Shown: piece by piece, positions 1 through 64,000 of the stretch
How positions within the stretch are numbered: the first letter of the stretch is position 1
Layout: each line of letters begins with the position of its first letter
Notes under the pieces: model-generated
What the model saw: only the letters and a program-made list of their open reading frames with translations
What the model was told of the DNA's origin: nothing
Database searches by the model: none
Made by a program: the position numbers and the translations under genes
DNA from: Cypionkella aquatica
GTDB lineage: Bacteria; Pseudomonadota; Alphaproteobacteria; Rhodobacterales; Rhodobacteraceae
DNA length: 64,000 nt
Direction: 5' to 3'
Assembly (NCBI RefSeq): GCF_030161095.1
Contig: NZ_BSPP01000002.1
Coordinates: 315,789-379,788 of the forward strand

Positions 1-350
1 AGACGGTCTTCAAAGCCGTGCATCTGGTCGGGGCCGACGAAGTGCATCTTGCCGGACAGGCAGGTGTAATAGCCCGCGCGGCGCAGGTGGTGGGCGTAGG
101 TCGGGATATCTGACGCGAACTCGGCGGCGTTGTCATAGACCCGCGTGCGGCGGGGCAGCGCGCCTGACATGAAGGCGGCACGCGCGGGTGCGCAGAGTGG
201 CGAGGCGGTGTAGGCATTGGCAAAGCGCACCGAGTGTTCGGCCAAGCGACGCAGGTTTGGGGCGTGCAGGAAGGCGGCGGGGCCATCGTCGAACAGGGTT
301 CCGGTCAACTGATCCACCATGACAATCAGGATATTCGGGCGGGTGGTCAT
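1..350 (-). CDS. betC: Choline-sulfatase, N-terminal part (cut by window edge)
   Basis: Reading down from ATG at 350, the first 116 residues open with a sulfatase metal-binding stretch (PNILIVMVDQ, Asp13). Cys53 sits in the sulfatase CxPxR motif (CAPAR), the cysteine converted to formylglycine. The sequence SGKMHFVGPDQ near residue 100 is very typical of BetC. Known BetC enzymes hydrolyse choline-O-sulfate to choline and sulfate in the cytoplasm, feeding glycine betaine synthesis. The C-terminal three quarters lie outside the window. The gene is divergent from the CocE-type hydrolase at 534. Family assignment is strong. The exact substrate is inferred. Confidence 0.85.
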   Translation of the reverse strand, partial: MTTRPNILIVMVDQLTGTLFDDGPAAFLHAPNLRRLAEHSVRFANAYTASPLCAPARAAFMSGALPRRTRVYDNAAEFASDIPTYAHHLRRAGYYTCLSGKMHFVGPDQMHGFEDR

Positions 351-433
351 GGCGCATCCTTTGCAGTTTGGCGTTGTGCGAATGTGGTGCCGCGCTTGTG
401 TTTGCGTTTCAAGGGGGGATTTTCCGGGAATGT

Positions 434-444
434 GACGTAACGTC
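434..444. promoter_or_regulatory. Short palindrome in the divergent betC/hydrolase intergenic region
   Basis: The 183-bp gap between the divergent genes at 350 and 534 holds a perfect 11-base palindrome, GACGT-A-ACGTC. It is followed by loosely repeated CGCAAA/GCGAAA motifs (about 444-472). It could be an operator for either gene. No regulator gene is visible nearby, so this is only a candidate. Confidence 0.25.
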
Positions 445-533
445 GCAAACGGGGTGCGAAACGCCGCAAAAGAGACGGAATTCAGAGGCTTGGCATCGCC
501 TGATGGTGACATAATAAGCCAAGGGCCTGGACC

Positions 534-2564
534 ATGAAAATCGTCACTGAATTCCCCTTCTCGATCACCGAGCAGGAGGACATGGGCATTGTGCTTTCGG
601 ATGGCTGCCGCTTGTCAGCGCGGGTGTGGCGAGCCGAGGGCGCGGGGCCGGTGCCTGCGGTGCTGGAATACATCCCCTACCGCAAGCGCGATGGCACCTT
701 GCCGCGCGATGAGATGATGCATGCCTATGTCGCGGGCCATGGCTATGCCTGCGTGCGGGTGGATATGCGCGGCAATGGCGACAGCGAAGGCCTGATGAGC
801 GATGAATACACCATTCAGGAATTGGCCGACGCCTGCGAGGTGATTGAATGGCTGGCGGCGCAGGACTGGTGCAACGGCTCGGTCGGGATGATGGGCAAAA
901 GCTGGGGCGGGTTTAACTGCCTGCAGACGGCTTTCCTACAGCCGCCTGCGTTGAAGGCGGTGGTGTCGGTCTGTTCGACCACAGATCGTTTTGCCGATGA
1001 TATTCACTATAAGGGCGGCTGTTTGCTGGGCGAGAATTTCGGCTGGGGGGCGGTGATGCTGTCTTATTCCAGCCGGCCAGCCGACCCGCTGTTGCGGCCG
1101 GATTGGCGGGCCGATTGGCTGACGCGGTTGGAGAACGAGCCTTGGCTGGCACCGCGCTGGGCCGAGATGCAGGAGAAGAACGATTACTGGAAGCATGGCT
1201 CTGTCTCAGAGGATTACGCCCGCATGACGGTGCCGGTGCTGTCTTGGGGCGGCTGGGCGGACAATTACATGAACACGGTGGCGCATCTGGTTGAGAATGT
1301 GCCGGCACCCGTGCAGGGCATCGTTGGGCCTTGGGTGCACCAATATCCGCATACTGCGGTGCCGGGGCCTGCGATTGGCTTTCTGCAAGTTGCGCTGCGC
1401 TGGTGGGATCGCTGGTTGAAGGGCATCGACAATGGGGCCGAGAATGACCCGGCTTACCGCGCCTATATGATCCACTCGGAGGCGCCGGATGCGAGTGCAA
1501 AGCACCGCAAGGGGCATTGGGTGGCCGAAAGCGCTTGGCCAAGCCCGCGTGTGGGGCGGCAGATATTGGCGCTGGGGGAGAGGTCTGGGGAGGGCCAGCC
1601 CTCCCCAGTCCCCACCACCCGTGCTTTGGGTGCTAATGTTGCGCTACATAAGCCGGTCCGCATCAACACGCCGCAGCATCTGGGGATGCATACGGGTGAG
1701 TTCTTCCCGATGGGGCTGAACGCGGAAATGCCGGGCGATCAGGCCAGCGATGATGCGCTTTCAGTGTGTTTTGACGGCGCGGTTCTGGCCGAGCCGTTGG
1801 ATCTGCTTGGCGCGGCGCGGCTGTCTTTGACGCTGGCCAGCGATCAGCCTTTGAGCTTTGTCGTCGCGCGGTTGTGTGATGTGGCACCTGACGGATCCTC
1901 TGTGCGCATCGCGCATGGCATGTTGAATCTGTGTCACCGCGACAGCATGGAAGCGCCTGCGCCGATGCCGGTGGGGCAAGCGGTGGATGTGGCGTTCAAC
2001 ATTGACCAGATGGCCTATCGCTTGGCTGCGGGGCATCATCTGCGGTTGGCGCTCTCAACCACATACTGGCCGTTCCTGTGGCCGTCGCCCCGGCCCGCGA
2101 CGCTGACGGTGACGGTGGGCAGCCTTGATCTGCCCGTGCATCAGGGCAGCGAGAATGAATGGACGCCGCCAGAACCAGAGGGCGCGACACCTTGGGCGCA
2201 TAAGGTTCTGCGCCCGGGCAAGACCAGCCGCAAAATTGAAACCGATATGATTTCGGGCACCACCGCTTTGGTGATCAGCGATGATCTGGGTGATGTCGAG
2301 AACCTTGTGCATGGGCTTTGCACCGGGGAATCCATGACCGAATTGTGGGAAATTCACCCTGATGATCCGCTGTCAGCCCGCGCCGTTCATACATGGGAGC
2401 AGCGGCAGTCGCGGGGCGATTGGTCTGTAAGAACAAATGCTTGGGCAGAGATGACCGCAACGGCCACGCATCTGCGGCTGAAGGCCAGCCTGACGGCTTG
2501 GGAAGGCGACACCAAGATCTTTGAACGTCACTTCGACGACGAGGTGAGTCGAAAATTTGTCTAG
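534..2564 (+). CDS. CocE/NonD-family hydrolase (X-Pro dipeptidyl-peptidase-like)
   Basis: A 676-residue alpha/beta hydrolase of the CocE/S15 type. The N-terminal catalytic domain carries the nucleophile motif GKSWGG (Ser123). Asp243 (GGWADNY) and His269 (GPWVHQ) are the likely other triad members. The C-terminal half (from about 370) matches the beta-rich jelly-roll domain of this family. Members cleave esters, amides or acyl groups; the substrate cannot be read from the sequence. There is no signal peptide, so it is probably cytoplasmic. It lies 104 bp ahead of an ABC importer for peptide-like solutes, which suggests it processes the imported compound. A G+C-rich palindrome has been absorbed in frame at about residues 351-359. 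Confidence 0.85.
   Translation: MKIVTEFPFSITEQEDMGIVLSDGCRLSARVWRAEGAGPVPAVLEYIPYRKRDGTLPRDEMMHAYVAGHGYACVRVDMRGNGDSEGLMSDEYTIQELADACEVIEWLAAQDWCNGSVGMMGKSWGGFNCLQTAFLQPPALKAVVSVCSTTDRFADDIHYKGGCLLGENFGWGAVMLSYSSRPADPLLRPDWRADWLTRLENEPWLAPRWAEMQEKNDYWKHGSVSEDYARMTVPVLSWGGWADNYMNTVAHLVENVPAPVQGIVGPWVHQYPHTAVPGPAIGFLQVALRWWDRWLKGIDNGAENDPAYRAYMIHSEAPDASAKHRKGHWVAESAWPSPRVGRQILALGERSGEGQPSPVPTTRALGANVALHKPVRINTPQHLGMHTGEFFPMGLNAEMPGDQASDDALSVCFDGAVLAEPLDLLGAARLSLTLASDQPLSFVVARLCDVAPDGSSVRIAHGMLNLCHRDSMEAPAPMPVGQAVDVAFNIDQMAYRLAAGHHLRLALSTTYWPFLWPSPRPATLTVTVGSLDLPVHQGSENEWTPPEPEGATPWAHKVLRPGKTSRKIETDMISGTTALVISDDLGDVENLVHGLCTGESMTELWEIHPDDPLSARAVHTWEQRQSRGDWSVRTNAWAEMTATATHLRLKASLTAWEGDTKIFERHFDDEVSRKFV
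1585..1608. repeat. Perfect palindrome embedded in the CocE-type coding sequence
   Basis: Two 11-base arms (CTGGGGAGGGC and its complement) separated by CA lie in frame inside the hydrolase gene, between the catalytic and jelly-roll domains. The local translation is a low-complexity GEGQPSPVPTT linker. It looks like an intergenic-type G+C-rich hairpin element that inserted without breaking the frame. Insertion is inferred; the palindrome itself is directly visible. Confidence 0.6.
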
Positions 2565-2668
2565 GCCCGATTGTGCAAGAATCGTTGCCATACCGGAAAT
2601 TCACGGGTTACTGATTGGGTAATCAACAAAAAACGGCCCGCAAATGGGGGCCAGTCAGGGAGACTAAA

Positions 2669-4258
2669 ATGTCGGAACAACTGAACTATCTGCTTGCGCG
2701 CGCTGCCAAAGGCCTGATGAGCCGCCGCGAATTCGTTGGCCGTGCGGGCGCTTTGGGCGTCTCGGCTGCGCTGGCCTCGACGCTGCTGGCTTCGGCTGCA
2801 CGCGCGGAAGAGCCGAAAAAGGGCGGTCTGCTGCGCTCGGGCATGGCAGGCGGCGAGTCTACCAACTCGCTTGACCCGGCGCTGGCCGCATCGGAAGTGC
2901 CGTTTGCGGTCAACATGATGTGGGGCGAAATGCTGGTGGACGTGAACGCCAAGGGCGAGATCGACTACCGCATTGCCGAAGAAATCTCCTCTAGCCCGGA
3001 TGCAACCGAGTGGAAGTTCAAAATCCGCAAGGGCGTGGAATACCATGACGGCAGCACTGTCACCGCCGATGACGTGGTCGCCACGCTGAAGCGCCACACC
3101 GATGAGAAATCGCAGTCGGGCGCTTTGGGTATCGTCAAGGATATCATCGACATGAAAGCCGAAGGTGACATGGTCACACTGAAGCTGGCCTCGGGCAACG
3201 CTGACTTGCCGTTCCTGATGGGCGATTATCACCTGATCATCCAACCGGGTGGCGGCATTGAAAATCCGACCGCAGGCATCGGCGCTGGCCCCTACAAGAT
3301 CGTCGCCAACGAGCCGGGTATCCGCCACACCTTCGAGAAGCATGCCAACTATTTCGACAGCACGATGGGGCATGCTGATCAGACTGAAATTATCGTCATC
3401 AACGACAACACTGCCCGCACCTCGGCGCTGCAAGCGGGCCAGATCCACATGATGAACCGGGTTGACCCGAAGATCGTCGGGTTGCTGAAAGGTGCGCCGG
3501 GCATCTCTATTCAAGCGGTGGCTGGCCGTGGTCACTACGTCTTTATCATGCATTGCGACAAGGCACCGTTTGACAACAACGACCTGCGGATGGCGCTGAA
3601 ACTGTCGGTCAACCGTCAGGAAATGGTCGACAAGATCTTGGGCGGCTTGGGGTCGCGCGGCAACGACTTCCCGATCAACGCGGCCTATCCGCTGTTTGAC
3701 GACACCATTCCGCAGCGGGAATATGATGCGGCAGCGGCGGCGGAAGCCTATAAGAAATCCGGCCATGACGGCTCGCCCATCGTGCTGCAAGTGGCAGCGG
3801 GTGCTTTCCCCGGTGCGATCGAAGCGGCACAGTTGTTCCAGCAATCGGCCAATGCCGCCGGTATCCCGCTGGAAGTCAAGCGCGAGCCTGATGATGGCTA
3901 TTGGTCGAACGTCTGGAACGTCGCACCGTTCTGCGCATCCTATTGGGGCGGGCGTCCGGTGCAGGACCAGATGTATTCCACGGCTTACCTTTCGACAGCC
4001 GACTGGAACGACACCAAGTTCAAGGATCCGAAGTTTGACGAAACCCTGATCGCGGCGCGGGCCGAACTTGATCCGGTCAAGCGCAAGGCAGAATATTCCG
4101 AACTGGCGAACAATCTGCGCGACAACGGCGGTCTGATCTGCCCGATGTTCAACGATTTCGTCGAGGCCAAGCGCGATGAAGTGGGCGGCTGGCAGCCCGA
4201 TCCGAATGGTGAGTTGATGAATGGCCGCGCACTTGCCAAGTGCTGGCTGAACACCTGA
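2669..4258 (+). CDS. ABC transporter substrate-binding protein, family 5 (dipeptide/oligopeptide type)
   Basis: A 529-residue periplasmic solute-binding protein. I start it at ATG 2669, preceded by AGGGAGA, rather than the upstream in-frame start at 2615. The N-terminus is a Tat signal: SRREF at 18-22, a hydrophobic Ala/Leu stretch, and an ARA-EE cleavage site near residue 45. The mature protein has the SBP_bac_5 pattern (GLLRSGMAGGE, then WKFKIRKGVEYHDG and the ADDVVATL region). It delivers ligand to the permeases encoded immediately downstream. The ligand is unknown; family 5 proteins bind peptides but also opines, nickel chelates or glycans. It is probably the second gene of the operon starting at 534. 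Confidence 0.92.
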   Translation: MSEQLNYLLARAAKGLMSRREFVGRAGALGVSAALASTLLASAARAEEPKKGGLLRSGMAGGESTNSLDPALAASEVPFAVNMMWGEMLVDVNAKGEIDYRIAEEISSSPDATEWKFKIRKGVEYHDGSTVTADDVVATLKRHTDEKSQSGALGIVKDIIDMKAEGDMVTLKLASGNADLPFLMGDYHLIIQPGGGIENPTAGIGAGPYKIVANEPGIRHTFEKHANYFDSTMGHADQTEIIVINDNTARTSALQAGQIHMMNRVDPKIVGLLKGAPGISIQAVAGRGHYVFIMHCDKAPFDNNDLRMALKLSVNRQEMVDKILGGLGSRGNDFPINAAYPLFDDTIPQREYDAAAAAEAYKKSGHDGSPIVLQVAAGAFPGAIEAAQLFQQSANAAGIPLEVKREPDDGYWSNVWNVAPFCASYWGGRPVQDQMYSTAYLSTADWNDTKFKDPKFDETLIAARAELDPVKRKAEYSELANNLRDNGGLICPMFNDFVEAKRDEVGGWQPDPNGELMNGRALAKCWLNT

Positions 4259-4266
4259 TCGCCGAT

Positions 4267-5223
4267 ATGCATCCGGTTGTAAAACTCGTGACCCAGCGTT
4301 TGGCGCTGGGTCTGCTGTTGATGCTGGCAGTGTCGGCGCTGATCTTTTTCGGCGTCGAGGCGCTGCCTGGCGATACCGCGCAAGCCATGCTGGGCCAATC
4401 AGCCACGCCCGAGGCTTTGGCCAACCTGCGTGAGAAAATGGGCCTGAATGAGCCGGTGCTCTGGCGCTATGGTCATTGGCTGTACGGGTTTTTGACCGGG
4501 GATATGGGCGTTGCCCTGACCAATGGTGAAGATATTGCGAAATCGGTCGGTGGCCGGCTTGGCAACACGCTGTTCCTTGCTTTTTGGGCGGCGCTGATCT
4601 CGGTGCCTTTGGCAATTCTGCTGGGGTTGCTTGCGGCGCGCTACAATGGGCGCTGGCCGGATCGGCTGATCTCGGGCGTCACTTTGGCGACGATCTCTTT
4701 GCCGGAATTTGTGGCGGGCTATCTGGTGCTGTATTTCCTTGCCGTAAAGCTGCAACTGTTCCCCGCCATGTCGATGGTGTTCCCCGGCATGGGGGTGTTT
4801 GAACGGCTCAGCGCGATCATCCTGCCGGTCATCGTGCTGGTGATGGTGGTCTTGGCGCATATGATGCGGATGACGCGGGCGGCTATTCTGAACGTGATGC
4901 AATCGGCCTATATCGAGACGGCGGAGCTTAAGGGTCTGTCGCCGCTGACAGTGATCTGGCGGCACGCGTTTCCGAATGCGATTGCGCCTGTGGTCAATGT
5001 GGTGATGCTGAACCTGGCCTATCTGGTGGTTGGCGTCGTCGTGGTCGAGGTGGTTTTCGTCTATCCCGGCATGGGGCAATATCTGGTCGATCACGTCACC
5101 AAACGCGATCTGCCAGTGGTGCAGGCCTGCGGGATGATCTTTGCCGCCGTTTACATCGGGCTGAATATTTTGGCCGATGTGGTGTCTATCCTAGCGAACC
5201 CAAGATTGAGGCACCCGAAATGA
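4267..5223 (+). CDS. ABC transporter permease, DppB type
   Basis: A 318-residue inner-membrane permease with about six hydrophobic helices. Near residues 215-240 it has the EAA-type cytoplasmic loop that docks the ATPase (ETAELKGLSPLTVIWRHAFP). The start is uncertain: GTG 4240 overlaps the binding-protein gene in another frame, while ATG 4267 gives the usual N-terminus for the family (a basic stretch then the first helix), so I chose 4267. Its last bases overlap the next gene by ATGA, showing translational coupling. It pairs with the DppC-type subunit. Confidence 0.9.
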   Translation: MHPVVKLVTQRLALGLLLMLAVSALIFFGVEALPGDTAQAMLGQSATPEALANLREKMGLNEPVLWRYGHWLYGFLTGDMGVALTNGEDIAKSVGGRLGNTLFLAFWAALISVPLAILLGLLAARYNGRWPDRLISGVTLATISLPEFVAGYLVLYFLAVKLQLFPAMSMVFPGMGVFERLSAIILPVIVLVMVVLAHMMRMTRAAILNVMQSAYIETAELKGLSPLTVIWRHAFPNAIAPVVNVVMLNLAYLVVGVVVVEVVFVYPGMGQYLVDHVTKRDLPVVQACGMIFAAVYIGLNILADVVSILANPRLRHPK

Positions 5224-6038
5224 GGCGTATTCCGCTGTCCGCCCTGATCGGTCTGATCCTGACCGGGGGGTTCTTTTTCGTCGCCATCTTTGCGCAACTG
5301 ATCGCGCCCTACAAGATGGATGAACTGGTCGGTGGCGTGTGGGATCCGGTCTCTGCCGCGCATTGGCTGGGCACCGATTCCATTGGCCGCGATCTGCTGA
5401 CGCGGATGATCTACGGCGCGCAGGTGACGATTTTCGTCGCAACCTGTGCGACGATCCTAAGCTTTGTCACCGGCTCGGTGCTGGGATTTCTGGCGGCTAC
5501 GGCGGGCGGTTGGCTGGATCAGGCTTTGTCGCGCTTTGTCGATCTGCTGATGGCCATTCCGACGCTGATCCTGTCGCTGGTGATCCTGACGGCGGTGGAT
5601 GTGACCACGATAAACCTGATCCTCGTGATGGGTTTTCTGGATGCGACACGGGTGTTCCGGCTGTCGCGTGCGGTCGCCGTCGATATCACGGTGATGGATT
5701 ATGTTGAGGCCGCACGTCTGCGCGGCGAGGGGCGCGGCTGGATAATCTTTTCGGAAATCCTGCCCAATGCTTTGTCGCCACTGGTGGCCGAACTTGGCCT
5801 GCGGTTTATCTTTGCGGTGCTGTTCATCTCGACCCTGTCGTTCCTTGGCCTTGGCGTGCAACCGCCCTTGGCGGATTGGGGCGGCTTGGTGAAAGAGAAC
5901 TCGGCGGGTCTGGTCTATGGTATCCCGGCTGCTTTGGCCCCGGCGATTGCGATTGCGGCTTTGGCGATCTCGGTAAACTTGGTGGCGGATTGGGTGCTGT
6001 CACGCACCACCAGCCTGAAAGGCGGTCGCGGTGCTTGA
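5220..6038 (+). CDS. ABC transporter permease, DppC type
   Basis: A 272-residue second permease. It has the DppC/OppC hallmark HWLGTDSIGRDLLTRMIYG near residue 45 and an EAA loop (EAARLRGEGRGWIIFSEILP) near 160-180, with several transmembrane stretches. Its ATG overlaps the stop of the preceding permease (ATGA), and its end overlaps the GTG start of the ATPase gene by 8 bases, so the three are one translation unit. It forms the membrane channel with the 4267 product. Confidence 0.92.
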   Translation: MRRIPLSALIGLILTGGFFFVAIFAQLIAPYKMDELVGGVWDPVSAAHWLGTDSIGRDLLTRMIYGAQVTIFVATCATILSFVTGSVLGFLAATAGGWLDQALSRFVDLLMAIPTLILSLVILTAVDVTTINLILVMGFLDATRVFRLSRAVAVDITVMDYVEAARLRGEGRGWIIFSEILPNALSPLVAELGLRFIFAVLFISTLSFLGLGVQPPLADWGGLVKENSAGLVYGIPAALAPAIAIAALAISVNLVADWVLSRTTSLKGGRGA

Positions 6039-7677
6039 TCAAGTGAAAACCAATCTGTTGGAAATCAAGAACCTGCGGATAGAGGCAACGTCCTATCCGC
6101 CGGGTGAAGCGCCGCGCAAAGTCGTGCTGGTCGATGATGTGTCGGTGTCGGTGCAGCAAGGCCGCGTGCTTGGGCTGATCGGCGAATCCGGGGCGGGCAA
6201 ATCTACCATCGGGCTGTCGGCAATGTCGTTCGCCCGTGGTGGCGCGCGGCTGGCGGGCGGGCAGATCCTGCTGAACGGCCGCGATATCCGCGAGGCTGGT
6301 GCTGGCGAGCTGCGCGGTTTGCGTGGCCGCGAGGTCACCTATGTCGCGCAATCCGCGGCTGCCGCCTTCAACCCCGCAAAACGGCTGATGGAGCAGGTGA
6401 TCGAAACCAGTCTGCACCACAAACTGATGCCCCGGGCCGAGGCCGAGGCCCGCGCGGTGGATCTGTTCCGAAAACTCGGCCTGCCCAACCCGGAAACCTT
6501 CGGGTCGCGCTACCCGCACCAAGTCTCGGGCGGGCAGTTGCAGCGCGCGATGACTGCGATGGCGCTCTGCCCAAGGCCTGACCTCGTGGTGTTCGACGAA
6601 CCGACGACTGCGCTGGATGTGACCACGCAAATCGACGTGTTGGTGGCGATCAAAGCGGCGATCCGCGATACCGGTGTGGCGGCTTTGTATATCACCCACG
6701 ATCTGGCCGTAGTGGCACAGGTGGCTGACGATATCCTTGTGCTGCGCGGCGGCAAGAAGGTGGAATACGGCACCACCGATCAGATCATCAATTCTCCGCA
6801 GCAGGCCTATACACAGGCGCTGGTGTCGGTGCGCTCGATTGACCACGCCGAGAAACCCGATAGCGCCCCGGTGCTGTCGGTCGCCAATATCACCGCGCGC
6901 TACAAAGGCACAAACTTTGACGTGCTGAAGAACGTCACCGTTGATCTGTCGGCAGGCCAGACCCTCGCCGTGGTGGGCGAAAGCGGCTCGGGCAAGTCCA
7001 CTCTGGCGCGGGTGATCACCGGGCTGTTGCCTGCCTCCCAAGGTCGTATCACCTTCGCAGGTCGCACGCTGTCGGCTGACCTTGCCAGCCGCACCAAGGA
7101 TGATCTGCGCGAGTTGCAGATGATCTACCAAATGGCCGACACCGCGATGAACCCGCGCCAGACCGTTGGCACCATCATCGGACGGCCACTGGAGTTCTAC
7201 TTCGGCCTGAAAGGTGCCGCCAAACGCGCCCGGATTCAGGAACTGCTGGAAGAAATCGAAATGGGCGCGGGCTTTATCGACCGCTACCCGGCCGAGCTTT
7301 CGGGCGGCCAGAAACAGCGTGTCTGCATCGCCCGCGCTTTGGCCGCCAAACCCAAGCTGATCATCTGCGATGAAGTCACCTCGGCACTTGATCCTTTGGT
7401 CGCAGACGGCATCCTGAAGCTGCTGCTGGCCCTGCAAGAACGCGAAGGTGTCGCCTATCTGTTCATCACCCACGATCTTGCCACCGTCAAAGCCATCGCC
7501 GACAAGATCGCGGTGATGTATCGCGGCCAGGTCGTGCGTTACGGCAGCAAGACCGACGTGCTGACCCCGCCATTCGACGATTACACCGACCTGTTGTTGT
7601 CCTCGGTGCCCGAGATGAAACTCGGCTGGCTGGAAAGTGTCCTCGCCTCTCGCAAAATGGAAAGCGGCGGCAATTAA
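6031..7677 (+). CDS. Fused double ABC ATPase, DppD-DppF type
   Basis: A 548-residue protein with two complete nucleotide-binding domains. Domain 1 has Walker A GESGAGKST at 51-59, signature VSGGQLQR near 165 and Walker B VVFDEP near 187. Domain 2 has Walker [10 protein letters not shown] at 316-324, signature LSGGQKQR and IICDEV. Both domains keep the catalytic glutamate and the H-loop (ITHD). This fusion replaces the separate DppD and DppF subunits and energises the importer encoded just upstream. The GTG start at 6031 overlaps the preceding permease. The extra C-terminal segments after each domain fit the oligopeptide/dipeptide ATPase subgroup. Confidence 0.92.
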   Translation: MLDQVKTNLLEIKNLRIEATSYPPGEAPRKVVLVDDVSVSVQQGRVLGLIGESGAGKSTIGLSAMSFARGGARLAGGQILLNGRDIREAGAGELRGLRGREVTYVAQSAAAAFNPAKRLMEQVIETSLHHKLMPRAEAEARAVDLFRKLGLPNPETFGSRYPHQVSGGQLQRAMTAMALCPRPDLVVFDEPTTALDVTTQIDVLVAIKAAIRDTGVAALYITHDLAVVAQVADDILVLRGGKKVEYGTTDQIINSPQQAYTQALVSVRSIDHAEKPDSAPVLSVANITARYKGTNFDVLKNVTVDLSAGQTLAVVGESGSGKSTLARVITGLLPASQGRITFAGRTLSADLASRTKDDLRELQMIYQMADTAMNPRQTVGTIIGRPLEFYFGLKGAAKRARIQELLEEIEMGAGFIDRYPAELSGGQKQRVCIARALAAKPKLIICDEVTSALDPLVADGILKLLLALQEREGVAYLFITHDLATVKAIADKIAVMYRGQVVRYGSKTDVLTPPFDDYTDLLLSSVPEMKLGWLESVLASRKMESGGN

Positions 7678-7692
7678 GCCTCTGACGTGCAA

Positions 7693-7740
7693 TTTCATCT
7701 GTTCTTAAATATCCCCGCCGGAGGCTCCTTCGGTCGGACA
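7693..7740. repeat. Rhodobacteraceae-type intergenic hairpin repeat (copy 1)
   Basis: An AAATATCCCC core is followed by an imperfect hairpin CCGGAGG-CT-CCTTCGG in the 74-bp gap after the ATPase gene. The first 23 bases match the element at 14555-14577 at 22 positions, so this is a dispersed family. It may act as a transcription attenuator between the transporter and the downstream phosphodiesterase gene; that role is inferred. Confidence 0.55.
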
Positions 7741-7751
7741 CGGAGACTGCG

Positions 7752-8585
7752 ATGCGTAAACTGCTGCTGATCATCCTCGACGGCGTGCCCTACCGCAACT
7801 GGCGCCGCCTGTTCGGCAACCTTGAAGGCTTTGTTGCGCAAGGCGAAGCACGGGTCTGGCGGATGCGGGCGACGCTGCCATCAACTTCGGCGTCTTGCTA
7901 TGCCTCAATCCATACCGGGGTTCCGCCGCAACAACACCGGGTCTGGGGCAATGAGGCGGTGTACCGGCTGGAACAACCGGATATCTTCTCGGAACTATCC
8001 AAAGCGGGGCGCAAGACCGGGGCCGTCACCCACAGCTTCTGGTCGGAATTGTTCAACCGTGCACCCTTCGATGTGGTGCGCGATATTGAATATGATGAAC
8101 CCGAAGGCCCGATCACGCATGGCCGTTTTCACACCATGACCGGCTATGGCAACATCAACCAGATGACGCCGTCGGACGTTGACCTGTTTGCCACGCTCAC
8201 GCGGTTGGCCGAGGTGAAGGGGATCGATTACGGCATCCTGCACACCTGCACGCTGGATAGCATGGGACATCGGTTTTTCCACGATTGCGAGGAAATGGAC
8301 CATGCCTGCTATGTGATGGATGCGATGCTGGCACCATTCCTGCACCGTTGGCGCGCGGCGGGGTATGAGGTGATCGTGACAGCGGATCATGGTCAGGACG
8401 AACGCGGCCACCACGGCGGCACCGGAGAGTTGCAGCAGGAATTTGCGTTCTACTACTTTGGCGAGTCCGAAATGCCCGGCCCAGATGTGGTGCTGGATCA
8501 GTTGGCGCTCGCGCCGTCAATTCTGACGCGCATGGGCGTGCCGGTGCCGGACAGCATGAAAGTAAAGCCGTTCTTCACCGCATAG
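7752..8585 (+). CDS. Type I phosphodiesterase / nucleotide pyrophosphatase-like (alkaline phosphatase superfamily)
   Basis: A 277-residue soluble enzyme. It opens with a metal-binding LLIILDG (Asp10). TLPSTSAS at 41-48 holds the likely Thr/Ser nucleophile. DSMGH and TADHGQDERGHHGG supply the remaining two-metal ligands expected of the alkaline phosphatase fold. It is shorter than NPP enzymes, so the cap region is reduced. There is no signal peptide. RBS GGAGA precedes the ATG. It follows the ABC transporter on the same strand and may cleave a phospho- or sulfo-diester bond in the imported compound; the substrate is unknown. Confidence 0.8.
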   Translation: MRKLLLIILDGVPYRNWRRLFGNLEGFVAQGEARVWRMRATLPSTSASCYASIHTGVPPQQHRVWGNEAVYRLEQPDIFSELSKAGRKTGAVTHSFWSELFNRAPFDVVRDIEYDEPEGPITHGRFHTMTGYGNINQMTPSDVDLFATLTRLAEVKGIDYGILHTCTLDSMGHRFFHDCEEMDHACYVMDAMLAPFLHRWRAAGYEVIVTADHGQDERGHHGGTGELQQEFAFYYFGESEMPGPDVVLDQLALAPSILTRMGVPVPDSMKVKPFFTA

Positions 8586-8587
8586 GG

Positions 8588-8630
8588 CGATTTTCGCGCG
8601 AAAATCGTGTACGGAATTCGCGCGAATTCC
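8588..8630. repeat. Two adjacent perfect palindromes between convergent genes
   Basis: A 20-base perfect palindrome (CGATTTTCGC and its complement, 8588-8607) is followed five bases later by an 18-base one (GGAATTCGC and its complement, 8613-8630). They fill the whole gap between the phosphodiesterase stop and the aldolase stop. They could form cruciforms or act as a bidirectional terminator, although no T-run follows. Both share the GCGC centre. Confidence 0.7.
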
Positions 8631-8634
8631 GACC

Positions 8635-9381
8635 TTAGCTGGCGTAGGTCGCACCTTCGTCGTCCAGCAATGCCTTGATCTCGCGCAGATGGGCGTCGGC
8701 GTAGCCGGGGTAGCTGTCCCATTCGCCGGCGGTTTTCTCGGCGACCGCATCCGACAGAATCCGCAGCGGCTTGCCGGTTTGCAAGGCGCGGATATAGGTT
8801 TCAGCGGCGCGTTCAAAATAGGTCAGCCGGTTGAAGGCATCGGCGACCGATTGGCCGATGATCAGCACGCCGTGGTTGCCCATGATCATTGTGGTGATTT
8901 TGGGGTCGGCCAAAAGCTGCACACAGCGCGCGGCTTCTTCTTCAAACGCCATACCGCCGTAATCGGCATCCACCACTTGCCGCCCGAAGAACATCGCCGA
9001 GTTCTGGTCGATCGGGGGCAGATAGCTGTCGGCCAAGCTGGCCAAAACCGTGGCATGGATCGAATGAACATGCATCACGCAGCGCGCATGCGGCAAAGCG
9101 CGGTGGATGGAACCATGCAGGCCCCAGGCCGTCGGGTCCGGCGCATCGGGGCGGTTCATGGTCGAGGGGTCGTTGGCGTCGATTTCCAGCAGGCTCGATG
9201 CGGTGATCCGGCTGAAATGCCGCATATTCGGGTTCATCAGAAATTTGCTGCCATCAGCGTTCACCGCAAGGCTGAAGTGGTTCGAGACCGCCTCATGCAG
9301 GTTCAGCTTGACGCTCCAGCGAAAGGCTGCGGCCATATCGACGCGCTCGGCCCAGTGGGTGATATTGGCATGTGCGTTCAT
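8635..9381 (-). CDS. Class II aldolase/adducin-family protein
   Basis: A 248-residue protein starting at ATG 9381, preceded by GGAGAC. The zinc site of class II aldolases is visible: HVH at 104-106 in CVMHVHSIHA, and a later GNHGVLIIG giving the third histidine. Family members cleave or epimerise phosphorylated or free sugars, or decarboxylate; adducin-like bacterial members often act on hydroxyacids. The start overlaps the stop of the alpha/beta hydrolase gene upstream (ATGA), so the two are translationally coupled. The substrate is not determinable. Confidence 0.85.
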   Translation of the reverse strand: MNAHANITHWAERVDMAAAFRWSVKLNLHEAVSNHFSLAVNADGSKFLMNPNMRHFSRITASSLLEIDANDPSTMNRPDAPDPTAWGLHGSIHRALPHARCVMHVHSIHATVLASLADSYLPPIDQNSAMFFGRQVVDADYGGMAFEEEAARCVQLLADPKITTMIMGNHGVLIIGQSVADAFNRLTYFERAAETYIRALQTGKPLRILSDAVAEKTAGEWDSYPGYADAHLREIKALLDDEGATYAS

Positions 9382-10298
9382 GTGAAGTCTCCATAAGGCC
9401 AGTCGCCTTTCGACAGGGCGCTGATTGCATTGCATATTTCGGTGAAGGACGTGGCTGCGCGCGGCACTGATCCGCGCGCGCGCAGATAGCCATGCACCAT
9501 GCCGGGGGCGGTGAACGCTGCAGCTTTCCCGCCTGCTGCGCGGATCGCGGTTGCATAGGCATGTGCGTCATCGGCAAGCGGATCACATTCGGCGGCGATG
9601 GCGACCGTGGGCGGCAAGCCGCTGAAATCGATGGCCTGCAGTGGCGCCAGCGTGGGATCGCCCCGCACCTCTGCGCCGCCATTGCGGATGCCTGCGTAAA
9701 ACTCGACATCCGCCAAAGTCAGCATCGGCGCAAAAGCATGGGTCAGATAGCTGCCCTTGCTCCGATCGCCGCCAAGTCCGGGATAGATCAGCACTTGGCC
9801 CAAAATCCGCGCGCTGCTGCGCAGGGCATGCGCTGCGGCGGCGCAAAGATTGCCGCCTGCCGAATCGCCCGCCAAGACCAGTGGCCCCGGCAGTGCTCGG
9901 ACCACGGCGCAGACGTCCGCGAAGGCGGCGGGATGCTGATGCTCGGGTGACAATCGGTAATCGACAGCGACCACCTGTAGGCCTGTTGTCGCACAAAGAT
10001 CGGCGCAAACGTCATCATGGCTGTGCAAGCCCCCGACCACAAAGCCGCCGCCATGAACATAGACCACGCTTGGGCCTGCCCCGTCATAAACCCGGCAAGC
10101 CACCCCGGCGATGCTGCGGCCCTGCGCTGTCACGCCGGGCGGATAACCCCGGTGAAACTGCGCGCACATCGTATCATAGATCCGGCGCTGATCCGCGATG
10201 GTCAGGCTGGCGGTATCGGCGGGATAGCTGGCCTCGGTCTTTTGGATGAACTGCCACGTCGCGGCGTCGATAAGAATTTGGTAATCTGGCTCTGGCAT
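9378..10298 (-). CDS. Alpha/beta hydrolase, hormone-sensitive-lipase (HSL) family
   Basis: A 306-residue esterase-type protein from ATG 10298. The oxyanion motif HGGG is at 82-85 (YVHGGGFVVGG), the nucleophile motif GDSAGG has Ser146, Asp lies in ECDPLADD and His in MVHGY. This is the full HSL-family set. Such enzymes hydrolyse short-chain esters, lactones or amides in the cytoplasm. It is first in a two-gene unit with the class II aldolase and faces the transporter cluster, so the pair may act on the same catabolic route. An upstream in-frame start at 10418 is possible but lacks family-like sequence. Confidence 0.87.
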   Translation of the reverse strand: MPEPDYQILIDAATWQFIQKTEASYPADTASLTIADQRRIYDTMCAQFHRGYPPGVTAQGRSIAGVACRVYDGAGPSVVYVHGGGFVVGGLHSHDDVCADLCATTGLQVVAVDYRLSPEHQHPAAFADVCAVVRALPGPLVLAGDSAGGNLCAAAAHALRSSARILGQVLIYPGLGGDRSKGSYLTHAFAPMLTLADVEFYAGIRNGGAEVRGDPTLAPLQAIDFSGLPPTVAIAAECDPLADDAHAYATAIRAAGGKAAAFTAPGMVHGYLRARGSVPRAATSFTEICNAISALSKGDWPYGDFT

Positions 10299-10478
10299 GA
10301 TGAGAACGACCCCGGTGCTATCGACCTGATCATGGCGGGCAAAACCGGCAGTTTCAACGTCTAACCGTCGCCACAATTCATCTGAAAATGCCCGATTACA
10401 TTCCAAATTCCGCCGCAAGCGCCGCCTAGAGTTAACCTCACAGACGCAGAACGCCTGCCATGTTTATGGGGAACAATC

Positions 10479-10913
10479 GTGCAAGTCATTCGGTCACTAG
10501 AACAAATTGATGCCACCCCGGTTGGGCTTGGCATCCGGGTGATGCTTGTCACCCAAGGCAACGACGCAAGCGTGTTGCCGCGCAGGCTTGCTGGTCTGGG
10601 TGGCAAAGTTGAAATGGCCGAAGATCTGTTCGTCGGATTGGAAGCGGTGATTGACGATCCCGCCGGATATGGGCTTTTCGTGATTGATTGCGATGCGATT
10701 GGCGGCATTGATGCAGGCCGTCGGGCGCAGGGGTTGATGGTCGATGTGGTGCGGCGGGTGCCGATCATCCTGATTTCGTCGGAATGTTCGGTGCAGGAAT
10801 TTCCGGAAGAGCGTGGCCAAGCGGTGGTGCTGCGCGGCCCGGCATCGGGTCTGTCGTTGCGGGTCGGGTTTGAACATGCTTTGCGGGATCGGCTGGCGGC
10901 GCGGATGATCTGA
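10479..10913 (+). CDS. Receiver-like protein of unknown function
   Basis: A 144-residue protein with the alternating strand/helix pattern of a CheY-like fold. GIRVMLVTQG resembles beta1, YGLFVIDCDAIGG resembles the beta3 phosphoacceptor strand, and VPIILISS resembles beta4. The acidic pair expected at the end of beta1 is not seen, so it may not be phosphorylated normally. The GTG start at 10479 follows GGGGA at good spacing. There is no output domain and no neighbouring kinase. Related receiver-like proteins are common in this bacterial family, but I cannot assign a partner. Confidence 0.6.
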   Translation: MQVIRSLEQIDATPVGLGIRVMLVTQGNDASVLPRRLAGLGGKVEMAEDLFVGLEAVIDDPAGYGLFVIDCDAIGGIDAGRRAQGLMVDVVRRVPIILISSECSVQEFPEERGQAVVLRGPASGLSLRVGFEHALRDRLAARMI

Positions 10914-10952
10914 TACGCCTCCGTTCGGGGCGCTGATCAGGAAGTTGCCAAA

Positions 10953-10980
10953 TAAAAAAGGGCGCCCAGAAGCGCCCCCT
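10953..10980 (-). terminator. Rho-independent terminator of the cold-shock gene
   Basis: On the minus strand a GGGCGC / GCGCCC stem (10960-10965 with 10972-10977) is followed by TTTTTTATT. It lies 66 bp after the cold-shock stop codon. Confidence 0.75.
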
Positions 10981-10999
10981 TCAGATACATCATTACGGC

Positions 11000-11059
11000 T
11001 TCAGGCCAGCTCGCGTCAGGCCAAGTCGCTTCAGATCGCTCAGCGTTAGGCCAGTGCCA
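11000..11059. repeat. Four degenerate 15-bp tandem units at the 3' end of the cold-shock gene
   Basis: Units begin at 11000, 11015, 11030 and 11045, with the pattern (T/G)T(C/T)AGGCCA. Units 1 and 2 match at 12 of 15 positions; units 3 and 4 are weaker. The last unit covers the stop codon of the cold-shock gene, and on its strand the repeats place further in-frame stop codons after it. It probably arose by slippage. Confidence 0.4.
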
Positions 11060-11252
11060 GATTGGTCGCCGATTCGCGGCCATCACGGCCTGCTTCGATG
11101 TCAAACGTGACCGGCTGGCCATCTTTCAGCGAACGCAAACCTGCACGCTCGAGTGCCGAGATGTGGACGAACACATCCTTTTTGCCGCCTTCCGGGGCAA
11201 TAAAGCCGAAGCCTTTGGTTTCGTTAAACCATTTCACGGTGCCCTTAGCCAT
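11046..11252 (-). CDS. Cold-shock domain protein (CspA family)
   Basis: A 68-residue single cold-shock domain, the usual length. RNP1 is KGFGFI at 13-18 and RNP2 is VFVHIS at about 27-32. It binds single-stranded RNA/DNA as an RNA chaperone in the cytoplasm. GGAGACATCACG precedes the ATG. The C-terminus is slightly extended (RDGRESATNLALA). It is monocistronic, with its own terminator at 10953-10980. Confidence 0.95.
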   Translation of the reverse strand: MAKGTVKWFNETKGFGFIAPEGGKKDVFVHISALERAGLRSLKDGQPVTFDIEAGRDGRESATNLALA

Positions 11253-11415
11253 CGTGATGTCTCCTTTAGCAGTGCCGCCCGCGAGATTGCGGCGGCTTGG
11301 CGCAGTCAGCTACGTCGAATGCTGTGGCCGAGAACGGAGACAGAGATCGCATAGAATTACCGTCGCACCCTTTGATATGGGCTGTTCTGACCACAGATCA
11401 AGAAAAAATTGCCGC

Positions 11416-11616
11416 TCAGGCGTGTTCTGCGCGGTGCGGCGCTTTCGCTTTGCGCCGGGGCAGCATCGCATAGCCAAGCAACAGGATTGCCGCTGCGCAG
11501 CCGATGCCACTCCACAACCCCAGGGCTGTCATCCAGCTGACCTGCAAGGCGACAAGGCTGAACATGGCCGAAATGAAGCCGAGCATTCCGCCTGCAATCA
11601 TTGAGACAATGGCCAT
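11416..11616 (-). CDS. Small two-helix membrane protein of unknown function
   Basis: A 66-residue protein from ATG 11616, which has a strong RBS (GGAGGGCAGG). Two hydrophobic segments (about 4-27 and 32-51) are followed by a basic tail (PRRKAKAPHR), suggesting a hairpin in the inner membrane with a cytoplasmic C-terminus. It lies 121 bp downstream of recR on the same strand and may be at the end of that transcript. I do not recognise the family. Confidence 0.6.
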   Translation of the reverse strand: MAIVSMIAGGMLGFISAMFSLVALQVSWMTALGLWSGIGCAAAILLLGYAMLPRRKAKAPHRAEHA

Positions 11617-11737
11617 CCTGCCCTCCAGTTCTTGGTGAGACCGAGATAAGCCGCAGAATAAGGCGGGAATACGGCCAAAGCGCGGTATGGTTGTGAACAG
11701 CGTTAAGGCAGCGGTGGATCGGTTGCGCAAAGGCCGC

Positions 11738-12328
11738 TTAGAACTGGCGCCGCGCACGCAGGGCCGCGCCGATGGTGCCATCATCCAGATAATTCAACTC
11801 GCCACCAATCGGCACACCCTGCGCCAAAGAGGTGATCTGAACGCCAAGGCCCGCCAGCGCATCCGCGATATAATGCGCGGTGGTCTGGCCATCGACGGTG
11901 GCGTTCAGCGCCAGAATAACCTCGGTCGCATCGCGGGCACGATCCACCAGCCGCGGGATGCCAAGCTGATCCGGCCCGATCGCATCCAGCGCCGAAAGCG
12001 TACCGCCCAGCACATGATAGCGACCCTTGAACGCCCCACCGCGTTCCATCGCCCACAGGTCCGAGACATCCTCGACCACGCAAATCTCACCATTCGCGCG
12101 GGCGTCGTCGGCGCAGATCGGGCAAATCTCGGCGGTGCCGATATTGCCGCAGATCGTGCAATCCTTTGCCGTCAAAGCCACAGTTGCCATCGCTTGCGCC
12201 AACGGAGCCATCAGCGGGCCGCGTTTTTTCAGCAGTGCCAGCACAGCCCGACGCGCCGACCGAGGCCCTAGCCCCGGCAGCCGCGCCATCAACTCGATCA
12301 GCGTTTCAATATCGCGCGATTGCTCCAT
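11738..12328 (-). CDS. recR: Recombination mediator RecR
   Basis: A 196-residue protein, near the usual 198-200. An N-terminal helix-hairpin-helix segment ([13 protein letters not shown]) is followed by a zinc finger with C57, C60, C69 and C72, then a Toprim domain ([12 protein letters not shown]) and the conserved C-terminus. It acts with RecF/RecO in loading RecA at gapped DNA. It sits downstream of ybaB and dnaX in the common bacterial order. Confidence 0.95.
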
Positions 12329-12340
12329 CTGGCTGGCAGC

Positions 12341-12685
12341 TTAGATCGGCAGTTTGAAATCGGCGGGCAAACCAAGCGCTTGCGTCATCTTCTGCATCTC
12401 GGCCACATTGCGGGCATGGCCCTTGACCTGTGCATCCTTGATTGCGGCGATGATCAGATCTTCGACGACTTCCTTTTCCGAAGCGACCAGAATCGACGGG
12501 TCGATATCCAGCCCGGTGACTTCGCCCTTGCAGGTTGCACGCGCCTTGACCAAGCCGCCGCCCGATTCACCGACGACCACAGTGCGCGCCATTTCTTCCT
12601 GCAGTTCGGCCATCTTGCCCTGCATTTCCTGCGCGGCTTTCATCATTTTGGCCATATCGCCAATGCCGCCCAAACCTTTTAGCAT
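12341..12685 (-). CDS. YbaB/EbfC-family nucleoid-associated protein
   Basis: A 114-residue protein with the YbaB signature: MKAAQEMQGKMAELQEEMA helix, VVGESGGGLVKARATCKGE hairpin and a D-x-LEDLI-like region (VVEDLIIAAIKDA). It dimerises and binds DNA. It sits 9 bp after dnaX and 12 bp before recR, a conserved trio, so all three are probably co-transcribed. Confidence 0.93.
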   Translation of the reverse strand: MLKGLGGIGDMAKMMKAAQEMQGKMAELQEEMARTVVVGESGGGLVKARATCKGEVTGLDIDPSILVASEKEVVEDLIIAAIKDAQVKGHARNVAEMQKMTQALGLPADFKLPI

Positions 12686-12694
12686 GTTCTCTCC

Positions 12695-14449
12695 TTAGTC
12701 ATCCTCAAACGGATCCCATTCGTCTTCGACTTCGGGCAAAGCCTCGATCGCCGCAGTCGCGGCCATCGCCTCTGCCGTTCTGATTTCGGTGATCGCAGCG
12801 CCCGGAAACGCCAGCATCACCGCTTGCACCAAGGGATTTTCCATCGCCTCGGCGCGCTGTGCGTTCTGTGCCGCATCGCGCTCTTCGGCCAAGGTGGCAG
12901 CGCCGCCGGTGCTTACCACCGACACACCCCAACGCGCGCCGGTCCAGCCCTGCAAGCGCTGCGAAAGGCGCGCGGCAAGGTCAGATTTCGCACCCGGAGC
13001 CGGTTCAAACTCGATCCGCCCCGGTGCGTATTTCACCAGCTTGACGCCTTCTTCGACCTCAACCAGCAGCCGCATGTCGCGCTTTTCGCGGATCAACTCA
13101 ACCACTTGCGCAAAGCTGGCATAGACGACCAGCTGATTTTCCGCGACCGCCAAGGCCTGACCGCCCTGCATGACCGGGCCGCGCATCGGGGCCGCAGGGG
13201 CCATCCGCAATGCGCCATGCACCATGCCGCCCCCACCGCCGCCGCCTGCCGGGGCGCCACCCGTAGGCCGCGCCGGGGCCGATTGCGACATCAGCTTTTT
13301 CACCAAAGTTTCGGGGTCTGGCAGATCGGCCACATGGGTCAGCCGGATCACCGCCATCTCGGCAGCCATCATCGCATTGGGGGCAAGCGCCACTTCTTCT
13401 AACGCTTTCAACAGCATCTGCCACATCCGCGTCAGCACCCGCATGGGCAGAACGGCGGCCATCGCCAGCCCGCGTTCACGCTCGTCCTGCGGGGTGGTCG
13501 GGTCTTCGGCGGCTTCGGGGGTGATCTTGATCACCGAAATCCAATGGGTGATCTCGGCCAGATCGCGCAACACCGCCATCGGATCAGCCCCATCGGCATA
13601 TTGGCCAGACAACTCTGCCAGCGCCCCGGCCGCATCGCCTTTCATGATCAAATCAAACAGATCAAGCACCCGGCCACGATCCGCCAGCCCCAGCATGGCG
13701 CGCACCTGATCGGCGGTGGTTTCGCCCGCGCCATTGGAAATCGACTGATCCAGCAGCGAGGTCGCATCGCGGGCCGAGCCTTCTGCCGCCCGCGCGATCA
13801 GCGCCAAAGCGCCATCGGTGATCTGCGCGCCTTCCGCATCTGCAATCTTGCGCATCAGCGCCATCTGCACCTCTGGCTCGATCCGTTTCAGATCAAAGCG
13901 CTGACATCGCGACAGAACCGTCACCGGAACCTTGCGGATTTCCGTGGTGGCAAAGATGAACTTCACATGCGCTGGCGGTTCTTCCAGCGTTTTCAGCAGC
14001 GCGTTGAAGGCCGCGTTCGACAGCATATGCACTTCGTCGATGATATAGATCTTGTAGCGCGCCGATGCCGCCCGATAATGCACAGAGTCAATGACTTCGC
14101 GCATGTCGTTGACGCCGGTGCGGGAGGCCGCATCCATCTCCATCACGTCGACATGGCGGCCCTCGGCAATCGCCACGCAAGGCTCACACACCCCACAAGG
14201 TTCGGTGGTAGGCCCGCCCGCACCATCGGGGCCAACACAGTTCAGCCCCTTGGCGATGATCCGCGCTGTCGTGGTTTTGCCGGTGCCGCGGATGCCTGTC
14301 ATCATGAACGCATGCGCAATCCGGTCCGCCGCAAAGGCATTTTTCAGCGTGCGCACCATCGCCTCTTGCCCGACCAGATCGGCAAAGGTCGCGGGGCGGT
14401 ATTTGCGGGCCAGAACCTGATAGGTTTGCGGCGTGGTTTCGGTCATCAT
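12695..14449 (-). CDS. dnaX: DNA polymerase III subunit gamma/tau
   Basis: A 584-residue clamp-loader ATPase. Walker A GIRGTGKTT is at 52-60, a four-cysteine zinc module lies at about 71-90, IIDEVH is the Walker B box and LSRC is the SRC arginine-finger motif. Domain III is followed by a glycine-rich linker (GGGGGGG near 400) and a tau-type C-terminal region ending in an acidic tail. It starts at ATG 14449 or the adjacent ATG 14446. No obvious slippery site for a short gamma form was found. Confidence 0.95.
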   Translation of the reverse strand: MMTETTPQTYQVLARKYRPATFADLVGQEAMVRTLKNAFAADRIAHAFMMTGIRGTGKTTTARIIAKGLNCVGPDGAGGPTTEPCGVCEPCVAIAEGRHVDVMEMDAASRTGVNDMREVIDSVHYRAASARYKIYIIDEVHMLSNAAFNALLKTLEEPPAHVKFIFATTEIRKVPVTVLSRCQRFDLKRIEPEVQMALMRKIADAEGAQITDGALALIARAAEGSARDATSLLDQSISNGAGETTADQVRAMLGLADRGRVLDLFDLIMKGDAAGALAELSGQYADGADPMAVLRDLAEITHWISVIKITPEAAEDPTTPQDERERGLAMAAVLPMRVLTRMWQMLLKALEEVALAPNAMMAAEMAVIRLTHVADLPDPETLVKKLMSQSAPARPTGGAPAGGGGGGGMVHGALRMAPAAPMRGPVMQGGQALAVAENQLVVYASFAQVVELIREKRDMRLLVEVEEGVKLVKYAPGRIEFEPAPGAKSDLAARLSQRLQGWTGARWGVSVVSTGGAATLAEERDAAQNAQRAEAMENPLVQAVMLAFPGAAITEIRTAEAMAATAAIEALPEVEDEWDPFEDD

Positions 14450-14554
14450 GCCTCAGCGGATTCGAGTTGCGCCAGACTACGGCTTGGGCAGGCAAACGTA
14501 AACCAAAGAGGAACAGGTGCCACTGGCACTGGATCAAAATTAGCTAAAATCTGC

Positions 14555-14601
14555 TTTCATCTGTTCATAAATATCCCGGGGGTTTGGGGGCTGGCCCCCA
14601 A
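14555..14601. repeat. Rhodobacteraceae-type intergenic hairpin repeat (copy 2)
   Basis: The first 23 bases match copy 1 at 7693 in 22 positions, then the element diverges into a different hairpin, TTGGGGGC-TG-GCCCCCAA (14584-14601). It lies between rsgA's stop and the start of dnaX. The same AAATAT leader with a changed hairpin suggests modular elements. Confidence 0.55.
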
Positions 14602-14626
14602 TCAACATGACCTTCCCCAGCCAACC

Positions 14627-15643
14627 TTACCCACCGGGACGCCGCTTTGCTGCTGATTTCTTGGTATATTTCCCCGCCGCGCGCACTTTCGACACCTGCA
14701 TGGCAGAGGAATTGGCGCGCTCTTCCGCGCCCAGTTTGCGCCAGCTTTCCAAGCGGCGCGCATCGACGACACCGGCCTTGATCGCCGCCTGCACCGCGCA
14801 GCCCGGCTCGACCGTGTGCTTGCAATCGCGGAAACGGCAGCCGGCCGCCAGATCAATCAGATCGGAAAACAGCACGTCGATGCCATCCGCCACATCGGTC
14901 AGCTGCAACTCGCGCACGCCGGGCGTGTCGATCAGCCAGCCGCCCGTGGGCAGCGCCAAAAGATAGCGCGAGGTGGTGGTGTGGCGGCCCTTGGCGTCGT
15001 CTTCGCGCACCGCACCGGTTTCCAGAGCGCCGCCGGTCAAGCTGTTGGCCAGCGTGGATTTCCCCACCCCGGAGGAGCCCAGCAGCACCACGGTCTGCCC
15101 CGCGCGGCACCATGGATCCAGCACGCCCAGATCGCCGGATTTGGCGTTCAGCGCCACCACGGCCATGCCTGCCGACAGACCTTCGGCGCGGGCGATATAA
15201 GGGGCGGCTTCGGCCATATCGGCTTTGGTTAGCACCAGAACCGGGGTGATCCCGGCGGAATGGGCGAGGACCAGATAACGCTCTAACCGGGCCTCGTTGA
15301 AATCAGCATTGCAGGATGTGACCACGAACATCGTATCGACATTGGCGGCGATCAGCTGTGCGACCGTGCCAGTGCCTGCCGCGCGGCGTTGCAGCAGGCT
15401 GATGCGGTCCAGCACGCGGCCCACGCGCGGGCCATCGGCCAACACCCAATCGCCGACCGCCATCGCCGCCACCGACAGCGTCGGCGGGCACAGCAGTTCC
15501 ACAGCGCCCGTGGCGGTCAACGCCAGCACCCGGTCGCGGTGCAAAGAGCTTAGCCGCGCAGGCACAAGGGCTGCATCCTCGTCGGTCAATTGTTCTGAGA
15601 AATGGTCAGACCAGCCAAGCGCGGGCAGAGAGAAATCAGGCAA
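14627..15643 (-). CDS. rsgA: Ribosome small-subunit biogenesis GTPase RsgA
   Basis: A 338-residue circularly permuted GTPase. An OB-fold N-terminus is followed by G4 TKAD at 139-142, then G1 GSSGVGKST at 189-197 and G3 DTPG at 239-242. A zinc finger has C269, C274, H276 and C282. This order is diagnostic of RsgA/YjeQ. It assists late 30S maturation. A basic Lys/Arg tail ends the protein. The G1 motif and zinc ligands are all intact. Confidence 0.94.
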   Translation of the reverse strand: MPDFSLPALGWSDHFSEQLTDEDAALVPARLSSLHRDRVLALTATGAVELLCPPTLSVAAMAVGDWVLADGPRVGRVLDRISLLQRRAAGTGTVAQLIAANVDTMFVVTSCNADFNEARLERYLVLAHSAGITPVLVLTKADMAEAAPYIARAEGLSAGMAVVALNAKSGDLGVLDPWCRAGQTVVLLGSSGVGKSTLANSLTGGALETGAVREDDAKGRHTTTSRYLLALPTGGWLIDTPGVRELQLTDVADGIDVLFSDLIDLAAGCRFRDCKHTVEPGCAVQAAIKAGVVDARRLESWRKLGAEERANSSAMQVSKVRAAGKYTKKSAAKRRPGG

Positions 15644-15766
15644 ATGGCATCCTTTTACGCCAGATCAGGCCCGCGAACCTTACGCCGCCCGACGCAGTGC
15701 AGCAAGCCGGGGCTTGCACCTGTCTGCGCAAAGCCGCAGGTTGCGGGCAAAACCCCCGGAGCGCCC

Positions 15767-16306
15767 ATGTCCACCACACTCCCCGCCCGCATTGCCATCC
15801 TGACCGTGTCTGACCGGGCGTCAAAGGGGGAATACGAGGATCGTGGTGGCCCGGCTGCCGAAGACTGGCTGCGGCGGGTGATCACCTCGCCCGTCGAAAT
15901 CCTGCGCCGCATCACCCCGGATGGGCGGGCCGAGGTGGCGGCGGAACTTTGCGATCTCGCCGACACTTGGCACGCTGATCTGATCCTTGCCACTGGTGGC
16001 ACTGGCCCCAGTCCGCGCGACCAAACGCCCGAGGCGATGGCCGATGTGATCAAGATGGACCTGCCGGGTTTTGGCGAGGCGATGCGGGTGGCCAATGGCC
16101 GCGTCGTGGCCACCGCCATCCTGTCGCGGCAATCGGCGGGGGTGCGTGGCAAGACCTTGATCATCACCTTGCCCGGCAGCCCGAACGCCATCGCCACCAG
16201 TCTAGAGGCGATTTTCGCCGCGGTGCCCTATTGCCTTGATCTGATCGGCGCGGGCAGGATTGAAACCGACCCCGCGATCATCAAGGCGCATCGCCCAAAG
16301 GCGTGA
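15767..16306 (+). CDS. mog: Molybdopterin adenylyltransferase (MogA/MoaB family)
   Basis: A 179-residue protein started at ATG 15767 after GGAG. The family motifs are SDRAS near 15 and TGGTGPSPRDQTPEA at 76-90, and the C-terminus has the LPGSPNA segment. MogA adenylylates molybdopterin before molybdenum insertion; MoaB homologues are close, so the exact subgroup is less sure, though length and the PEA motif favour Mog. It is divergent from rsgA. A 14-bp perfect palindrome begins 12 bp after the stop. Confidence 0.85.
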   Translation: MSTTLPARIAILTVSDRASKGEYEDRGGPAAEDWLRRVITSPVEILRRITPDGRAEVAAELCDLADTWHADLILATGGTGPSPRDQTPEAMADVIKMDLPGFGEAMRVANGRVVATAILSRQSAGVRGKTLIITLPGSPNAIATSLEAIFAAVPYCLDLIGAGRIETDPAIIKAHRPKA

Positions 16307-16317
16307 CGTGCATCGCT

Positions 16318-16405
16318 GTCCCCGCGGGGACGGGCGCAAATCTGTCCCAGCGGGGACACACTTGTGGTTAACGTCGCAGTTTATGGCATTTTCCACAACA
16401 TCTTG
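16318..16405. repeat. Palindrome plus TGTCCC/TTGTGG element (copy A)
   Basis: A perfect GTCCCCG/CGGGGAC palindrome (16318-16331) is followed by TGTCCC-AGCG-GGGACA (16343-16358), then CTTGTGGTT and, about 26 bases on, TTCCACAACAT. TTGTGG and CCACAA form a second inverted repeat. The TGTCCC hairpin through the CCACAACAT end recurs at 32540-32601 in the same order. It is noncoding, lying between the convergent mog and DUF4864 genes. Confidence 0.6.
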
Positions 16406-16420
16406 TGTCTGTCCGCGCCT

Positions 16421-16819
16421 TTACGCCCCGACACCCTGCTGGGGCAACAGCTGCACCGCGTTGATTTGCCAGCCGTCGGCGGTTTCAATCATCATGTAAT
16501 CCAGCAGATAGGTCCGCCCACCCGCATCGGTGATCATCACCCTTTGCCACAGATTCCCCGCCACTGTGCGCAACTCGAGCATGCGCACCGCATCGTGGCG
16601 CCAGACCATCGGATAAAGCTTTTGCACCATCACGCCAAACTGGTCCGGGGTGCCGAAAATGCCTTTGATCGTCGGCGAGGCATAGGTCCATGCCTTTGGC
16701 ACATCCTCGGCGTTAAATGCCTCTAGCTGCGATGCGATGGTCTGTTGTATCGGCGCTTCTTGCGCCGCGGCAGGCAAGGCTATGGCGGCCAAAACCGCCC
16801 CGTAAAGGTAAAGTCGCAT
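16421..16819 (-). CDS. Secreted DUF4864 protein
   Basis: A 132-residue protein from ATG 16819 (GGGG upstream). The N-terminus is a signal peptide (LYLYGAVLAAIALPAAAQ, probable cleavage AAA-QE). The mature part begins IQQTIASQLEAFNAED and fits DUF4864, a small NTF2/SnoaL-like fold found mainly in alphaproteobacteria. The function is unknown. It is a single gene, convergent with mog. Confidence 0.75.
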   Translation of the reverse strand: MRLYLYGAVLAAIALPAAAQEAPIQQTIASQLEAFNAEDVPKAWTYASPTIKGIFGTPDQFGVMVQKLYPMVWRHDAVRMLELRTVAGNLWQRVMITDAGGRTYLLDYMMIETADGWQINAVQLLPQQGVGA

Positions 16820-16882
16820 CGCAACCCCTTTCACCACCGTCCCCAACAACAATGGTAAAGCAGCGCGGGGTTTCGTCAAATG

Positions 16883-16919
16883 AAAACCCCCGGCCCAAGC
16901 GGTAAACCTGGGCCGGGGG
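16883..16919 (-). terminator. Rho-independent terminator after lysyl-tRNA synthetase gene
   Basis: A ten-base perfect stem (16887-16896 with 16910-16919, CCCCCGGCCC and complement) is followed on the minus strand by TTTTCATTT. It lies 17 bp after the synthetase stop. Confidence 0.85.
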
Positions 16920-16936
16920 CGTAAATTTTCAGCAGC

Positions 16937-18517
16937 TTAGGCGACGAGATCGCCGTTCAGGCCGCGATCCAGCAGGGCGATGGTTTCCTCGACGCCATAC
17001 AGCGCGATAAAGCCGCCAAAGCGCGGGCCGTCCGAAGCGCCCAAAAGCACTTCATACAAAGCCTTGAACCAGTCGCGCAAAGGCTCGAACGCATGGTCCT
17101 TGCCGACCGCGAACACCATGCTTTGCAGGGCCTCGTCGTCCAAGCCACCCTCCCAAGCGACCAGACGGGCGCGCAGATCCAGCATCGCGCCGCGCTCTTG
17201 ATCCGATGGCAGTCGGAACACGCGGGTCGGCGCGATGCGGTCGGCGAAATAGCGCAAGGCATAGCCTGCCGCCGCATCCAGATCGGGGTTGCCCTCGGGC
17301 GAGGCTGCGGGGGCGTAGCGTTTGATAAAGCCCCAGAGGCCGCGTGCATCCTTGGCGCCGGACACGCTGGCAAGGTTCAGCAGCATGGAGAACGGCACCA
17401 CCATTTTCGATTCCGGCGGGTTGCCCTTGTGAATATGCCAGACCGGATTGTTGACCTGTTGGTCGATGTCTTGGGTCGGGTAGGCCCGCAACTGTTGGTG
17501 ATATTCGTCCATCGCGCGCGGGATCACATCGAAATGCATCCGCTTCGCGGTTTTGGGCTTTTGATACATGAAATACGACAGGCTTTCCGACGAGGCATAG
17601 GACAGCCATTCGTCAATCGTCAGGCCATTGCCTTTCGATTTGGAAATCTTCTGGCCCTGATCATCGAGGAACAATTCATACGACATATGGTTCGGCTTGC
17701 GCCCGCCCAGCACCTCGCAAATGCCGTCATAGATCGGGGTGTTGGTGGAGTGGTCTTTGCCATACATCTCAAAATCGACATCCAGCGCCGCCCAGCGTGC
17801 GCCGAAATCGGGCTTCCATTGCAGTTTGACATTGCCGCCCGTGACGGGAAGCGTCCATTCGCGGCCATCTTCATCATCAAATGTGATGGTTTGGTTGACC
17901 GGATCGACGTTCTTCATCGGCACATACATCACCCGCTTGGTTTCGGGATGGATCGGCAGGAAGCAGGAATAGGTCTGCTGGCGTTCTTCGCGCAGCGAGG
18001 CCAGCATGATCTTCATGATGGCGTCATAGCGTTCGGTCGCCAGTTTCAACGTGTCATCGAACTGGCCTGAGGCGTAGAATTCGGTGGCCGAAATGAACTC
18101 GTACTCAAAGCCAAAGGTATCAAGGAAACGCCGCAGCATGGCGTTGTTATGCGCGCCAAAGCTGTCGTAAAGGCCGTAGGGATCGGGCACCGTGGTCAGC
18201 GGCTGCTGCATGTGCTGGCGCAGCATTTCCTGCTGCGGCACGTTCTCGGGCACTTTGCGCATCCCGTCCACGTCATCCGAGAAACAGATCAGGCGGGTGG
18301 GAATGTCGGAAATCGCCTCAAACGCGCGGCGGATCATTGTGGTGCGGGCAACCTCGCCAAAGGTGCCGATATGCGGCAGACCTGACGGGCCATAGCCGGT
18401 CTCGAACAGCACATAGCCCTTTTCGGGTGCCTTTTTCTCATAGCGTTTCAGCAGCGCGCGGGCCTCTTCAAAGGGCCAAGCTTTCGATTTCATCCCAGCA
18501 TCGCGCAAAGCGGACAT
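16937..18517 (-). CDS. lysK: Lysyl-tRNA synthetase, class I
   Basis: A 526-residue synthetase from ATG 18517, preceded by AGGAG. The class I signatures are PHIGTF at 48-53 (HIGH) and KISKSKG at 290-296 (KMSKS). LysRS-I is the archaeal type and occurs in many alphaproteobacteria in place of class II LysRS. It charges tRNA-Lys. The helical C-terminal anticodon-binding region starts near 370. It is a single gene with its own strong terminator. An in-frame start 10 codons upstream lacks a ribosome site. Confidence 0.94.
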
Positions 18518-18625
18518 CGCGGCATCTCCTAGCCGCAGCAACCCCATGTTGCCGCAGGCCCCTGTCCTCTATTGCCGCCACGCCCGCAGGTCAATATTCT
18601 GCACGGTAATGAATAGGAGAGCAGA

Positions 18626-19048
18626 TTGCCCGATACCCCCCCTTCGCTGTCGCCCCAAGATGCGCTTTTGGCCGTGATGATCGCGGTATCCGCCTCGGAC
18701 GAGAACATGCGCACCGCCGAATTGGTGGCAATCCAACGCACGGTGAACCACATGCCGGTGTTCGCCAATTACGACGCTGACCGGATGCGGGTGGTGGCGC
18801 AGACGGTGTTTGATCTGTTCGAGGAGGAAGACGGGCTAGAGGCCCTGTTCGGCCTGATCCGCGATGCGTTGCCGGAACGCCTGAATGAAACCGCCTATGC
18901 TTTGGCCTGCGACGTGGCCACCGCCGATGGCAGTCTGCGCGAGGTTGAGTTGCGCATGTTGGAAGAGGTGCGCGAAGAGTTGAACATCGACCGCCTGCAT
19001 GCCGCTGCGATCGAATGGGGCGCGCGGGTGCGGCATATGCGGCCCTGA
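18626..19048 (+). CDS. TerB-family (tellurite-resistance-like) protein
   Basis: A 140-residue, all-helical acidic protein. It has the TerB/TerD-N-like metal-binding repeat: AVSASDENMRTAEL near 20-33 and ATADGSLREVELRML near 103-117. A TTG start is used, with GGAGA eight bases upstream. TerB-like proteins are cytoplasmic and have been linked to stress and metal sensing, but the role of single copies is unknown. It is divergent from lysRS and convergent with the TetR gene. Confidence 0.75.
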   Translation: MPDTPPSLSPQDALLAVMIAVSASDENMRTAELVAIQRTVNHMPVFANYDADRMRVVAQTVFDLFEEEDGLEALFGLIRDALPERLNETAYALACDVATADGSLREVELRMLEEVREELNIDRLHAAAIEWGARVRHMRP

Positions 19049-19134
19049 GCGGGGCAGGGCGGTCGCATCGGATCTGATGCCGATGCGGCGGACCGCTTGC
19101 CCGGTTGGTTCGGACCTGATGCGTTTGCCGCCGA

Positions 19135-19698
19135 TTAGTTTGCAGTCGTCAGGCCATGTTTGACCGTCGCCAGAATTTCCTCGGCCAGTGCCGGATCGTC
19201 TGTGGCGCGGGCCAGCACCATCGCGCCCACCATTGTCGAGACGGTTTGAATACTGTCTTTGCGCGTGGCTGCTGCGGATTTGCCCGGAAAGCGTGACAGG
19301 AACGCTGTTAGCAAGATATTGAAATGTTTGGTGAAAGACGGTTTTGCGGCCGGGTCATGCGCGATTTCGGTCGCCAAAGCCGCCATCACGCAGCCCTTGC
19401 CCGGCGCATCCAGATGCGCGCGTGACAGATAGGTTGTCACATAGGCTTCAAGCCCCGCGCGGTCGGCAGAGACTGCGGCAAGCCCATCAAGGAATTGCTT
19501 GGTCGTCTCGGCAATGGCTTCGGCAATCAGCGCATCCTTTGAGGCAAAGTGGTTGTAGAACGCGCCATGCGTCAGCCCCGCCGCCTTCATCACCTCGCTG
19601 ACCGACACCCCGCTAAGACCGCGCGCGCGGAACAATGCGGCGGCGGCTTCGACGATGCGCTGATGTTTCTCGGCAGTCTCGGCTTCGGGATATCGCAT
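19135..19698 (-). CDS. TetR-family transcriptional repressor
   Basis: A 187-residue regulator from ATG 19698 (AAAGGA upstream). The N-terminal helix-turn-helix is typical: RIVEAAAALFRARGLSGVSV, then the GLTHGAFYNHFASKDAL recognition and following helix. The C-terminal ligand-binding domain resembles the subgroup that often controls a neighbouring dehydrogenase. It is divergent from the SDR-KAS pair at 19858, with a candidate operator between them at 19768, so it probably represses that pair and possibly itself. Confidence 0.9.
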   Translation of the reverse strand: MRYPEAETAEKHQRIVEAAAALFRARGLSGVSVSEVMKAAGLTHGAFYNHFASKDALIAEAIAETTKQFLDGLAAVSADRAGLEAYVTTYLSRAHLDAPGKGCVMAALATEIAHDPAAKPSFTKHFNILLTAFLSRFPGKSAAATRKDSIQTVSTMVGAMVLARATDDPALAEEILATVKHGLTTAN

Positions 19699-19767
19699 GC
19701 GCCGTCCTTTTCGCAAATCGGGTGATTGACTTATTGCAGTATAGTCATCATGTATCAAATCCGCAAA

Positions 19768-19783
19768 CATGACGATCATCATG
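19768..19783. promoter_or_regulatory. Candidate TetR operator
   Basis: CATGACGATCATCATG is palindromic at 14 of 16 positions. It lies in the 159-bp region between the divergent TetR and SDR genes. Position and symmetry fit a TetR-type operator. No second copy was found to test it. Confidence 0.4.
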
Positions 19784-19857
19784 CTTGTGGAGCCAGCGGT
19801 CCATCGGCCGCCCCCTAAACGCCGCCGCGTTGCGGTGCATTTCTAAAGGATGTCGAG

Positions 19858-20694
19858 ATGAGCGTTCTGAATTCTGCCACCAGCACTGGCCCAAAGCCCG
19901 CGTCCCCGTTGGGCACCGTCGTGATCACCGGGGCCTCGGCGGGGATCGGCAAGGCCTATGCGGATCGCTTTGCGCGGCGCGGCTATGATCTGATCCTGAT
20001 TGCCCGGCGCGGTGATCTTTTGGCCGCTATCGCCAAGGATCTGAGCGCGCGTTACGGCGTGAGTGTCAGCGGCGTGCCTGCCGATCTGGGCAATATCGCC
20101 GACATTACCCGCGTGGCAGATCTGATTGCGGCGGATGCGCGAATCTCTGTGCTGATTAACAACGCAGGGGCCTCTACCTCTGGCCCGGTGGTTGCGATTT
20201 CGACCGCTTCGGTGGCGGCCATGCTGGATGTGAACATCACGGCGCTGGTGCATCTGTCGCGCGCGGCCCTGCTGGCGTTCAAGACGCGCGACGCTGGCAC
20301 TTTGATCAACGTAGGCTCGATCCTAGGCTTCAAAGCGCTGCCCAACAGCGCGATTTACAGCGCCAGCAAAGCTTTCGTCACCATGTTTACCCGCAGCCTG
20401 CAAGACGAAGTTGCGGGCAGTTCGGTGAAGGTGCAGCTGCTGTCGCCCGCCGCGACCGCGACCGATATATGGGAGCTTTCGGGCGTGCCATTAAGCGCGC
20501 TTGATCCCGCGACGGTGATGCGCGTCGATGATCTGGTTGATGCCGCGATGGCAGGGCTTGATCTGGGCGAGGCTGTCACCTTGCCTTCGGTCGCAGCGCC
20601 CGCAGATTTGCTTGCGGCTTTTGATGCAGCAAGCCTTGGTCTGTTGGGGTCTGCGCAAACCTCTGCCCCCGCTGCGCGCTATGCCGTGAAATAG
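19858..20694 (+). CDS. Short-chain dehydrogenase/reductase (SDR)
   Basis: A 278-residue classical SDR. The cofactor motif TGASAGIG is at 24-31, NNAG near 101-104, and the catalytic set is Ser154, Tyr167 and Lys171 (YSASK). The Arg in IARRGD after beta2 favours NADP(H). RBS AAAGGAT precedes the ATG. It precedes a KAS II-like gene by 32 bp, suggesting a paired ketoacyl reduction, but the substrate is unknown. The likely repressor is the divergent TetR protein. Confidence 0.9.
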   Translation: MSVLNSATSTGPKPASPLGTVVITGASAGIGKAYADRFARRGYDLILIARRGDLLAAIAKDLSARYGVSVSGVPADLGNIADITRVADLIAADARISVLINNAGASTSGPVVAISTASVAAMLDVNITALVHLSRAALLAFKTRDAGTLINVGSILGFKALPNSAIYSASKAFVTMFTRSLQDEVAGSSVKVQLLSPAATATDIWELSGVPLSALDPATVMRVDDLVDAAMAGLDLGEAVTLPSVAAPADLLAAFDAASLGLLGSAQTSAPAARYAVK

Positions 20695-20726
20695 CCAATC
20701 CAATCAATCTCTTGAAAGGTGATGCC

Positions 20727-21998
20727 ATGCAACGAGTCGTCATAACCGGAATGGGTGCCGTCAGCCCCTTGGGCGCAGGCGTAGCACTGAATTGGCAGCG
20801 CCTGTTGCAGGGCCAGACCGGCGTGCGCGCGCTGCCCGCAGCCGTGGTGCAGGATTTGCCCTGCAGCATTGCGGCACAGGTGCCGACACTGGCCGACGAC
20901 CCCGAAGGCGGCTTTGATCCCGAGCGGACGGTGTCGGCCAAGGATCAGCGCAAGATGGATCGCTTTATCCTGTTCGCCATGGCGGCGGCGGATGAGGCGT
21001 TGGCGCAAGCAGGCTGGACCCCCAGCACCGATCAGCAACGCGAGCGCACCGCCACCATCATCGCCACCGGCATCGGCGGCTTTCACGCCATCGAAGATGC
21101 GGTCAGAACCATTGATCAGCGCGGGCCGCGGCGGCTGTCGCCTTTTACCGTGCCCTCATTTCTGGCCAACCTTGCGGCGGGGCAGGTTTCGATCCGCTAT
21201 GGCTTTCGCGGCCCGCTGGGGGCGCCGGTGACTGCCTGTGCCGCCGGGGTGCAGGCGATTGGCGATGCCGCCCGGATGATCCGCGCGGGCGAGATCGACG
21301 TGGCGCTGTGTGGCGGGGCCGAGGCCTGCATCACGCGCACCGCGCTGGGCGGCTTTGCGGCGGCGCGGGCGCTGTCGAGCGGCTGGAATGACAACCCAGA
21401 ACAGGCCTCGCGGCCATTTGATACCGGGCGCGATGGCTTTGTGATGGGCGAGGGCGCTGGCCTGCTGGTGATCGAATCGCTGGACCATGCGCTGGCGCGG
21501 GGCGCGCAGCCGATTGCCGAGGTGGCGGGCTATGGCACCACCGCCGATGCCTGGCACATCACCGCCGGGCCGGAAGATGGCTCTGGGGCGCGGCGCGCGA
21601 TGCAGATTGCGCTGCGCCAAGCCGAGGTATCGGCGTCTGAGATTGGTCATCTGAACGCCCATGCCACTTCGACTCCGGTGGGTGATCTGGGCGAATTGGC
21701 CGCAATCCGCCACCTGTTTGCGGGCCAGCATGGCCCGGCGATCAGCGCCACCAAATCAGCGACCGGCCATCTGCTGGGCGCTGCGGGCGGGCTTGAGGCG
21801 ATTTTCACCGCTCTTGCATTGCGCGATCAGATCGCACCGCCGACCCGCAATCTGAGCCATCCTGATCCGGCCGCAGCGGGGCTTGATCTGGTCGGCCCGA
21901 CGGCGCGGCCCATCGCCACCGATTATGCGATTTCAAACGGGTTCGGTTTTGGCGGCGTCAATGCCTCTCTGGTGTTGCGGCGCTGGCAGGAAGCCTGA
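20727..21998 (+). CDS. Beta-ketoacyl-ACP synthase II-like enzyme (FabF family)
   Basis: A 423-residue condensing enzyme from ATG 20727 (GAAAGGTG upstream). The nucleophile Cys171 lies in VTACAAG, and both histidines are present in NAHATSTPVGD and KSATGHLLGAAGG. All KAS II catalytic residues are intact. It elongates acyl-ACP chains. No acpP, fabG or fabD is adjacent, so it is probably an accessory synthase under TetR control rather than the housekeeping FabF. The palindromic GCCTGAG/CTCAGGC sequence over the stop may help end transcription. Confidence 0.88.
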   Translation: MQRVVITGMGAVSPLGAGVALNWQRLLQGQTGVRALPAAVVQDLPCSIAAQVPTLADDPEGGFDPERTVSAKDQRKMDRFILFAMAAADEALAQAGWTPSTDQQRERTATIIATGIGGFHAIEDAVRTIDQRGPRRLSPFTVPSFLANLAAGQVSIRYGFRGPLGAPVTACAAGVQAIGDAARMIRAGEIDVALCGGAEACITRTALGGFAAARALSSGWNDNPEQASRPFDTGRDGFVMGEGAGLLVIESLDHALARGAQPIAEVAGYGTTADAWHITAGPEDGSGARRAMQIALRQAEVSASEIGHLNAHATSTPVGDLGELAAIRHLFAGQHGPAISATKSATGHLLGAAGGLEAIFTALALRDQIAPPTRNLSHPDPAAAGLDLVGPTARPIATDYAISNGFGFGGVNASLVLRRWQEA

Positions 21999-22159
21999 GC
22001 AATCCTTGCCTCAGGCTGGGGCAGGCAACCCGCTTGTCGTGCCCAGCCGCCCCCCGCCAAAGGCTTGGGTGCGGAGGCTTTGCGCGCGACCCTTGGTCAG
22101 GGGGCAGGGGTCAGGGGGGCAGTGCAAAATAACGCCGCCGCTGGGGTCTGTCTCATCCG

Positions 22160-23653
22160 CTACAAAAACGATTTGCCCCAGCGGTTCAGCAGTTGGCCCT
22201 GCAAGCGATGCGCGCGCCTGACCCAAGCCTTGTCGCCCTCGGGCTGCTCTCGGTTCCATTGCGGCACGGCTTCGCGGCGCGGCACATCGGCGGTGAAAAT
22301 CGCAAAGGCCAGCGACCGCCCACCCGGGGCATCGACATAGCCCGACAGGTTTGAGACGAAATTCATCGTGCCACTTTTCGCCGCAACCCGCGTGGCGGTG
22401 CCTGCCTTTGCCGCTTTGGCGACTGGTTTGCCATCCGTGCTGGGCAGATCAACGGTTTTCAGCAGATCATGCAGCTGCGCCAAGCGCTTATCCTGCCGCG
22501 CCTTGATCATCACCTGCACCATCGCGGCGGGGCTGATCCGGGTTTTCGGCCCCAAACCCGAGTGATCTCCAAACACCGCATCGACCCCAAACCGCCGCCG
22601 CGCCCAAGATGTCATCACCGCAGCCGAGCCTTCGAGTGACCCCGCCCCAGACGCGGCAAGCCCGACCGCCTCGGCGGTGATATTGGTCGAAAAGCGCAGC
22701 ATTTTGCGCAAAAGGTCCGGCAACGCCTCGGATTCATGCCGCACGATTTCGGCCCCGGCGGGCAAGTCATAGACCACCTCTGCCTTGGTCAGCTTGATGC
22801 CCTGCGCCGCAGCCATGGTCTGAAACACCTCGGCCACATAGGTCGCGGGATGACGCACGGGCAGCCAGCGCGAGCCTTCACGCCCCAAAGCCCCGCGCGC
22901 CACGGTCCAGCGATCCTGCGCTGTCCCGGCCACGTAGGCGAAGACCGGCACATCGCGGTCCACCACCTGCACGCTGGCCATGCTGACAGGCGGCACAAAC
23001 CGCGCGCCCTCGGCGTTCATCGACAGAGCGTAACCGTCATTCACCGCTTTCCAGACGAAATTCACCCGGTTGAAATTCAGCATCAGCCCCGAGATTGCCG
23101 GATTATAGCCAACGAAATCCGGCTGATCGGTGGCGATCTCGGCGCGCTCTGGCAGCGCGCCTGCATAGGCGATGAACCGCCCCGTCACTTCGCGCAGACC
23201 CGAGGCTGCAAGTGCTGCCACCAGATCGCCCATCTTATCGGTGTCAAAGGTCGGATCGCCGCCGCCCGCAAGGATCAGATCGCCGTCAAGCCGCCCGTTG
23301 GTCACCGTGCCGGTTCGCATCACCCGCGTGACAAAGCGGTGATCCACCCCCAGCTTTTCCAACGCAAATGCCGTGGTCACCGCCTTGGTCACACTGGCAG
23401 GCGGCATGGCTGTGGCTTCGCCAGATGCCTCCAGCACCCGCCCCGTCGCCAGATCGGCCACGCAATATCCCACCACCCCGGTCAGCTTGGCGGCGGCAAC
23501 CAGCGCGCCCGCCCCGGCATCTGCGACCTTGGCTTCCGAGCCCTTGATGGTGCGTGGCTTTGGGCGCAGCGAGACAGCAGGCGCCTCGGCCCACAGCGGC
23601 AGCGCCGCCCCGGCCAAAAGCCCGCCCAACACCCATCTGCGCGCAACCATCAT
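22160..23653 (-). CDS. dacB: D-alanyl-D-alanine carboxypeptidase/endopeptidase (PBP4 family)
   Basis: A 497-residue class C penicillin-binding protein from ATG 23653 (GGGAGA upstream; the next ATG is equally possible). The N-terminus is a signal sequence with a twin arginine (ARRWVLGG). The active-site triad is SVTK at 87-90, STN and KSGT, as in DacB. It trims or cross-links peptidoglycan stem peptides in the periplasm. It is on the same strand as nadD and the lipoprotein hydrolase upstream, 96 bp away. Confidence 0.93.
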   Translation of the reverse strand: MMVARRWVLGGLLAGAALPLWAEAPAVSLRPKPRTIKGSEAKVADAGAGALVAAAKLTGVVGYCVADLATGRVLEASGEATAMPPASVTKAVTTAFALEKLGVDHRFVTRVMRTGTVTNGRLDGDLILAGGGDPTFDTDKMGDLVAALAASGLREVTGRFIAYAGALPERAEIATDQPDFVGYNPAISGLMLNFNRVNFVWKAVNDGYALSMNAEGARFVPPVSMASVQVVDRDVPVFAYVAGTAQDRWTVARGALGREGSRWLPVRHPATYVAEVFQTMAAAQGIKLTKAEVVYDLPAGAEIVRHESEALPDLLRKMLRFSTNITAEAVGLAASGAGSLEGSAAVMTSWARRRFGVDAVFGDHSGLGPKTRISPAAMVQVMIKARQDKRLAQLHDLLKTVDLPSTDGKPVAKAAKAGTATRVAAKSGTMNFVSNLSGYVDAPGGRSLAFAIFTADVPRREAVPQWNREQPEGDKAWVRRAHRLQGQLLNRWGKSFL

Positions 23654-23749
23654 CCCAGAATCTCCCAGACCGGCTTGGTCATCCTCTGTCGCAAATAGCC
23701 GCGCCAAAGCCAGCGATGCAACCGCCTGCGCGCCACGATCACAGCGAAT

Positions 23750-24382
23750 TCACCGCTTCCATTCGCCCCGCGCCCGGATCGCGCTGGACGAGGCCGCGTT
23801 CATCGGCATGTTCACAAAGCACCATGCCGGAGCCTTGCGCCCGCGCAAATTCTCGCCGCGATCCACCTGATTGACCCGAAACGCCCGCGCCGCCACCGAT
23901 GTGCGCGCCGCCACCCCGGACCCCGGCCGCGCCAAAACCCCAATCGGCACGCTGCGCAAAATATCGCGCCAGCGGTTCCAGCGGTGAAACTGCACCAGAT
24001 TGTCAGCCCCCATCAGCCAGACGAAATGCACCCCCGGATAGATCGCCCGCAAGCGCTTGATCGTATCGGCAGTGGCCCGCGTGCCCAGACGGGCCTCAAG
24101 ATCGGTGATCACCACGCGCGGATCATCCATCACAGCGCGGGCGCGTGCCAGCCGCTCGGGCATCGGTGCGGGCTGGCGCGCCTTCAACGGATTGCCGGGC
24201 GTCACCAGCCACCACACCCGATCCAGCCCCATCCGCTTGAGAGCCTCTCGGGTGATATGGGCGTGCCCCTCATGTGCGGGATCAAAAGAGCCACCCAAGA
24301 GGCCGATCACCATGCCCTTGGTCGCAATCGGTTTGCCGCCGAACCCCTGCGCCGGGATTTTGTCATCCGCGCCTTGCATCAT
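23750..24382 (-). CDS. nadD: Nicotinate-nucleotide adenylyltransferase
   Basis: A protein of about 210 residues. The nucleotidyltransferase motif is [16 protein letters not shown] near the N-terminus, and the ISSTxIR-type motif appears as ASSSAIR near the end. It converts NaMN to NaAD in NAD synthesis. The start is ambiguous: ATG 24382 lies one base after the upstream stop, while GTG 24394 would overlap it. I chose 24382. In many bacteria nadD neighbours rsfS, which is not the case here. Confidence 0.9.
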
Positions 24383-24383
24383 C

Positions 24384-25694
24384 TTACTGACCACTGTTCC
24401 GCTTCAACTCGACCACCACACGCGGGCCGGGGTAATTGGCATGCATCCGCCAGAAATTGCCGCGAATCTGCTCTAGCGGCCGATCCGTGCCACCCGGCAA
24501 AGCCCCGGTGCGCAACGTCAGAATCACATCTGACAGCACCGCCGGATTGTCGCGGAAATAGGCATGGCCCAGCTTGTTGCCGGCATTTTCCACGTCGATG
24601 AAATACACGTTGCGCAACTCGTTCAATTGGGTCCAATCCGACTCGGTCAGCTTGTCCGGCGACAATCGACCCACCCGCTGGCCGGTGGCCAAAGCCTGCG
24701 CCAAGCCCAAAGCGCCGTCGCGCGGGTTCAGATAAACCGTGATCTGCCGCACGGCGGCGGCGGTGCCTTCGGCGGCCAAGCGCTGCTGCACCACCCCGAA
24801 ATCAAGATCCGGCGCGGCCAGAATAAGCGTGTCGATCTTCAGGCTGCGCCGGGCATCGCGCCCCGCGCCCATCTCAAAAATCACCATTTCCCGCAAGGCC
24901 GAGGCCAGCACATCCGCCCCCCGCGAATGGGCGACGATGTTGATTTTTTCCAACTCGGGGATCGCCGCCAGCGCGCGCAGAAATTCCTTGAGATGATAGG
25001 TGGAAAATTCGCCGGATTCGCGATCCTTGAAATAGGCCGTCAGCCCCTTGTTGCCCGCAGGCCAAGAATAGCTGACCGGCACGCCAATCCGCCCGGCGTA
25101 ATGCCACAGGCTGGCGGTGGTGGTCAGCCCATCGTCCATTTCATTGTTGAAACCATGCACGAAAATCAGCGCTTCCTTGCGCGCGGCTCCCCGCAGCGCC
25201 GCACGAAACCCCGCCTGCAGCGTCGCCACATCGGCGCCATAGCGGGCAAGTGCCGCCGGTTCCGCCACGATCCGCCCGCTCGCCCCTTGCACAAAAGGCA
25301 AGGGCGTGGCGGGAAAGCGCACGATTTCGCGGTAGCTTTCCGCCGTCATCACCTGACGCTGCCGCGCCCCCGCTTCGCTGCGGCTGACCAGTTCGGCCCA
25401 GCTTGCGATATTGCCAAACCGCACCCGAGCCGCGCCAAACGCCATCGAGGACGAGCGTTTATGGCTATACCCCGCAAGCTGCCCCGCCTGCATGAGGGGC
25501 GCGCGATCGGTGACATAGAAAATCTCGGGCGCAACCGTGCGCAAGGCTGCGGGCACATCGGCTTGTGGAAAGGTCGCGCCAACTCTGTACAGCGTCGGCG
25601 GCTCGGCCAGTTTGATCGGCGTGGCGCAGGCCGCCAGCATCGCGCCAGAGCCCGCTTGTAGAAAGCTGCGCCGTGAAATCAGCCGTTTCAGCAT
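24384..25694 (-). CDS. Tat-exported lipoprotein alpha/beta hydrolase (DUF900 type)
   Basis: A 436-residue protein from ATG 25694. The N-terminus combines a Tat motif (SRRSFL, RR at 8-9) with a lipobox LAAC (Cys23), so it is probably a folded, lipid-anchored periplasmic protein. The hydrolase core has FVHGFNN, the nucleophile motif AHSRG, and the [13 protein letters not shown] pattern of DUF900. The substrate is unknown. It abuts nadD, and only 295 bp separate it from the divergent MarR-GNAT gene. Confidence 0.85.
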
Positions 25695-25989
25695 CGTTGC
25701 CCCCACCCGGCCGCCACGCGCTATGGCTAGCGCAGATGCAAAGCATGTCAAACCGAAAACCACGCAAAGCCGCGGACTTGACGCCCAATAATAGCTGATC
25801 TAAGTCAGGTATCTGCTGTGCATCGCCAGAACAGCGCAAATTTGTCTGAAACTGTCATCCTTTGTGCCGAGATATCCCACCGGGGACCGGGTTTGGCACA
25901 ACCTAGCGCGGGGGTCTGAAATCCGCGCCTCGCCTCAAACCCCGCCCCGCCCAAAACCCAGTCTCTGCCCTTGCCATAAAAGGCCCCAA

Positions 25990-26865
25990 ATGCTTGATGC
26001 CATCGCCCGCCTGCGCCGTTTCAACCGTGCGGTTACCCGCGAAACCGGTGCGCTTGATCATTCCTACCTTGGCCGGGGCCGTCCGCTTGGGGCTGCGCGC
26101 GTGCTGCAACTGGTGACGCCGCAAGGCACCGATATTGCCGAAATCCGCGTCAAACTGGCGCTGGATTCGGGCCTGCTCAGCCGCTTGCTGCGCAGCCTTC
26201 AGGCCGAGCATCTGATCAGCCTTGCCACCGACCCAACCGATCGCCGCCGCCGCACAGCGCACCTGACGCCCCAAGGCCAGACCGAGATGGCCGCCTATGA
26301 CACCATAGGCCACGCGCGTGCCGCCGACACCCTCGCCCGCGCCGGGAAAAACCAACAGGCGCTGATCGACGCGATGGACCTTATCGCCACCACGCTGCTG
26401 CAAGATCAACTCAGCCTGCGCGACGCGGATCCAAATGCCCCAGAGGCGCTGGCCTGCCTGCAATCCTACTACGATGTGCTGGCGCAAAAGATCGACGGCA
26501 TCACCCCCGATATGCTGACGCTGCCGCTGTCTGATCCGCAGAATTACGTGGCCCCGCGCGGTGCTTTTGTGATCGCCTACAGCGACGATCTGCCCGTTGG
26601 CTGCGTTTCTGTCCGACCGCATGCACCCACCACCGCCGAGGTCAAACGCCTGTGGGTCGATAGCTCTGCCCGTGGCCATGGCCTGGCCCGTCGCCTGATG
26701 CACACCATCGAAACCCGCGCCAAAGCCCTCGGCTATACCAGCCTGATCCTTGACACCAACCAAGCCCTGCCCGAAGCCATCGCGCTTTATCACACCACCG
26801 GCTGGACGCCGATCCCGCCCTACACCGACTTTCCTGCCACGCATTGGTTTGGCAAGGCGCTCTAA
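25990..26865 (+). CDS. MarR-type HTH fused to GNAT acetyltransferase
   Basis: A 291-residue two-domain protein from ATG 25990 (AAAAGG upstream). Residues about 1-140 form a MarR-like winged helix (DIAEIRVKLALDSGLLSRLLRSL, then a DRRRRTAHLT wing). Residues about 180-291 form a GNAT domain with the acetyl-CoA loop ARGHGLARRLM and an EAIALYHTTGW C-terminus. Such fusions exist in many bacteria; whether they regulate, acetylate or do both is mostly unknown. No target is evident nearby. Confidence 0.88.
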   Translation: MLDAIARLRRFNRAVTRETGALDHSYLGRGRPLGAARVLQLVTPQGTDIAEIRVKLALDSGLLSRLLRSLQAEHLISLATDPTDRRRRTAHLTPQGQTEMAAYDTIGHARAADTLARAGKNQQALIDAMDLIATTLLQDQLSLRDADPNAPEALACLQSYYDVLAQKIDGITPDMLTLPLSDPQNYVAPRGAFVIAYSDDLPVGCVSVRPHAPTTAEVKRLWVDSSARGHGLARRLMHTIETRAKALGYTSLILDTNQALPEAIALYHTTGWTPIPPYTDFPATHWFGKAL

Positions 26866-26968
26866 GCTTTCGGGCCCCGCGCGCTTCCTGCACCATAGGC
26901 CGCGCAGCCACGTTGCCCTTCGCCCCAACATTCACTACATAAGCGCCAACCCAAGATGGAGCACCCCG

Positions 26969-28624
26969 ATGGCCTCGTATCAATATGTTTACCACATGGA
27001 AGGCGTCTCCAAGACCTATCCCGGTGGCAAGAAATGCTTTGAGAATATCCACCTGAACTTTCTGCCCGGCGTGAAAATCGGTGTGGTCGGCGTCAACGGC
27101 TCGGGTAAGTCCACCCTGCTGAAGATCATGGCTGGCATGGACACCGATTTTAAGGGCGAAGCTTGGGCCGCCAAAGGTGCCAAAGTCGGCTATCTGGCGC
27201 AGGAGCCTTATCTGGACCCGTCCTTGGACGTGAAAGGCAATGTCATGCTTGGCGTCGCCAAGCAGACCGCGATCCTTGAGCGTTACAACGAACTGGCGAT
27301 GAACTACTCGGACGAGACGGCCGACGAGATGGCCGCCCTGCAAGACCAGATCGACGCGGGCAACCTGTGGGAGCTGGAAGCTTCGGTCGGTGTCGCGATG
27401 GACGCGCTGCGTTGCCCGCCCGATGATGCCGATGTTGAATCCTTGTCCGGTGGGGAGCGCCGCCGCGTGGCTTTGTGCAAACTGCTGCTCGAAGCCCCCG
27501 ATATGCTGCTGCTGGATGAACCGACCAACCACTTGGACGCCGAATCCATCGCTTGGCTGCAAAAGCACCTGATCGCCTATCGCGGCACCATCCTGATCGT
27601 CACTCACGACCGTTATTTCCTTGACGACATCACAAGCTGGATTCTGGAACTCGACCGGGGCCGCGGTATTCCCTACGAGGGCAACTATTCGGCTTGGCTG
27701 GACCAGAAAGCCAAACGGATGAGCCAAGAGGCGCGCGAGGATAAGTCCAAGCAGAAAGCGCTGGAAAAAGAACTGGAATGGATCCGCTCGGGTGCCAAAG
27801 CCCGCCAATCCAAGGGCAAGGCCCGTTTGGCGCGCTATAACGAGATGGCTGGCCAGACCGTGCTGGAACGCGCATCGTCGGCGCAGATCATCATTCCGAA
27901 CGGTGAACGTCTGGGCTCTAAGGTGATCGAAGTCACCGGGCTGAAAAAGCATATGGGCGACAAGCAGTTGATCGAGGATCTGTCCTTCACCATCCCGCCG
28001 GGTGCGATTGTGGGCGTGATCGGCCCGAACGGCGCTGGTAAATCGACGCTGTTCCGCATGATTTCGGGGCAGGAACAACCCGACGAAGGCACCATCGTTC
28101 TGGGCAATACCGTGCAGCTTTCTTATGTGGACCAATCGCGCGATGCGTTGGACCCGAACAAGAACGTCTGGGAAGAAGTCTCGGGCGGCTCGGAAGTGAT
28201 CCAGCTGGGCGATATGACGATGAACAGCCGGGTTTACACCGGGGCCTTCAACTTCAAAGGCACCGACCAACAGAAGAAAGTCGGCCTGCTGTCGGGGGGC
28301 GAGCGCAACCGCGTTCACATGGCGAAACTGCTGCGCTCTGGTGGCAACGTGCTGCTGCTCGATGAACCGACCAACGACTTGGACGTGGAAACGCTGCAAG
28401 CGCTTGAATCGGCGATCGAAGATTTCGCAGGCTGCGCCATTATCATCAGCCACGACCGCTTCTTCCTCGACCGCCTCTGCACCCATATGCTGGCCTTTGA
28501 AGGCGACGCGCATGTCGAATGGTTCGAGGGCAACTTTGAAGCCTACGAGCAGGACAAGATCCGCCGTCTTGGCCCGGATGCGTTGGAGCCAAAGCGCGCG
28601 AAATATAAGCGCTTCAGCCGTTAA
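26969..28624 (+). CDS. ettA: ABC-F translational throttle ATPase EttA
   Basis: A 551-residue soluble ABC-F protein from ATG 26969 (GGAG upstream). Domain 1 has GVNGSGKST at 41-49 and LSGGERRRV; domain 2 has GPNGAGKST and LSGGERNRV. The charged linker and arm (about 240-310, rich in Lys/Glu/Ala) is present. There is no transmembrane segment. EttA binds the ribosomal E site and links translation to the ATP/ADP ratio. It ends in a strong terminator. Confidence 0.95.
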   Translation: MASYQYVYHMEGVSKTYPGGKKCFENIHLNFLPGVKIGVVGVNGSGKSTLLKIMAGMDTDFKGEAWAAKGAKVGYLAQEPYLDPSLDVKGNVMLGVAKQTAILERYNELAMNYSDETADEMAALQDQIDAGNLWELEASVGVAMDALRCPPDDADVESLSGGERRRVALCKLLLEAPDMLLLDEPTNHLDAESIAWLQKHLIAYRGTILIVTHDRYFLDDITSWILELDRGRGIPYEGNYSAWLDQKAKRMSQEAREDKSKQKALEKELEWIRSGAKARQSKGKARLARYNEMAGQTVLERASSAQIIIPNGERLGSKVIEVTGLKKHMGDKQLIEDLSFTIPPGAIVGVIGPNGAGKSTLFRMISGQEQPDEGTIVLGNTVQLSYVDQSRDALDPNKNVWEEVSGGSEVIQLGDMTMNSRVYTGAFNFKGTDQQKKVGLLSGGERNRVHMAKLLRSGGNVLLLDEPTNDLDVETLQALESAIEDFAGCAIIISHDRFFLDRLCTHMLAFEGDAHVEWFEGNFEAYEQDKIRRLGPDALEPKRAKYKRFSR

Positions 28625-28646
28625 TCAGGCTTTTATCCAAACTGAA

Positions 28647-28673
28647 ACGGCCGGGATTGCTCCCGGCCGTTTT
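28647..28673 (+). terminator. Rho-independent terminator of ettA
   Basis: A ten-base perfect stem ACGGCCGGGA with TTGC loop and its complement (28647-28656, 28661-28670) is followed by TTTAGTTT. It starts 23 bp after the stop codon. Confidence 0.88.
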
Positions 28674-28700
28674 AGTTTGTGCCTTTGACGTTTCCCGTTC

Positions 28701-28865
28701 CTAAACGCGACCCGTCAGCATCAACACGATCACAATAATCACAACCACCCCAATGACCCCGACGCCGCCGTGACCATAACCATAGCCGTACCCGCCAAAG
28801 CGGCCACTAAAGCCGCCCAGCAGGAAGATGATCAACACGATCAGCAGAATTGTTCCAAGCGACAT
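28701..28865 (-). CDS. DUF3309 small membrane protein
   Basis: A 54-residue protein reading MSLGTILLIVLIIFLLGG, then a Gly/Tyr/His linker (RFGGYGYGYGHGG), then a second hydrophobic segment ending LTGRV. Two helices with a glycine-rich loop and the MSLGTILLI start fit DUF3309. The function is unknown. It is downstream of the csbD-like gene on the same strand, so it may share the stress-type promoter at 29271. It is easily missed at 55 codons. Confidence 0.75.
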   Translation of the reverse strand: MSLGTILLIVLIIFLLGGFSGRFGGYGYGYGHGGVGVIGVVVIIVIVLMLTGRV

Positions 28866-28888
28866 CAGGGTTCTCCATTTTAAGGTGG

Positions 28889-28932
28889 GGGCCAGACCAA
28901 TCGGCTAAGCTTGCTAACTAAAGGTCTGGCCC
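28889..28932. promoter_or_regulatory. Ten-base perfect inverted repeat between csbD-like and DUF3309 genes
   Basis: GGGCCAGACC (28889-28898) pairs with GGTCTGGCCC (28923-28932) over a 24-base loop. A further CTCTGGCCC follows at 28942-28950. It lies just upstream of the DUF3309 start and may be a leader hairpin, an attenuator or an operator. Confidence 0.4.
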
Positions 28933-28988
28933 AAACTATAGCTCTGGCCCAAAGCAAGGGTCAGAGTGGCAAGGGGATGGCGAAGGGC

Positions 28989-29174
28989 TTATTTGCCCTT
29001 GACCACTTCGCGCACCTTGTCTTTTGCCGAACCAACCGCGTTCTGAACCCGGCCTTCGACCTGCTCGGCCTTGCCTTCGGCTTCCATCTTGGCATCGCCA
29101 ATCACCGAACCAACTGCTGCTTTCGCCTTACCCGCAACCACTTTGGCCGAGCCTACGATCCGATCTTTGTCCAT
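28989..29174 (-). CDS. CsbD-family stress protein
   Basis: A 61-residue hydrophilic helical protein from ATG 29174 (AGGAGC upstream). It has the CsbD pattern VGSAKVVAGKAKAAVGSVIGD and KAEGKAEQVEGRVQN. Members are strongly induced in general stress and stationary phase; their biochemical role is unknown. A GGAAC-N16-CGTTTG promoter lies about 97 bp upstream. Confidence 0.88.
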   Translation of the reverse strand: MDKDRIVGSAKVVAGKAKAAVGSVIGDAKMEAEGKAEQVEGRVQNAVGSAKDKVREVVKGK

Positions 29175-29270
29175 GATATGCTCCTGCAAATATAAGGGTT
29201 TGACGCAGTTCTGCGCCGCGACACCAACCCAGACCCATCAAGGTCACAGCAGCTGTTGCCGTCTGAAAAT

Positions 29271-29297
29271 CAAACGCATCATGCAGCAAACGGTTCC
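29271..29297 (-). promoter_or_regulatory. EcfG-like promoter driving the csbD-type gene
   Basis: On the minus strand GGAAC (-35, 29297-29293), exactly 16 bases, then CGTTTG (-10, 29276-29271). This equals the published consensus for alphaproteobacterial general-stress ECF sigma factors. It points toward csbD-like and DUF3309 genes. Confidence 0.7.
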
Positions 29298-29389
29298 GTC
29301 TGGGCCAACATTCAGCCTGCCCAAATGCACCGCATAGGCCGCTGCGGTTTGATCGCCGCAAAGCCAAACACAATCCTTCACAATTTCGT

Positions 29390-29416
29390 GGAACCAATCC
29401 GTATCAGCGGCGTTTG
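29390..29416 (+). promoter_or_regulatory. EcfG-like promoter driving the 25-residue peptide gene
   Basis: GGAAC (29390-29394), exactly 16 bases, then CGTTTG (29411-29416), with the same spacing and same -10 as the divergent promoter at 29271-29297. It lies 46 bp before the ATG at 29463. Confidence 0.7.
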
Positions 29417-29462
29417 AGTGGCAAGACCTAACAAGACCTACGCAGAAACAAAGGAGACTGCC

Positions 29463-29540
29463 ATGAAAGGTATCGCCGCTTACTTCCTCGGGATCCCGGT
29501 TGTTGTGATCATTTTGCTGTATGTGACGGGTATTTTTTAA
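29463..29540 (+). CDS. 25-residue single-pass membrane peptide
   Basis: The ATG has a near-perfect RBS (AAAGGAGAC at 29450-29458). The 25-residue product starts MKGIAAYFLG and is one hydrophobic helix ending LLYVTGIF. It has its own stress-type promoter and a strong terminator, so it is a complete small transcription unit. The function is unknown; very small stress-induced membrane peptides often tune membrane enzymes or act under envelope stress. Support is by signals rather than homology. Confidence 0.65.
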   Translation: MKGIAAYFLGIPVVVIILLYVTGIF

Positions 29541-29563
29541 TACCTCTGGCAGCCAACTCAATC

Positions 29564-29605
29564 AAACAAACAGCCGAGGGTGCGCCCTCGGCTGTTTGTT
29601 TTTCA
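29564..29605 (+). terminator. Strong terminator after the 25-residue peptide gene
   Basis: A 17-base perfect stem (29564-29580 with 29585-29601) with a TGCG loop, ending in TTTGTTTTTC. The A-rich left arm makes it usable from both strands. Confidence 0.9.
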
Positions 29606-29614
29606 AGGTACAAG

Positions 29615-29782
29615 ATGCGACCAGATCTTTATGCTTTGACTGCACGCCATTTGCCGCCCATGGCGTTGCCCTCGCCGCAACTGTCATCGTCTGGCTTTGG
29701 CGATCAACGACGTTGGACCCTAGGCGAAAGCGCTTTTGCCTACGCTGCGGGATCAGTCGGACAGAAAACGGATATCGCTTAA
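29615..29782 (+). CDS. Possible 55-residue open reading frame, doubtful
   Basis: An ATG with AAGG seven bases upstream opens 55 codons, MRPDLYALTARH to GQKTDIA, ending in TAA. There is no hydrophobic segment or recognised motif, and it sits just after a strong terminator with no evident promoter. It may be chance. It is listed because nothing else accounts for the 29606-29862 stretch. Confidence 0.2.
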   Translation: MRPDLYALTARHLPPMALPSPQLSSSGFGDQRRWTLGESAFAYAAGSVGQKTDIA

Positions 29783-29862
29783 AGCCTGACGCTGCGGTTA
29801 AACGCATAAAATGCGATAGGAACGCGGCCTGTCCTGCCATCGCGCAGTTGTAAGGCCGTTGA

Positions 29863-30258
29863 CTAAGCTTCTGGCAATGGCCGGGGTTTGCCGTCTTCGT
29901 CGATGGCGACAAAGGTGAACATGCCATGCGTGACCTTTTCGCGGTTGGCCTGACGGTTGCGCAGCACCCAAGCCTCAATCTGCAACCCCATCGAGGTTCG
30001 CCCCTCGCGCGCGATTTTCACATAGATGCACAAAACATCACCGACCCGCACCGGGCGGATGAATTGCATCGCGTCAATCGCCACGGTTGCCACCCGGCCA
30101 TGCGCCCGCGCAGCTGCGACAATTCCCGCCGCCATGTCCATCTGGCTGAGCACCCAACCGCCGAAAATATCGCCGTTGTTGTTGACATCGCGCGGCATGG
30201 TCAGCGTGCGCAGGGTCAATTCTCCAGAGGGTTGTTCGGGGTCTGGCTTTTGCGGCAT
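29863..30258 (-). CDS. Acyl-CoA thioesterase, YciA/hot-dog family
   Basis: A 131-residue protein from ATG 30258 (AGGAG upstream). The hot-dog core is clear: PRDVNNNGDIFGGWVLSQMDMAAG, with the Asn/Asp and GG of YciA-type enzymes, and DAMQFIRPVRVGD in the central strand. It hydrolyses acyl-CoA to free acid and CoA in the cytoplasm, usually as a hexamer. It is a single gene. Its substrate chain length cannot be read here. Confidence 0.9.
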   Translation of the reverse strand: MPQKPDPEQPSGELTLRTLTMPRDVNNNGDIFGGWVLSQMDMAAGIVAAARAHGRVATVAIDAMQFIRPVRVGDVLCIYVKIAREGRTSMGLQIEAWVLRNRQANREKVTHGMFTFVAIDEDGKPRPLPEA

Positions 30259-30340
30259 TTTGGCTCCTGTGCGGGCAGTGGCGGGGTCAGATATTAACAA
30301 ACAGTTAGATGGACCAGGTCAAAACATTGCTTCAAAACAA

Positions 30341-30364
30341 CAAAAAAAGGTCCCGCGTTGAGAC
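30341..30364 (-). terminator. Terminator of the fnrL-type gene
   Basis: On the minus strand the stem GGTCTC/GGGACC (with one G-T pair) is followed by seven T residues. It begins two bases after the regulator's stop codon. Confidence 0.7.
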
Positions 30365-30365
30365 C

Positions 30366-31109
30366 CTAACTTGGCATGCCCCCATCTGAATCGTCGCCAG
30401 TCTCGGCCAGCAGACGGTCAAGGTCTGGAACCATGATGTGCCGCTTGCCTTCCAGCGCGATCACGCCCTCGCGCTTCAGGGCCGAGATCTGACGGCTGAC
30501 CGTCTCCAATGTCAGGCCCAGATAATCCGCCATCTGCTCGCGGGTCAGCGGCAGATCAAACCGCGCCGCGCCATCTTCGGTCAGCCGCAACGAGGCGTTC
30601 CGCCGTGCAATGATCGCCAGCAAAGACGCGATCTTTTCCCGCGCCGTCTTGCGCCCCAGAAGCAGCATCCATTCCCGCGCCGCATCCAATTCATCCAGCG
30701 TCATTTCCAGCAAGCGCTGCCCGATATGCGGAGTCGAGGCCATCAGCGCTTCAAACGGTTTCTTGCGAAAACAGCAGATTACCAGATCGGTGGTCGCGGT
30801 CACATCATAGGCCGCATTGGCGCGGCCCGGACGGCCCATGAAATCCGATGGCAACAGCAAGCCAACCATCTGCCGCCGCCCGTCCTCCATCGTCTGGGTC
30901 AGGGTGGCGATGCCGGTGACGACCGAGGCCACAAATTCCATCTGATCGCCCGACCAGATCACCGGCTGCCCCGCCTGATAGCTGCGATAGTATTTGATCG
31001 CGCCCAACTGCTCCAGCTCATCCGCCTCGCAGCGCGCGCAGACGGCACGGTGGCGGATCGGGCATGTGCCGCAGGTCAGATCGTTGAGTTTAAGATCATG
31101 CTGCGACAT
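30366..31109 (-). CDS. fnrL: FNR-type oxygen-responsive regulator (FnrL)
   Basis: A 247-residue Crp/Fnr protein from ATG 31109, matching the FnrL length. It has an N-terminal cluster of cysteines C13, C16, C24 and C27 plus C112/C113, which supply ligands for an oxygen-labile 4Fe-4S cluster. The C-terminal helix-turn-helix has the FNR-type recognition element ETVSR. It activates or represses anaerobic and tetrapyrrole genes when oxygen is low. It is divergent from hemN with an FNR box between, the arrangement known in Rhodobacter. Confidence 0.93.
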   Translation of the reverse strand: MSQHDLKLNDLTCGTCPIRHRAVCARCEADELEQLGAIKYYRSYQAGQPVIWSGDQMEFVASVVTGIATLTQTMEDGRRQMVGLLLPSDFMGRPGRANAAYDVTATTDLVICCFRKKPFEALMASTPHIGQRLLEMTLDELDAAREWMLLLGRKTAREKIASLLAIIARRNASLRLTEDGAARFDLPLTREQMADYLGLTLETVSRQISALKREGVIALEGKRHIMVPDLDRLLAETGDDSDGGMPS

Positions 31110-31128
31110 TTCCGGCTTTCTGGCATGG

Positions 31129-31142
31129 TTGATCTGGGTCAA
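31129..31142. promoter_or_regulatory. FNR box between fnrL and hemN
   Basis: TTGATCTGGGTCAA matches the TTGAT-N4-ATCAA consensus with one change. It lies 20 bp from the fnrL ATG and 35 bp from the hemN ATG, fitting autoregulation and low-oxygen induction of hemN. Confidence 0.8.
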
Positions 31143-31176
31143 GGCAGCCCAGCGGCGCTGCTGGCAAACTAGCCAG

Positions 31177-32532
31177 ATGACAGATTATGCGCAACTGACG
31201 CAGCTCGGACTATTTGACGCGCGCGTGCCCCGCTATACCAGCTATCCGACCACCCCGCAATTCAAGCCGGGCGTGGGACCGGACAGCTTTGCGCGCTGGA
31301 TTTCGGCGATCCCGCCGGGGGCCGAGATTTCGCTGTATCTGCATATCCCGTTCTGCCGCCGCCTGTGCTGGTTCTGCGCCTGCCGCACGCAAGGCACGCA
31401 ATCTGATGATCCGGTGCGGGCCTATGTTGAGACTGTGCGCGCCGAAATAAGCCTTTTGCGCGCGCATCTGCCGCCAGGTGTGCAGCTGTCGCGGCTGCAT
31501 TGGGGCGGGGGCACCCCGACGATTCTGGCGCCGGATCTGATCCGCAGCTTGGCGGCGGAGATTTTCGCGCTGGCCCCCTTGGCCGCTGAAGGCGTGTTCT
31601 CGGTTGAGATCGATCCGATGGAAATTGACGCGCCACGTTTGAGCGCTTTGGTGGCGGCGGGGATGAACAGGGCCTCGATCGGGGTGCAAGATTTTGACCC
31701 GCACATTCAGGCCACGATTGGCCGCGTGCAGCCCTATGAGACAACTTTGGCGGTGGCCAAGATGATCCGTGCCGAAGGCGTTGCCAGTTTGAACGCGGAC
31801 ATTCTTTACGGGCTTCCGCACCAAACCCCGGCGCGGATCAGCGATTCAGTGCAGAAATTGCTGACATTCGCGCCCGACCGGGTGGCGCTGTATGGCTATG
31901 CACATGTGCCGTGGATGAGCCGTCGCCAGCAGATGATCCCAGCCGAGTCGATGCCCGCGCCACAAGACAGGTTGGCCCTGTTCGAGACGGCGCAAGCGGC
32001 GTTTGGGGCGGCTGGCTATGCCGAAATCGGCATCGACCATTTTGCGCGACCGACGGACAGCATGGCCAAAGCTGCGCGCATGGGGCAGTTGCGGCGTAAT
32101 TTTCAGGGCTATACCGATGATCCATCGCCCTATCTGATCGGGCTGGGGGCGTCGTCGATCTCACGGTTTCCGCAAGGCTATGCGCAAAATGCGGCGGCGA
32201 CGGGGGCCTATACAAAGGCGATCCGTGCCGGGAAATTTGCCACCGAGCGCGGCCATGTCTTTGTCGGCGATGACCGTTTGCGCGGGCGGATCATCGAGGC
32301 GCTGATGTGCGATTTTCAGGTGAACAGGGCGGAAATCCAACGCGATTTCCGGGTAGCGCCAGCGGTGATTGAGGCGCTTTTCCTGCAGGCCGTCAGGGCA
32401 TTTCCAGAGATGCTGGTGCTGGATGACAGCGGTTTGTCGATCCCGCCTGCAGCGCGTCCGCTGACGCGGATGGTGGCGCGGGTGTTTGATGCCTATGATC
32501 AGACCACGGCACAACATTCGGCGGCGGTGTAG
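31177..32532 (+). CDS. hemN: Oxygen-independent coproporphyrinogen III oxidase
   Basis: A 451-residue radical SAM enzyme from ATG 31177. The cluster-binding motif CxxxCxxC is C60-C64-C67 (CRRLCWFC), followed by a fourth Cys69 as in true HemN. RYTSYPTTPQF at the start and GGGTPTIL in the core are HemN features. It converts coproporphyrinogen III to protoporphyrinogen IX without oxygen. The gene is divergent from fnrL behind an FNR box. True HemN rather than HemW is supported by the YTSYPTxxxF motif and the length. Confidence 0.95.
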   Translation: MTDYAQLTQLGLFDARVPRYTSYPTTPQFKPGVGPDSFARWISAIPPGAEISLYLHIPFCRRLCWFCACRTQGTQSDDPVRAYVETVRAEISLLRAHLPPGVQLSRLHWGGGTPTILAPDLIRSLAAEIFALAPLAAEGVFSVEIDPMEIDAPRLSALVAAGMNRASIGVQDFDPHIQATIGRVQPYETTLAVAKMIRAEGVASLNADILYGLPHQTPARISDSVQKLLTFAPDRVALYGYAHVPWMSRRQQMIPAESMPAPQDRLALFETAQAAFGAAGYAEIGIDHFARPTDSMAKAARMGQLRRNFQGYTDDPSPYLIGLGASSISRFPQGYAQNAAATGAYTKAIRAGKFATERGHVFVGDDRLRGRIIEALMCDFQVNRAEIQRDFRVAPAVIEALFLQAVRAFPEMLVLDDSGLSIPPAARPLTRMVARVFDAYDQTTAQHSAAV

Positions 32533-32539
32533 CAGTGAT

Positions 32540-32608
32540 TTTGTCCCAGCGGGGACAGACTTGTGGTTTTTGGGGAATTGCGCCGATAAATCCACAACAT
32601 ATAGTGGT
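32540..32608. repeat. TGTCCC/TTGTGG element (copy B)
   Basis: TTGTCCC-AGCG-GGGACAGACTT (TGTCCC hairpin 32542-32557), then TTGTGG and, about 25 bases on, ATCCACAACAT. Order, motifs and spacing match copy A at 16343-16405, while the intervening bases differ. It begins 8 bp after the hemN stop and runs up to the glycosyltransferase stop. Confidence 0.6.
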
Positions 32609-32611
32609 ATG

Positions 32612-33838
32612 TCAGGAGTTTGGGCCAAAACTTTCGACAAATTGCACCATGCGAGGCAAGCAGTTACCGCGCAGATCGTAGCGGTCCAGCGCCACTTTGC
32701 GTGCCGCTGCGCGCATATCGACGAAGCGTTCAGGATGCGCCAAGCCTTCGATCATCGCGGCAGACCAGCCCGGCACGTCAAAGAAATCCACCAAAGTGCC
32801 AGTCTTGCCATCCTCGAGCGCTTCGATCACCGGGGCGGTGGCGGAGGCGATGATATGACAGCCCGCTGCCATCGCCTCGATCATCGACCATGACAGCACG
32901 AACGGATAGCTGAGATAGGCATGTGCGCGGCTGACCTTCATCAGCGCCACGAAATCGGGGTAGGCGACCTTGCCCATGAAATGCACGCGGCTGAGGTCCA
33001 GTTGATCCTGCACTTCGGACAGGAAGTGTTGCTTCCAGCCCTTTTCGCCCTTTGGCGCGGCACCGTAGGACACTTCGTCGCCGCCAACGATCACCACCTG
33101 AGCGCTTGGGCGCGCGGCCATCACCGCAGGCAGCGCGCGCATAAAGGTGTGGTAGCCGCGATAGGGTTCAAGATTGCGGTTCACAAAGGTAAGAACCTCG
33201 TCGTCGGGGGTGACAATGGTGCCATTCGGCAGGGTAAAGCGCGCCTGCGGATCGGGTGCCATGCCGCTGGTATCGACGCCATCATGAATGACCGTGATCA
33301 TGCGGCGCAGCGGTTCGGGATAGGTCGAGGCCTGCCATTCGGTCGGGGACAGTCCTGCATCTGCATGTGTCAAAGCCTGCCCGAGATAGGCGGCGCGGCC
33401 CTGCGCGATCAATACCTGATCAAAGTTTGGCGTGGCAAATTCGGCGTCAAAGCCGACATCGGCACCCCGGCCTTTGTAATAGAATTCGGCATAGACGATC
33501 AGCTTGGCTTCGGGCCAGACCTCTTTCAAAAACAAGGTCTCGCCCCAGCCGGAATGGCCAAAGATCACATCCGGGATATAGCCTTTGGCACGCATGGCTT
33601 GGGCGGCGCGGGCGACCGTCACGCCGCGGTCGCTCATCGTGGTGTAGTTGCGGCCAAGACGGGTGGCGGCGGGATCGACGGTTTCCGCGACATGCTTGTA
33701 TTTCGCCACCGGGATCGGTGAGGCGCGGTTGTTCTTGGCATCGGTCAGGGCCGTGCAATCATGTCCGCGCGCGGCGAGTTCCGGGGCCAGATGCAGGAAC
33801 TGGCCGGGGAAATTCTGGTGCACGAACAGGATCTTCAT
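32612..33838 (-). CDS. Glycosyltransferase (GT4-like), coupled to yejF
   Basis: A 408-residue protein from ATG 33838. Rossmann-like domain 1 starts [21 protein letters not shown]. Domain 2 has the VNRNLEPYRGYHTFMRALP, AQVVIVGG and SWSMIEAMAAG stretches typical of retaining GT-B enzymes, with Glu in MIEAMA. Its start overlaps the yejF stop (ATGA), so it is the last gene of the yej unit. Donor and acceptor are unknown. It could modify a surface sugar or the imported peptide-like compound. Confidence 0.87.
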   Translation of the reverse strand: MKILFVHQNFPGQFLHLAPELAARGHDCTALTDAKNNRASPIPVAKYKHVAETVDPAATRLGRNYTTMSDRGVTVARAAQAMRAKGYIPDVIFGHSGWGETLFLKEVWPEAKLIVYAEFYYKGRGADVGFDAEFATPNFDQVLIAQGRAAYLGQALTHADAGLSPTEWQASTYPEPLRRMITVIHDGVDTSGMAPDPQARFTLPNGTIVTPDDEVLTFVNRNLEPYRGYHTFMRALPAVMAARPSAQVVIVGGDEVSYGAAPKGEKGWKQHFLSEVQDQLDLSRVHFMGKVAYPDFVALMKVSRAHAYLSYPFVLSWSMIEAMAAGCHIIASATAPVIEALEDGKTGTLVDFFDVPGWSAAMIEGLAHPERFVDMRAAARKVALDRYDLRGNCLPRMVQFVESFGPNS

Positions 33839-35433
33839 GGCCGCAAATTGTCGCCAAATGCGGCTGCCATCAAGGCGCGGGTGTAGTCGGTTTTGGGGTT
33901 GGCGAACAGATCGGCGCCTGCGCCAGCCTCGACCACATTGCCGTCTTTCATCACCATCACCTGATGCGCCAGCGCGCGGATCACCCGCAGATCGTGGCTG
34001 ATGAAGATATAGGCCAGCCCCCATTTGCGCTGCAAATCGCGCAGAAGATCGACGATTTGCACCTGCACGGTCATATCCAAGGCCGAGGTGGGCTCGTCCA
34101 GCAGCACAAGTTTCGGGCGCAGGATCATCGCGCGGGCGATGGCGATGCGCTGCTTTTGCCCGCCGGAAAATTCATGCGGATAGCGGGCCGACGTGGCAGG
34201 GTCGAGGCCGACCTCGGCCATGATCGCGGCGACCATTTCAGCGCGGTTGCGCCCCGGCTCTAACCCATGCACGCCGAGGCCCTCGGCGATGATCTCGGCC
34301 ACGGTCATGCGCGGCGACAGACTGCCATAGGGGTCTTGAAACACGATCTGCATGTCGCGCCGATGCGCCCGCATGGCTTTCGGAGCAAGGCCCTGAAGAT
34401 CGCGGCCCAGCACCGCAATGCGCCCGGTGCTGTCGATCAGCCGCAAGATTGCCAGCGCCAGAGTGGTCTTGCCCGAGCCGCTTTCGCCGACGATGCCCAA
34501 GGTCTCGCCCGCGCGGACGGTCAGGCTGGCGTCATTGACAGCTTTCACATGGCCGACGACCTTGCGCATGAAGCCGGATTGGATCGGAAACCAGACCCGC
34601 AGATTTTCAACCTCTGCCACCACGGGCGCAGTGTCTGCGACCGGATCGGGGCGGCCCTGCGGTTCGGCGGCCAGCAGCTTTTGCGTGTAGGGGTGTTGCG
34701 GGTTGGCAAAGATTTCCGCCGTCGGCCCCTGTTCAACAATCACGCCACCCTGCATCACGCAGACCCGGTCGGCGATGCGGCGCACGATGCCCAGATCATG
34801 GGTAATGAACAGCAGGCTGAGGCCTTCGGTCTTTTTCAGATCGGCCAGCAGCGCCAGAATCTGCGCTTGGATGGTGACATCCAGCGCGGTTGTCGGCTCG
34901 TCTGCGATCAGCAATTCGGGACCGTTCGCCAGCGCCATCGCGATCATCACCCGCTGGCGCTGCCCGCCCGACAACTGATGCGGATAGGCGGTGAGACGGC
35001 TTTCGGCCTCGCGGATGCCGACCTTGTTCAAAAGCTCCAGACTGCGGGCGCGGGCGGGGGCACCGCTGAGCCCCTGATGCAGCGACAAACTTTCCGCAAG
35101 CTGGCGTTCAATCGTGTGCAACGGGTTCAGGCTGGTCATCGGTTCTTGGAAGATGAAACTGATGTCATTGCCGCGCACGGCCCGCAGCGTTGCCTGCGAG
35201 GCGCCAACCATTTCCTGCCCGAGATAGCGCACCGAGCCCGTTACCTTGGCGCTGTCAGGCAGCAACCCCACCGTGGACAAAGCTGTCACCGACTTGCCCG
35301 AGCCGGACTCGCCCACCAGAGCCACGGTTTCACCTTTGCCGACGCTGAAGCTGACATCGCGCACGGCGGCAAAGTCGCGGCCATCTTGGCGGAACGCGAT
35401 GGTCAGCCCGGAAACCTCCAGCACCGTGGTCAT
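33835..35433 (-). CDS. yejF: Double ABC ATPase of a microcin C/oligopeptide importer (YejF)
   Basis: A 532-residue protein with two full nucleotide-binding domains, each with Walker A GESGSGKS, a signature LSGGQRQR or FSGGQKQR, and D-E Walker B ([20 protein letters not shown]). It energises YejB/YejE. Its start overlaps yejE by ATGA, its end overlaps the glycosyltransferase start. A second, distinct fused ATPase of the dpp type lies at 6031, so the window holds two such importers. Confidence 0.93.
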
Positions 35434-36539
35434 TGGAACGTCTTTCTGGGGTCAAACGCATCGCGGATGCCTTCAAAGATGAAGACAAGCAGCGACAACA
35501 TGATGGCGAAGGTGAAGAAGGCGGTGAAGGCCAGCGAGGGCATTTGCAAATTCTGCTGCGCCTGCCGGGACAATTGGCCCAGACTTGGCAGCGAGGCAGG
35601 CAGACCGAAACCCAGATAATCCAGCGCTGCCAGCGAACCGATTGCCCCCGCGACCACAAACGGCAGCATCGTCAGCGTCGCCACCATCGCATTCGGCAGC
35701 ACATGCCGGAAGATGATCACGAAATCAGACACGCCCAAGGCCTTGGCCGCGCGCACATATTCAAAATTCCGCGCCCGCAGGAATTCAGCGCGGACGATGC
35801 CAATCAGCCTTGTCCAGCCAAAGGCGATCATCAGGCCGATCAAGATCCAGAAGCTGCGTTGCCAGACCGAGAACACGATGATGATGACGTAAAGATCCGG
35901 CGTGCCGCCCCAGATTTCCAGCAGACGTTGAAAGATCAGATCAACCTTACCGCCAAAATAGCCCTGCACCGCACCTGCCGCGATGCCAAGTATCGAGGTC
36001 AGCAGCGTCACGATCAGCGCGAAGGCCACCGACAAGCGGAAGCCATAGATCACGCGCGCCAGCACGTCGCGGCTGGTGTCATCGGTGCCCAGCCAATGTT
36101 CGGCATCGGGGGCAGACGGTGCGGCCTTGCCGCCCAGATCGTTGATCGTGTTGTAGGAAAACGGGATCAGTGGCCAGATGATGCGGCCTTTTTCAAATCC
36201 TTCGGCCTGATAGGAGCCAGCTGCGACCTGCGCCAAGATGTCTTCGGGGGCATCAAAGCAATCGACGACACCGCCTGTCAGGATCAGGCATTGCACCTCG
36301 GGTGCTTTGTAATTTGCTTCGGTGCGGAAATCGCCGCCGTAGTCGGTTTCGGCATAAAACTTCAAAAACGGCATCCGCCATTCGCCGCGATAATCGACCA
36401 GCAAGGGCCGGTCATTCGCCAGAACCTCGGCAAACAGCGACAGCCCAAACAGCGCGGCAAACAGCCAAAGCGACCAGAACGCGCGCCGGTTGGCCTTGAA
36501 GTTGCGCCAACGCCGCTGGTTCAACGGGGACAAAGCCAT
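35430..36539 (-). CDS. yejE: ABC permease YejE
   Basis: A 369-residue inner-membrane permease. It has the large periplasmic loop after helix 1 typical of YejE (RPLLVDYRGEWRMPFLKFYAETDYGGDF, about residues 44-75), then the GTDDTSRDVLARVIYGFRLS hallmark and an EAA-type loop (VRAAKALGVSDFVIIFRHVLPNA). It overlaps yejB by one base and yejF by four, so all are translationally coupled. Confidence 0.93.
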   Translation of the reverse strand: MALSPLNQRRWRNFKANRRAFWSLWLFAALFGLSLFAEVLANDRPLLVDYRGEWRMPFLKFYAETDYGGDFRTEANYKAPEVQCLILTGGVVDCFDAPEDILAQVAAGSYQAEGFEKGRIIWPLIPFSYNTINDLGGKAAPSAPDAEHWLGTDDTSRDVLARVIYGFRLSVAFALIVTLLTSILGIAAGAVQGYFGGKVDLIFQRLLEIWGGTPDLYVIIIVFSVWQRSFWILIGLMIAFGWTRLIGIVRAEFLRARNFEYVRAAKALGVSDFVIIFRHVLPNAMVATLTMLPFVVAGAIGSLAALDYLGFGLPASLPSLGQLSRQAQQNLQMPSLAFTAFFTFAIMLSLLVFIFEGIRDAFDPRKTFQ

Positions 36540-37702
36540 CAGCCCCTCCGCTCAAAGTCAATGCGGGGATCAACCCAGACATACATCAGATCCGAGATGA
36601 TGCCGACGATCAGCCCCATCAGGCCAAAGGCGAACAAAGTGCCGAAAATCACCGGATAATCCCGCTCGACCGCCGATTTGAAGCCGAGCTGGCCCAGACC
36701 ATCCAGGCTGAAGATGTTCTCGATGATCAGACTGCCGCCAAAAAACACCCCGATGAACAGGGCCGGAAAGCTGGCAATGACGATCAGCATGGCATTGCGG
36801 AACACATGGCCATAAAGCACGCGGGTTTCAGACAGACCCTTGGCCCGCGCGGTCATCACATATTGCTTTTTGATCTCATCCAGAAAGCTGTTTTTGGTGA
36901 GCAAGGTCAGCGTGGCAAAGGACGAAATCGTGCTGGCCACCACGGGCAAAGTGATGTGCCACAGATAATCGCCGACTTTGCCAAGCAGGGAAAGTTGCTC
37001 AAAATTCTCGGATGTCAGGCCCCGCAGCGGAAAGATCCGCCAGTAGGAGCCACCCGCGAACAACACCAGCAGCATCACCGCCACCAGCAATCCGGGGATG
37101 GCGTAGGCCGCGATGATCACGCCGCTGGTCCAACTGTCAAAGCGCGAGCCGTCGCGCACAGCTTTGCGGATGCCCAAAGGAATTGAGATTAGGTAGGCCA
37201 GCAGCGTCGACCACAGCCCCAAAGTGATCGACACCGGCAGCTTTTCGGCCACCAGCCCCATCACGCTTTCAGAGCGGAAATAGCTTTGGCCGAAGTCAAA
37301 GCGGATGAATTTCCCCATCATGATGAAAAACCGCTCGTAAGACGGGATCATTTGCTTTTCGCAGTCTTTGGCCTGTTGCAGCGGTGTGCCGCTGTAGCCT
37401 GCGGGACAGACAAAGCGGGCAAAGCCGAACTCTACCTCCAGCTTGGCGCGAAACTCGGGGGGCAGGCCGCGGCCGCCGACATAGCCCTTGCCGCCCATGG
37501 CATCGCCCGCGGCATCGTTGCCAGCATCATTGCCGGTGCTGCCGCCGACCGAACTGAGCGCATCGCCCGAGTTTTGCAGCCGCGCTTCGATCTGATCAAA
37601 TGGCCCGCCGGGCACAAATTGCGTCAGCGCAAAGTTCAGCACCATGATGCCAAGCAGGGTTGGGATCACCAAAATCAGCCGTCGAAGGATGTAAGCCAGC
37701 AT
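36539..37702 (-). CDS. yejB: ABC permease YejB
   Basis: A 387-residue permease starting MLAYILRRLILVIPTLLG. The periplasmic loop has an unusual Ser/Gly/Ala/Asp-rich repeat (GGSTGNDAGNDAAGDAMGG near 55-73), then CPAGYSGTPLQQAKDCEKQ as in YejB. The EAA-type loop is ARAKGLSETRVLYGHVFRNA. Its ATG directly follows the yejA stop (TAAATG). Confidence 0.93.
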   Translation of the reverse strand: MLAYILRRLILVIPTLLGIMVLNFALTQFVPGGPFDQIEARLQNSGDALSSVGGSTGNDAGNDAAGDAMGGKGYVGGRGLPPEFRAKLEVEFGFARFVCPAGYSGTPLQQAKDCEKQMIPSYERFFIMMGKFIRFDFGQSYFRSESVMGLVAEKLPVSITLGLWSTLLAYLISIPLGIRKAVRDGSRFDSWTSGVIIAAYAIPGLLVAVMLLVLFAGGSYWRIFPLRGLTSENFEQLSLLGKVGDYLWHITLPVVASTISSFATLTLLTKNSFLDEIKKQYVMTARAKGLSETRVLYGHVFRNAMLIVIASFPALFIGVFFGGSLIIENIFSLDGLGQLGFKSAVERDYPVIFGTLFAFGLMGLIVGIISDLMYVWVDPRIDFERRG

Positions 37703-39571
37703 TTATTTCAGCACGCCCGCAGCCTTGAGTTTGTCAGCCTTGGCTTGGTCAAACCACCAGATATCCATCTCACCCAAAGCATAGGGCGGCAGGTTGTCGG
37801 GATGTGCATATTGATCGTAATAGGCCACGGTGTGGGTGTTTTTATACCATTGCGGCACCCAGAAATCCTCGGCCCGCAGCACACGGTCCAGCGCTTTGGT
37901 GGCGACGGTCAGTTGGTCTTTGGTTTTGGCAGCCATCAAAACATTGATCAGCTTGTCGACGGCTGGCGATTTCAGCCCCATCAGGTTGAAGGCGGAATCA
38001 TCTGCCGTGGCCGAGCCGAAATACTGCTTTAGCTCTGACCCCGAAAAATAGGTCGTTCGCGCCGCGCCGGTAATGATATCAAAGTCATAAGACGGTGGGC
38101 GGGTGCGGCTTTCCATCTGTGCGGGGTCAATATTGATCAGTTCGGCATCGACGCCCAGTGCTTTCAGGTTCTCGACATAGGGCGAAATCACCCGGTCGAA
38201 TGACGGGCTGTCGTTCAGAAACTCGACCCGTAGCACTTCGCCTTTGGCATTGCGGCGGATGCCATCGGTGCCAACCTCCCAACCGGCTTCGTCGAGCAGC
38301 TTTGACGCCTTGCGCAGGTTGCCACGATCCAGCTGTTTGTCGCTGGAAACCGGCGCCATCACGGCCTCATCGGTCAGGATGCTGGCGGGCAGATCGCCCG
38401 CGTCGACCAAGGGTTGCAACAGGGCTGCTTCTTCGGGCGAGGGGGTGCCGGTGGCGGCAAGCCAACTGTTTTCCCACAGCGAATTGACGCGGGTATACAG
38501 CCCATAAAACAGTGTCTGGTTTGACCATTCAAAGTTGAACATCAAGCCGATCGCCTCGCGCACGCGGGGGTCTTTGAATTTCTCGCGCCGCAGGTTGAAC
38601 AGAAATGCCTGACCGCTGGCTTTCGAGCCTGACGGCAATTCGGCTTTCACCACTGTGCCATCGGCGACGCCGGGGAAGTCATAGCCGGTTGCCCAGGATT
38701 TGGCCGAGTTCTCATTGCGGAAGGTGTAAGCGCCGCCTTTGAACGCTTCAAACGCGGGCACGGAATCGGCGAAATATTCCATCCGAATGGTGTCAAAATT
38801 CGCGGTGCCGCGCATGATCGGCAGGTCTTTGCCCCAATAATCCGGGTTGCGCTTGTAGGTGATCCGCTCGGGCGGGCGCACTTTGTCCACCATATAGGGG
38901 CCAGAGCCGATATAGGGGATCAGCGTGGTTTCCTCCATATCCAGCTTTTGCGTCTCATACTGCGCTTTCGACAGGATCGGCAGGCCGCCGACATCGGCTG
39001 GCAGATCGCGGGTCGGCACGCCGGGTTTGAAGGTGAATTTGATGCGATGCGGGTCGAGAATTTCGGCCCCCTCGACCCCTTCGTTGAAGATTTTGCGGAA
39101 GTCGGACAGGCCCTTGGTGCGGAAAATCTCAAAGCTGAAGGCAACATCTTCTGCGGTCAGCGGCGTGCCATCCGAGAATTTTGCCTCGGGGCGCAGGTTG
39201 AAGATCACCCAAGAGCGGTCTTCGGGGTATTCCAGCGTGCTGCAGATCAGACAATAGCTGGCACCGATCTCGTCTGCGGTGCCGGTCAGCAAGGTTTCCA
39301 GCGGCAAGGACGACAATACCCCCGCAACACCTTTCACCGAAAACGGGTTCATGGTGTCAAAGGTGCCGGGAAACCATTCGGAAATCTCACCGCCTTTGGG
39401 GGCATCGGGGTTCACATAGGGCAGCGCCTTGAAATCGGCGGGCAGGGCGAGATCGCCAAAGGTCGAGATGCCATGCGCGGTGATCACCGGCCCATCTGCG
39501 AGAGCCGTACCTGCGAGTGTCGTGCCTGCGCATAGTGCCGCCAGCATAAAGCCCAACTTGATCTGCCGCAT
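37703..39571 (-). CDS. yejA: Periplasmic binding protein of the Yej importer
   Basis: A 622-residue family 5 binding protein from ATG 39571 (AGGAGG upstream). The signal peptide runs LGFMLAALCAGTTLAGTALA (cleavage ALA-DG). The mature part has HGISTFGDLALPADFKALPYVNPDAPKGG, the very typical YejA start. YejABEF imports microcin C and peptide-like compounds in enterobacteria; the natural ligand here is unknown. It is first gene of a five-gene operon ending in a glycosyltransferase. Confidence 0.94.
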   Translation of the reverse strand: MRQIKLGFMLAALCAGTTLAGTALADGPVITAHGISTFGDLALPADFKALPYVNPDAPKGGEISEWFPGTFDTMNPFSVKGVAGVLSSLPLETLLTGTADEIGASYCLICSTLEYPEDRSWVIFNLRPEAKFSDGTPLTAEDVAFSFEIFRTKGLSDFRKIFNEGVEGAEILDPHRIKFTFKPGVPTRDLPADVGGLPILSKAQYETQKLDMEETTLIPYIGSGPYMVDKVRPPERITYKRNPDYWGKDLPIMRGTANFDTIRMEYFADSVPAFEAFKGGAYTFRNENSAKSWATGYDFPGVADGTVVKAELPSGSKASGQAFLFNLRREKFKDPRVREAIGLMFNFEWSNQTLFYGLYTRVNSLWENSWLAATGTPSPEEAALLQPLVDAGDLPASILTDEAVMAPVSSDKQLDRGNLRKASKLLDEAGWEVGTDGIRRNAKGEVLRVEFLNDSPSFDRVISPYVENLKALGVDAELINIDPAQMESRTRPPSYDFDIITGAARTTYFSGSELKQYFGSATADDSAFNLMGLKSPAVDKLINVLMAAKTKDQLTVATKALDRVLRAEDFWVPQWYKNTHTVAYYDQYAHPDNLPPYALGEMDIWWFDQAKADKLKAAGVLK

Positions 39572-39703
39572 CCCCGACCTCCTGCAAACTGTCGCTTTTG
39601 CTGCGACCCTGTTGCTGCACATGCTAAATCGGAAGCCGATCACGCCACAAGGCGCGAATGTGTGATCATTGCCGCGCAAGCGATGCCAGCCGCCGTGAAA
39701 ATG

Positions 39704-39731
39704 AAAAAGCCGCCCGAAAGAGCGGCTTTTG
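39704..39731 (-). terminator. Terminator after the cytochrome c gene
   Basis: AAAAGCCGC (39705-39713) pairs with GCGGCTTTT (39722-39730) over an eight-base loop; on the minus strand it is followed by T-rich sequence. It lies 22 bp after the cytochrome stop. Confidence 0.82.
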
Positions 39732-39753
39732 CAAGGCGATTGCGCGCTTTGGA

Positions 39754-40275
39754 TTACTTCACGCTTGCCAGATAGGCGATGACATTGGCGCGGTCTTTCA
39801 CATCCGGCAGACCAGCGAAGCCCATCTTGGTGCCTTTGACATCGGCTTTCGGGTTCAACAGGAACAGTTCCAGCGATTCCGGGGTCCAGGCATCTTTCAC
39901 CGACGCCATGGCTTCGGAATAGGCAAAGCCTTCGACGGAGCCGCGCGCCCGGCCAACAACGCCGTTCAAATGCGGGCCGGTGCCGTTGGTGTTGTCAACC
40001 TTGTGACATGCCGCGCATTTCTTGAATACCTTTTCACCAGCAACCGGATCAGCAGCGGCGAACAGTTCAGCAAAGGGTGGGCCCTCGGCTGCAGCAGCAT
40101 CGCCCGCGCCTGCATCTTCTACCGGGATCGAATAGGCTTGCGCCACTTCTTCGCCGCCGTGGCTTTCGCTGCCACCGCCGTAAATTGACTCGCCTGCCCA
40201 AGAAATGAACAGATACACCAGAAGCGAGCCACAGACTGCGCCGGTCACCTTGGTCAAAGTCATCGTGTCGAACAT
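39754..40275 (-). CDS. cycM: Membrane-anchored cytochrome c (CycM/cytochrome cy type)
   Basis: A 173-residue protein from ATG 40275 (GAAGGAAGG upstream). The N-terminal helix (about 8-27) lacks a clear cleavage site and acts as an anchor; an Ala/Gly/Glu linker follows. The haem domain has CAACH (C87, C90, H91) and Met151 in GTKMGF as the axial ligand. Such cytochromes carry electrons from the bc1 complex to terminal oxidases or the photosynthetic reaction centre. It is monocistronic. Confidence 0.92.
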
Positions 40276-40422
40276 GTCGCGCCTTCCTTCGGGTCGTGTT
40301 TGGGGCGGCGTTGAAGCCGGAACCTGATTTGGCGTTACTACCCGCTTCCCCCGCCCTCTTTCAAGGTATAGTAGCGCGACCAATCGCCCCAATGCGGGGC
40401 TTTTTACGGCGGAGTGGTCGAA

Positions 40423-41253
40423 ATGTCAGGGCGTATCGCGTTTCAGGGCGAATTGGGGGCGTATTCGCATCAGGCATGCCAGCAGGCACGCCCGGATATG
40501 GAAGCATTTCCCTGCACCACCTTTGAAGACGTGGTCGAGCTGACTCGTTCCGGCGAAGTCGAGTTGGGCATGCTCGCGGTTGAAAACTCGACCGCTGGCC
40601 GGGTGGCAGATGTTCATTCGCTGTTGCCGCGCGCGGGTCTGCATATCGTCGACGAGGCTTTCGTGCGGGTGCATGTCAATCTGCTGGGCGTGCGCGGGGC
40701 CAAGGTTTCGGATGTGAAAGAGGCGCATGGCCACGTGGTGATCTTGCCGCAATGCGCGGGCTTTCTGAAAGCGCATGGCATCAAGGGCAAGGTCAGTTCC
40801 GACAATGCGCGTGCGGCGCGCGAAGTGGCCGAGGGTGGCGACATTACCAAAGCGGCACTGGCCAGTGAACTGGCGGCCTCGATCTATGGCCTTGATGTGC
40901 TGGCCCCGCATATCGAAGACAATGCCAACAACACCACGCGCTTTCTGGTGATGAGCCGCACCCCCGACCATAGCCGTCGCGCGACGCTGATGATCACCAC
41001 CTTCACCTTCCGGGTGCGCAACATTCCGGCGGCTTTGTATAAGGCGATGGGCGGCTTTGCCACCAATGGCATCAACATGACCAAGCTGGAAAGCTATATG
41101 GTGGGCGGCAGTTTCACCGCGACCGAGTTTTATGCCGATATCGAAGGCCATCCCGAAGACGCCGCCGTGAAGCGCGCGCTAGAGGAATTGCGCTATTTCA
41201 GCACGCAGGTTGATATTCTGGGCGTCTATCCGGCAGACCGCCGCCGCGACTGA
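40423..41253 (+). CDS. pheA: Prephenate dehydratase
   Basis: A 276-residue monofunctional enzyme from ATG 40423 (GGAG upstream). The dehydratase domain has the catalytic TTRF at 171-174 and conserved [10 protein letters not shown]. An ACT domain (about 190-270) carries [22 protein letters not shown] and an ESYM motif where many homologues have ESRP, so allosteric Phe binding may be altered. It makes phenylpyruvate in phenylalanine synthesis. A GGGGGGGG/CCCCCC hairpin follows the stop. Confidence 0.93.
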
Positions 41254-41261
41254 TGCAGGGA

Positions 41262-41283
41262 GGGGGGGGATGCCCCCCGTTTG
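41262..41283 (+). terminator. Probable terminator after pheA
   Basis: Eight G residues, ATG loop and six C residues are followed by GTTTG, starting 9 bp after the stop. The T-run is short, so efficiency is uncertain. Confidence 0.5.
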
Positions 41284-41284
41284 A

Positions 41285-41758
41285 TCAGTATTTCTTCACC
41301 GCCCGATAGCGGGCTTCGATATCGCCCGCCAATTGCGCTGCGCGCTGGTCAAATTTGCGGTCAATCCGCGCGCGGGCAAGCCGCAGGGATTGCAGAAACA
41401 ACCGCGCGGTCAGGCTGCGCGCCGAGACTTCCAGCACCACATGCATACGTGTGCGTTTGCCGCCCAGCTCCATCAATTCGACCGAGGCTAGGCCCTCAAT
41501 CGCCTGTGACGTCCCGGCAAAGCGCAAAAGCGTTGGCGCTTCGATCTGCATCAGCTCCAGCTCCATGTTGCGGGGTTTGCTGCGATAGGAAAATCGCGCG
41601 GCCCAGCGCATGCCAGCCGCAACATGGCGCAGCTTGTCGGTGCGCGACACCTCGGCGCCGCGCCGCATTGCCGCGCGCTCCCATGTTTCAAAATCTGAAA
41701 GGATGCGGAACACATCGGCAATCGGCGCTTCAATATCCTGCTTCGTTGAAAACCGCAT
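41285..41758 (-). CDS. SRPBCC-fold protein of unknown ligand
   Basis: A 157-residue protein from ATG 41758 (AGGGG upstream). The start, MRFSTKQDIEAPIADVFRILSDFETWERAA, is the START/Bet v1-like N-terminal strand-helix. The C-terminal helix is long and Arg-rich (LRLARARIDRKFDQRAAQL). These folds bind lipids or other hydrophobic ligands. It lies on the same strand as nudC (68 bp gap) with no clear joint function. Confidence 0.75.
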   Translation of the reverse strand: MRFSTKQDIEAPIADVFRILSDFETWERAAMRRGAEVSRTDKLRHVAAGMRWAARFSYRSKPRNMELELMQIEAPTLLRFAGTSQAIEGLASVELMELGGKRTRMHVVLEVSARSLTARLFLQSLRLARARIDRKFDQRAAQLAGDIEARYRAVKKY

Positions 41759-41826
41759 CGCTGACCCCTGTTTTATTCTTGTCTGCGGCACATGCAGCGC
41801 ACTCGAAACCTTGGCAGTGATAGCCT

Positions 41827-42777
41827 TCAGTCCAGCCGTTCTGCAAGGAAATTTGCCATCAGAAACTGTGCAATAGCGCCGGTTCGCGCAGGTTTGATCT
41901 TGGGATGCTGCCCGGCCATCACCTCGACCAGCTCTTCGCGGGTCACCCACAGGGCGTCTTCCAGTTCGACCGGATCAAGGGTGATCTGATCCGAGGTCGC
42001 CTCGGCAATGCAGCCAAACATCAAGGATGCCGGAAATGGCCAAGGCTGGCTGGCCAGATAGCGCACCGGGCCGGTGGTGATGCCGGTTTCTTCAAACACC
42101 TCGCGCCGCACGGCGGCTTCCAGCGTCTCACCCGGTTCAACGAAGCCCGCCAGCAGCGAATACATCCCCTCGGGCCATGGGGCCGAGCGCCCCAACAGCA
42201 GCTTGTTGCCACGCACCACCAGCATGATCACCACCGGATCGGTGCGCGGGAAATGCTGCGCGCCGCAGGCCGCACAGCCGCGCTGCCAGCCGGCATGGCT
42301 GATCTGCGACGGCGCACCGCAGGTCGCACAAAACCCATGCGAGGCGTGCCAATGCAGCACAGCTTTCGCCATCGCTGCCAATTCCGCCTCGCGCGGGGTC
42401 AGCAAGGTCATCACACCGCGCAGATCTTCAAAGGCCTGATCCTGCGGCAGGGCGGGGTGATGCTGGCGGTTGGCATCGACAAAGCCGGGGCCGGCCTCGG
42501 TCGCCAAAACCTCTGGTGCCCAAGCCGAGATATCTTGCGCAAACCGCGCGATGCCATCGTCGAGGCCCAGAAACACCGCAGTGCCGCCCAGCAATACCGG
42601 ACTGTCAGCGCGGACCCAAGCCAGCCCGCTTTGGCCTGCGATCAAGGGCTTGCCCCGCCACAGCGGCAACACAAACCCCGAGTCCAGCAATTTGGCCATC
42701 TGCGCCGGGTCATTGCGCAAAGCCGCCGCCCGATCCAGACCCGAGCCGCCAAATGTCACCGTTTCCGCCAGCCGCAT
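41827..42777 (-). CDS. nudC: NAD(+) diphosphatase / NADH pyrophosphatase
   Basis: A 316-residue Nudix enzyme from ATG 42777. A zinc ribbon (CATC near 150, CAAC about 20 residues later) precedes the Nudix box GFVEPGETLEAAVRREVFEE. Downstream SQPWPFPASLM is the NudC-specific motif. It cleaves NAD(H) to NMN(H) and AMP and, in E. coli, decaps NAD-RNA. Confidence 0.94.
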   Translation of the reverse strand: MRLAETVTFGGSGLDRAAALRNDPAQMAKLLDSGFVLPLWRGKPLIAGQSGLAWVRADSPVLLGGTAVFLGLDDGIARFAQDISAWAPEVLATEAGPGFVDANRQHHPALPQDQAFEDLRGVMTLLTPREAELAAMAKAVLHWHASHGFCATCGAPSQISHAGWQRGCAACGAQHFPRTDPVVIMLVVRGNKLLLGRSAPWPEGMYSLLAGFVEPGETLEAAVRREVFEETGITTGPVRYLASQPWPFPASLMFGCIAEATSDQITLDPVELEDALWVTREELVEVMAGQHPKIKPARTGAIAQFLMANFLAERLD

Positions 42778-43009
42778 CACAGATCCCCATATTTTGCCCA
42801 AGCTTTCGCACGGAACAGCGGTGGCGGCAATTCGCTGCGATGGGTTTGCTGCGTAAACCAGACGGTCAAATTTGCAACTCAGGGGAGATAAAAGTAAAAA
42901 TGGTTACGTTTTCACTTTCCTTTCGATAACTCTATGTAACACGCTAAACCATTGGGAGAAAAGCGTGACATAGATCAGGCACCCAATAGCGACGAATTAG
43001 GGATCAACG

Positions 43010-44962
43010 GTGCAATACAACCTGACGCATAGCCGCGCTGACGCTGGCCGCAGTTTTTCCAATGTCGAGATTGATCTGCGGTTGCTGGCCACGTCTGATT
43101 TGCATGCCAATCTGTTGGCATGGGACTACCATTCTGACAAAGTCGCACCGCAGCGCGGTCTGGCGCGGATCGCCACGCTGATCCACACGGCACGGTTTGA
43201 ATGTCCGCAGAACCTGTTGTTTGATAATGGCGACTTCCTGCACGGCACGATCCTTGGCGATTACATGGCCGAGATCACCCCCACCCTGCGCTCGGGTCGT
43301 CCGCTGCATGCCCACCCGATGATCGCGGCGATGAATCTGTTGCGCTATGATGCGGTGGCGTTGGGCAATCACGAATTTGGCCACGGATTGGGGTTCTTGC
43401 GGCGTTCGCTTGCGGCTTCGCGGTTTCCGATTGTCTGCTCTAACCTCTATTTCAAGCCAACGCGCGGCGCGCCGCTGGCAGCACCCAGCCTGCTGCTGCA
43501 TCGCCATCTGCGCGACCGCAACGGGCGCTCGCATCAGTTGAAAATCGGCGTGCTGGGCTTTATTCCGCCGCAGACCACGATCTGGGAAAAGCGCTATCTG
43601 AAAAGCCGTGTTTCGGTCGATGATATCGTGGCCTCGGCGCGGCTGCTGGTGCCAGAGCTGCGGGCGCAGGGCGCTGATCTGATCGTGGCGTTGTCACATT
43701 CCGGCATTGATACCGCGCAAATCGGCAGCGAGCTTGATCCGGGGGCAGAGAACGCGAGTTCGGCACTGGCCGAAGTGAACGGCATTGACGCGATCATTGC
43801 AGGCCACACCCATCTGACCTTTCCGACCGAGTCTTCCCGCGATCTGGGCGGCAAACCTGCGGTGATGCCGGGGTTTTTCGGTTCGCATCTGGGGGTGATT
43901 GATCTGCGATTGCGCCAGACCAACAAAGGCTGGCAGGTGGCGCAGTTCAGCGCCAGCCTGCGCGCGATTTCCCGCCGCGAGCCGCAATCGGGGCAAGTGA
44001 TGGCCTTGGTTTCCGACGATCCGGCGATTGCCGAGATTGCACGGCCTGCGCATCAGGCCTTGATGCAAAGAGCCGATGCGGTGATTGGCGAAAGCCCGGT
44101 GCCGCTGCACAGCCATTTTGCGTTGCTGACCCATAGCCCGGCGCTGATGCTGGTGGCGGCGGCGCAGGCTGATCATCTGCGCAAGGTCTTGCCCGCCAAC
44201 ACTTTCGCGCCCGACACGTCACCTGCCCCCGCCGAATCTTCAGCGGCACTGACGAACTTGCCGCTGCTGTCAGCGGTGGCCCCGTTCAAGGCGGGGGGGC
44301 GAGCCGGGCCGGAAAATTATACCGACATTGCCGCAGGCCCGCTGCGGGCGCGGCATGTCAGTGATCTTTACATCCACCCCAACAGTCTGGCCTGCCTGCG
44401 CCTGAGCGGTCAGGACATTGCCGATTGGCTTGAACGCTCGGTCAGTCTGTATCGCCAGATCGCGCCGGGTGCCGTTGACGCCGCCTTGATTGACGAGGAT
44501 TTCCCCAGCTTTAACTTCGATATCATCCACGGCCTGAGCTATCAGATCGACCTCGCGGCGCCGCCCCGCTTTGACAGCCGGGGCCGGGTGGTTGACGCCG
44601 CGGCGCGGCGTATCCGCGATCTGCGCTATCTGGGCCAACCCGTTCTGCCCGCGCAGCACTTTGCGCTGGCCACCAACAGCTACCGCGTCGCGGGGGGCAC
44701 TGGCTTTGCTGGCACCGGCACCGAGCAGTTTCTGTATGATGGCGATGAGAGCAACCGCGAGGTGCTGCTGCATTACCTCAGCCGTGGGGCCGTGCCGCAA
44801 GCCGCCACGCCGACTTGGGGCTTTGTGGCCATGCCGGACACGACGGTGACGCTGGATCTAAGTCCGAGCGCGGTGCATCATCTGGCCGATGTTCCGCATC
44901 TGCGTCTAGAGCCGCTTGCGCTGCAAGCCTCGGGCTTTCGCCGCTTTCGCCTGCATCTGTGA
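43010..44962 (+). CDS. 5'-nucleotidase / 2',3'-cyclic phosphodiesterase-like enzyme (CpdB/UshA family)
   Basis: A 650-residue metallophosphoesterase. GTG 43010 follows AGGG at good spacing. The metal-binding set is LLATSDLHAN (Asp30, His32), FDNGDF, GNHEFGHG, HSGID and GHTH. The C-terminal 5'-nucleotidase domain has TNSYRVAGGTGF and the SxYRQ-type stretch VSLYRQIA. Homologues are usually exported, but no signal peptide is visible at this start, nor in a plausible upstream start. It may be cytoplasmic. Confidence 0.85.
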   Translation: MQYNLTHSRADAGRSFSNVEIDLRLLATSDLHANLLAWDYHSDKVAPQRGLARIATLIHTARFECPQNLLFDNGDFLHGTILGDYMAEITPTLRSGRPLHAHPMIAAMNLLRYDAVALGNHEFGHGLGFLRRSLAASRFPIVCSNLYFKPTRGAPLAAPSLLLHRHLRDRNGRSHQLKIGVLGFIPPQTTIWEKRYLKSRVSVDDIVASARLLVPELRAQGADLIVALSHSGIDTAQIGSELDPGAENASSALAEVNGIDAIIAGHTHLTFPTESSRDLGGKPAVMPGFFGSHLGVIDLRLRQTNKGWQVAQFSASLRAISRREPQSGQVMALVSDDPAIAEIARPAHQALMQRADAVIGESPVPLHSHFALLTHSPALMLVAAAQADHLRKVLPANTFAPDTSPAPAESSAALTNLPLLSAVAPFKAGGRAGPENYTDIAAGPLRARHVSDLYIHPNSLACLRLSGQDIADWLERSVSLYRQIAPGAVDAALIDEDFPSFNFDIIHGLSYQIDLAAPPRFDSRGRVVDAAARRIRDLRYLGQPVLPAQHFALATNSYRVAGGTGFAGTGTEQFLYDGDESNREVLLHYLSRGAVPQAATPTWGFVAMPDTTVTLDLSPSAVHHLADVPHLRLEPLALQASGFRRFRLHL

Positions 44963-44997
44963 TCGGCTATCAAAGCGGTGCACAACTGGGGCTTGCC

Positions 44998-45630
44998 ATG
45001 TTTGACGCTATCTTCTTCGATCTCGACGGCACGTTGATCGACACTGAAAGTCTGGCAATGGCCTCGGGCCTTGCCGCATTTGCCGAGCTTGGCCACCCGG
45101 TGACCGAAGAATTCCTGCATCAATTGGTCGGAGTCGATCTGCCCACGGGCAGCAAGATCATCCGCGCGGCGATGCCCAGCCTTGATCACGCAGCGCTGCA
45201 ACCCCTGTGGCAGGGTGGCTTTCTGGCCGCGATGGAAGCAGAGGGGCTTGATCTGAAAGCGGGCGCGCTGGATCTGTTGCAAGCCCGGCTGTTGCCGATG
45301 GCGCTTGTCACATCTTCGGGGCGGCGCGAGGCGCATCGCAAGCTGGCGGTGGCGGGCATTGCCGAGATGTTCGATCTGATCATCACCGTCGATGATGTCA
45401 GCGCCCCAAAACCCGATCCCGCGCCCTATCTGCTGGCCGCCGAGAAACTTGGCGTCGCCCCCGCGCGTTGTCTGGTGTTTGAAGACAGCGAGACCGGCGC
45501 TGAAGCCGCGCACCGCGCCGGGTGCTTTGTGGTGCAAGTGCCCGATGTGGTGCCAAGCCAAGGCCGCTGGGCGCATCATCTGGCCGACAATCTGCTGGCG
45601 GGGGCCCGGCATGCGGGGCTGTTGATCTAG
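44998..45630 (+). CDS. HAD-superfamily phosphatase/phosphoglucomutase-like
   Basis: A 210-residue HAD hydrolase from ATG 44998 (GGGG upstream). Motif I is FFDLDGTL (Asp8, Asp10), motif II VTSS, motif III KPDPAPY and motif IV VFEDSETG. A helical cap 1 domain (about 16-85) makes it subfamily I. Substrate could be a sugar phosphate or similar. It follows the nucleotidase gene by 35 bp and may share its transcript. Confidence 0.9.
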   Translation: MFDAIFFDLDGTLIDTESLAMASGLAAFAELGHPVTEEFLHQLVGVDLPTGSKIIRAAMPSLDHAALQPLWQGGFLAAMEAEGLDLKAGALDLLQARLLPMALVTSSGRREAHRKLAVAGIAEMFDLIITVDDVSAPKPDPAPYLLAAEKLGVAPARCLVFEDSETGAEAAHRAGCFVVQVPDVVPSQGRWAHHLADNLLAGARHAGLLI

Positions 45631-45711
45631 CGCCGCTGCGCGCGCAGGTCGCTAGAACGTAGCTAGTATTGTCATCTTCTGGCGCGGATATGCCACCCGC
45701 AGGCTTTTTGG

Positions 45712-45755
45712 GCGGGCCACCGAAGCCTCCGGCGGGAGTATTTCAGAAAGAGCAA
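45712..45755. repeat. Rhodobacteraceae-type intergenic hairpin repeat (copy 3, inverted)
   Basis: The sequence GCCTCCGGCGGGAGTATTTC is the reverse complement of the AAATAT-CCCGCCGGAGGC core in copy 1, with an added GGGCCACCGAAGCC side. It lies in the 270-bp region between convergent genes. Confidence 0.55.
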
Positions 45756-45851
45756 ATCCCTTGGGGCAGGTTTTGCTGGGGCGGTGGTGCCAAGCAGCGT
45801 GCGTTGAAAATCAGGCGCGTGTTTGGCTATCTGCGCCTGTGCCCCCCAATG

Positions 45852-45880
45852 CAAAACGGCGCACCTTTCAGCGCGCCGTC
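45852..45880 (-). terminator. Terminator of the secreted Ala-rich protein gene
   Basis: On the minus strand ACGGCGC (45879-45873) pairs with GCGCCGT (45862-45856) and is followed by TTTGC. It lies 20 bp after the gene's stop. Confidence 0.7.
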
Positions 45881-45900
45881 ATCAGGGCTTTGCACCAGTC

Positions 45901-46650
45901 TCAGTTCGTCATCAGGTAATAGCTGTTGCGTGAGCTGCCGTTGTTCTGCACCGTCACATAGAAATAGCCATTCCACGCTGGCACAAAGTCGCAGTAGACC
46001 TGATCCGACCAGCTGACATCGTAGCAGATCGTATTGCCGGACTCGTCGGTGACCAGCACATCCAGGTTTGAATCGCCATCGCCGACCACTGCAAGTTCAG
46101 CATAGCTGTCGCCATAGAACGGCACTTCCCAAGTGTCGGTCTGCCCTGCAGGCAGCCGTGACAGGGTGGAGGATGCGCCGCCAACACGGCCACGGCCTGC
46201 TTCGACCATCGCATCCTCTACCAGCCCGGCCAACACCTCATCCTCGCCGGCGAGTTCCTTAGCAGAGGCCATCATGGTGGCGGCATCCACTGGCAGATCC
46301 TTGCCCTCGGCCTCGCCAGCCAGTTCGGTGCCTTTGGTGTCTTTCTTGCGCTCGACTTCTTTGACCTCGACCGACCCGGCAAGCTTGGCCGCCGTCAGCA
46401 CGGTCAGCGCGTCTTTGTTGGTCATGCCCAAGGCGTAAAGATCCTGCGCCATCGCCAATGTCGCCACAGCGCCTTTGGTGCCAGTGGCCGAGGATTTGAC
46501 GTTCGGCCCCTTTGGCGTCGTGGCGGCGGGCGCGTCGGCTGCCGGGGCTTCGGTTGCGGGCGCTTCGGTTGCGGTCTGGGCAAAGGCGGGCAAGGTCAGT
46601 GCCACCAAGGCGGTGGTGGCAAGGGCGGGGATAAGCTTTTTCAATGTCAT
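45901..46650 (-). CDS. Secreted Ala/Thr-rich protein with pre-peptidase-like C-terminus
   Basis: A 249-residue protein from ATG 46650. A signal peptide (LIPALATTALVALTLPAFA-QT) is followed by an Ala/Pro/Glu-rich linker (TATEAPATEAPAADAPAATT). A helical middle (about 55-165) precedes a beta-rich region (TDTWEVPFYGDSYAELAVVGDGDSNLD) that resembles bacterial pre-peptidase C-terminal domains; two Cys residues there (ICYDVS, VYCDF) could pair. The function is unknown. It is divergent from argE, with an inverted repeat in the leader. Confidence 0.65.
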   Translation of the reverse strand: MTLKKLIPALATTALVALTLPAFAQTATEAPATEAPAADAPAATTPKGPNVKSSATGTKGAVATLAMAQDLYALGMTNKDALTVLTAAKLAGSVEVKEVERKKDTKGTELAGEAEGKDLPVDAATMMASAKELAGEDEVLAGLVEDAMVEAGRGRVGGASSTLSRLPAGQTDTWEVPFYGDSYAELAVVGDGDSNLDVLVTDESGNTICYDVSWSDQVYCDFVPAWNGYFYVTVQNNGSSRNSYYLMTN

Positions 46651-46671
46651 CTGCTGTCCAATCTGTTCGGG

Positions 46672-46720
46672 CCCAAACGGGCGATATCGTGCGATGTTGG
46701 CAAATGAATACCCGTTTGGG
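46672..46720. promoter_or_regulatory. Inverted repeat in the leader of the secreted Ala-rich protein gene
   Basis: CCCAAACGGG (46672-46681) and CCCGTTTGGG (46711-46720) are perfect complements separated by 29 bases, 22 bp upstream of the start codon. It may be an mRNA leader structure or a two-half operator. Confidence 0.4.
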
Positions 46721-46817
46721 AAGGGACTTTTGCATGACAAATTGCGTCAGCAAGGGCGGCGGATGGCTTCCCCCTTGGCGCGCTTGCCGTTAGCTTGCCC
46801 GCAAAACGGGAGGCATC

Positions 46818-47966
46818 ATGCGCGATATTCTGGAACAGTTGCTGGGCTTTGATACGGTCAGTTCGAAGCCCAACATCGCGCTGATGGGCTATGTGCGCGA
46901 TCTGCTGGCCGAGGCGGGGATAGACTCAGTGCTGATCCCGGATGCGGGCGGCGGTAAGGCGAATTTATACGCCACCATCGGGCCGCAGGGGGTGCCGGGG
47001 GTGATGCTGTCGGGCCATACCGATGTGGTCCCGGTGGAGGGGCAGGCCTGGACCGTGCCGCCGTTCGCGTTGACCGAGCAAGCCGGGCGCTATTATGGCC
47101 GGGGGGCGGCGGATATGAAGGGCTTTGCTGCCTGCGCGATCGAGGCGGTTTTGCTGGCCGCGCGTCGGCCGCTGAAAGTGCCGCTGCATCTGGCTTTGTC
47201 TTATGATGAGGAAATCGGCTGCATGGGGGTGCGCAGTCTGATTGAGATGCTGGAGGCCGCGCCGATCCGCCCGCGCATGTGTATTGTTGGCGAGCCTACG
47301 GCGATGCAGGTCGCAACCGGGCACAAGGGCAAGATCGCGTTGCGCGCGACCTGTGTGGGGCGTGAGGGACATTCGGCGCTGGCTCCGCTTGCGCTGAACG
47401 CCTTGCATCTGGCGGCGGATTTTGTCGGTGTGGTGCGCGGCTTGCAGGCGCGGGTGGCGGCTGAGGGTCTGCGGGATGGCGATTATGATGTGCCTTACTC
47501 GACGCTGCATGTCGGCAAGTTGAATGGCGGGGTGCAGGTGAATATCGTGCCCAATTCTGCGGTGATCGACTTTGAAATCCGCAGTCTGGCGGGCGAGGAT
47601 ACCGAGGCTTTGATCGCCGATCTGCGCGCCGGGGCCGAGGCGATTTTGGCGCCGCTGCGGGCGGAATTCCCCGAGGCGGAAATCCGTATTGAGCGGCTGT
47701 GGGATTATCCGGGGTTGGGCACGCCTTCGGATGCGGGGGTGGTGAATTTCGTCAAATCGCTGACGGGGGCGAATGGCACGATCAAGGTGGCTTTTGGCAC
47801 CGAGGGCGGGCTGTTTGATGCGCGGCTGGGGATACCGACGGTGATCTGCGGGCCGGGGTCGATGGCGCAGGGGCACAAGCCGGATGAGTTCGTTTCTGTG
47901 GAGCAGATCGAGCGGTGTCGGGCGATGTTGGCGGAATTGGTGGATCGCTGCGAAGTGGGGTTTTAG
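46818..47966 (+). CDS. argE: Acetylornithine deacetylase
   Basis: A 382-residue M20 metallohydrolase (GGGAGG upstream). Metal ligands appear in LSGHTDVVPVEG, GRGAADMKGF, YDEEIGCMG, VGEPT and the late GPGSMAQGHKPDEF. The ordering fits ArgE and its near relatives; the ArgE assignment fits length and the GEPT/GHKG segment. It removes the acetyl group from N2-acetylornithine in arginine synthesis. It is monocistronic with an adjacent terminator. Confidence 0.9.
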   Translation: MRDILEQLLGFDTVSSKPNIALMGYVRDLLAEAGIDSVLIPDAGGGKANLYATIGPQGVPGVMLSGHTDVVPVEGQAWTVPPFALTEQAGRYYGRGAADMKGFAACAIEAVLLAARRPLKVPLHLALSYDEEIGCMGVRSLIEMLEAAPIRPRMCIVGEPTAMQVATGHKGKIALRATCVGREGHSALAPLALNALHLAADFVGVVRGLQARVAAEGLRDGDYDVPYSTLHVGKLNGGVQVNIVPNSAVIDFEIRSLAGEDTEALIADLRAGAEAILAPLRAEFPEAEIRIERLWDYPGLGTPSDAGVVNFVKSLTGANGTIKVAFGTEGGLFDARLGIPTVICGPGSMAQGHKPDEFVSVEQIERCRAMLAELVDRCEVGF

Positions 47967-47970
47967 CGCT

Positions 47971-47993
47971 GGTCCCAACGCGGGACCATTTTT
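47971..47993 (+). terminator. Terminator after argE
   Basis: GGTCCC-AACGC-GGGACC (47971-47987) is followed by ATTTTT. It starts 4 bp after the stop codon. Confidence 0.85.
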
Positions 47994-48294
47994 ATGTGTT
48001 TTAAATCAGTGGGTTGATGTGGTCGGTTTAACACTTTTTTAACTTTTGCACCGTTTCCGCACCAGCCTCGCGCCGAAAGAAAACTCTGCGAAGCAGAGGT
48101 TTCCGGCGTGTTGTGCGGAAGGCGGAACGCCGTCGCGCAAGGGGTTTGATGCAGCAAGCCCCCTGTGTCCAATCTTGCCGCGCCTGACTGGGCTGGCGCG
48201 GTAACGCGCCTGCCGGGGGCAGGCAGGCGCGGCAAGATTTGTCTGCGGCCAAATCTTGCAGGATTGGCACGCCGTGCGTTGGGACTGGAAGGGT
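47994..48294. other. Noncoding 301-bp intergenic region rich in hairpins
   Basis: No gene is supported here. It holds an AT-rich stretch (47994-48045), a hairpin around CTCTGC-GAA-GCAGAG (48083-48097), and the large palindromic element listed at 48171-48239. It separates the convergent argE and ycjF-type genes. Confidence 0.6.
48171..48239. repeat. 69-bp compound palindromic element
   Basis: Outer arms AATCTTGCCGCGCCTG (48171-48186) and their exact complement (48224-48239) enclose two perfect inner hairpins, GGCGCG-GTAA-CGCGCC (48194-48209) and CCTGCC-GGG-GGCAGG (48209-48223). An AATCTTGCAGGATTGG end fragment follows at 48252-48267. Such a structure suggests a small repeat family element of the REP or MITE sort, but no other copy occurs in this window. 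Confidence 0.6.
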
Positions 48295-49317
48295 TTAGGT
48301 TTCCTCGACCTTTTCCGCCCGCCCGAACAGCCCCGCCAGTGCGCGGCTTGTCGTGGCGCTCGTTCCCGGTCGCGGCAGGGCCACAAAGGGCATCGGGCGC
48401 GACAGCTCCATCGCGGCGAGACCGACCCGGGCTGTCAGAGCGCCGTTCACCACGCCCTCTCCAAAGCGGCGCGAGATTTTCGCCAGCAACCCACCCGAGG
48501 CGACCGAGCCGATCAGGTCATCGGCCAAGGCAATCGCGCCCGCACCCAGAAGTGCCGAAAACACCCGGCGCATCAGGCGAAAACTGCCCATGCTGCCCGA
48601 GCGCCCGCCGTAAATTTCGGACAGACGGCGGATCAGTTTCAGGTTGGAATAAAGCGCGGTTGCCACATCGGCCAAGGCCAAGGGGACAAAGGCGGTGACG
48701 GTGGCGACCTGACGCGCGGCGGCCTCAACCTCGGCCAAAGCGGCACGGTCGAGCGGGGCCATCAGTTCGACCTCGGCCAAAGACAGCAAAGCGTCGGCGT
48801 CATACATTTCGGGCGCGCGCTCGGCCAGACGGGCGCGCCCCCATGCGGTATCGGCGCGGTCGGCGTACAGGCTGGTCAGGCTGGCAGTGATGGCGCGGGC
48901 GGCTTTCAGATCGGCGTTCAGGCGGGCCTCGGCTGCGGCGATGCGCAGCTTGTCCAGCCGGGCCATGCGCGAAAACGCCAGCACCTCGCGCACCGCCAGC
49001 ACCAGCACGACGAGCAGCGCAAGGATGAACAGCGCAAAGGCCACCCAGCCCAGCACAGAGTTTTCGCTGAACAATCCGGTGACGAAGTTCCATGCGGACA
49101 CCGAGAGCACCAGCGTGAACAGGCTGCCAAACACCCAAAGCGCAAAAGGGGTGAAGCCGGAGCCCCGGCGTTGTGCCAGAACCGCGGCGGTCTGAATGGC
49201 GCGTGCAGCCCCCGCGTCTGGCACGGCATCGGCCAAACCGGGATCGGCGGCATCGCCGTCATATTCCTGCATCAACGGGCCGTGCAGGCGGGGCTTGTCG
49301 TCAAATTCCGAGGACAT
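48295..49317 (-). CDS. YcjF-family membrane protein (TIGR01620/DUF697)
   Basis: A 340-residue protein. Two adjacent hydrophobic segments (about 57-80 and 88-112) follow a soluble N-terminus; the C-terminal part has the DUF697 pattern (ATALYSNLKLIRRLSEIYGGRSG and FSALLGAGAIALADDLIG). Homologues pair with YcjX and are membrane-linked stress-related proteins of unknown mechanism. It overlaps the GNAT gene by one base (TAATG), which is in turn coupled to ycjX. Confidence 0.87.
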   Translation of the reverse strand: MSSEFDDKPRLHGPLMQEYDGDAADPGLADAVPDAGAARAIQTAAVLAQRRGSGFTPFALWVFGSLFTLVLSVSAWNFVTGLFSENSVLGWVAFALFILALLVVLVLAVREVLAFSRMARLDKLRIAAAEARLNADLKAARAITASLTSLYADRADTAWGRARLAERAPEMYDADALLSLAEVELMAPLDRAALAEVEAAARQVATVTAFVPLALADVATALYSNLKLIRRLSEIYGGRSGSMGSFRLMRRVFSALLGAGAIALADDLIGSVASGGLLAKISRRFGEGVVNGALTARVGLAAMELSRPMPFVALPRPGTSATTSRALAGLFGRAEKVEET

Positions 49318-49757
49318 TACGGCTCCTTTCGCCAGTGCAGGCGCAGGTCAGGCAGGTGTTCGTCATTATCCGCGCCATCGCTGCGGGCGATTTCGGCAAA
49401 GCCTTCGCGGGCGTAAAAGCGCTGTGCGGGCAGATTGGCTTGGAAGGTGTAAAGCGTCAGCTGGGCGCAGGCGGCTTTGGCCTCGGCCAGCAGCTGCGCG
49501 CCGTGGCCCCGACCGCGTGCCGTGGGGGCGAGATACAGCGCCTCGATCTGTTCGCCCATGCGGGAGAGAAAGCCCAGAACATCGGGCGCGCGCAAGACGC
49601 GGGTGGTGCGGCTGGAGATCAGATGCTGCGCAAAGCCAAGGTCTTCGGCGGCGCTGTGCAGTTTCGGCATCCAAGCGGTATCGCGGTTCCACGCGCCCAA
49701 GATGGCGGCGATGGCGGGTGCGTCGGCTGGCGTGGCATCGGTGATCGCGGGGCTCAC
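49317..49757 (-). CDS. GNAT-family acetyltransferase
   Basis: A 146-residue single GNAT domain. It starts SPAITDATPADAPAIAAILGAW, has the acetyl-CoA loop TARGRGHGAQLLAEAK with the R/Q-x-x-G-x-G/A pattern, and ends in an FYAREGFAEIARSDG strand-helix. The acetyl acceptor is unknown. It lies between ycjX and ycjF, overlapping both, so it is probably made at the same time as these two. Confidence 0.88.
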   Translation of the reverse strand: MSPAITDATPADAPAIAAILGAWNRDTAWMPKLHSAAEDLGFAQHLISSRTTRVLRAPDVLGFLSRMGEQIEALYLAPTARGRGHGAQLLAEAKAACAQLTLYTFQANLPAQRFYAREGFAEIARSDGADNDEHLPDLRLHWRKEP

Positions 49758-51220
49758 AAACGATCCCCGATCAGAAATTCAGCGGCGCGGTCCAGCCGGA
49801 TATGCGGCGGGCCTTCGCCGGGGCGCAGGGTGGTGCGGGCGGGGGCGAATTCCATCAGGGCATAGTCGGCATCAAGCCACTTTTCCGCGCCTTCGCGGGC
49901 GGGTGACAGCAGACGGCTGGGGTCGGTGGGCAGCTGGCCGGGATACATCACGGCTTGCTTGCCACTGGACAAAAGCCGCCCGCGCACCGCATCAAGGCTA
50001 ATACCTTGGCGCAAAACGGTTTCTTCAACGGTTGATCGCAGGCTGGCCATCGAGATCGCCGAGGTCTGCGCGCCTGCGAAATCGGCGCGGCTTACGGCCT
50101 CGCGCAGCATCGCGCGCATGATGCCGGTCAGCGCCGGGTGCTGGGTGTGGTGCAAATGGTCGGCTTTGGTGGCGGCGAACAGGATTTTTTCAACCCGTTT
50201 GCCGCCAAGGATGCCCGTCAGCCAGCCATTGCGACCGGGGCGGAATGCGTCGAGCACCTCGGCCATGGTGCGGCGCAGATCCTCGACGGCTTGCGGGCCT
50301 TGGTGCAGGGCAGACAGCACATCGACCAGCACGATCTGGCGATCAATCTTGGCGAAATGCTCGCGGAAGAACGGCTGGATGACGCGGGATTTATAAGCGT
50401 CGTAGCGGCGCTGCATCTCGCGCCACAGGCTGTTGCGGGGCGTCTGGGCGGGGGGCGGCAGCGGGGCAAAGGTCAGAACCGGCGAGCCTGCCAGATCACC
50501 GGGCAGCAGAAACCGACCGGGGGTGCAATCGGACCACCCCGCCGCGCGGGCGGCTGTGAGATAGGCGGTGAACTGCGCGGCAAGCGCGGCTGCGCGGGCC
50601 TCTTCAAGGCGCAGGCTGCCATCTTCGGCGCGGGCATGGGCCATGAATTCGGTCGCCTCGGGGCGCTTGGCAATGCGGTTCAGGGTCTCTTCCGACCAAG
50701 CGGCGTAGGATTTATCCAGCAGGGCGAGGTCCAGCAGCCATTCGCCGGGGTAGTCGATGATATCGACATGCAGGGTGCGCGGGCCCGCAAAGCTGCCAAT
50801 CAGACCAGTGGTGCGGGTGCGGAACGACAGGCGCAGCTCTGAGATCGCGCGGGTGGATTGCGGCCAACGCGGATCATCGCCCGTCATCGCGGCAAGGTGG
50901 TCTTCAAAGGCAAAGCGCGGCAGGGTGTCGTCGGGCTGCGGCTGCAGATAGACCGCCTCGATGCGGCCCTGCGCCTGTGCGGTCAACTGCGGCATGCGGG
51001 CGCGGTCAAGCAGATTGGCGACAAGGCTGGTGATGAACACGGTTTTGCCGGCGCGGCTGAGGCCGGTGACGCCGATGCGCAGCACGGGTTCATAGCCGGT
51101 CAGAGCCGTGGCTGCGGCCTCGATTTGCCGGGAAATGCCGTGGGTTATACTGGAAAACAAAGCCGCCCATCCTGTTGCTTGGGGTGAACATAGGGCGGCG
51201 GGGGGCGTTTTGGAAGGCAT
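49754..51220 (-). CDS. YcjX-family P-loop NTPase (DUF463)
   Basis: A 488-residue protein with a P-loop GLSRAGKT (about 53-60) at the start of the YcjX/DUF463 domain, followed by the family-conserved stretch HVDIIDYPGEWLLDLALL and VLVDVLSALHQG. Members bind GTP or ATP and are associated with stress response, with unknown activity. The end overlaps the GNAT gene by ATGA. It is divergent from truA with a short 52-bp gap. Confidence 0.9.
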   Translation of the reverse strand: MPSKTPPAALCSPQATGWAALFSSITHGISRQIEAAATALTGYEPVLRIGVTGLSRAGKTVFITSLVANLLDRARMPQLTAQAQGRIEAVYLQPQPDDTLPRFAFEDHLAAMTGDDPRWPQSTRAISELRLSFRTRTTGLIGSFAGPRTLHVDIIDYPGEWLLDLALLDKSYAAWSEETLNRIAKRPEATEFMAHARAEDGSLRLEEARAAALAAQFTAYLTAARAAGWSDCTPGRFLLPGDLAGSPVLTFAPLPPPAQTPRNSLWREMQRRYDAYKSRVIQPFFREHFAKIDRQIVLVDVLSALHQGPQAVEDLRRTMAEVLDAFRPGRNGWLTGILGGKRVEKILFAATKADHLHHTQHPALTGIMRAMLREAVSRADFAGAQTSAISMASLRSTVEETVLRQGISLDAVRGRLLSSGKQAVMYPGQLPTDPSRLLSPAREGAEKWLDADYALMEFAPARTTLRPGEGPPHIRLDRAAEFLIGDRL

Positions 51221-51272
51221 GGCCCGTTCTCAAAGCATGGACACCGCCGCGCACGCGCAGTAATTCAAAGCG

Positions 51273-52049
51273 ATGCCCAGATATGCCATGCTCATCGACT
51301 ATGACGGAGGCCCGTTCAACGGCTGGCAGCGCCAGGCGGGGGGCCAGTTGACGGTGCAGGGCGCGATTGAGGCAGCCCTTGCGCGGCTGGAACCGGGGCC
51401 GCATACGATCGCAGCGGCGGGGCGGACGGATTCCGGCGTGCATGCAACGGGGCAGGTGGCGCATTGCGATCTGACGCGCGATTGGGACACATTTCGATTG
51501 GCCGCAGCGCTGAACGCGCATCTGCGCCCACATCCGGTATCGGTGCTGGCGGTGGTGCGGGTCGGCGAGGATTTCCACGCAAGGTTCTCGGCCAACGAAC
51601 GGCGCTACTTGTTCCGTCTTGTGGCGCGGCGCGCGCCCGCGACGCATGATCTGGGCAAGGTGTGGCGGGTGCATAGCCCGCTGGATCTGGAAGCGATGCG
51701 CGCGGGGGCGGCGCATCTGATCGGCAAGCACGACTTTACCACGTTTCGCTCGACCCATTGTCAGGCAGCCAGCCCGGTGAAAGGTCTGGATGAGGTATCC
51801 ATCGTCGAGCTGCCCTATCCGGCGGGGGTGGAGTACCGCTTTACCCTGCGCGCGCGCAGTTTTCTGCACAATCAGGTGCGCTCGATTGTCGGGACGTTAG
51901 AGAGGGTCGGGGCAGGCGCTTGGCATCCCGATCAGGTGAAGGTGGCGCTAGAGGCTGCGGACCGCACCGCCTGCGGGCCAGTGTCCCCGCCGGATGGGCT
52001 GTATATGACCGGGGTGGGCTATCCGGTCGATCCGTTTGCGGATCTGTAG
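51273..52049 (+). CDS. truA: tRNA pseudouridine(38-40) synthase
   Basis: A 258-residue enzyme of standard length. The catalytic motif is GRTDSGVHA with Asp53, the N-terminus has [12 protein letters not shown], and the C-terminal block has [11 protein letters not shown]. It isomerises U38-U40 in the anticodon arm of many tRNAs. Confidence 0.95.
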
Positions 52050-52367
52050 CAAGACGATGTTCAAAGGCGACAGTTGTAGCGGACTGCCCGCGCCGTTGCG
52101 CTGACCCGCGTGGTTCAGATGCCCCGACAGGAGAACGGATCAACCCGCGGAGCATCATCCCCTCTGACGGTCATCGGCGTCCCCGCCTGTACCGCTGTTT
52201 GAGTTTGAACGCGTCGGATTAAAATAGAGTGAACGATCTTGGTCATCCTCTCTGCAAAAATATCCTCGGGGTGCGGGGGCGAGCCCCCGCTGGGGTGTCA
52301 GCAGGCGCAGCGCTGCTGGACCGCAAGCCCGGTCTCGCCTATCAAGGTCTAAAGAACAGGAGCCGCC
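52050..52367. other. 318-bp noncoding region with a hairpin repeat (copy 4)
   Basis: No open frame with a good start is seen. At 52253-52290 an AAAAATATCC leader is followed by a hairpin GCGGGGGC-GA-GCCCCCGC (52273-52290). This is the same leader-plus-G/C-hairpin design as the elements at 7693 and 14555. The 52303-52367 part leads into the next gene. Confidence 0.5.
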
Positions 52368-52649
52368 ATGACCCTTCCCGAATTGCTGATATCCCAGCTG
52401 TCTGATCCGTTCCGCATTGGGCTGTTGATTGCGCTTTTCATCACCATGCTGCGCACGCGCGCAGCTTCGGGGGTTTGGGTGCCACTGGCGGCGGGGGCGG
52501 TGTTTGTGGCGGTGATTTTGCCCAGCACGATGCCCAATCCATCTGGCATGCCCTTGGCGCAGCTGATTGCGGTCGGCGTGGCGGCGAATGTGGTGATTTT
52601 GGCGATCATTCTGGCGGCTTGGACCTTGTTTCAGCGCTTTCGCGGCTGA
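52368..52649 (+). CDS. Small three-helix membrane protein of unknown function
   Basis: A 93-residue protein with RBS ACAGGAGC upstream. Three hydrophobic segments (about 15-30, 36-56 and 63-88) are separated by short polar turns, and the protein ends FQRFRG. No family was recognised. It is a single gene with its own terminator at 52680. Confidence 0.65.
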   Translation: MTLPELLISQLSDPFRIGLLIALFITMLRTRAASGVWVPLAAGAVFVAVILPSTMPNPSGMPLAQLIAVGVAANVVILAIILAAWTLFQRFRG

Positions 52650-52679
52650 CCGCGCCCTAAAATACTAACGCCGCATGGC

Positions 52680-52710
52680 AAGGGGCCGGGAGTTTCCTCC
52701 CGGCCCCTTT
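52680..52710 (+). terminator. Strong terminator shared by convergent genes
   Basis: GGGGCCGGGAG (52682-52692) pairs with CTCCCGGCCCC (52697-52707) over TTTC, flanked by AA and TTT, so it can end transcripts from both sides. It sits between the 93-residue protein gene and the MFS transporter. Confidence 0.85.
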
Positions 52711-52727
52711 CCGTCATGACAAACCTC

Positions 52728-54608
52728 TTAGCGGTTGTTGGCGTCCGAGAAGATGTCTTTCTTATGCGTGCCGTTCGGCACAAAGATCGTGCCGATCACC
52801 ACAGTGATCACGGCGATCACGATGGCATACCACAGACCTGCATAGATGTTGCCCGATTGTGCCGAGATCGCGAAAGCGGTCGCGGGCAGCAGGCCACCGA
52901 ACCAGCCGTTGCCGATATGGTAGGGCAGCGACATACCCGAATAGCGGATGCGGGTCGGGAACAGCTCGACCAGCATGGCCGCGATCGGGCCATAAACCAT
53001 CGTCACCAGCAGGATCAGATAGGTCAGAATCGCCACGATTTTCAGCTTTTGCGCGGTGAAGATGTCGAAGAAGTTGCTGGCCTTGGCAACGCTGGTGTTA
53101 TCCGCTGCAACCATCGGATAGCCGGCAGCTTTCAGCGCGTCGTTGATGGCTTTTTCAAACCCGGTTTTCACGCCGCTTGCGTCATCAACTGCCTTTTGTG
53201 CAGCATCGGTGGCGGCCTGATCGGTGCCAGCCTTTGCGGTTTCAAGGGCTGCTTTGGCGTCAGCAATCGCCTTGGCGTTTTCCGCGACGTTATAGGACGT
53301 CACTTCGGTTTCGCCGATTTTCACCGAGGTGACGGTGCCTGCAGGCGCATCCACCGTGGTCGAATTCACCGACAGTTTCGACAGCGAGGCTTTGGCAATA
53401 TCGCAAGACGAGTTGAACTTGGACGTGCCGGTTGGGTTGAACTGGAACGAGCAATCCGCCGGATCAGCCGTCACCACGACAGGGGTTTCCTGTGCGGCGG
53501 CCAGCATCGGGTTGGCGGTGTGGGTCAGCGCTTTGAACACCGGGAAATAGGTGAGCGCCGCAATCAGGCACCCTGCCAGAATGATCGGCTTGCGGCCGAT
53601 GCGGTCAGACAACGACCCGAAGAACAAGAAGCCAGCAGTGCCAAGGATCAGCGACCACGCCACCAGCACGTTCGAGGTAAAGCTGTCGACCTTCACCACG
53701 TTCTGGATGAAGAACAGCGCGTAGAACTGGCCCGAATACCAGACCACGGCTTGACCTGCCGTCAGACCAAACAGCGCGATCAGCGCGATTTTGGCGTTTT
53801 TCCATTGGCCAAACGCTTCCCGCAGCGGGGCTTTCGAGGCAGCGCCTTCTTCCTTCATCTTTTTGAAGGCCGGGCTTTCGTTCATTTGCAGGCGGATATA
53901 AAGCGAGATCGCCAGCAGGAAAGCTGAGCCAAGGAACGGGATGCGCCAACCCCAGTCATTGAATGGCCGGATCATCATCGGTGTGCCGTCGGGGTTCATC
54001 AGTGCCGCAACACCCTCAGCAACCGGAGCGGGGACATCAGGCCAGTTGCCGTTGACATAGCCCTGCACCATCAGAATGACGATCAGCGACAGCAGCAGGC
54101 CCAAGGTGGCGGTGGTCTGGATAAAGGCGGTGAAATAGCCGCGTTGGTTTTGCGGTGCATGTTCAGCCACATAAACCGCAGCGCCACCGTATTCGCCACC
54201 CAAGGCAAGGCCCTGCAACATCCGCAGGCCCACCAGAATGATCGGTGCTGCGATGCCCCAAGAATAGTAGTTTGGCAAAAGACCAACAAGGAAGGTCGAA
54301 AAGCCCATGATCAAAATGGTCATCAGGAAGGTGTATTTCCGCCCGATCAGATCGCCGAGCGAGCCGAACACCAAAGCCCCAAACGGACGCACGATGAAGC
54401 CTGCCGCAAAGGCCAGCAGCGCGAACACGTTGCGGGTGGCTTCGGGGAAGGGGGTGAAGAACTGCGCGCCGATCACGGCAGCCAAGCTGCCGTAGAGGTA
54501 GAAGTCATACCATTCAAAGATCGTCCCGGCGGATGAGGCAAGGATAACCTTGCGCTCTTCTGCCGTCATTGGACGCGAGCGGGTGCTGGCGTCGGGTGCT
54601 AGTGCCAT
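52728..54608 (-). CDS. MHS-family MFS transporter with a large soluble insertion
   Basis: A 626-residue transporter from ATG 54608 (GGGAGG upstream). The MFS/MHS signatures are clear: SSAGTIFEWYDFYLYGSLA near 25-43, GSLGDLIGRKYT, LGGEYGGAAVYVAEHAP and SLSDRIGRKP. About 155 residues (364-518) lie between the tenth-helix region and FTAQKLKIVAILTY; they include a Cys pair (386, 402) and an Ala-rich helix AENAKAIADAKAALETAKAG. MHS members import carboxylates, betaine or similar with protons. The ligand is unknown. Confidence 0.88.
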   Translation of the reverse strand: MALAPDASTRSRPMTAEERKVILASSAGTIFEWYDFYLYGSLAAVIGAQFFTPFPEATRNVFALLAFAAGFIVRPFGALVFGSLGDLIGRKYTFLMTILIMGFSTFLVGLLPNYYSWGIAAPIILVGLRMLQGLALGGEYGGAAVYVAEHAPQNQRGYFTAFIQTTATLGLLLSLIVILMVQGYVNGNWPDVPAPVAEGVAALMNPDGTPMMIRPFNDWGWRIPFLGSAFLLAISLYIRLQMNESPAFKKMKEEGAASKAPLREAFGQWKNAKIALIALFGLTAGQAVVWYSGQFYALFFIQNVVKVDSFTSNVLVAWSLILGTAGFLFFGSLSDRIGRKPIILAGCLIAALTYFPVFKALTHTANPMLAAAQETPVVVTADPADCSFQFNPTGTSKFNSSCDIAKASLSKLSVNSTTVDAPAGTVTSVKIGETEVTSYNVAENAKAIADAKAALETAKAGTDQAATDAAQKAVDDASGVKTGFEKAINDALKAAGYPMVAADNTSVAKASNFFDIFTAQKLKIVAILTYLILLVTMVYGPIAAMLVELFPTRIRYSGMSLPYHIGNGWFGGLLPATAFAISAQSGNIYAGLWYAIVIAVITVVIGTIFVPNGTHKKDIFSDANNR

Positions 54609-54764
54609 GATGTGGCCTCCCTTGTTGTGCGGCGATGCCGCTTCCCTATCCCTGCAAATCGGCATGCCTGTCGCGGTCCCTGCCAAGGCAGGGTTCGGTA
54701 TTGGGTCAGCTGATCTGTCGTTTATGCCCCATACCCGCTCCTCAACGGGGATGGACCTCGTCTT

Positions 54765-55427
54765 TCATGCCGCGATTGCTGCTACGATCTGGCCGAGGGC
54801 TGTGCGGATTTCGGCGATTTTTCCCATCGCATCTACCCGTTCCAGCACGCCTTTGCTGTCGTAATACGCAATCAACGGAGCCGTCTGGGCGTGGTAGGCC
54901 GTCAGCCTGTCGCGCACCGTTTCGGCATTGTCGTCGGCGCGGCGGTTGAACGCCGTGCCTCCGCATTTGTCACAAACGCCGGACTGAGCGGGGCGTTTGA
55001 ATTGGTCATGATAGCCTTCACCACAAGCGCCGCAGGTGTGGCGGCCCGCAACCCGGCCCACCATTGCGGCATCGTCGACCTCAAGGCTGATCGCAGCGGT
55101 GATCTTTTGGCCAGTTTCTGCCAGCAGATGATCCAGCGCTTCGGCTTGGCCAGCGGTGCGCGGGAAGCCATCCAGAATGATGCCCTTTGCCACATCGGGC
55201 GCTGCCATGCGGTCGCGCAGGATCGCCAGCACGATGTCATCCGATACCAAACCGCCCGCCGCCATCACCGCTTTGGCCGCCAACCCTGCCGACGTGCCTG
55301 CTTTGACTGCCGCGCGCAAAAGATCGCCGGTGGACAGCTGGATCAGGCCGAAGTCTTGTTCCAGCATGCGGGCTTGGGTGCCTTTGCCAGCACCGGGAGG
55401 ACCAAGCAGGATCAGAACCGGGGCCAT
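54765..55427 (-). CDS. adk: Adenylate kinase
   Basis: A 220-residue enzyme of the long, zinc-LID type. The P-loop is GPPGAGKGT at 9-17, and the LID has the zinc set CGACG ... CDKCGG (two C-x2-C pairs). It converts ATP + AMP to 2 ADP. It starts 4 bp after the acetyl-CoA synthetase stop on the same strand, so it can recycle the AMP made by that enzyme. Adk is usually found in the ribosomal protein cluster, so this may be an extra copy. Confidence 0.94.
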   Translation of the reverse strand: MAPVLILLGPPGAGKGTQARMLEQDFGLIQLSTGDLLRAAVKAGTSAGLAAKAVMAAGGLVSDDIVLAILRDRMAAPDVAKGIILDGFPRTAGQAEALDHLLAETGQKITAAISLEVDDAAMVGRVAGRHTCGACGEGYHDQFKRPAQSGVCDKCGGTAFNRRADDNAETVRDRLTAYHAQTAPLIAYYDSKGVLERVDAMGKIAEIRTALGQIVAAIAA

Positions 55428-55431
55428 CCGC

Positions 55432-57393
55432 TTACGCCTTGTTCATGCGGTTGGCGATCAGCTCATCCACCACCGACGGATCGGCGAGGGTCGAGGTATC
55501 GCCCAAGGCGCCGAAATCATTCTCGGCGATCTTGCGCAGGATACGGCGCATGATCTTGCCGGACCGGGTTTTCGGCAGGCCCGGCGCCCATTGGATCAGA
55601 TCGGGCTTGGCAATCGGGCCGATTTCATTGCGCACCCATGCCTCAAGTTCTTTGCGCAAAGCATCCGAGGGTTCTTCGCCGCGCATCAGCGTCACATAGG
55701 CGTAGATACCTTGGCCCTTGATGTCATGCGGATAGCCGACCACGGCGGATTCGGCGACTTTGGGGTGAGCAACCAGCGCCGATTCGACCTCGGCCGTGCC
55801 CATGCGGTGACCCGAGACGTTGATCACATCATCCACCCGCCCGGTGATCCAGTAGTAGCCATCGACATCGCGGCGGCAGCCGTCGCCGGTGAAGTAATAG
55901 CCGGGGTATTGGCTGAAATAGGCTTCTTCAAAGCGGGCATGATCGCCCCAAAGCGTGCGCATCTGCCCCGGCCAGCTGTCAGCGATGCAGAGCACACCAT
56001 CGGTTTCCACGGCGTCCTGCACCTTGGCCGTGGCAGGGTCCAGCACCACCGGCACCACGCCAAAGAACGGCAATGTGGCCGAGCCGGGCTTTTGCGCAAT
56101 CGCCCCCGGCAAAGGCGTGATCAGATGGCCGCCGGTTTCGGTCTGCCAGAATGTATCGACAATCGGGCAGCGGTTGTGGCCGATGTGCTGGTTATACCAG
56201 CTCCAGGCTTCGGGATTGATCGGCTCGCCCACCGAACCCAGCAGCTTGAGGCTGGAAAGATCGTGCTTGGCGGGCCAATCCGGCCCCAGACCCATCAGCG
56301 CGCGAATGGCGGTGGGGGCGGTGTAGAACTGGCTGACTTTGTGCTTGGCGCAAACCTGCCAGAAGCGACCGGCATCGGGATAGGTCGGCACGCCTTCAAA
56401 CATCACAGTCGTCGCACCATTCGCGAGCGGGCCGTAGATGATATAGCTGTGCCCGGTCACCCAACCCACGTCAGCGGTGCACCAGAACACATCGCCGTCA
56501 TGGTAATCAAAGGTGATCTGCTGCGTCATCGCGGCATAGACCAGATACCCGCCCGAGGTATGCACCACGCCCTTGGGTTTGCCCGTCGACCCCGAGGTAT
56601 AGAGGATGAACAGCGGATCTTCCGCCCCCATCTCGACATAGGCGCAATAGGGTTTGGCGCTGGCCATCTCGGCCTTTACGTCAATATCGCGGCCATCGAC
56701 CCAAGATGTCTGATCGCCGGTGTGTTTGACCACAAGGCATTTCACCCGGTCATCGCAATTCAGCAAAGCCGCGTCAGTGTTGCTTTTCAGCCCGGTTTTC
56801 TTGCCACCACGCGGCGCAAAATCGGCGGTGATCACCAGCTTGGCGTCGCAATCATTGATGCGGTTGGCCAAAGCATCCGGCGAAAAGCCTGCGAACACGA
56901 TCGAATGAATAGCTCCAATCCGCGCGCAGGCCAGCATTGCATAGGCGGCCTCGGGGATCATCGGCAGATAGATCACCACACGATCACCACGCGCAACGCC
57001 CTGTGCTTTCAGGACGTTGGCCATGCGGCAGGTGTTTTCCAGCAATTGCGCATAGGTGATGTGCAGGGCGGGGGTTTCGGGGCTGTCCGGCTCCCATATG
57101 ATCGCGGTCTGGTTGGCGCGGGTCAGCATATGGCGGTCGATACAATTGGCCGAGACGTTCAGCGTGCCATCTTCAAACCATTTGATCGACACTTCGCCCA
57201 GTTTGAACGTGGTGTCTTTGACGCGGCTATAGGGTTTGATCCAATCAATCCGCTGGCCTTCCTTGGCCCAAAACGCTGCCGGATCCGCGACCGAGGCAGC
57301 ATACATCGCGTCATATTGCGCAAGGTTCACATGTGCATTGGCAATAAAATCTGATGAAGCCGCATATTTCTGCGCAGCAGCGTGATCGGACAT
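55432..57393 (-). CDS. acsA: Acetyl-CoA synthetase (AMP-forming)
   Basis: A 653-residue enzyme of typical length with RBS GGGAGA. Adenylation motifs are [12 protein letters not shown], a TFWQTETGG stretch and [16 protein letters not shown]; the C-terminal RSGKIMRR contains the regulatory lysine acetylated by Pat-type enzymes in other bacteria. It activates acetate with ATP, releasing AMP and pyrophosphate. It precedes adk by 4 bp. Confidence 0.95.
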
Positions 57394-57826
57394 CGTGTTC
57401 TCCCCAGTTCCCAGTCAGGTCTTGCGACCCGTCCCAACGGCCTGCCGCCAAAGGCAGGGCTCCCCCGTTTGTAGCCTGATCATAACGCAGTTGTAAAATA
57501 CATGGTAACTCTTTTTATCTATGCAGTTTTCCTGTAAATAAATTGACAGATCAGGCGGTGAATTTTGTCAACAGGCGGAAAATTGCCAATGAAATGGTTG
57601 GGTGCCCTACCATGCCCGGCTTGGGCCTGTGCTTGGGGTGGCACACAACATATGGATTATGCGCCGCAATGCGCAGGGGTGGGGCGCGCGTCGTCTGCGC
57701 TGCCTGAACGCAAAGCAAACGGGATTATCCCGTTCACAAAGGGGTGATTCGGATGATAAGCCACGCCATCGCCCGGCAGCCTGTTACCGCCACCGACGGC
57801 CTCATTTTCCAGTGCAAAGGCCCGAT
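57394..57826. other. 433-bp noncoding divergent region (acsA / FMN-binding protein)
   Basis: It holds a symmetric TTGACA/TGTCAA pair (57543-57548 and 57566-57571, 17 bases apart), which could be a -35 element on either strand or an operator, an AT-rich part (57480-57545), and a hairpin AACGGGA-TTA-TCCCGTT (57718-57734). A 60-codon open frame at 57565-57747 has no good RBS, so I do not call it. Both flanking genes' promoters should lie here. Confidence 0.5.
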
Positions 57827-58339
57827 ATGACCGAACAACGCCCCGATCCCGTGGCAAGTGCCGATGATGAAGCCCGCGCTTTGGCGCTGTCGCTGATGCA
57901 AAGCAACCATGCAGCACTGGCTTGGACTGATCCCGAAACCCAAACCCCCGGCATCAGCCGCATCGCTTATGGGTTGGATGAGGATGGTATCCCGGTGGCG
58001 CTGATCTCGGGGCTGGCCGCGCATACCGCAGCGTTGCGCGCCAATCCGGCCTGCGCTTTGATGGTCGGAGAGCCGGGTGCAAAGGGGGATCCGCTGACCC
58101 ATCCGCGCCTGATGATCCGGGCAGAGGCGCGCTTTGTCGGGGCGGATGATCCCGCCCGGCCAGCTTTGCGCGCGCATTGGCTAAAGGGCCATCCGAAGAC
58201 AGCCCTTTATGTTGATCTGGGGGATTTTGCTTTCGTGCGGCTGGTGCCGCAATCGGCGCTGCTGAATGGCGGCTTTGGCAAGGCGTTCCGGCTTGCGCCC
58301 ACCGACCTTGCCCCAATCGCGCCGCCGCGCCGGACCTGA
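57827..58339 (+). CDS. Pyridoxamine 5'-phosphate oxidase-like FMN-binding protein (HugZ type)
   Basis: A 170-residue protein from ATG 57827 (AAAGG upstream). The split-barrel pattern fits: ALSLMQSNHAALAWTDPETQTPGISRIAYGLDEDGIPVALISGLAAHTAAL and the ALMVGEPGAKGDPLTHPRL stretch typical of HugZ-like proteins. Members bind FMN, F420 or haem. The true cofactor and substrate are unknown. Confidence 0.8.
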   Translation: MTEQRPDPVASADDEARALALSLMQSNHAALAWTDPETQTPGISRIAYGLDEDGIPVALISGLAAHTAALRANPACALMVGEPGAKGDPLTHPRLMIRAEARFVGADDPARPALRAHWLKGHPKTALYVDLGDFAFVRLVPQSALLNGGFGKAFRLAPTDLAPIAPPRRT

Positions 58340-58405
58340 TCCGGGGCCTCTGCCGTCCCGTGCTGACCATGAGGCCCCGGCCTGCGCCGGGGCAGTGGCG
58401 CGTGC

Positions 58406-60697
58406 TTAGACCGGGTTGTCGACTCGCAGCGTCACCTGCACCCGGCCTTTCACCGCGCTGGGCCATTTCAGATTGGCAAACTGCCCGCCTGCGCCTTGCT
58501 CGACCTGCGCATAGGGCGTGACGAATTGCACCGCCCCGGCTGCATTGGTCAAAGCCCCCTCGGCCACCACAGCCGTCACATTGCGCGCGCGCCCGCCAAA
58601 CGGCAGCAGGTTGTTGCTGTTGACCGCCCAAGTGTCCGATGCGGTGTTCTGGGTATGCTCTACCAACATCGGGCTGACGGCGCGCTGCACGACGCCGTTG
58701 TAAGTGTTCTGATCAAAGCAGATGTTGCGGAACGAGTTCATCGCCAGCGTCGCATAGCTGGTGTCGATCGACTCTGCCCGGTCAATATCCAAGCCGCGGG
58801 TTGAGAACACATTGCTGGTCACCGTCAGCCCCGAGATGAAATGCCCCGGCCCGCGCGGCGTCACCATGATCCAGGAAAACCACGCATTGGTGTTGTGCGA
58901 GATGAACACATTGCCGGTTATGGTCAGCCCGCCAAACGAATATTCATCGCCAAAGGTCGGAGTGGCATCATGTTCATTCGACAGTTCGATAAAGCAGTTA
59001 TCGACGTAGTTCCCGGTGAAAAAGGTCTTGGAATTGGCCAAGGTCAGCACAACCCCCGCCCGACGCACGCCATTGGCGGGCGCATCATCGCCGCCGAAAA
59101 AGTGGTTGCCCAGAAAGATCGAGGCCGACCCCGCCACCACGCCAAAATGCGCGAACCGCGAGGCGCGGTTGTTGCGGATCTTGATGTCATTGGCATTGGC
59201 GTTGAACACCACCGACACCCGGTTTTGCGCCAGCTGACCCTGATCGGCCGAGAAAAACTGGCAGCGATCAATGTGCAGATCCTGACAGCCTTCGCCGGTT
59301 GAGGTGATGGCGCGGTCCTTGACCTGCCCGAACATACACTCGGTCACATCAAAAATTGCCCCGGTCAGCGCCAGATTGATGCCGCTGGCGATGGCGGCAC
59401 AGTTGAATTCGACGCCTTTCACCTGAAACCGCGTCAATTCGGCAAAGCCCGAGAAATCAAGCATATAGGCGTAGCGATCAAAGGTGAATGTGCGGGTACC
59501 AGCGGCGGCCCACAGGGGTTGGCTGAGGGTGATCGTGCCCGCGCCTAGGTTTTTCGCGCGCACATAAACCTCGCGCCCGACGCCGGTGCCGCTGATCCGC
59601 GCGCCCACAGGAATTGCGGCGATATTGGCCACGCCGGTCAGCGTCAGCGGATTGGCCACCGCATAAGTCGCCACTGCCGTCATGGTCTGAGTGTTCCACG
59701 CCGTGCCGGGCAGCGCCACAAGATTGCCGTTCACCACCGCGCGCCGGGTGGTAAAGCTGGTGATGCCAGCCAGCGCCGCGACGTTGATCGGCTCTGTCAT
59801 CTCGACCCGGCGGCCGTTCAGATCCAGAGTCACATGGTCGGTGAAATAGAACAGCACCTGCAAGGCTTTCTTGAACCCGGTCAGTTCACTGCCAAAGGCT
59901 GCGGCATAGGTATCAAGGTTGTAATTGCGCGTGCAGGCCAGCCGCTGGTTGTCGGGCATCACGATGGTGCCTTCAAACTTCACCGGATTTTCAAAGGTCA
60001 GATGCGCGCCGATGTAATAGACGCCGGGAGACACCACCACCGTCTTGCCCACCGCCGCCGCATCGGCGGCATCAAAGGCCGCGCGATCATCGGTGACGCC
60101 GTCGCCAATCGCGCCATAGTCGCGCACATCCACCCAATCGAACATGTCGGAATGGAACACATCCGTCACATCCTCGATGGTGATGTCATCAATCCGCACC
60201 ACGCCGCCGGTTGGCCCAGTCAGATCAAGACCGAAATGGCCAAGGACAGGGGCAGTGCCCCAGACCATATCCACCCCGGGCCGATTTCCCGATCCGATGA
60301 TCGCGCTGACCACGACGACCGAACCATAGCTGGTCAGCGCCACACTCGGCCCCTGCTGATCGGCACTGCTGACATTGGTCCCCGAGCCTGACCCTGCCCA
60401 GCCCGCAATGCGCACGCTTGGCAAAGCGCCGCTGATGGCTTTGATGCGGGCCGTTACCCGCAAATACATCCCCGGCTGACAGGGGATCGACTGAAAGCAG
60501 CGCAGCTTTTGGATGGCACTGGTCTTTTGCAGCTCCATACAGCCCGCGAAATCCTGATCTGCGGGCACATAGGCGGCGTTTGCCTGCCCCGCGTAAGACC
60601 CTTGACCTGTCAGCCCGTCCTCACGCGACCACAGTGCCAGACCCGCCGAAAACGGCGGTGGCATCAGGGCCAATCCTTCGGTAATTGCCTTGTTCAT
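58406..60697 (-). CDS. Large right-handed beta-helix (pectate lyase superfamily) protein
   Basis: A 763-residue protein. An N-terminal beta-sandwich-like portion (1-190) precedes DVRDYGAIGDGVTDDRAAFDAA, the start signature of pectate-lyase-like beta-helices. Repeating N/D/G-rich beta turns continue to about 700. There is no signal peptide. Related proteins are phage tail-spikes or surface polysaccharide-modifying enzymes. It lies beside polysaccharide genes, so polysaccharide binding or cleavage is plausible but unproven. Confidence 0.75.
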   Translation of the reverse strand: MNKAITEGLALMPPPFSAGLALWSREDGLTGQGSYAGQANAAYVPADQDFAGCMELQKTSAIQKLRCFQSIPCQPGMYLRVTARIKAISGALPSVRIAGWAGSGSGTNVSSADQQGPSVALTSYGSVVVVSAIIGSGNRPGVDMVWGTAPVLGHFGLDLTGPTGGVVRIDDITIEDVTDVFHSDMFDWVDVRDYGAIGDGVTDDRAAFDAADAAAVGKTVVVSPGVYYIGAHLTFENPVKFEGTIVMPDNQRLACTRNYNLDTYAAAFGSELTGFKKALQVLFYFTDHVTLDLNGRRVEMTEPINVAALAGITSFTTRRAVVNGNLVALPGTAWNTQTMTAVATYAVANPLTLTGVANIAAIPVGARISGTGVGREVYVRAKNLGAGTITLSQPLWAAAGTRTFTFDRYAYMLDFSGFAELTRFQVKGVEFNCAAIASGINLALTGAIFDVTECMFGQVKDRAITSTGEGCQDLHIDRCQFFSADQGQLAQNRVSVVFNANANDIKIRNNRASRFAHFGVVAGSASIFLGNHFFGGDDAPANGVRRAGVVLTLANSKTFFTGNYVDNCFIELSNEHDATPTFGDEYSFGGLTITGNVFISHNTNAWFSWIMVTPRGPGHFISGLTVTSNVFSTRGLDIDRAESIDTSYATLAMNSFRNICFDQNTYNGVVQRAVSPMLVEHTQNTASDTWAVNSNNLLPFGGRARNVTAVVAEGALTNAAGAVQFVTPYAQVEQGAGGQFANLKWPSAVKGRVQVTLRVDNPV

Positions 60698-61022
60698 CGC
60701 GTCAACCTCGCCTTGTTATGCCAACAATCCACGCTGGCGAAACTGCGTCCGCCGGGCATGAGGCCTCAGAGCTAGCGAGAAACCGTTAATGCAAACCAAG
60801 CGCAGCGCGCGGTGGGCGACTCAGGGCTTGCGCGGAATTGGCCCGCGATGGGCAAAGAATCGCCTAAATAATCAGCGCAGTCTTAGATTCGCCAATCGGA
60901 CAGGCTGTTTTTTTGCGCGTGACTATGTTATGGCCCGTCACAAGGATGATTTGTAACAGGTAAATTTTTCAGGTCCCCTATGACTTATCCAGTATGTGCC
61001 ACTTAGGGCCAAGGATCTTGGA
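60698..61022. other. 325-bp noncoding divergent region before the polysaccharide gene
   Basis: No open frame is supported. It is moderately AT-rich around 60850-60990, with a TTTTTTT run at 60908-60914. It should hold the promoters of the divergent genes at 60697 and 61023. I see no clear operator. Confidence 0.5.
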
Positions 61023-63005
61023 ATGAACCCAGCAATATATCGGCTTCTTTCGATGAGCCGTGGCAAGAAGCGGGTCCTTCAGGTCGCAGTCGATCTGACG
61101 CTGCTGCCAATCATGTTCGCTTTGGCAATGTGGATAAAGCTTGACAGCTTTGCTTTTGTTTCCGTGCCAGCGGCATGGAGCGTGCTGATCCCAGTCTTGC
61201 CAGTAACGATCTTCAGCTTTGTGCGGCTCGGGTTTTACCGCGCTGTGCTGCGCTATATCGCCGGACGGGCGCTGATCACCATCATGTTCGGCTCGGTGCT
61301 GTCGGGCGTCACGATGATCCTTGTGGTTCAGATGGCAGACCTGCCGGTGCCGCGCGCCGTGCCGCTGATTTATACGTTGCTGACCTTCCTGTGTGTCGGT
61401 GGCGTGCGCTTTGGTTTCCGCGAGTTGGTGAATTACGCGCAAAACCGCCGCAAGGAACGTGTGGCGATTTATGGTGCAGGCGCGGCGGGGCGGCAGTTGC
61501 TGCAGGTGCTGCATCAGCGCAGTGACTATGTGCCGGTGGCGTTCATCGACGATTCGGTGCAGGCGCAAGGCACCCATGTGGGCGGTCTGATGGTTTATCC
61601 GCCATCAAAGATCGAATCGCTGATCCGCAACAATGGCGTTAATGTGGTGCTGTTGGCGATCCCTTCGGCCACGAAGTCTCGCCGCAATGAAATTCTGAAA
61701 TCGCTGGAAAATCAGCCGCTTCTGATCCAGACCGTGCCGGGTCTTGACGATATCATGACTGGTAAGGCGCGGATTGATCAGATCAATGACATCAGCATCG
61801 AAGATCTGCTTGGCCGCGATCCTGTGCCACCCCGCCCCGAGCTTATGGGCGCGAATATCACTGGCAAGGTGGTAATGGTGACGGGGGCTGGCGGCTCGAT
61901 CGGGGCAGAGCTTTGCCGTCAAATCCTGCGTCTGAAACCCAAGCGGCTGGTTCTTTACGAAATCTCGGAACTTGCGCTTTACTCGGTCGAGCAAGAGCTT
62001 GCCGCGATGAAGCTTTCGATACGCTCGAATGTGGCGCTGTCGCCGGTGCTGGGCTGTATCAAATCGGCGCGGCTGGTGGATCGGACCCTGCGCAAGTTTC
62101 AGGTTGAGACGGTTTTCCACGCTGCCGCTTACAAACATGTGCCGCTGGTCGAGCAGAACATCGTCGCCGGCGTGCGCAACATCGTGTTTGGCACGGCGAC
62201 GCTGGCCGAAGCTGCGATTGCGGCTGGCGTGAAGTCGTTCGTGTTGATTTCATCAGATAAATCGGTGCGCCCGACCAATATCATGGGTGCCTCGAAGCGC
62301 TTGGCAGAGCTGGTGTGTCAGGCGCTTGCCGATGCGCCACGCAATCCCGGCACCACGATTTCGATGGTGCGCTTCGGCAATGTGTTGGGCTCGTCCGGTT
62401 CGGTGATTCCGTTGTTTCGTCGCCAGATCGAGGCTGGTGGCCCGATCACTGTAACCCATCCCGAAATCACCCGTTTCTTCATGACCATCCCCGAGGCTGC
62501 GCAGTTGGTGATCCAAGCCGGTGCCATGGCGCAGGGCGGTGAGGTGTTTGTGCTGGATATGGGCGATCCGGTGCTGATCACCGAACTGGCGGCAAGAATG
62601 GCGCGTTTGCATGGGCTTAAGCCGATCATCTTCACCGATCCTGACAGCGAAAAACCGAACCAGGATGAGATTGGCATTGTGTTCACCAAGCTGCGTCCCG
62701 GTGAAAAGCTGCATGAAGAATTGCTGGTCGGCAATTTGCCGAAACCCACCAGCCATCCCCGGATCATGTCGGCGACCGAAAGCCGTCAGCCGCTCGAAGA
62801 GCTGTCGCTTGCTCTCGACGATCTTGCCCGCGCCTGCGAGCGCAACGATATCGAGCGGATTCGCAAGATCATGATTGAGCAGCAAACCGCCTACCAACCG
62901 CCACAAGAGATCGTCGATCAGTTCTGGGAGCCAGAGGCCGAGATCGACGGCGCGATGGACGAAGCTGTGGCAAACGCCCGCCGTCTGCGCATCGTGCGCG
63001 GCTAA
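61023..63005 (+). CDS. Polysaccharide biosynthesis nucleotide-sugar 4,6-dehydratase (WbpM/CapD/FlaA1-like)
   Basis: A 660-residue membrane protein from ATG 61023 (AAGGATC upstream). Four hydrophobic segments (about 20-120) are followed by a CoA-binding-like domain (VAIYGAGAAGRQLL) and a cytoplasmic dehydratase domain with the NAD(P) motif VTGAGGSIGAE. The catalytic region reads SSDKSVRPTNIMGASKR, where Met replaces Tyr in the YxxxK motif, as is normal for this subfamily. It makes UDP-4-keto-6-deoxy sugars for O-antigen or EPS. Confidence 0.93.
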   Translation: MNPAIYRLLSMSRGKKRVLQVAVDLTLLPIMFALAMWIKLDSFAFVSVPAAWSVLIPVLPVTIFSFVRLGFYRAVLRYIAGRALITIMFGSVLSGVTMILVVQMADLPVPRAVPLIYTLLTFLCVGGVRFGFRELVNYAQNRRKERVAIYGAGAAGRQLLQVLHQRSDYVPVAFIDDSVQAQGTHVGGLMVYPPSKIESLIRNNGVNVVLLAIPSATKSRRNEILKSLENQPLLIQTVPGLDDIMTGKARIDQINDISIEDLLGRDPVPPRPELMGANITGKVVMVTGAGGSIGAELCRQILRLKPKRLVLYEISELALYSVEQELAAMKLSIRSNVALSPVLGCIKSARLVDRTLRKFQVETVFHAAAYKHVPLVEQNIVAGVRNIVFGTATLAEAAIAAGVKSFVLISSDKSVRPTNIMGASKRLAELVCQALADAPRNPGTTISMVRFGNVLGSSGSVIPLFRRQIEAGGPITVTHPEITRFFMTIPEAAQLVIQAGAMAQGGEVFVLDMGDPVLITELAARMARLHGLKPIIFTDPDSEKPNQDEIGIVFTKLRPGEKLHEELLVGNLPKPTSHPRIMSATESRQPLEELSLALDDLARACERNDIERIRKIMIEQQTAYQPPQEIVDQFWEPEAEIDGAMDEAVANARRLRIVRG

Positions 63006-63191
63006 ACCCGGATCGCGCTGGCCTTGGCTCACGCATCGCAGCCGACCAATGCCAATGCCATCGGCAAGAAATCTGCAATTGCACCACAGCCGCGTCTTTT
63101 TCGCGCGGGCTTGGTAGCAGAAGCCAAGCATATCGCCTATGACTACAGCGTGGCGTCGTGCATTATGGCGCAAAGAGTAGGGCATGCCAGC

Positions 63192-64000
63192 ATGTTAAGA
63201 TCGAAATTTGCGGCTTTGCGCGCGTTTGGTGGCTGTGTGGCCTTGGCTTTGGCCGTGCAACCCGCTGGGGCCGAGATGCGGCCCAGCCTTGCCTTTTCGG
63301 GCGTCACCGGGTTGATCGACATGCCTTCGGGCGATCAGCAACTCGACGGCACGCTTTCGGTGGTCAAATCGCAGTTTGGTCCGATTGGCCGCACCACGGT
63401 GACCTTTCAGATCACACCGCGCCTGTCCGGCAGCTTTCGCTACGGGTCGGTGAAAGATTGGTTTGATCCGCCGCAAGATGACATTTCGACCTATTTCGAC
63501 CGCAGCTTTGATCTGCGCTACCAGATTTTGCAGGAAAGCCGCTACATCCCCGCCGTCACCATCGGCTTGCAAGACATCATCGGCACCGGGGTGCAGGCAG
63601 GCGAATATATTGCCGCCACCAAGACCTTTGGCGACAAAGTCAAAGTGACTGCGGGTCTGGGTTGGGGCCGCTACGGCAGCTATGGCGCGATCGGGGCCCC
63701 GTTCGGAGCGCGGCCTGAGATTGATTTCGGCCTTGGCGGCAAGCCACGCACCGGCCAGTGGTTCCGCGGCGATGTCGCTCCTTTCGCTGGGGTCGAGTGG
63801 CAGGTGAACGACAAATGGTCGGTGAAAGCCGAATATTCGTCGGATGGCTACACCGCAGAGGCCGTGGACCGCGACACGTTTGATCGCAAAACCCCGCTGA
63901 ACTTCGGCGTTGAGTATAACATTCGCAACACGATCCGGCTGGGGCTGTATTCGCTTTACGGCTCCAAGATCGGTTTTTCGGCGCAAGTCGCGCTGAACCC
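63192..64000 (+). CDS. YjbH-like outer-membrane exopolysaccharide protein (cut by window edge)
   Basis: From ATG 63192 (AGGG upstream) the frame stays open to the window end, giving 269 residues. A signal peptide (LRAFGGCVALALAVQPAGA) precedes SLAFSGVTGLIDMPSGDQQLDG, the conserved start of YjbH-type proteins, followed by beta-strand-rich sequence (ITPRLSGSFRYG, RYQILQESRYIPAVTIGLQDIIGTG). YjbH is linked to capsule and exopolysaccharide production. ATG 63165 in frame is an alternative start. It follows the WbpM-like gene by 186 bp. Confidence 0.8.
   Translation, partial: MLRSKFAALRAFGGCVALALAVQPAGAEMRPSLAFSGVTGLIDMPSGDQQLDGTLSVVKSQFGPIGRTTVTFQITPRLSGSFRYGSVKDWFDPPQDDISTYFDRSFDLRYQILQESRYIPAVTIGLQDIIGTGVQAGEYIAATKTFGDKVKVTAGLGWGRYGSYGAIGAPFGARPEIDFGLGGKPRTGQWFRGDVAPFAGVEWQVNDKWSVKAEYSSDGYTAEAVDRDTFDRKTPLNFGVEYNIRNTIRLGLYSLYGSKIGFSAQVALN

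What the first reader, a model, noticed from the sequence alone, without database searches (positions are those of the whole stretch)
29271..29605. Divergent EcfG-like promoters around a 25-residue membrane peptide
Two opposite promoters share the exact form GGAAC-N16-CGTTTG (29297-29271 minus; 29390-29416 plus). One serves the CsbD-like and DUF3309 genes; the other serves a 25-residue single-helix peptide with an excellent RBS and a 17-bp stem terminator. The pattern matches general-stress ECF sigma promoters known in alphaproteobacteria. The peptide may be a missed, stress-induced membrane microprotein.
Basis: partly seen in the sequence, partly recalled or inferred. Interest (0 to 1): 0.75.

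Follow-up and report, generated by a model that had tools for sequence, protein, structure and literature searches.

The report
Missed stress-response membrane microprotein family
A 25-amino-acid membrane peptide that genome annotation tends to skip belongs to a conserved family scattered across the alphaproteobacteria and often preceded by the switch sequence of the bacterial general stress response, so it is probably an overlooked stress protein whose function is still unknown.

Summary
The interpretation largely holds. The genome carries a complete phyR / nepR-ecfG-HWE kinase locus. The peptide is conserved: 30 of 292 genomes of the order, 41 of 385 of the class. In 94 alphaproteobacterial loci, GGAAC-N15-17-CGTT lies just upstream of its start in 54, against 0 or 1 in each of eight control windows; 6 loci outside the class have 0. 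Changes among five orthologues are mainly synonymous. No Pfam or NCBIfam family covers 25 members scanned. In 17 of 106 loci the peptide sits beside an uncharacterised ~300-residue membrane protein; the window genome has a relative of that protein behind another EcfG-type site and a different 24-residue ORF. Best reading: a missed EcfG-regulon membrane microprotein, probably a small partner of a larger membrane protein. Transcription, translation and function are untested. A Sinorhizobium meliloti homologue may already be in published supplementary tables that I could not read.

The parts
29390..29416 (+). EcfG-type promoter of the microprotein: -35 GGAAC 29390-29394, -10 CGTT 29411-29414
   Evidence: exact match; strict site upstream of the peptide in 54 of 94 alphaproteobacterial loci, eight control windows 0-1 of 93-94
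29450..29456 (+). ribosome-binding site AAAGGAG
   Evidence: sequence
29463..29540 (+). 25-residue single-helix membrane microprotein MKGIAAYFLGIPVVVIILLYVTGIF, with stop codon
   Evidence: sequence; conserved in 30 of 292 genomes of the order; synonymous codon changes exceed non-synonymous in 10 of 10 pairs of 5 orthologues; best 19-residue hydropathy 2.51
29564..29601 (+). probable intrinsic terminator: 17-bp stem, 4-base loop, T run partly in the stem
   Evidence: z -7.5; my scan finds terminator-like hairpins after 27 of 85 family loci, controls 0-3; not listed by the consensus scan
29271..29297 (-). divergent EcfG-type promoter of csbD
   Evidence: exact match; GGAAC-N16-CGTT on this side in 5 of 5 loci with this layout, own genome included, L001-L005
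28989..29174 (-). csbD-like stress gene, 61 residues
   Evidence: PF05532, E 1.8e-17
28701..28865 (-). DUF3309 small membrane protein, 54 residues
   Evidence: PF11752, E 3.6e-10; co-transcription with csbD not tested

Best explanation
The window holds a short self-contained transcription unit of the alphaproteobacterial general stress response: EcfG promoter, strong ribosome site, a 25-codon gene for a single-helix inner-membrane microprotein, and a probable intrinsic terminator. When stress phosphorylates PhyR, NepR releases EcfG, and EcfG RNA polymerase reads the microprotein in one direction and csbD in the other (anatomy shown; operation inferred from the known pathway). The peptide should insert as one helix with its Lys-2 end in the cytoplasm (inferred). 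It most likely works as a small partner that stabilises or tunes a larger stress-induced membrane protein, because some relatives of it are encoded directly beside an uncharacterised ~300-residue membrane protein, and the window genome carries a relative of that protein behind another EcfG-type site (inferred).
For: Conserved ORF and codon pattern. Upstream EcfG sites in 54 of 94 loci against 0-1 in controls, 49 of the 50 strict sites lying 49-73 bases before ATG. Co-occurrence: nepR in 28 of 30 peptide-bearing genomes of the order against 166 of 262 without (lists compared by eye; Fisher p 4.5e-4), and 28 of 41 against 38 of 344 in the class (p 4.8e-15). GSR locus and typical targets in this genome. 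Six loci outside the class have no such site. Partner protein beside the peptide in 17 of 106 loci, 9 of them independent of the model's seeds; relative in the own genome behind GGAAC-N16-CGTT and a 24-residue ORF. Recognition consensus: GGAAC-N16-CGTT and frequent GCAAC variants in PMC7083833 (passages), GAAC-N16,17-C/GGTT in PMC4814048 (passages), GGAAC-N17-20-GTT in PMC6599016 (passages).
Against: No expression data. The peptide was not found in most genomes of the order (262 of 292), so it is not essential to the response. 30 of 94 alphaproteobacterial loci lack even the wider consensus. G230 and G269 carry the peptide but show neither NepR nor a PhyR-type domain. In Rhodobacter sphaeroides, of the same order, PhyR had no major role in general stress, only in membrane stress (PMC5830050, abstract and passages). 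The partner profile found nothing in 11 of 17 peptide-bearing genomes tested, and none of the Rhodobacterales loci has it beside the peptide, so a shared partner is not shown for the window. Counts are not corrected for phylogeny, and loci are the best-scoring matches (about 30 per search), not all of them.
Confidence: 0.5

Rival explanations
1. The unit is an EcfG-controlled microprotein as above, but the peptide acts on the membrane itself (lowering membrane potential or slowing growth under stress), like stress-induced type I toxins of the TisB kind (recalled).
For: Size and hydrophobicity fit; single stress-type unit with a strong hairpin.
Against: The sigma-70 consensus scan shows no promoter that would give an antisense RNA across the gene, and Rfam gives no match at a family's gathering score (three weaker ones, best E 0.008 to a yeast snoRNA); a conserved Gly-x-Pro core and linkage to a membrane protein in some loci suggest specific binding.
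Confidence: 0.2
2. An EcfG-controlled microprotein with some other specific role, for example binding a respiratory or transport complex or lipids, unrelated to the ~300-residue protein.
For: The gene has no partner gene beside it in the Rhodobacterales loci and lies between exoT and exoI in Sinorhizobium; known small membrane proteins such as CydX and KdpF (recalled) serve such complexes.
Against: Apart from the ~300-residue protein, neighbour clusters stay within Rhodobacterales except for a sensor-kinase-like cluster of 5 loci with varying position and strand and one cluster of 9 loci with a single outside member (clusters of at least 5 loci).
Confidence: 0.22
3. The transcript works as a small regulatory RNA and the ORF is incidental.
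For: Short unit with a strong hairpin; the EcfG orthologue RpoE2 is reported to drive small RNAs (PMC3616915, passages).
Against: Protein-level conservation across orders, synonymous bias and near-constant length (the length range 23-27 follows in part from the ORF filter of 19-34 residues).
Confidence: 0.03
4. Chance ORF and chance promoter matches.
For: The pattern alone is not enriched genome-wide.
Confidence: 0.02

Closest known systems
EcfG regulon of the alphaproteobacterial general stress response (PhyR-NepR-EcfG; RpoE2 in Sinorhizobium meliloti)
   Same: Promoter form, cognate locus in the genome, csbD-type neighbour
   Different: A 25-codon target gene without a Pfam or NCBIfam family
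Novel small membrane proteins of S. meliloti, SEP6 in particular (PMC10117765: abstract, sections 23 and 24, passages)
   Same: SEP6 is under 30 residues, has a predicted helix, was found mainly in the membrane/ribosome pellet and is conserved in Hyphomicrobiales
   Different: Whether SEP6 is the exoT-exoI peptide is unknown; its sequence is in a supplement that I could not open
rpoE2-dependent intergenic regions and new ORFs of S. meliloti 1021 (PMC3616915, passages)
   Same: Unannotated transcripts under the EcfG orthologue
   Different: exoT, exoW and SMb2095x are not named in the main text; tables not readable here
Single-helix helper proteins such as CydX, KdpF, AcrZ (recalled)
   Same: Size, one helix, possible partner binding
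   Different: No sequence-family match

Membership tests
EcfG regulon | GGAAC-N16/17-CGTT-type promoter at a fitting distance upstream | tested here: met
EcfG regulon | Genome encodes EcfG, NepR and PhyR | tested here: met
EcfG regulon | Promoter conserved in orthologues | tested here: met
   consensus G[GC]AAC-N15-17-[CG]GTT in 5 of 7 loci (strict form 3 of 7) and in 64 of 94 alphaproteobacterial loci (strict 54)
EcfG regulon | EcfG-dependent transcription under stress | not testable with these tools
   no expression data held
Translated microprotein | Ribosome site and purifying selection on the protein | tested here: met
Translated microprotein | Product detected | not testable with these tools
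   needs Ribo-seq or tagging
Any described Pfam or NCBIfam small membrane protein family | Profile match over cut-off | tested here: not met
   25 members scanned: 4 NCBIfam families matched weakly by one member each (best E 0.036), one Pfam family (E 0.97); for the window peptide, 13 bits against a cut-off of 69 and 9.4 against 25.4
Type I toxin | Antisense or nearby antitoxin RNA | tested here: inconclusive
   none found by consensus scan and Rfam, which cannot exclude one
Small partner of the ~300-residue membrane protein | Genetic linkage | tested here: inconclusive
   linked in 17 of 106 loci, not linked in the window; a relative exists elsewhere in the genome

The most novel reading that the evidence does not exclude
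A family of ~25-residue single-helix membrane proteins spread over the alphaproteobacteria is an overlooked effector arm of the EcfG general stress response. It pairs with an undescribed ~300-residue stress membrane protein, and has been missed because the gene is shorter than gene finders call, or is annotated with a start upstream of its own promoter. Relatives outside the class keep the pair without the EcfG-type site.
Probability: 0.5. Interest if true: 0.75.

Novelty: new member of a known kind. Interest (0 to 1): 0.62.

Why it matters
Most targets of the alphaproteobacterial general stress response have no known function (PMC3616915 reports that 150 of 202 protein-coding genes raised by rpoE2 overexpression in S. 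meliloti lack a predicted function; passage). A conserved microprotein with a clear promoter gives a cheap, testable effector in model species (Sinorhizobium meliloti, Paracoccus denitrificans), and it shows how a recurring stress promoter can point to genes too short for annotation.

Tried and rejected
Genome-wide motif count as evidence: rejected, since GGAAC-N15-18-CGTT (91) is rarer than its reversed control (460). Neighbour clustering: the largest cluster (15 loci) is ORFs overlapping the peptide (14 of 15 in its frame); the next are confined, or all but one member, to Rhodobacterales, among them the upstream ABC-F gene (10 loci; name by eye); one cluster of 5 loci, sensor-kinase-like by eye, spans groups with no fixed position. 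The ~300-residue partner came from reading operons. Homology between the window family and the second 24-residue family: not shown (hhalign probability 2.6%). Solved structures for the partner: one chance-level match, E 0.4. Pfam/NCBIfam for four partner proteins: only weak matches, none over a cut-off. Plasmid search with a family-like peptide: no match; with the Agrobacterium, Paracoccus and Sinorhizobium forms: 79, 82 and 97 records. Structure prediction was not run: the peptide is below the 30-residue minimum, and the partner loci come from the genome search and the fetch of an annotated region, which that tool's description does not list as admitted sources. Sequence-string search of papers: 0 papers. 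Paper searches; as far as the listed titles and abstract starts show, none is about this peptide; supplements could not be read.

Rows dropped: L053 failed the ORF filter although it is a family member, and L128, outside the class, gave no ORF; neither is in the counts. The filter itself requires a Gly-x-Pro core, so the motif count is not used as evidence. Of the 11 genomes outside the class with a match I fetched 7, leaving out the 4 weakest. My notebook's first figure for same-genus genomes was not from a recount; the figure is 5 of 14 others.

Full report
WHAT IS THERE. The window lies in a genome of 4.04 Mb in 29 contigs (G000). Between the CsbD-like gene and a downstream acyl-CoA thioesterase-like gene (named by eye) lies a compact unit on the + strand: GGAAC-N16-CGTTTG (29390-29416), AAAGGAG (29450-29456), a 25-codon ORF (29463-29540) and a 17-pair hairpin with a T run (29564-29601). 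The mechanical ORF list begins the frame at a GTG, 29418, right behind the promoter. The consensus terminator scan does not list the hairpin, as some of the Ts pair in the full stem; my looser scan does. On the - strand an identical promoter form (29297-29271) faces csbD (28989-29174) and then DUF3309 (28701-28865).

IS IT CHANCE? The pattern alone is not strong: 91 copies of GGAAC-N15-18-CGTT in the genome against 460 for the reversed control. Conservation decides. The peptide was found in 5 of 14 other same-genus genomes and in 1 of 46 further genomes, in 30 of 292 genomes of the order (13 of 113 genera), 33 of 292 with a wider profile, and in 41 of 385 of the class. In ten pairwise comparisons of five same-genus orthologues, synonymous codon changes exceed non-synonymous ones in all ten, once only by 6 to 5.

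PROMOTER. I gave 90 loci to the script; 89 had the ORF under its filter and 85 were distinct. GGAAC-N15-17-CGTT lies between -110 and -15 of the ATG in 50 of 85; the same test gave 0 or 1 in each of ten flanking windows, 1 on the opposite strand and 0 for the reversed pattern. 49 of the 50 start at -49 to -73, one at -100. Allowing one mismatch, 71 of 85 have a site at -80 to -18, against 0-3 in eight control windows and 7 on the opposite strand. With later loci added and 90%-identical ones collapsed (102 to 100), 54 of 94 alphaproteobacterial loci have the strict site and 64 of 94 the literature consensus G[GC]AAC-N15-17-[CG]GTT (eight control windows: 0-1 and 0-3); 0 of 6 loci outside the class have either. 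By source the strict form is in 25 of 35, 9 of 29, 16 of 21 and 4 of 9, so it is commonest in Rhodobacterales. In the seven loci the strict form is present in 3 and the consensus in 5. The csbD-side site is present in 5 of 5 loci with that layout, own genome included. The consensus is from passages of PMC7083833 and PMC4814048; PMC6599016 gives GGAAC-N17-20-GTT for Sphingomonas (passages). A terminator-like hairpin follows within 110 bases in 27 of 85 loci, controls 0-3.

SIGMA FACTOR. The genome has one NepR match in a classic locus: phyR, then nepR-ecfG-HWE kinase. A two-way EcfG site lies between phyR and nepR. I fetched 16 stretches around motif sites that I chose from the 91; the genes downstream include phyR, a DUF883-like gene, a catalase-like gene, a universal-stress-like gene, two receiver-domain genes and a PRC-barrel-like gene, while four sites (L014 -, L019, L023, L024) showed none under my rule (names by eye except the locus). 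Peptide and NepR go together: 28 of 30 against 166 of 262 in the order and 28 of 41 against 38 of 344 in the class; overlaps were counted by eye from the lists. Of the 13 class genomes with peptide but no NepR match, 7 have a PhyR_sigma2 match, a profile that also matches EcfG; the 344 others were not searched for it. G230 and G269 have neither. None of this is corrected for phylogeny. In Rhodobacter sphaeroides PhyR matters for membrane stress rather than general stress (PMC5830050, abstract and passages).

THE FAMILY. Named carriers include Paracoccus, Cypionkella, Pseudorhodobacter, Gemmobacter, Xanthobacter, Agrobacterium and Rhodospirillales and Sinorhizobium. In S. meliloti the 24-residue form lies between exoT and exoI on pSymB, behind GGAACGGTTTGCGGCACGCCGCGTT. 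I opened two annotated records: a 62-residue CDS in S. meliloti ml45 and an 87-residue CDS in Paracoccus ferrooxidans contain the peptide at their end and begin before the promoter, so their starts look wrong. Many other plasmid records list no feature there, but that gene table is incomplete. Common gene finders do not call genes below about 90 bases (recalled), which would explain absences. No Pfam or NCBIfam family covers the 25 members scanned.

PARTNER LEAD. In 17 of 106 loci a ~300-residue membrane protein, without a Pfam or NCBIfam match over a cut-off in four members scanned, is encoded beside the peptide (loci counted): downstream in L073, L074, L076, L081 and five unnamed Mesorhizobium-like genomes, divergent in L070, upstream in L082 and in 6 of the 6 loci outside the class that have the ORF (a seventh, L128, was dropped). 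Seven of the 17 loci supplied model seeds and an eighth, L113, is the same place as seed L131, so nine are independent. A Neorhizobium and a Mesorhizobium plasmid show the same order, peptide then partner. In 17 peptide-bearing genomes the profile matched 6, among them the window's own, E 2.9e-33. There the relative lies at G000:C1:44431-45369 (-), behind GGAAC-N16-CGTT and a different 24-residue hydrophobic ORF. A comparable 24-residue ORF precedes this relative in 5 of 7 loci examined (L133-L139); of those 5, two have a strict EcfG-type site upstream, one a relaxed one, and two none that I found. The two small families are not shown to be homologous.

HOW IT PROBABLY WORKS. Shown: anatomy, conservation, the promoter association, the presence of the sigma factor. 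Inferred: stress induction, membrane insertion, and action as a small partner of a larger membrane protein. I put the first layer (a real EcfG-controlled microprotein) at about 0.93 and the partner mechanism at about 0.5.

WHAT IS KNOWN. PMC10117765 (abstract, sections 23 and 24, passages) reports S. meliloti small proteins including SEP6, under 30 residues with a predicted helix; its identity with this peptide could not be checked. PMC3616915 (passages) reports rpoE2-dependent intergenic transcripts, sRNAs and new ORFs, and PMC6180224 (passages) extends the regulon; neither names exoT in its main text. I therefore do not claim that the peptide is absent from print.

Noticed in passing
L135 (G000:C1:45513-45439, -) with the EcfG-type site at G000:C1:45573-45597: A second 24-residue hydrophobic ORF, MGGIIYLVGLVVIVMAILSFLGMH, lies between an EcfG-type site and a 339-residue membrane protein; a similar ORF was found in 5 of 7 loci examined.
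   Followed up: partly
L009:6642-6673 (G000:C2): GGAACCAAACGCATGACTGCACGTTTGGTTCC between phyR and nepR reads as two overlapping, opposite EcfG promoters, the -35 of one on the -10 of the other; Paracoccus-type peptide promoters (L026, L028, L090, L094, L097) have a similar two-way form with a relaxed second -10.
   Followed up: no
L131:2917-3837 (-), L116:1585-2508 (+): An uncharacterised ~300-residue membrane protein family with about four hydrophobic segments (two members scored) and HGF and RLR stretches invariant in five aligned members, linked to the peptide.
   Followed up: partly
L113, L117, L126, L127, L129, L130: Relatives outside the class keep peptide and partner but have no EcfG-type site in the tested interval; what controls them is unknown.
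   Followed up: no
G230 (L029) and G269 (L027): Both carry the peptide, and L029 a strict EcfG-type site, yet no NepR or PhyR-type domain was found.
   Followed up: no
window 28890-28931: An inverted repeat (GGCCAGACC / GGTCTGGCC) without a T run lies between csbD and DUF3309; it could separate or process their transcripts.
   Followed up: no
L108:2387-2575 and L110:2315-2578: Annotated hypothetical proteins that contain the peptide at their C-terminus start upstream of its promoter, so their starts look wrong.
   Followed up: yes
L083, L059, L102, L054, L056: A sensor-kinase-like gene (by eye) recurs within about 2 kb of the peptide in five loci of different groups, in no fixed position or strand.
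   Followed up: no
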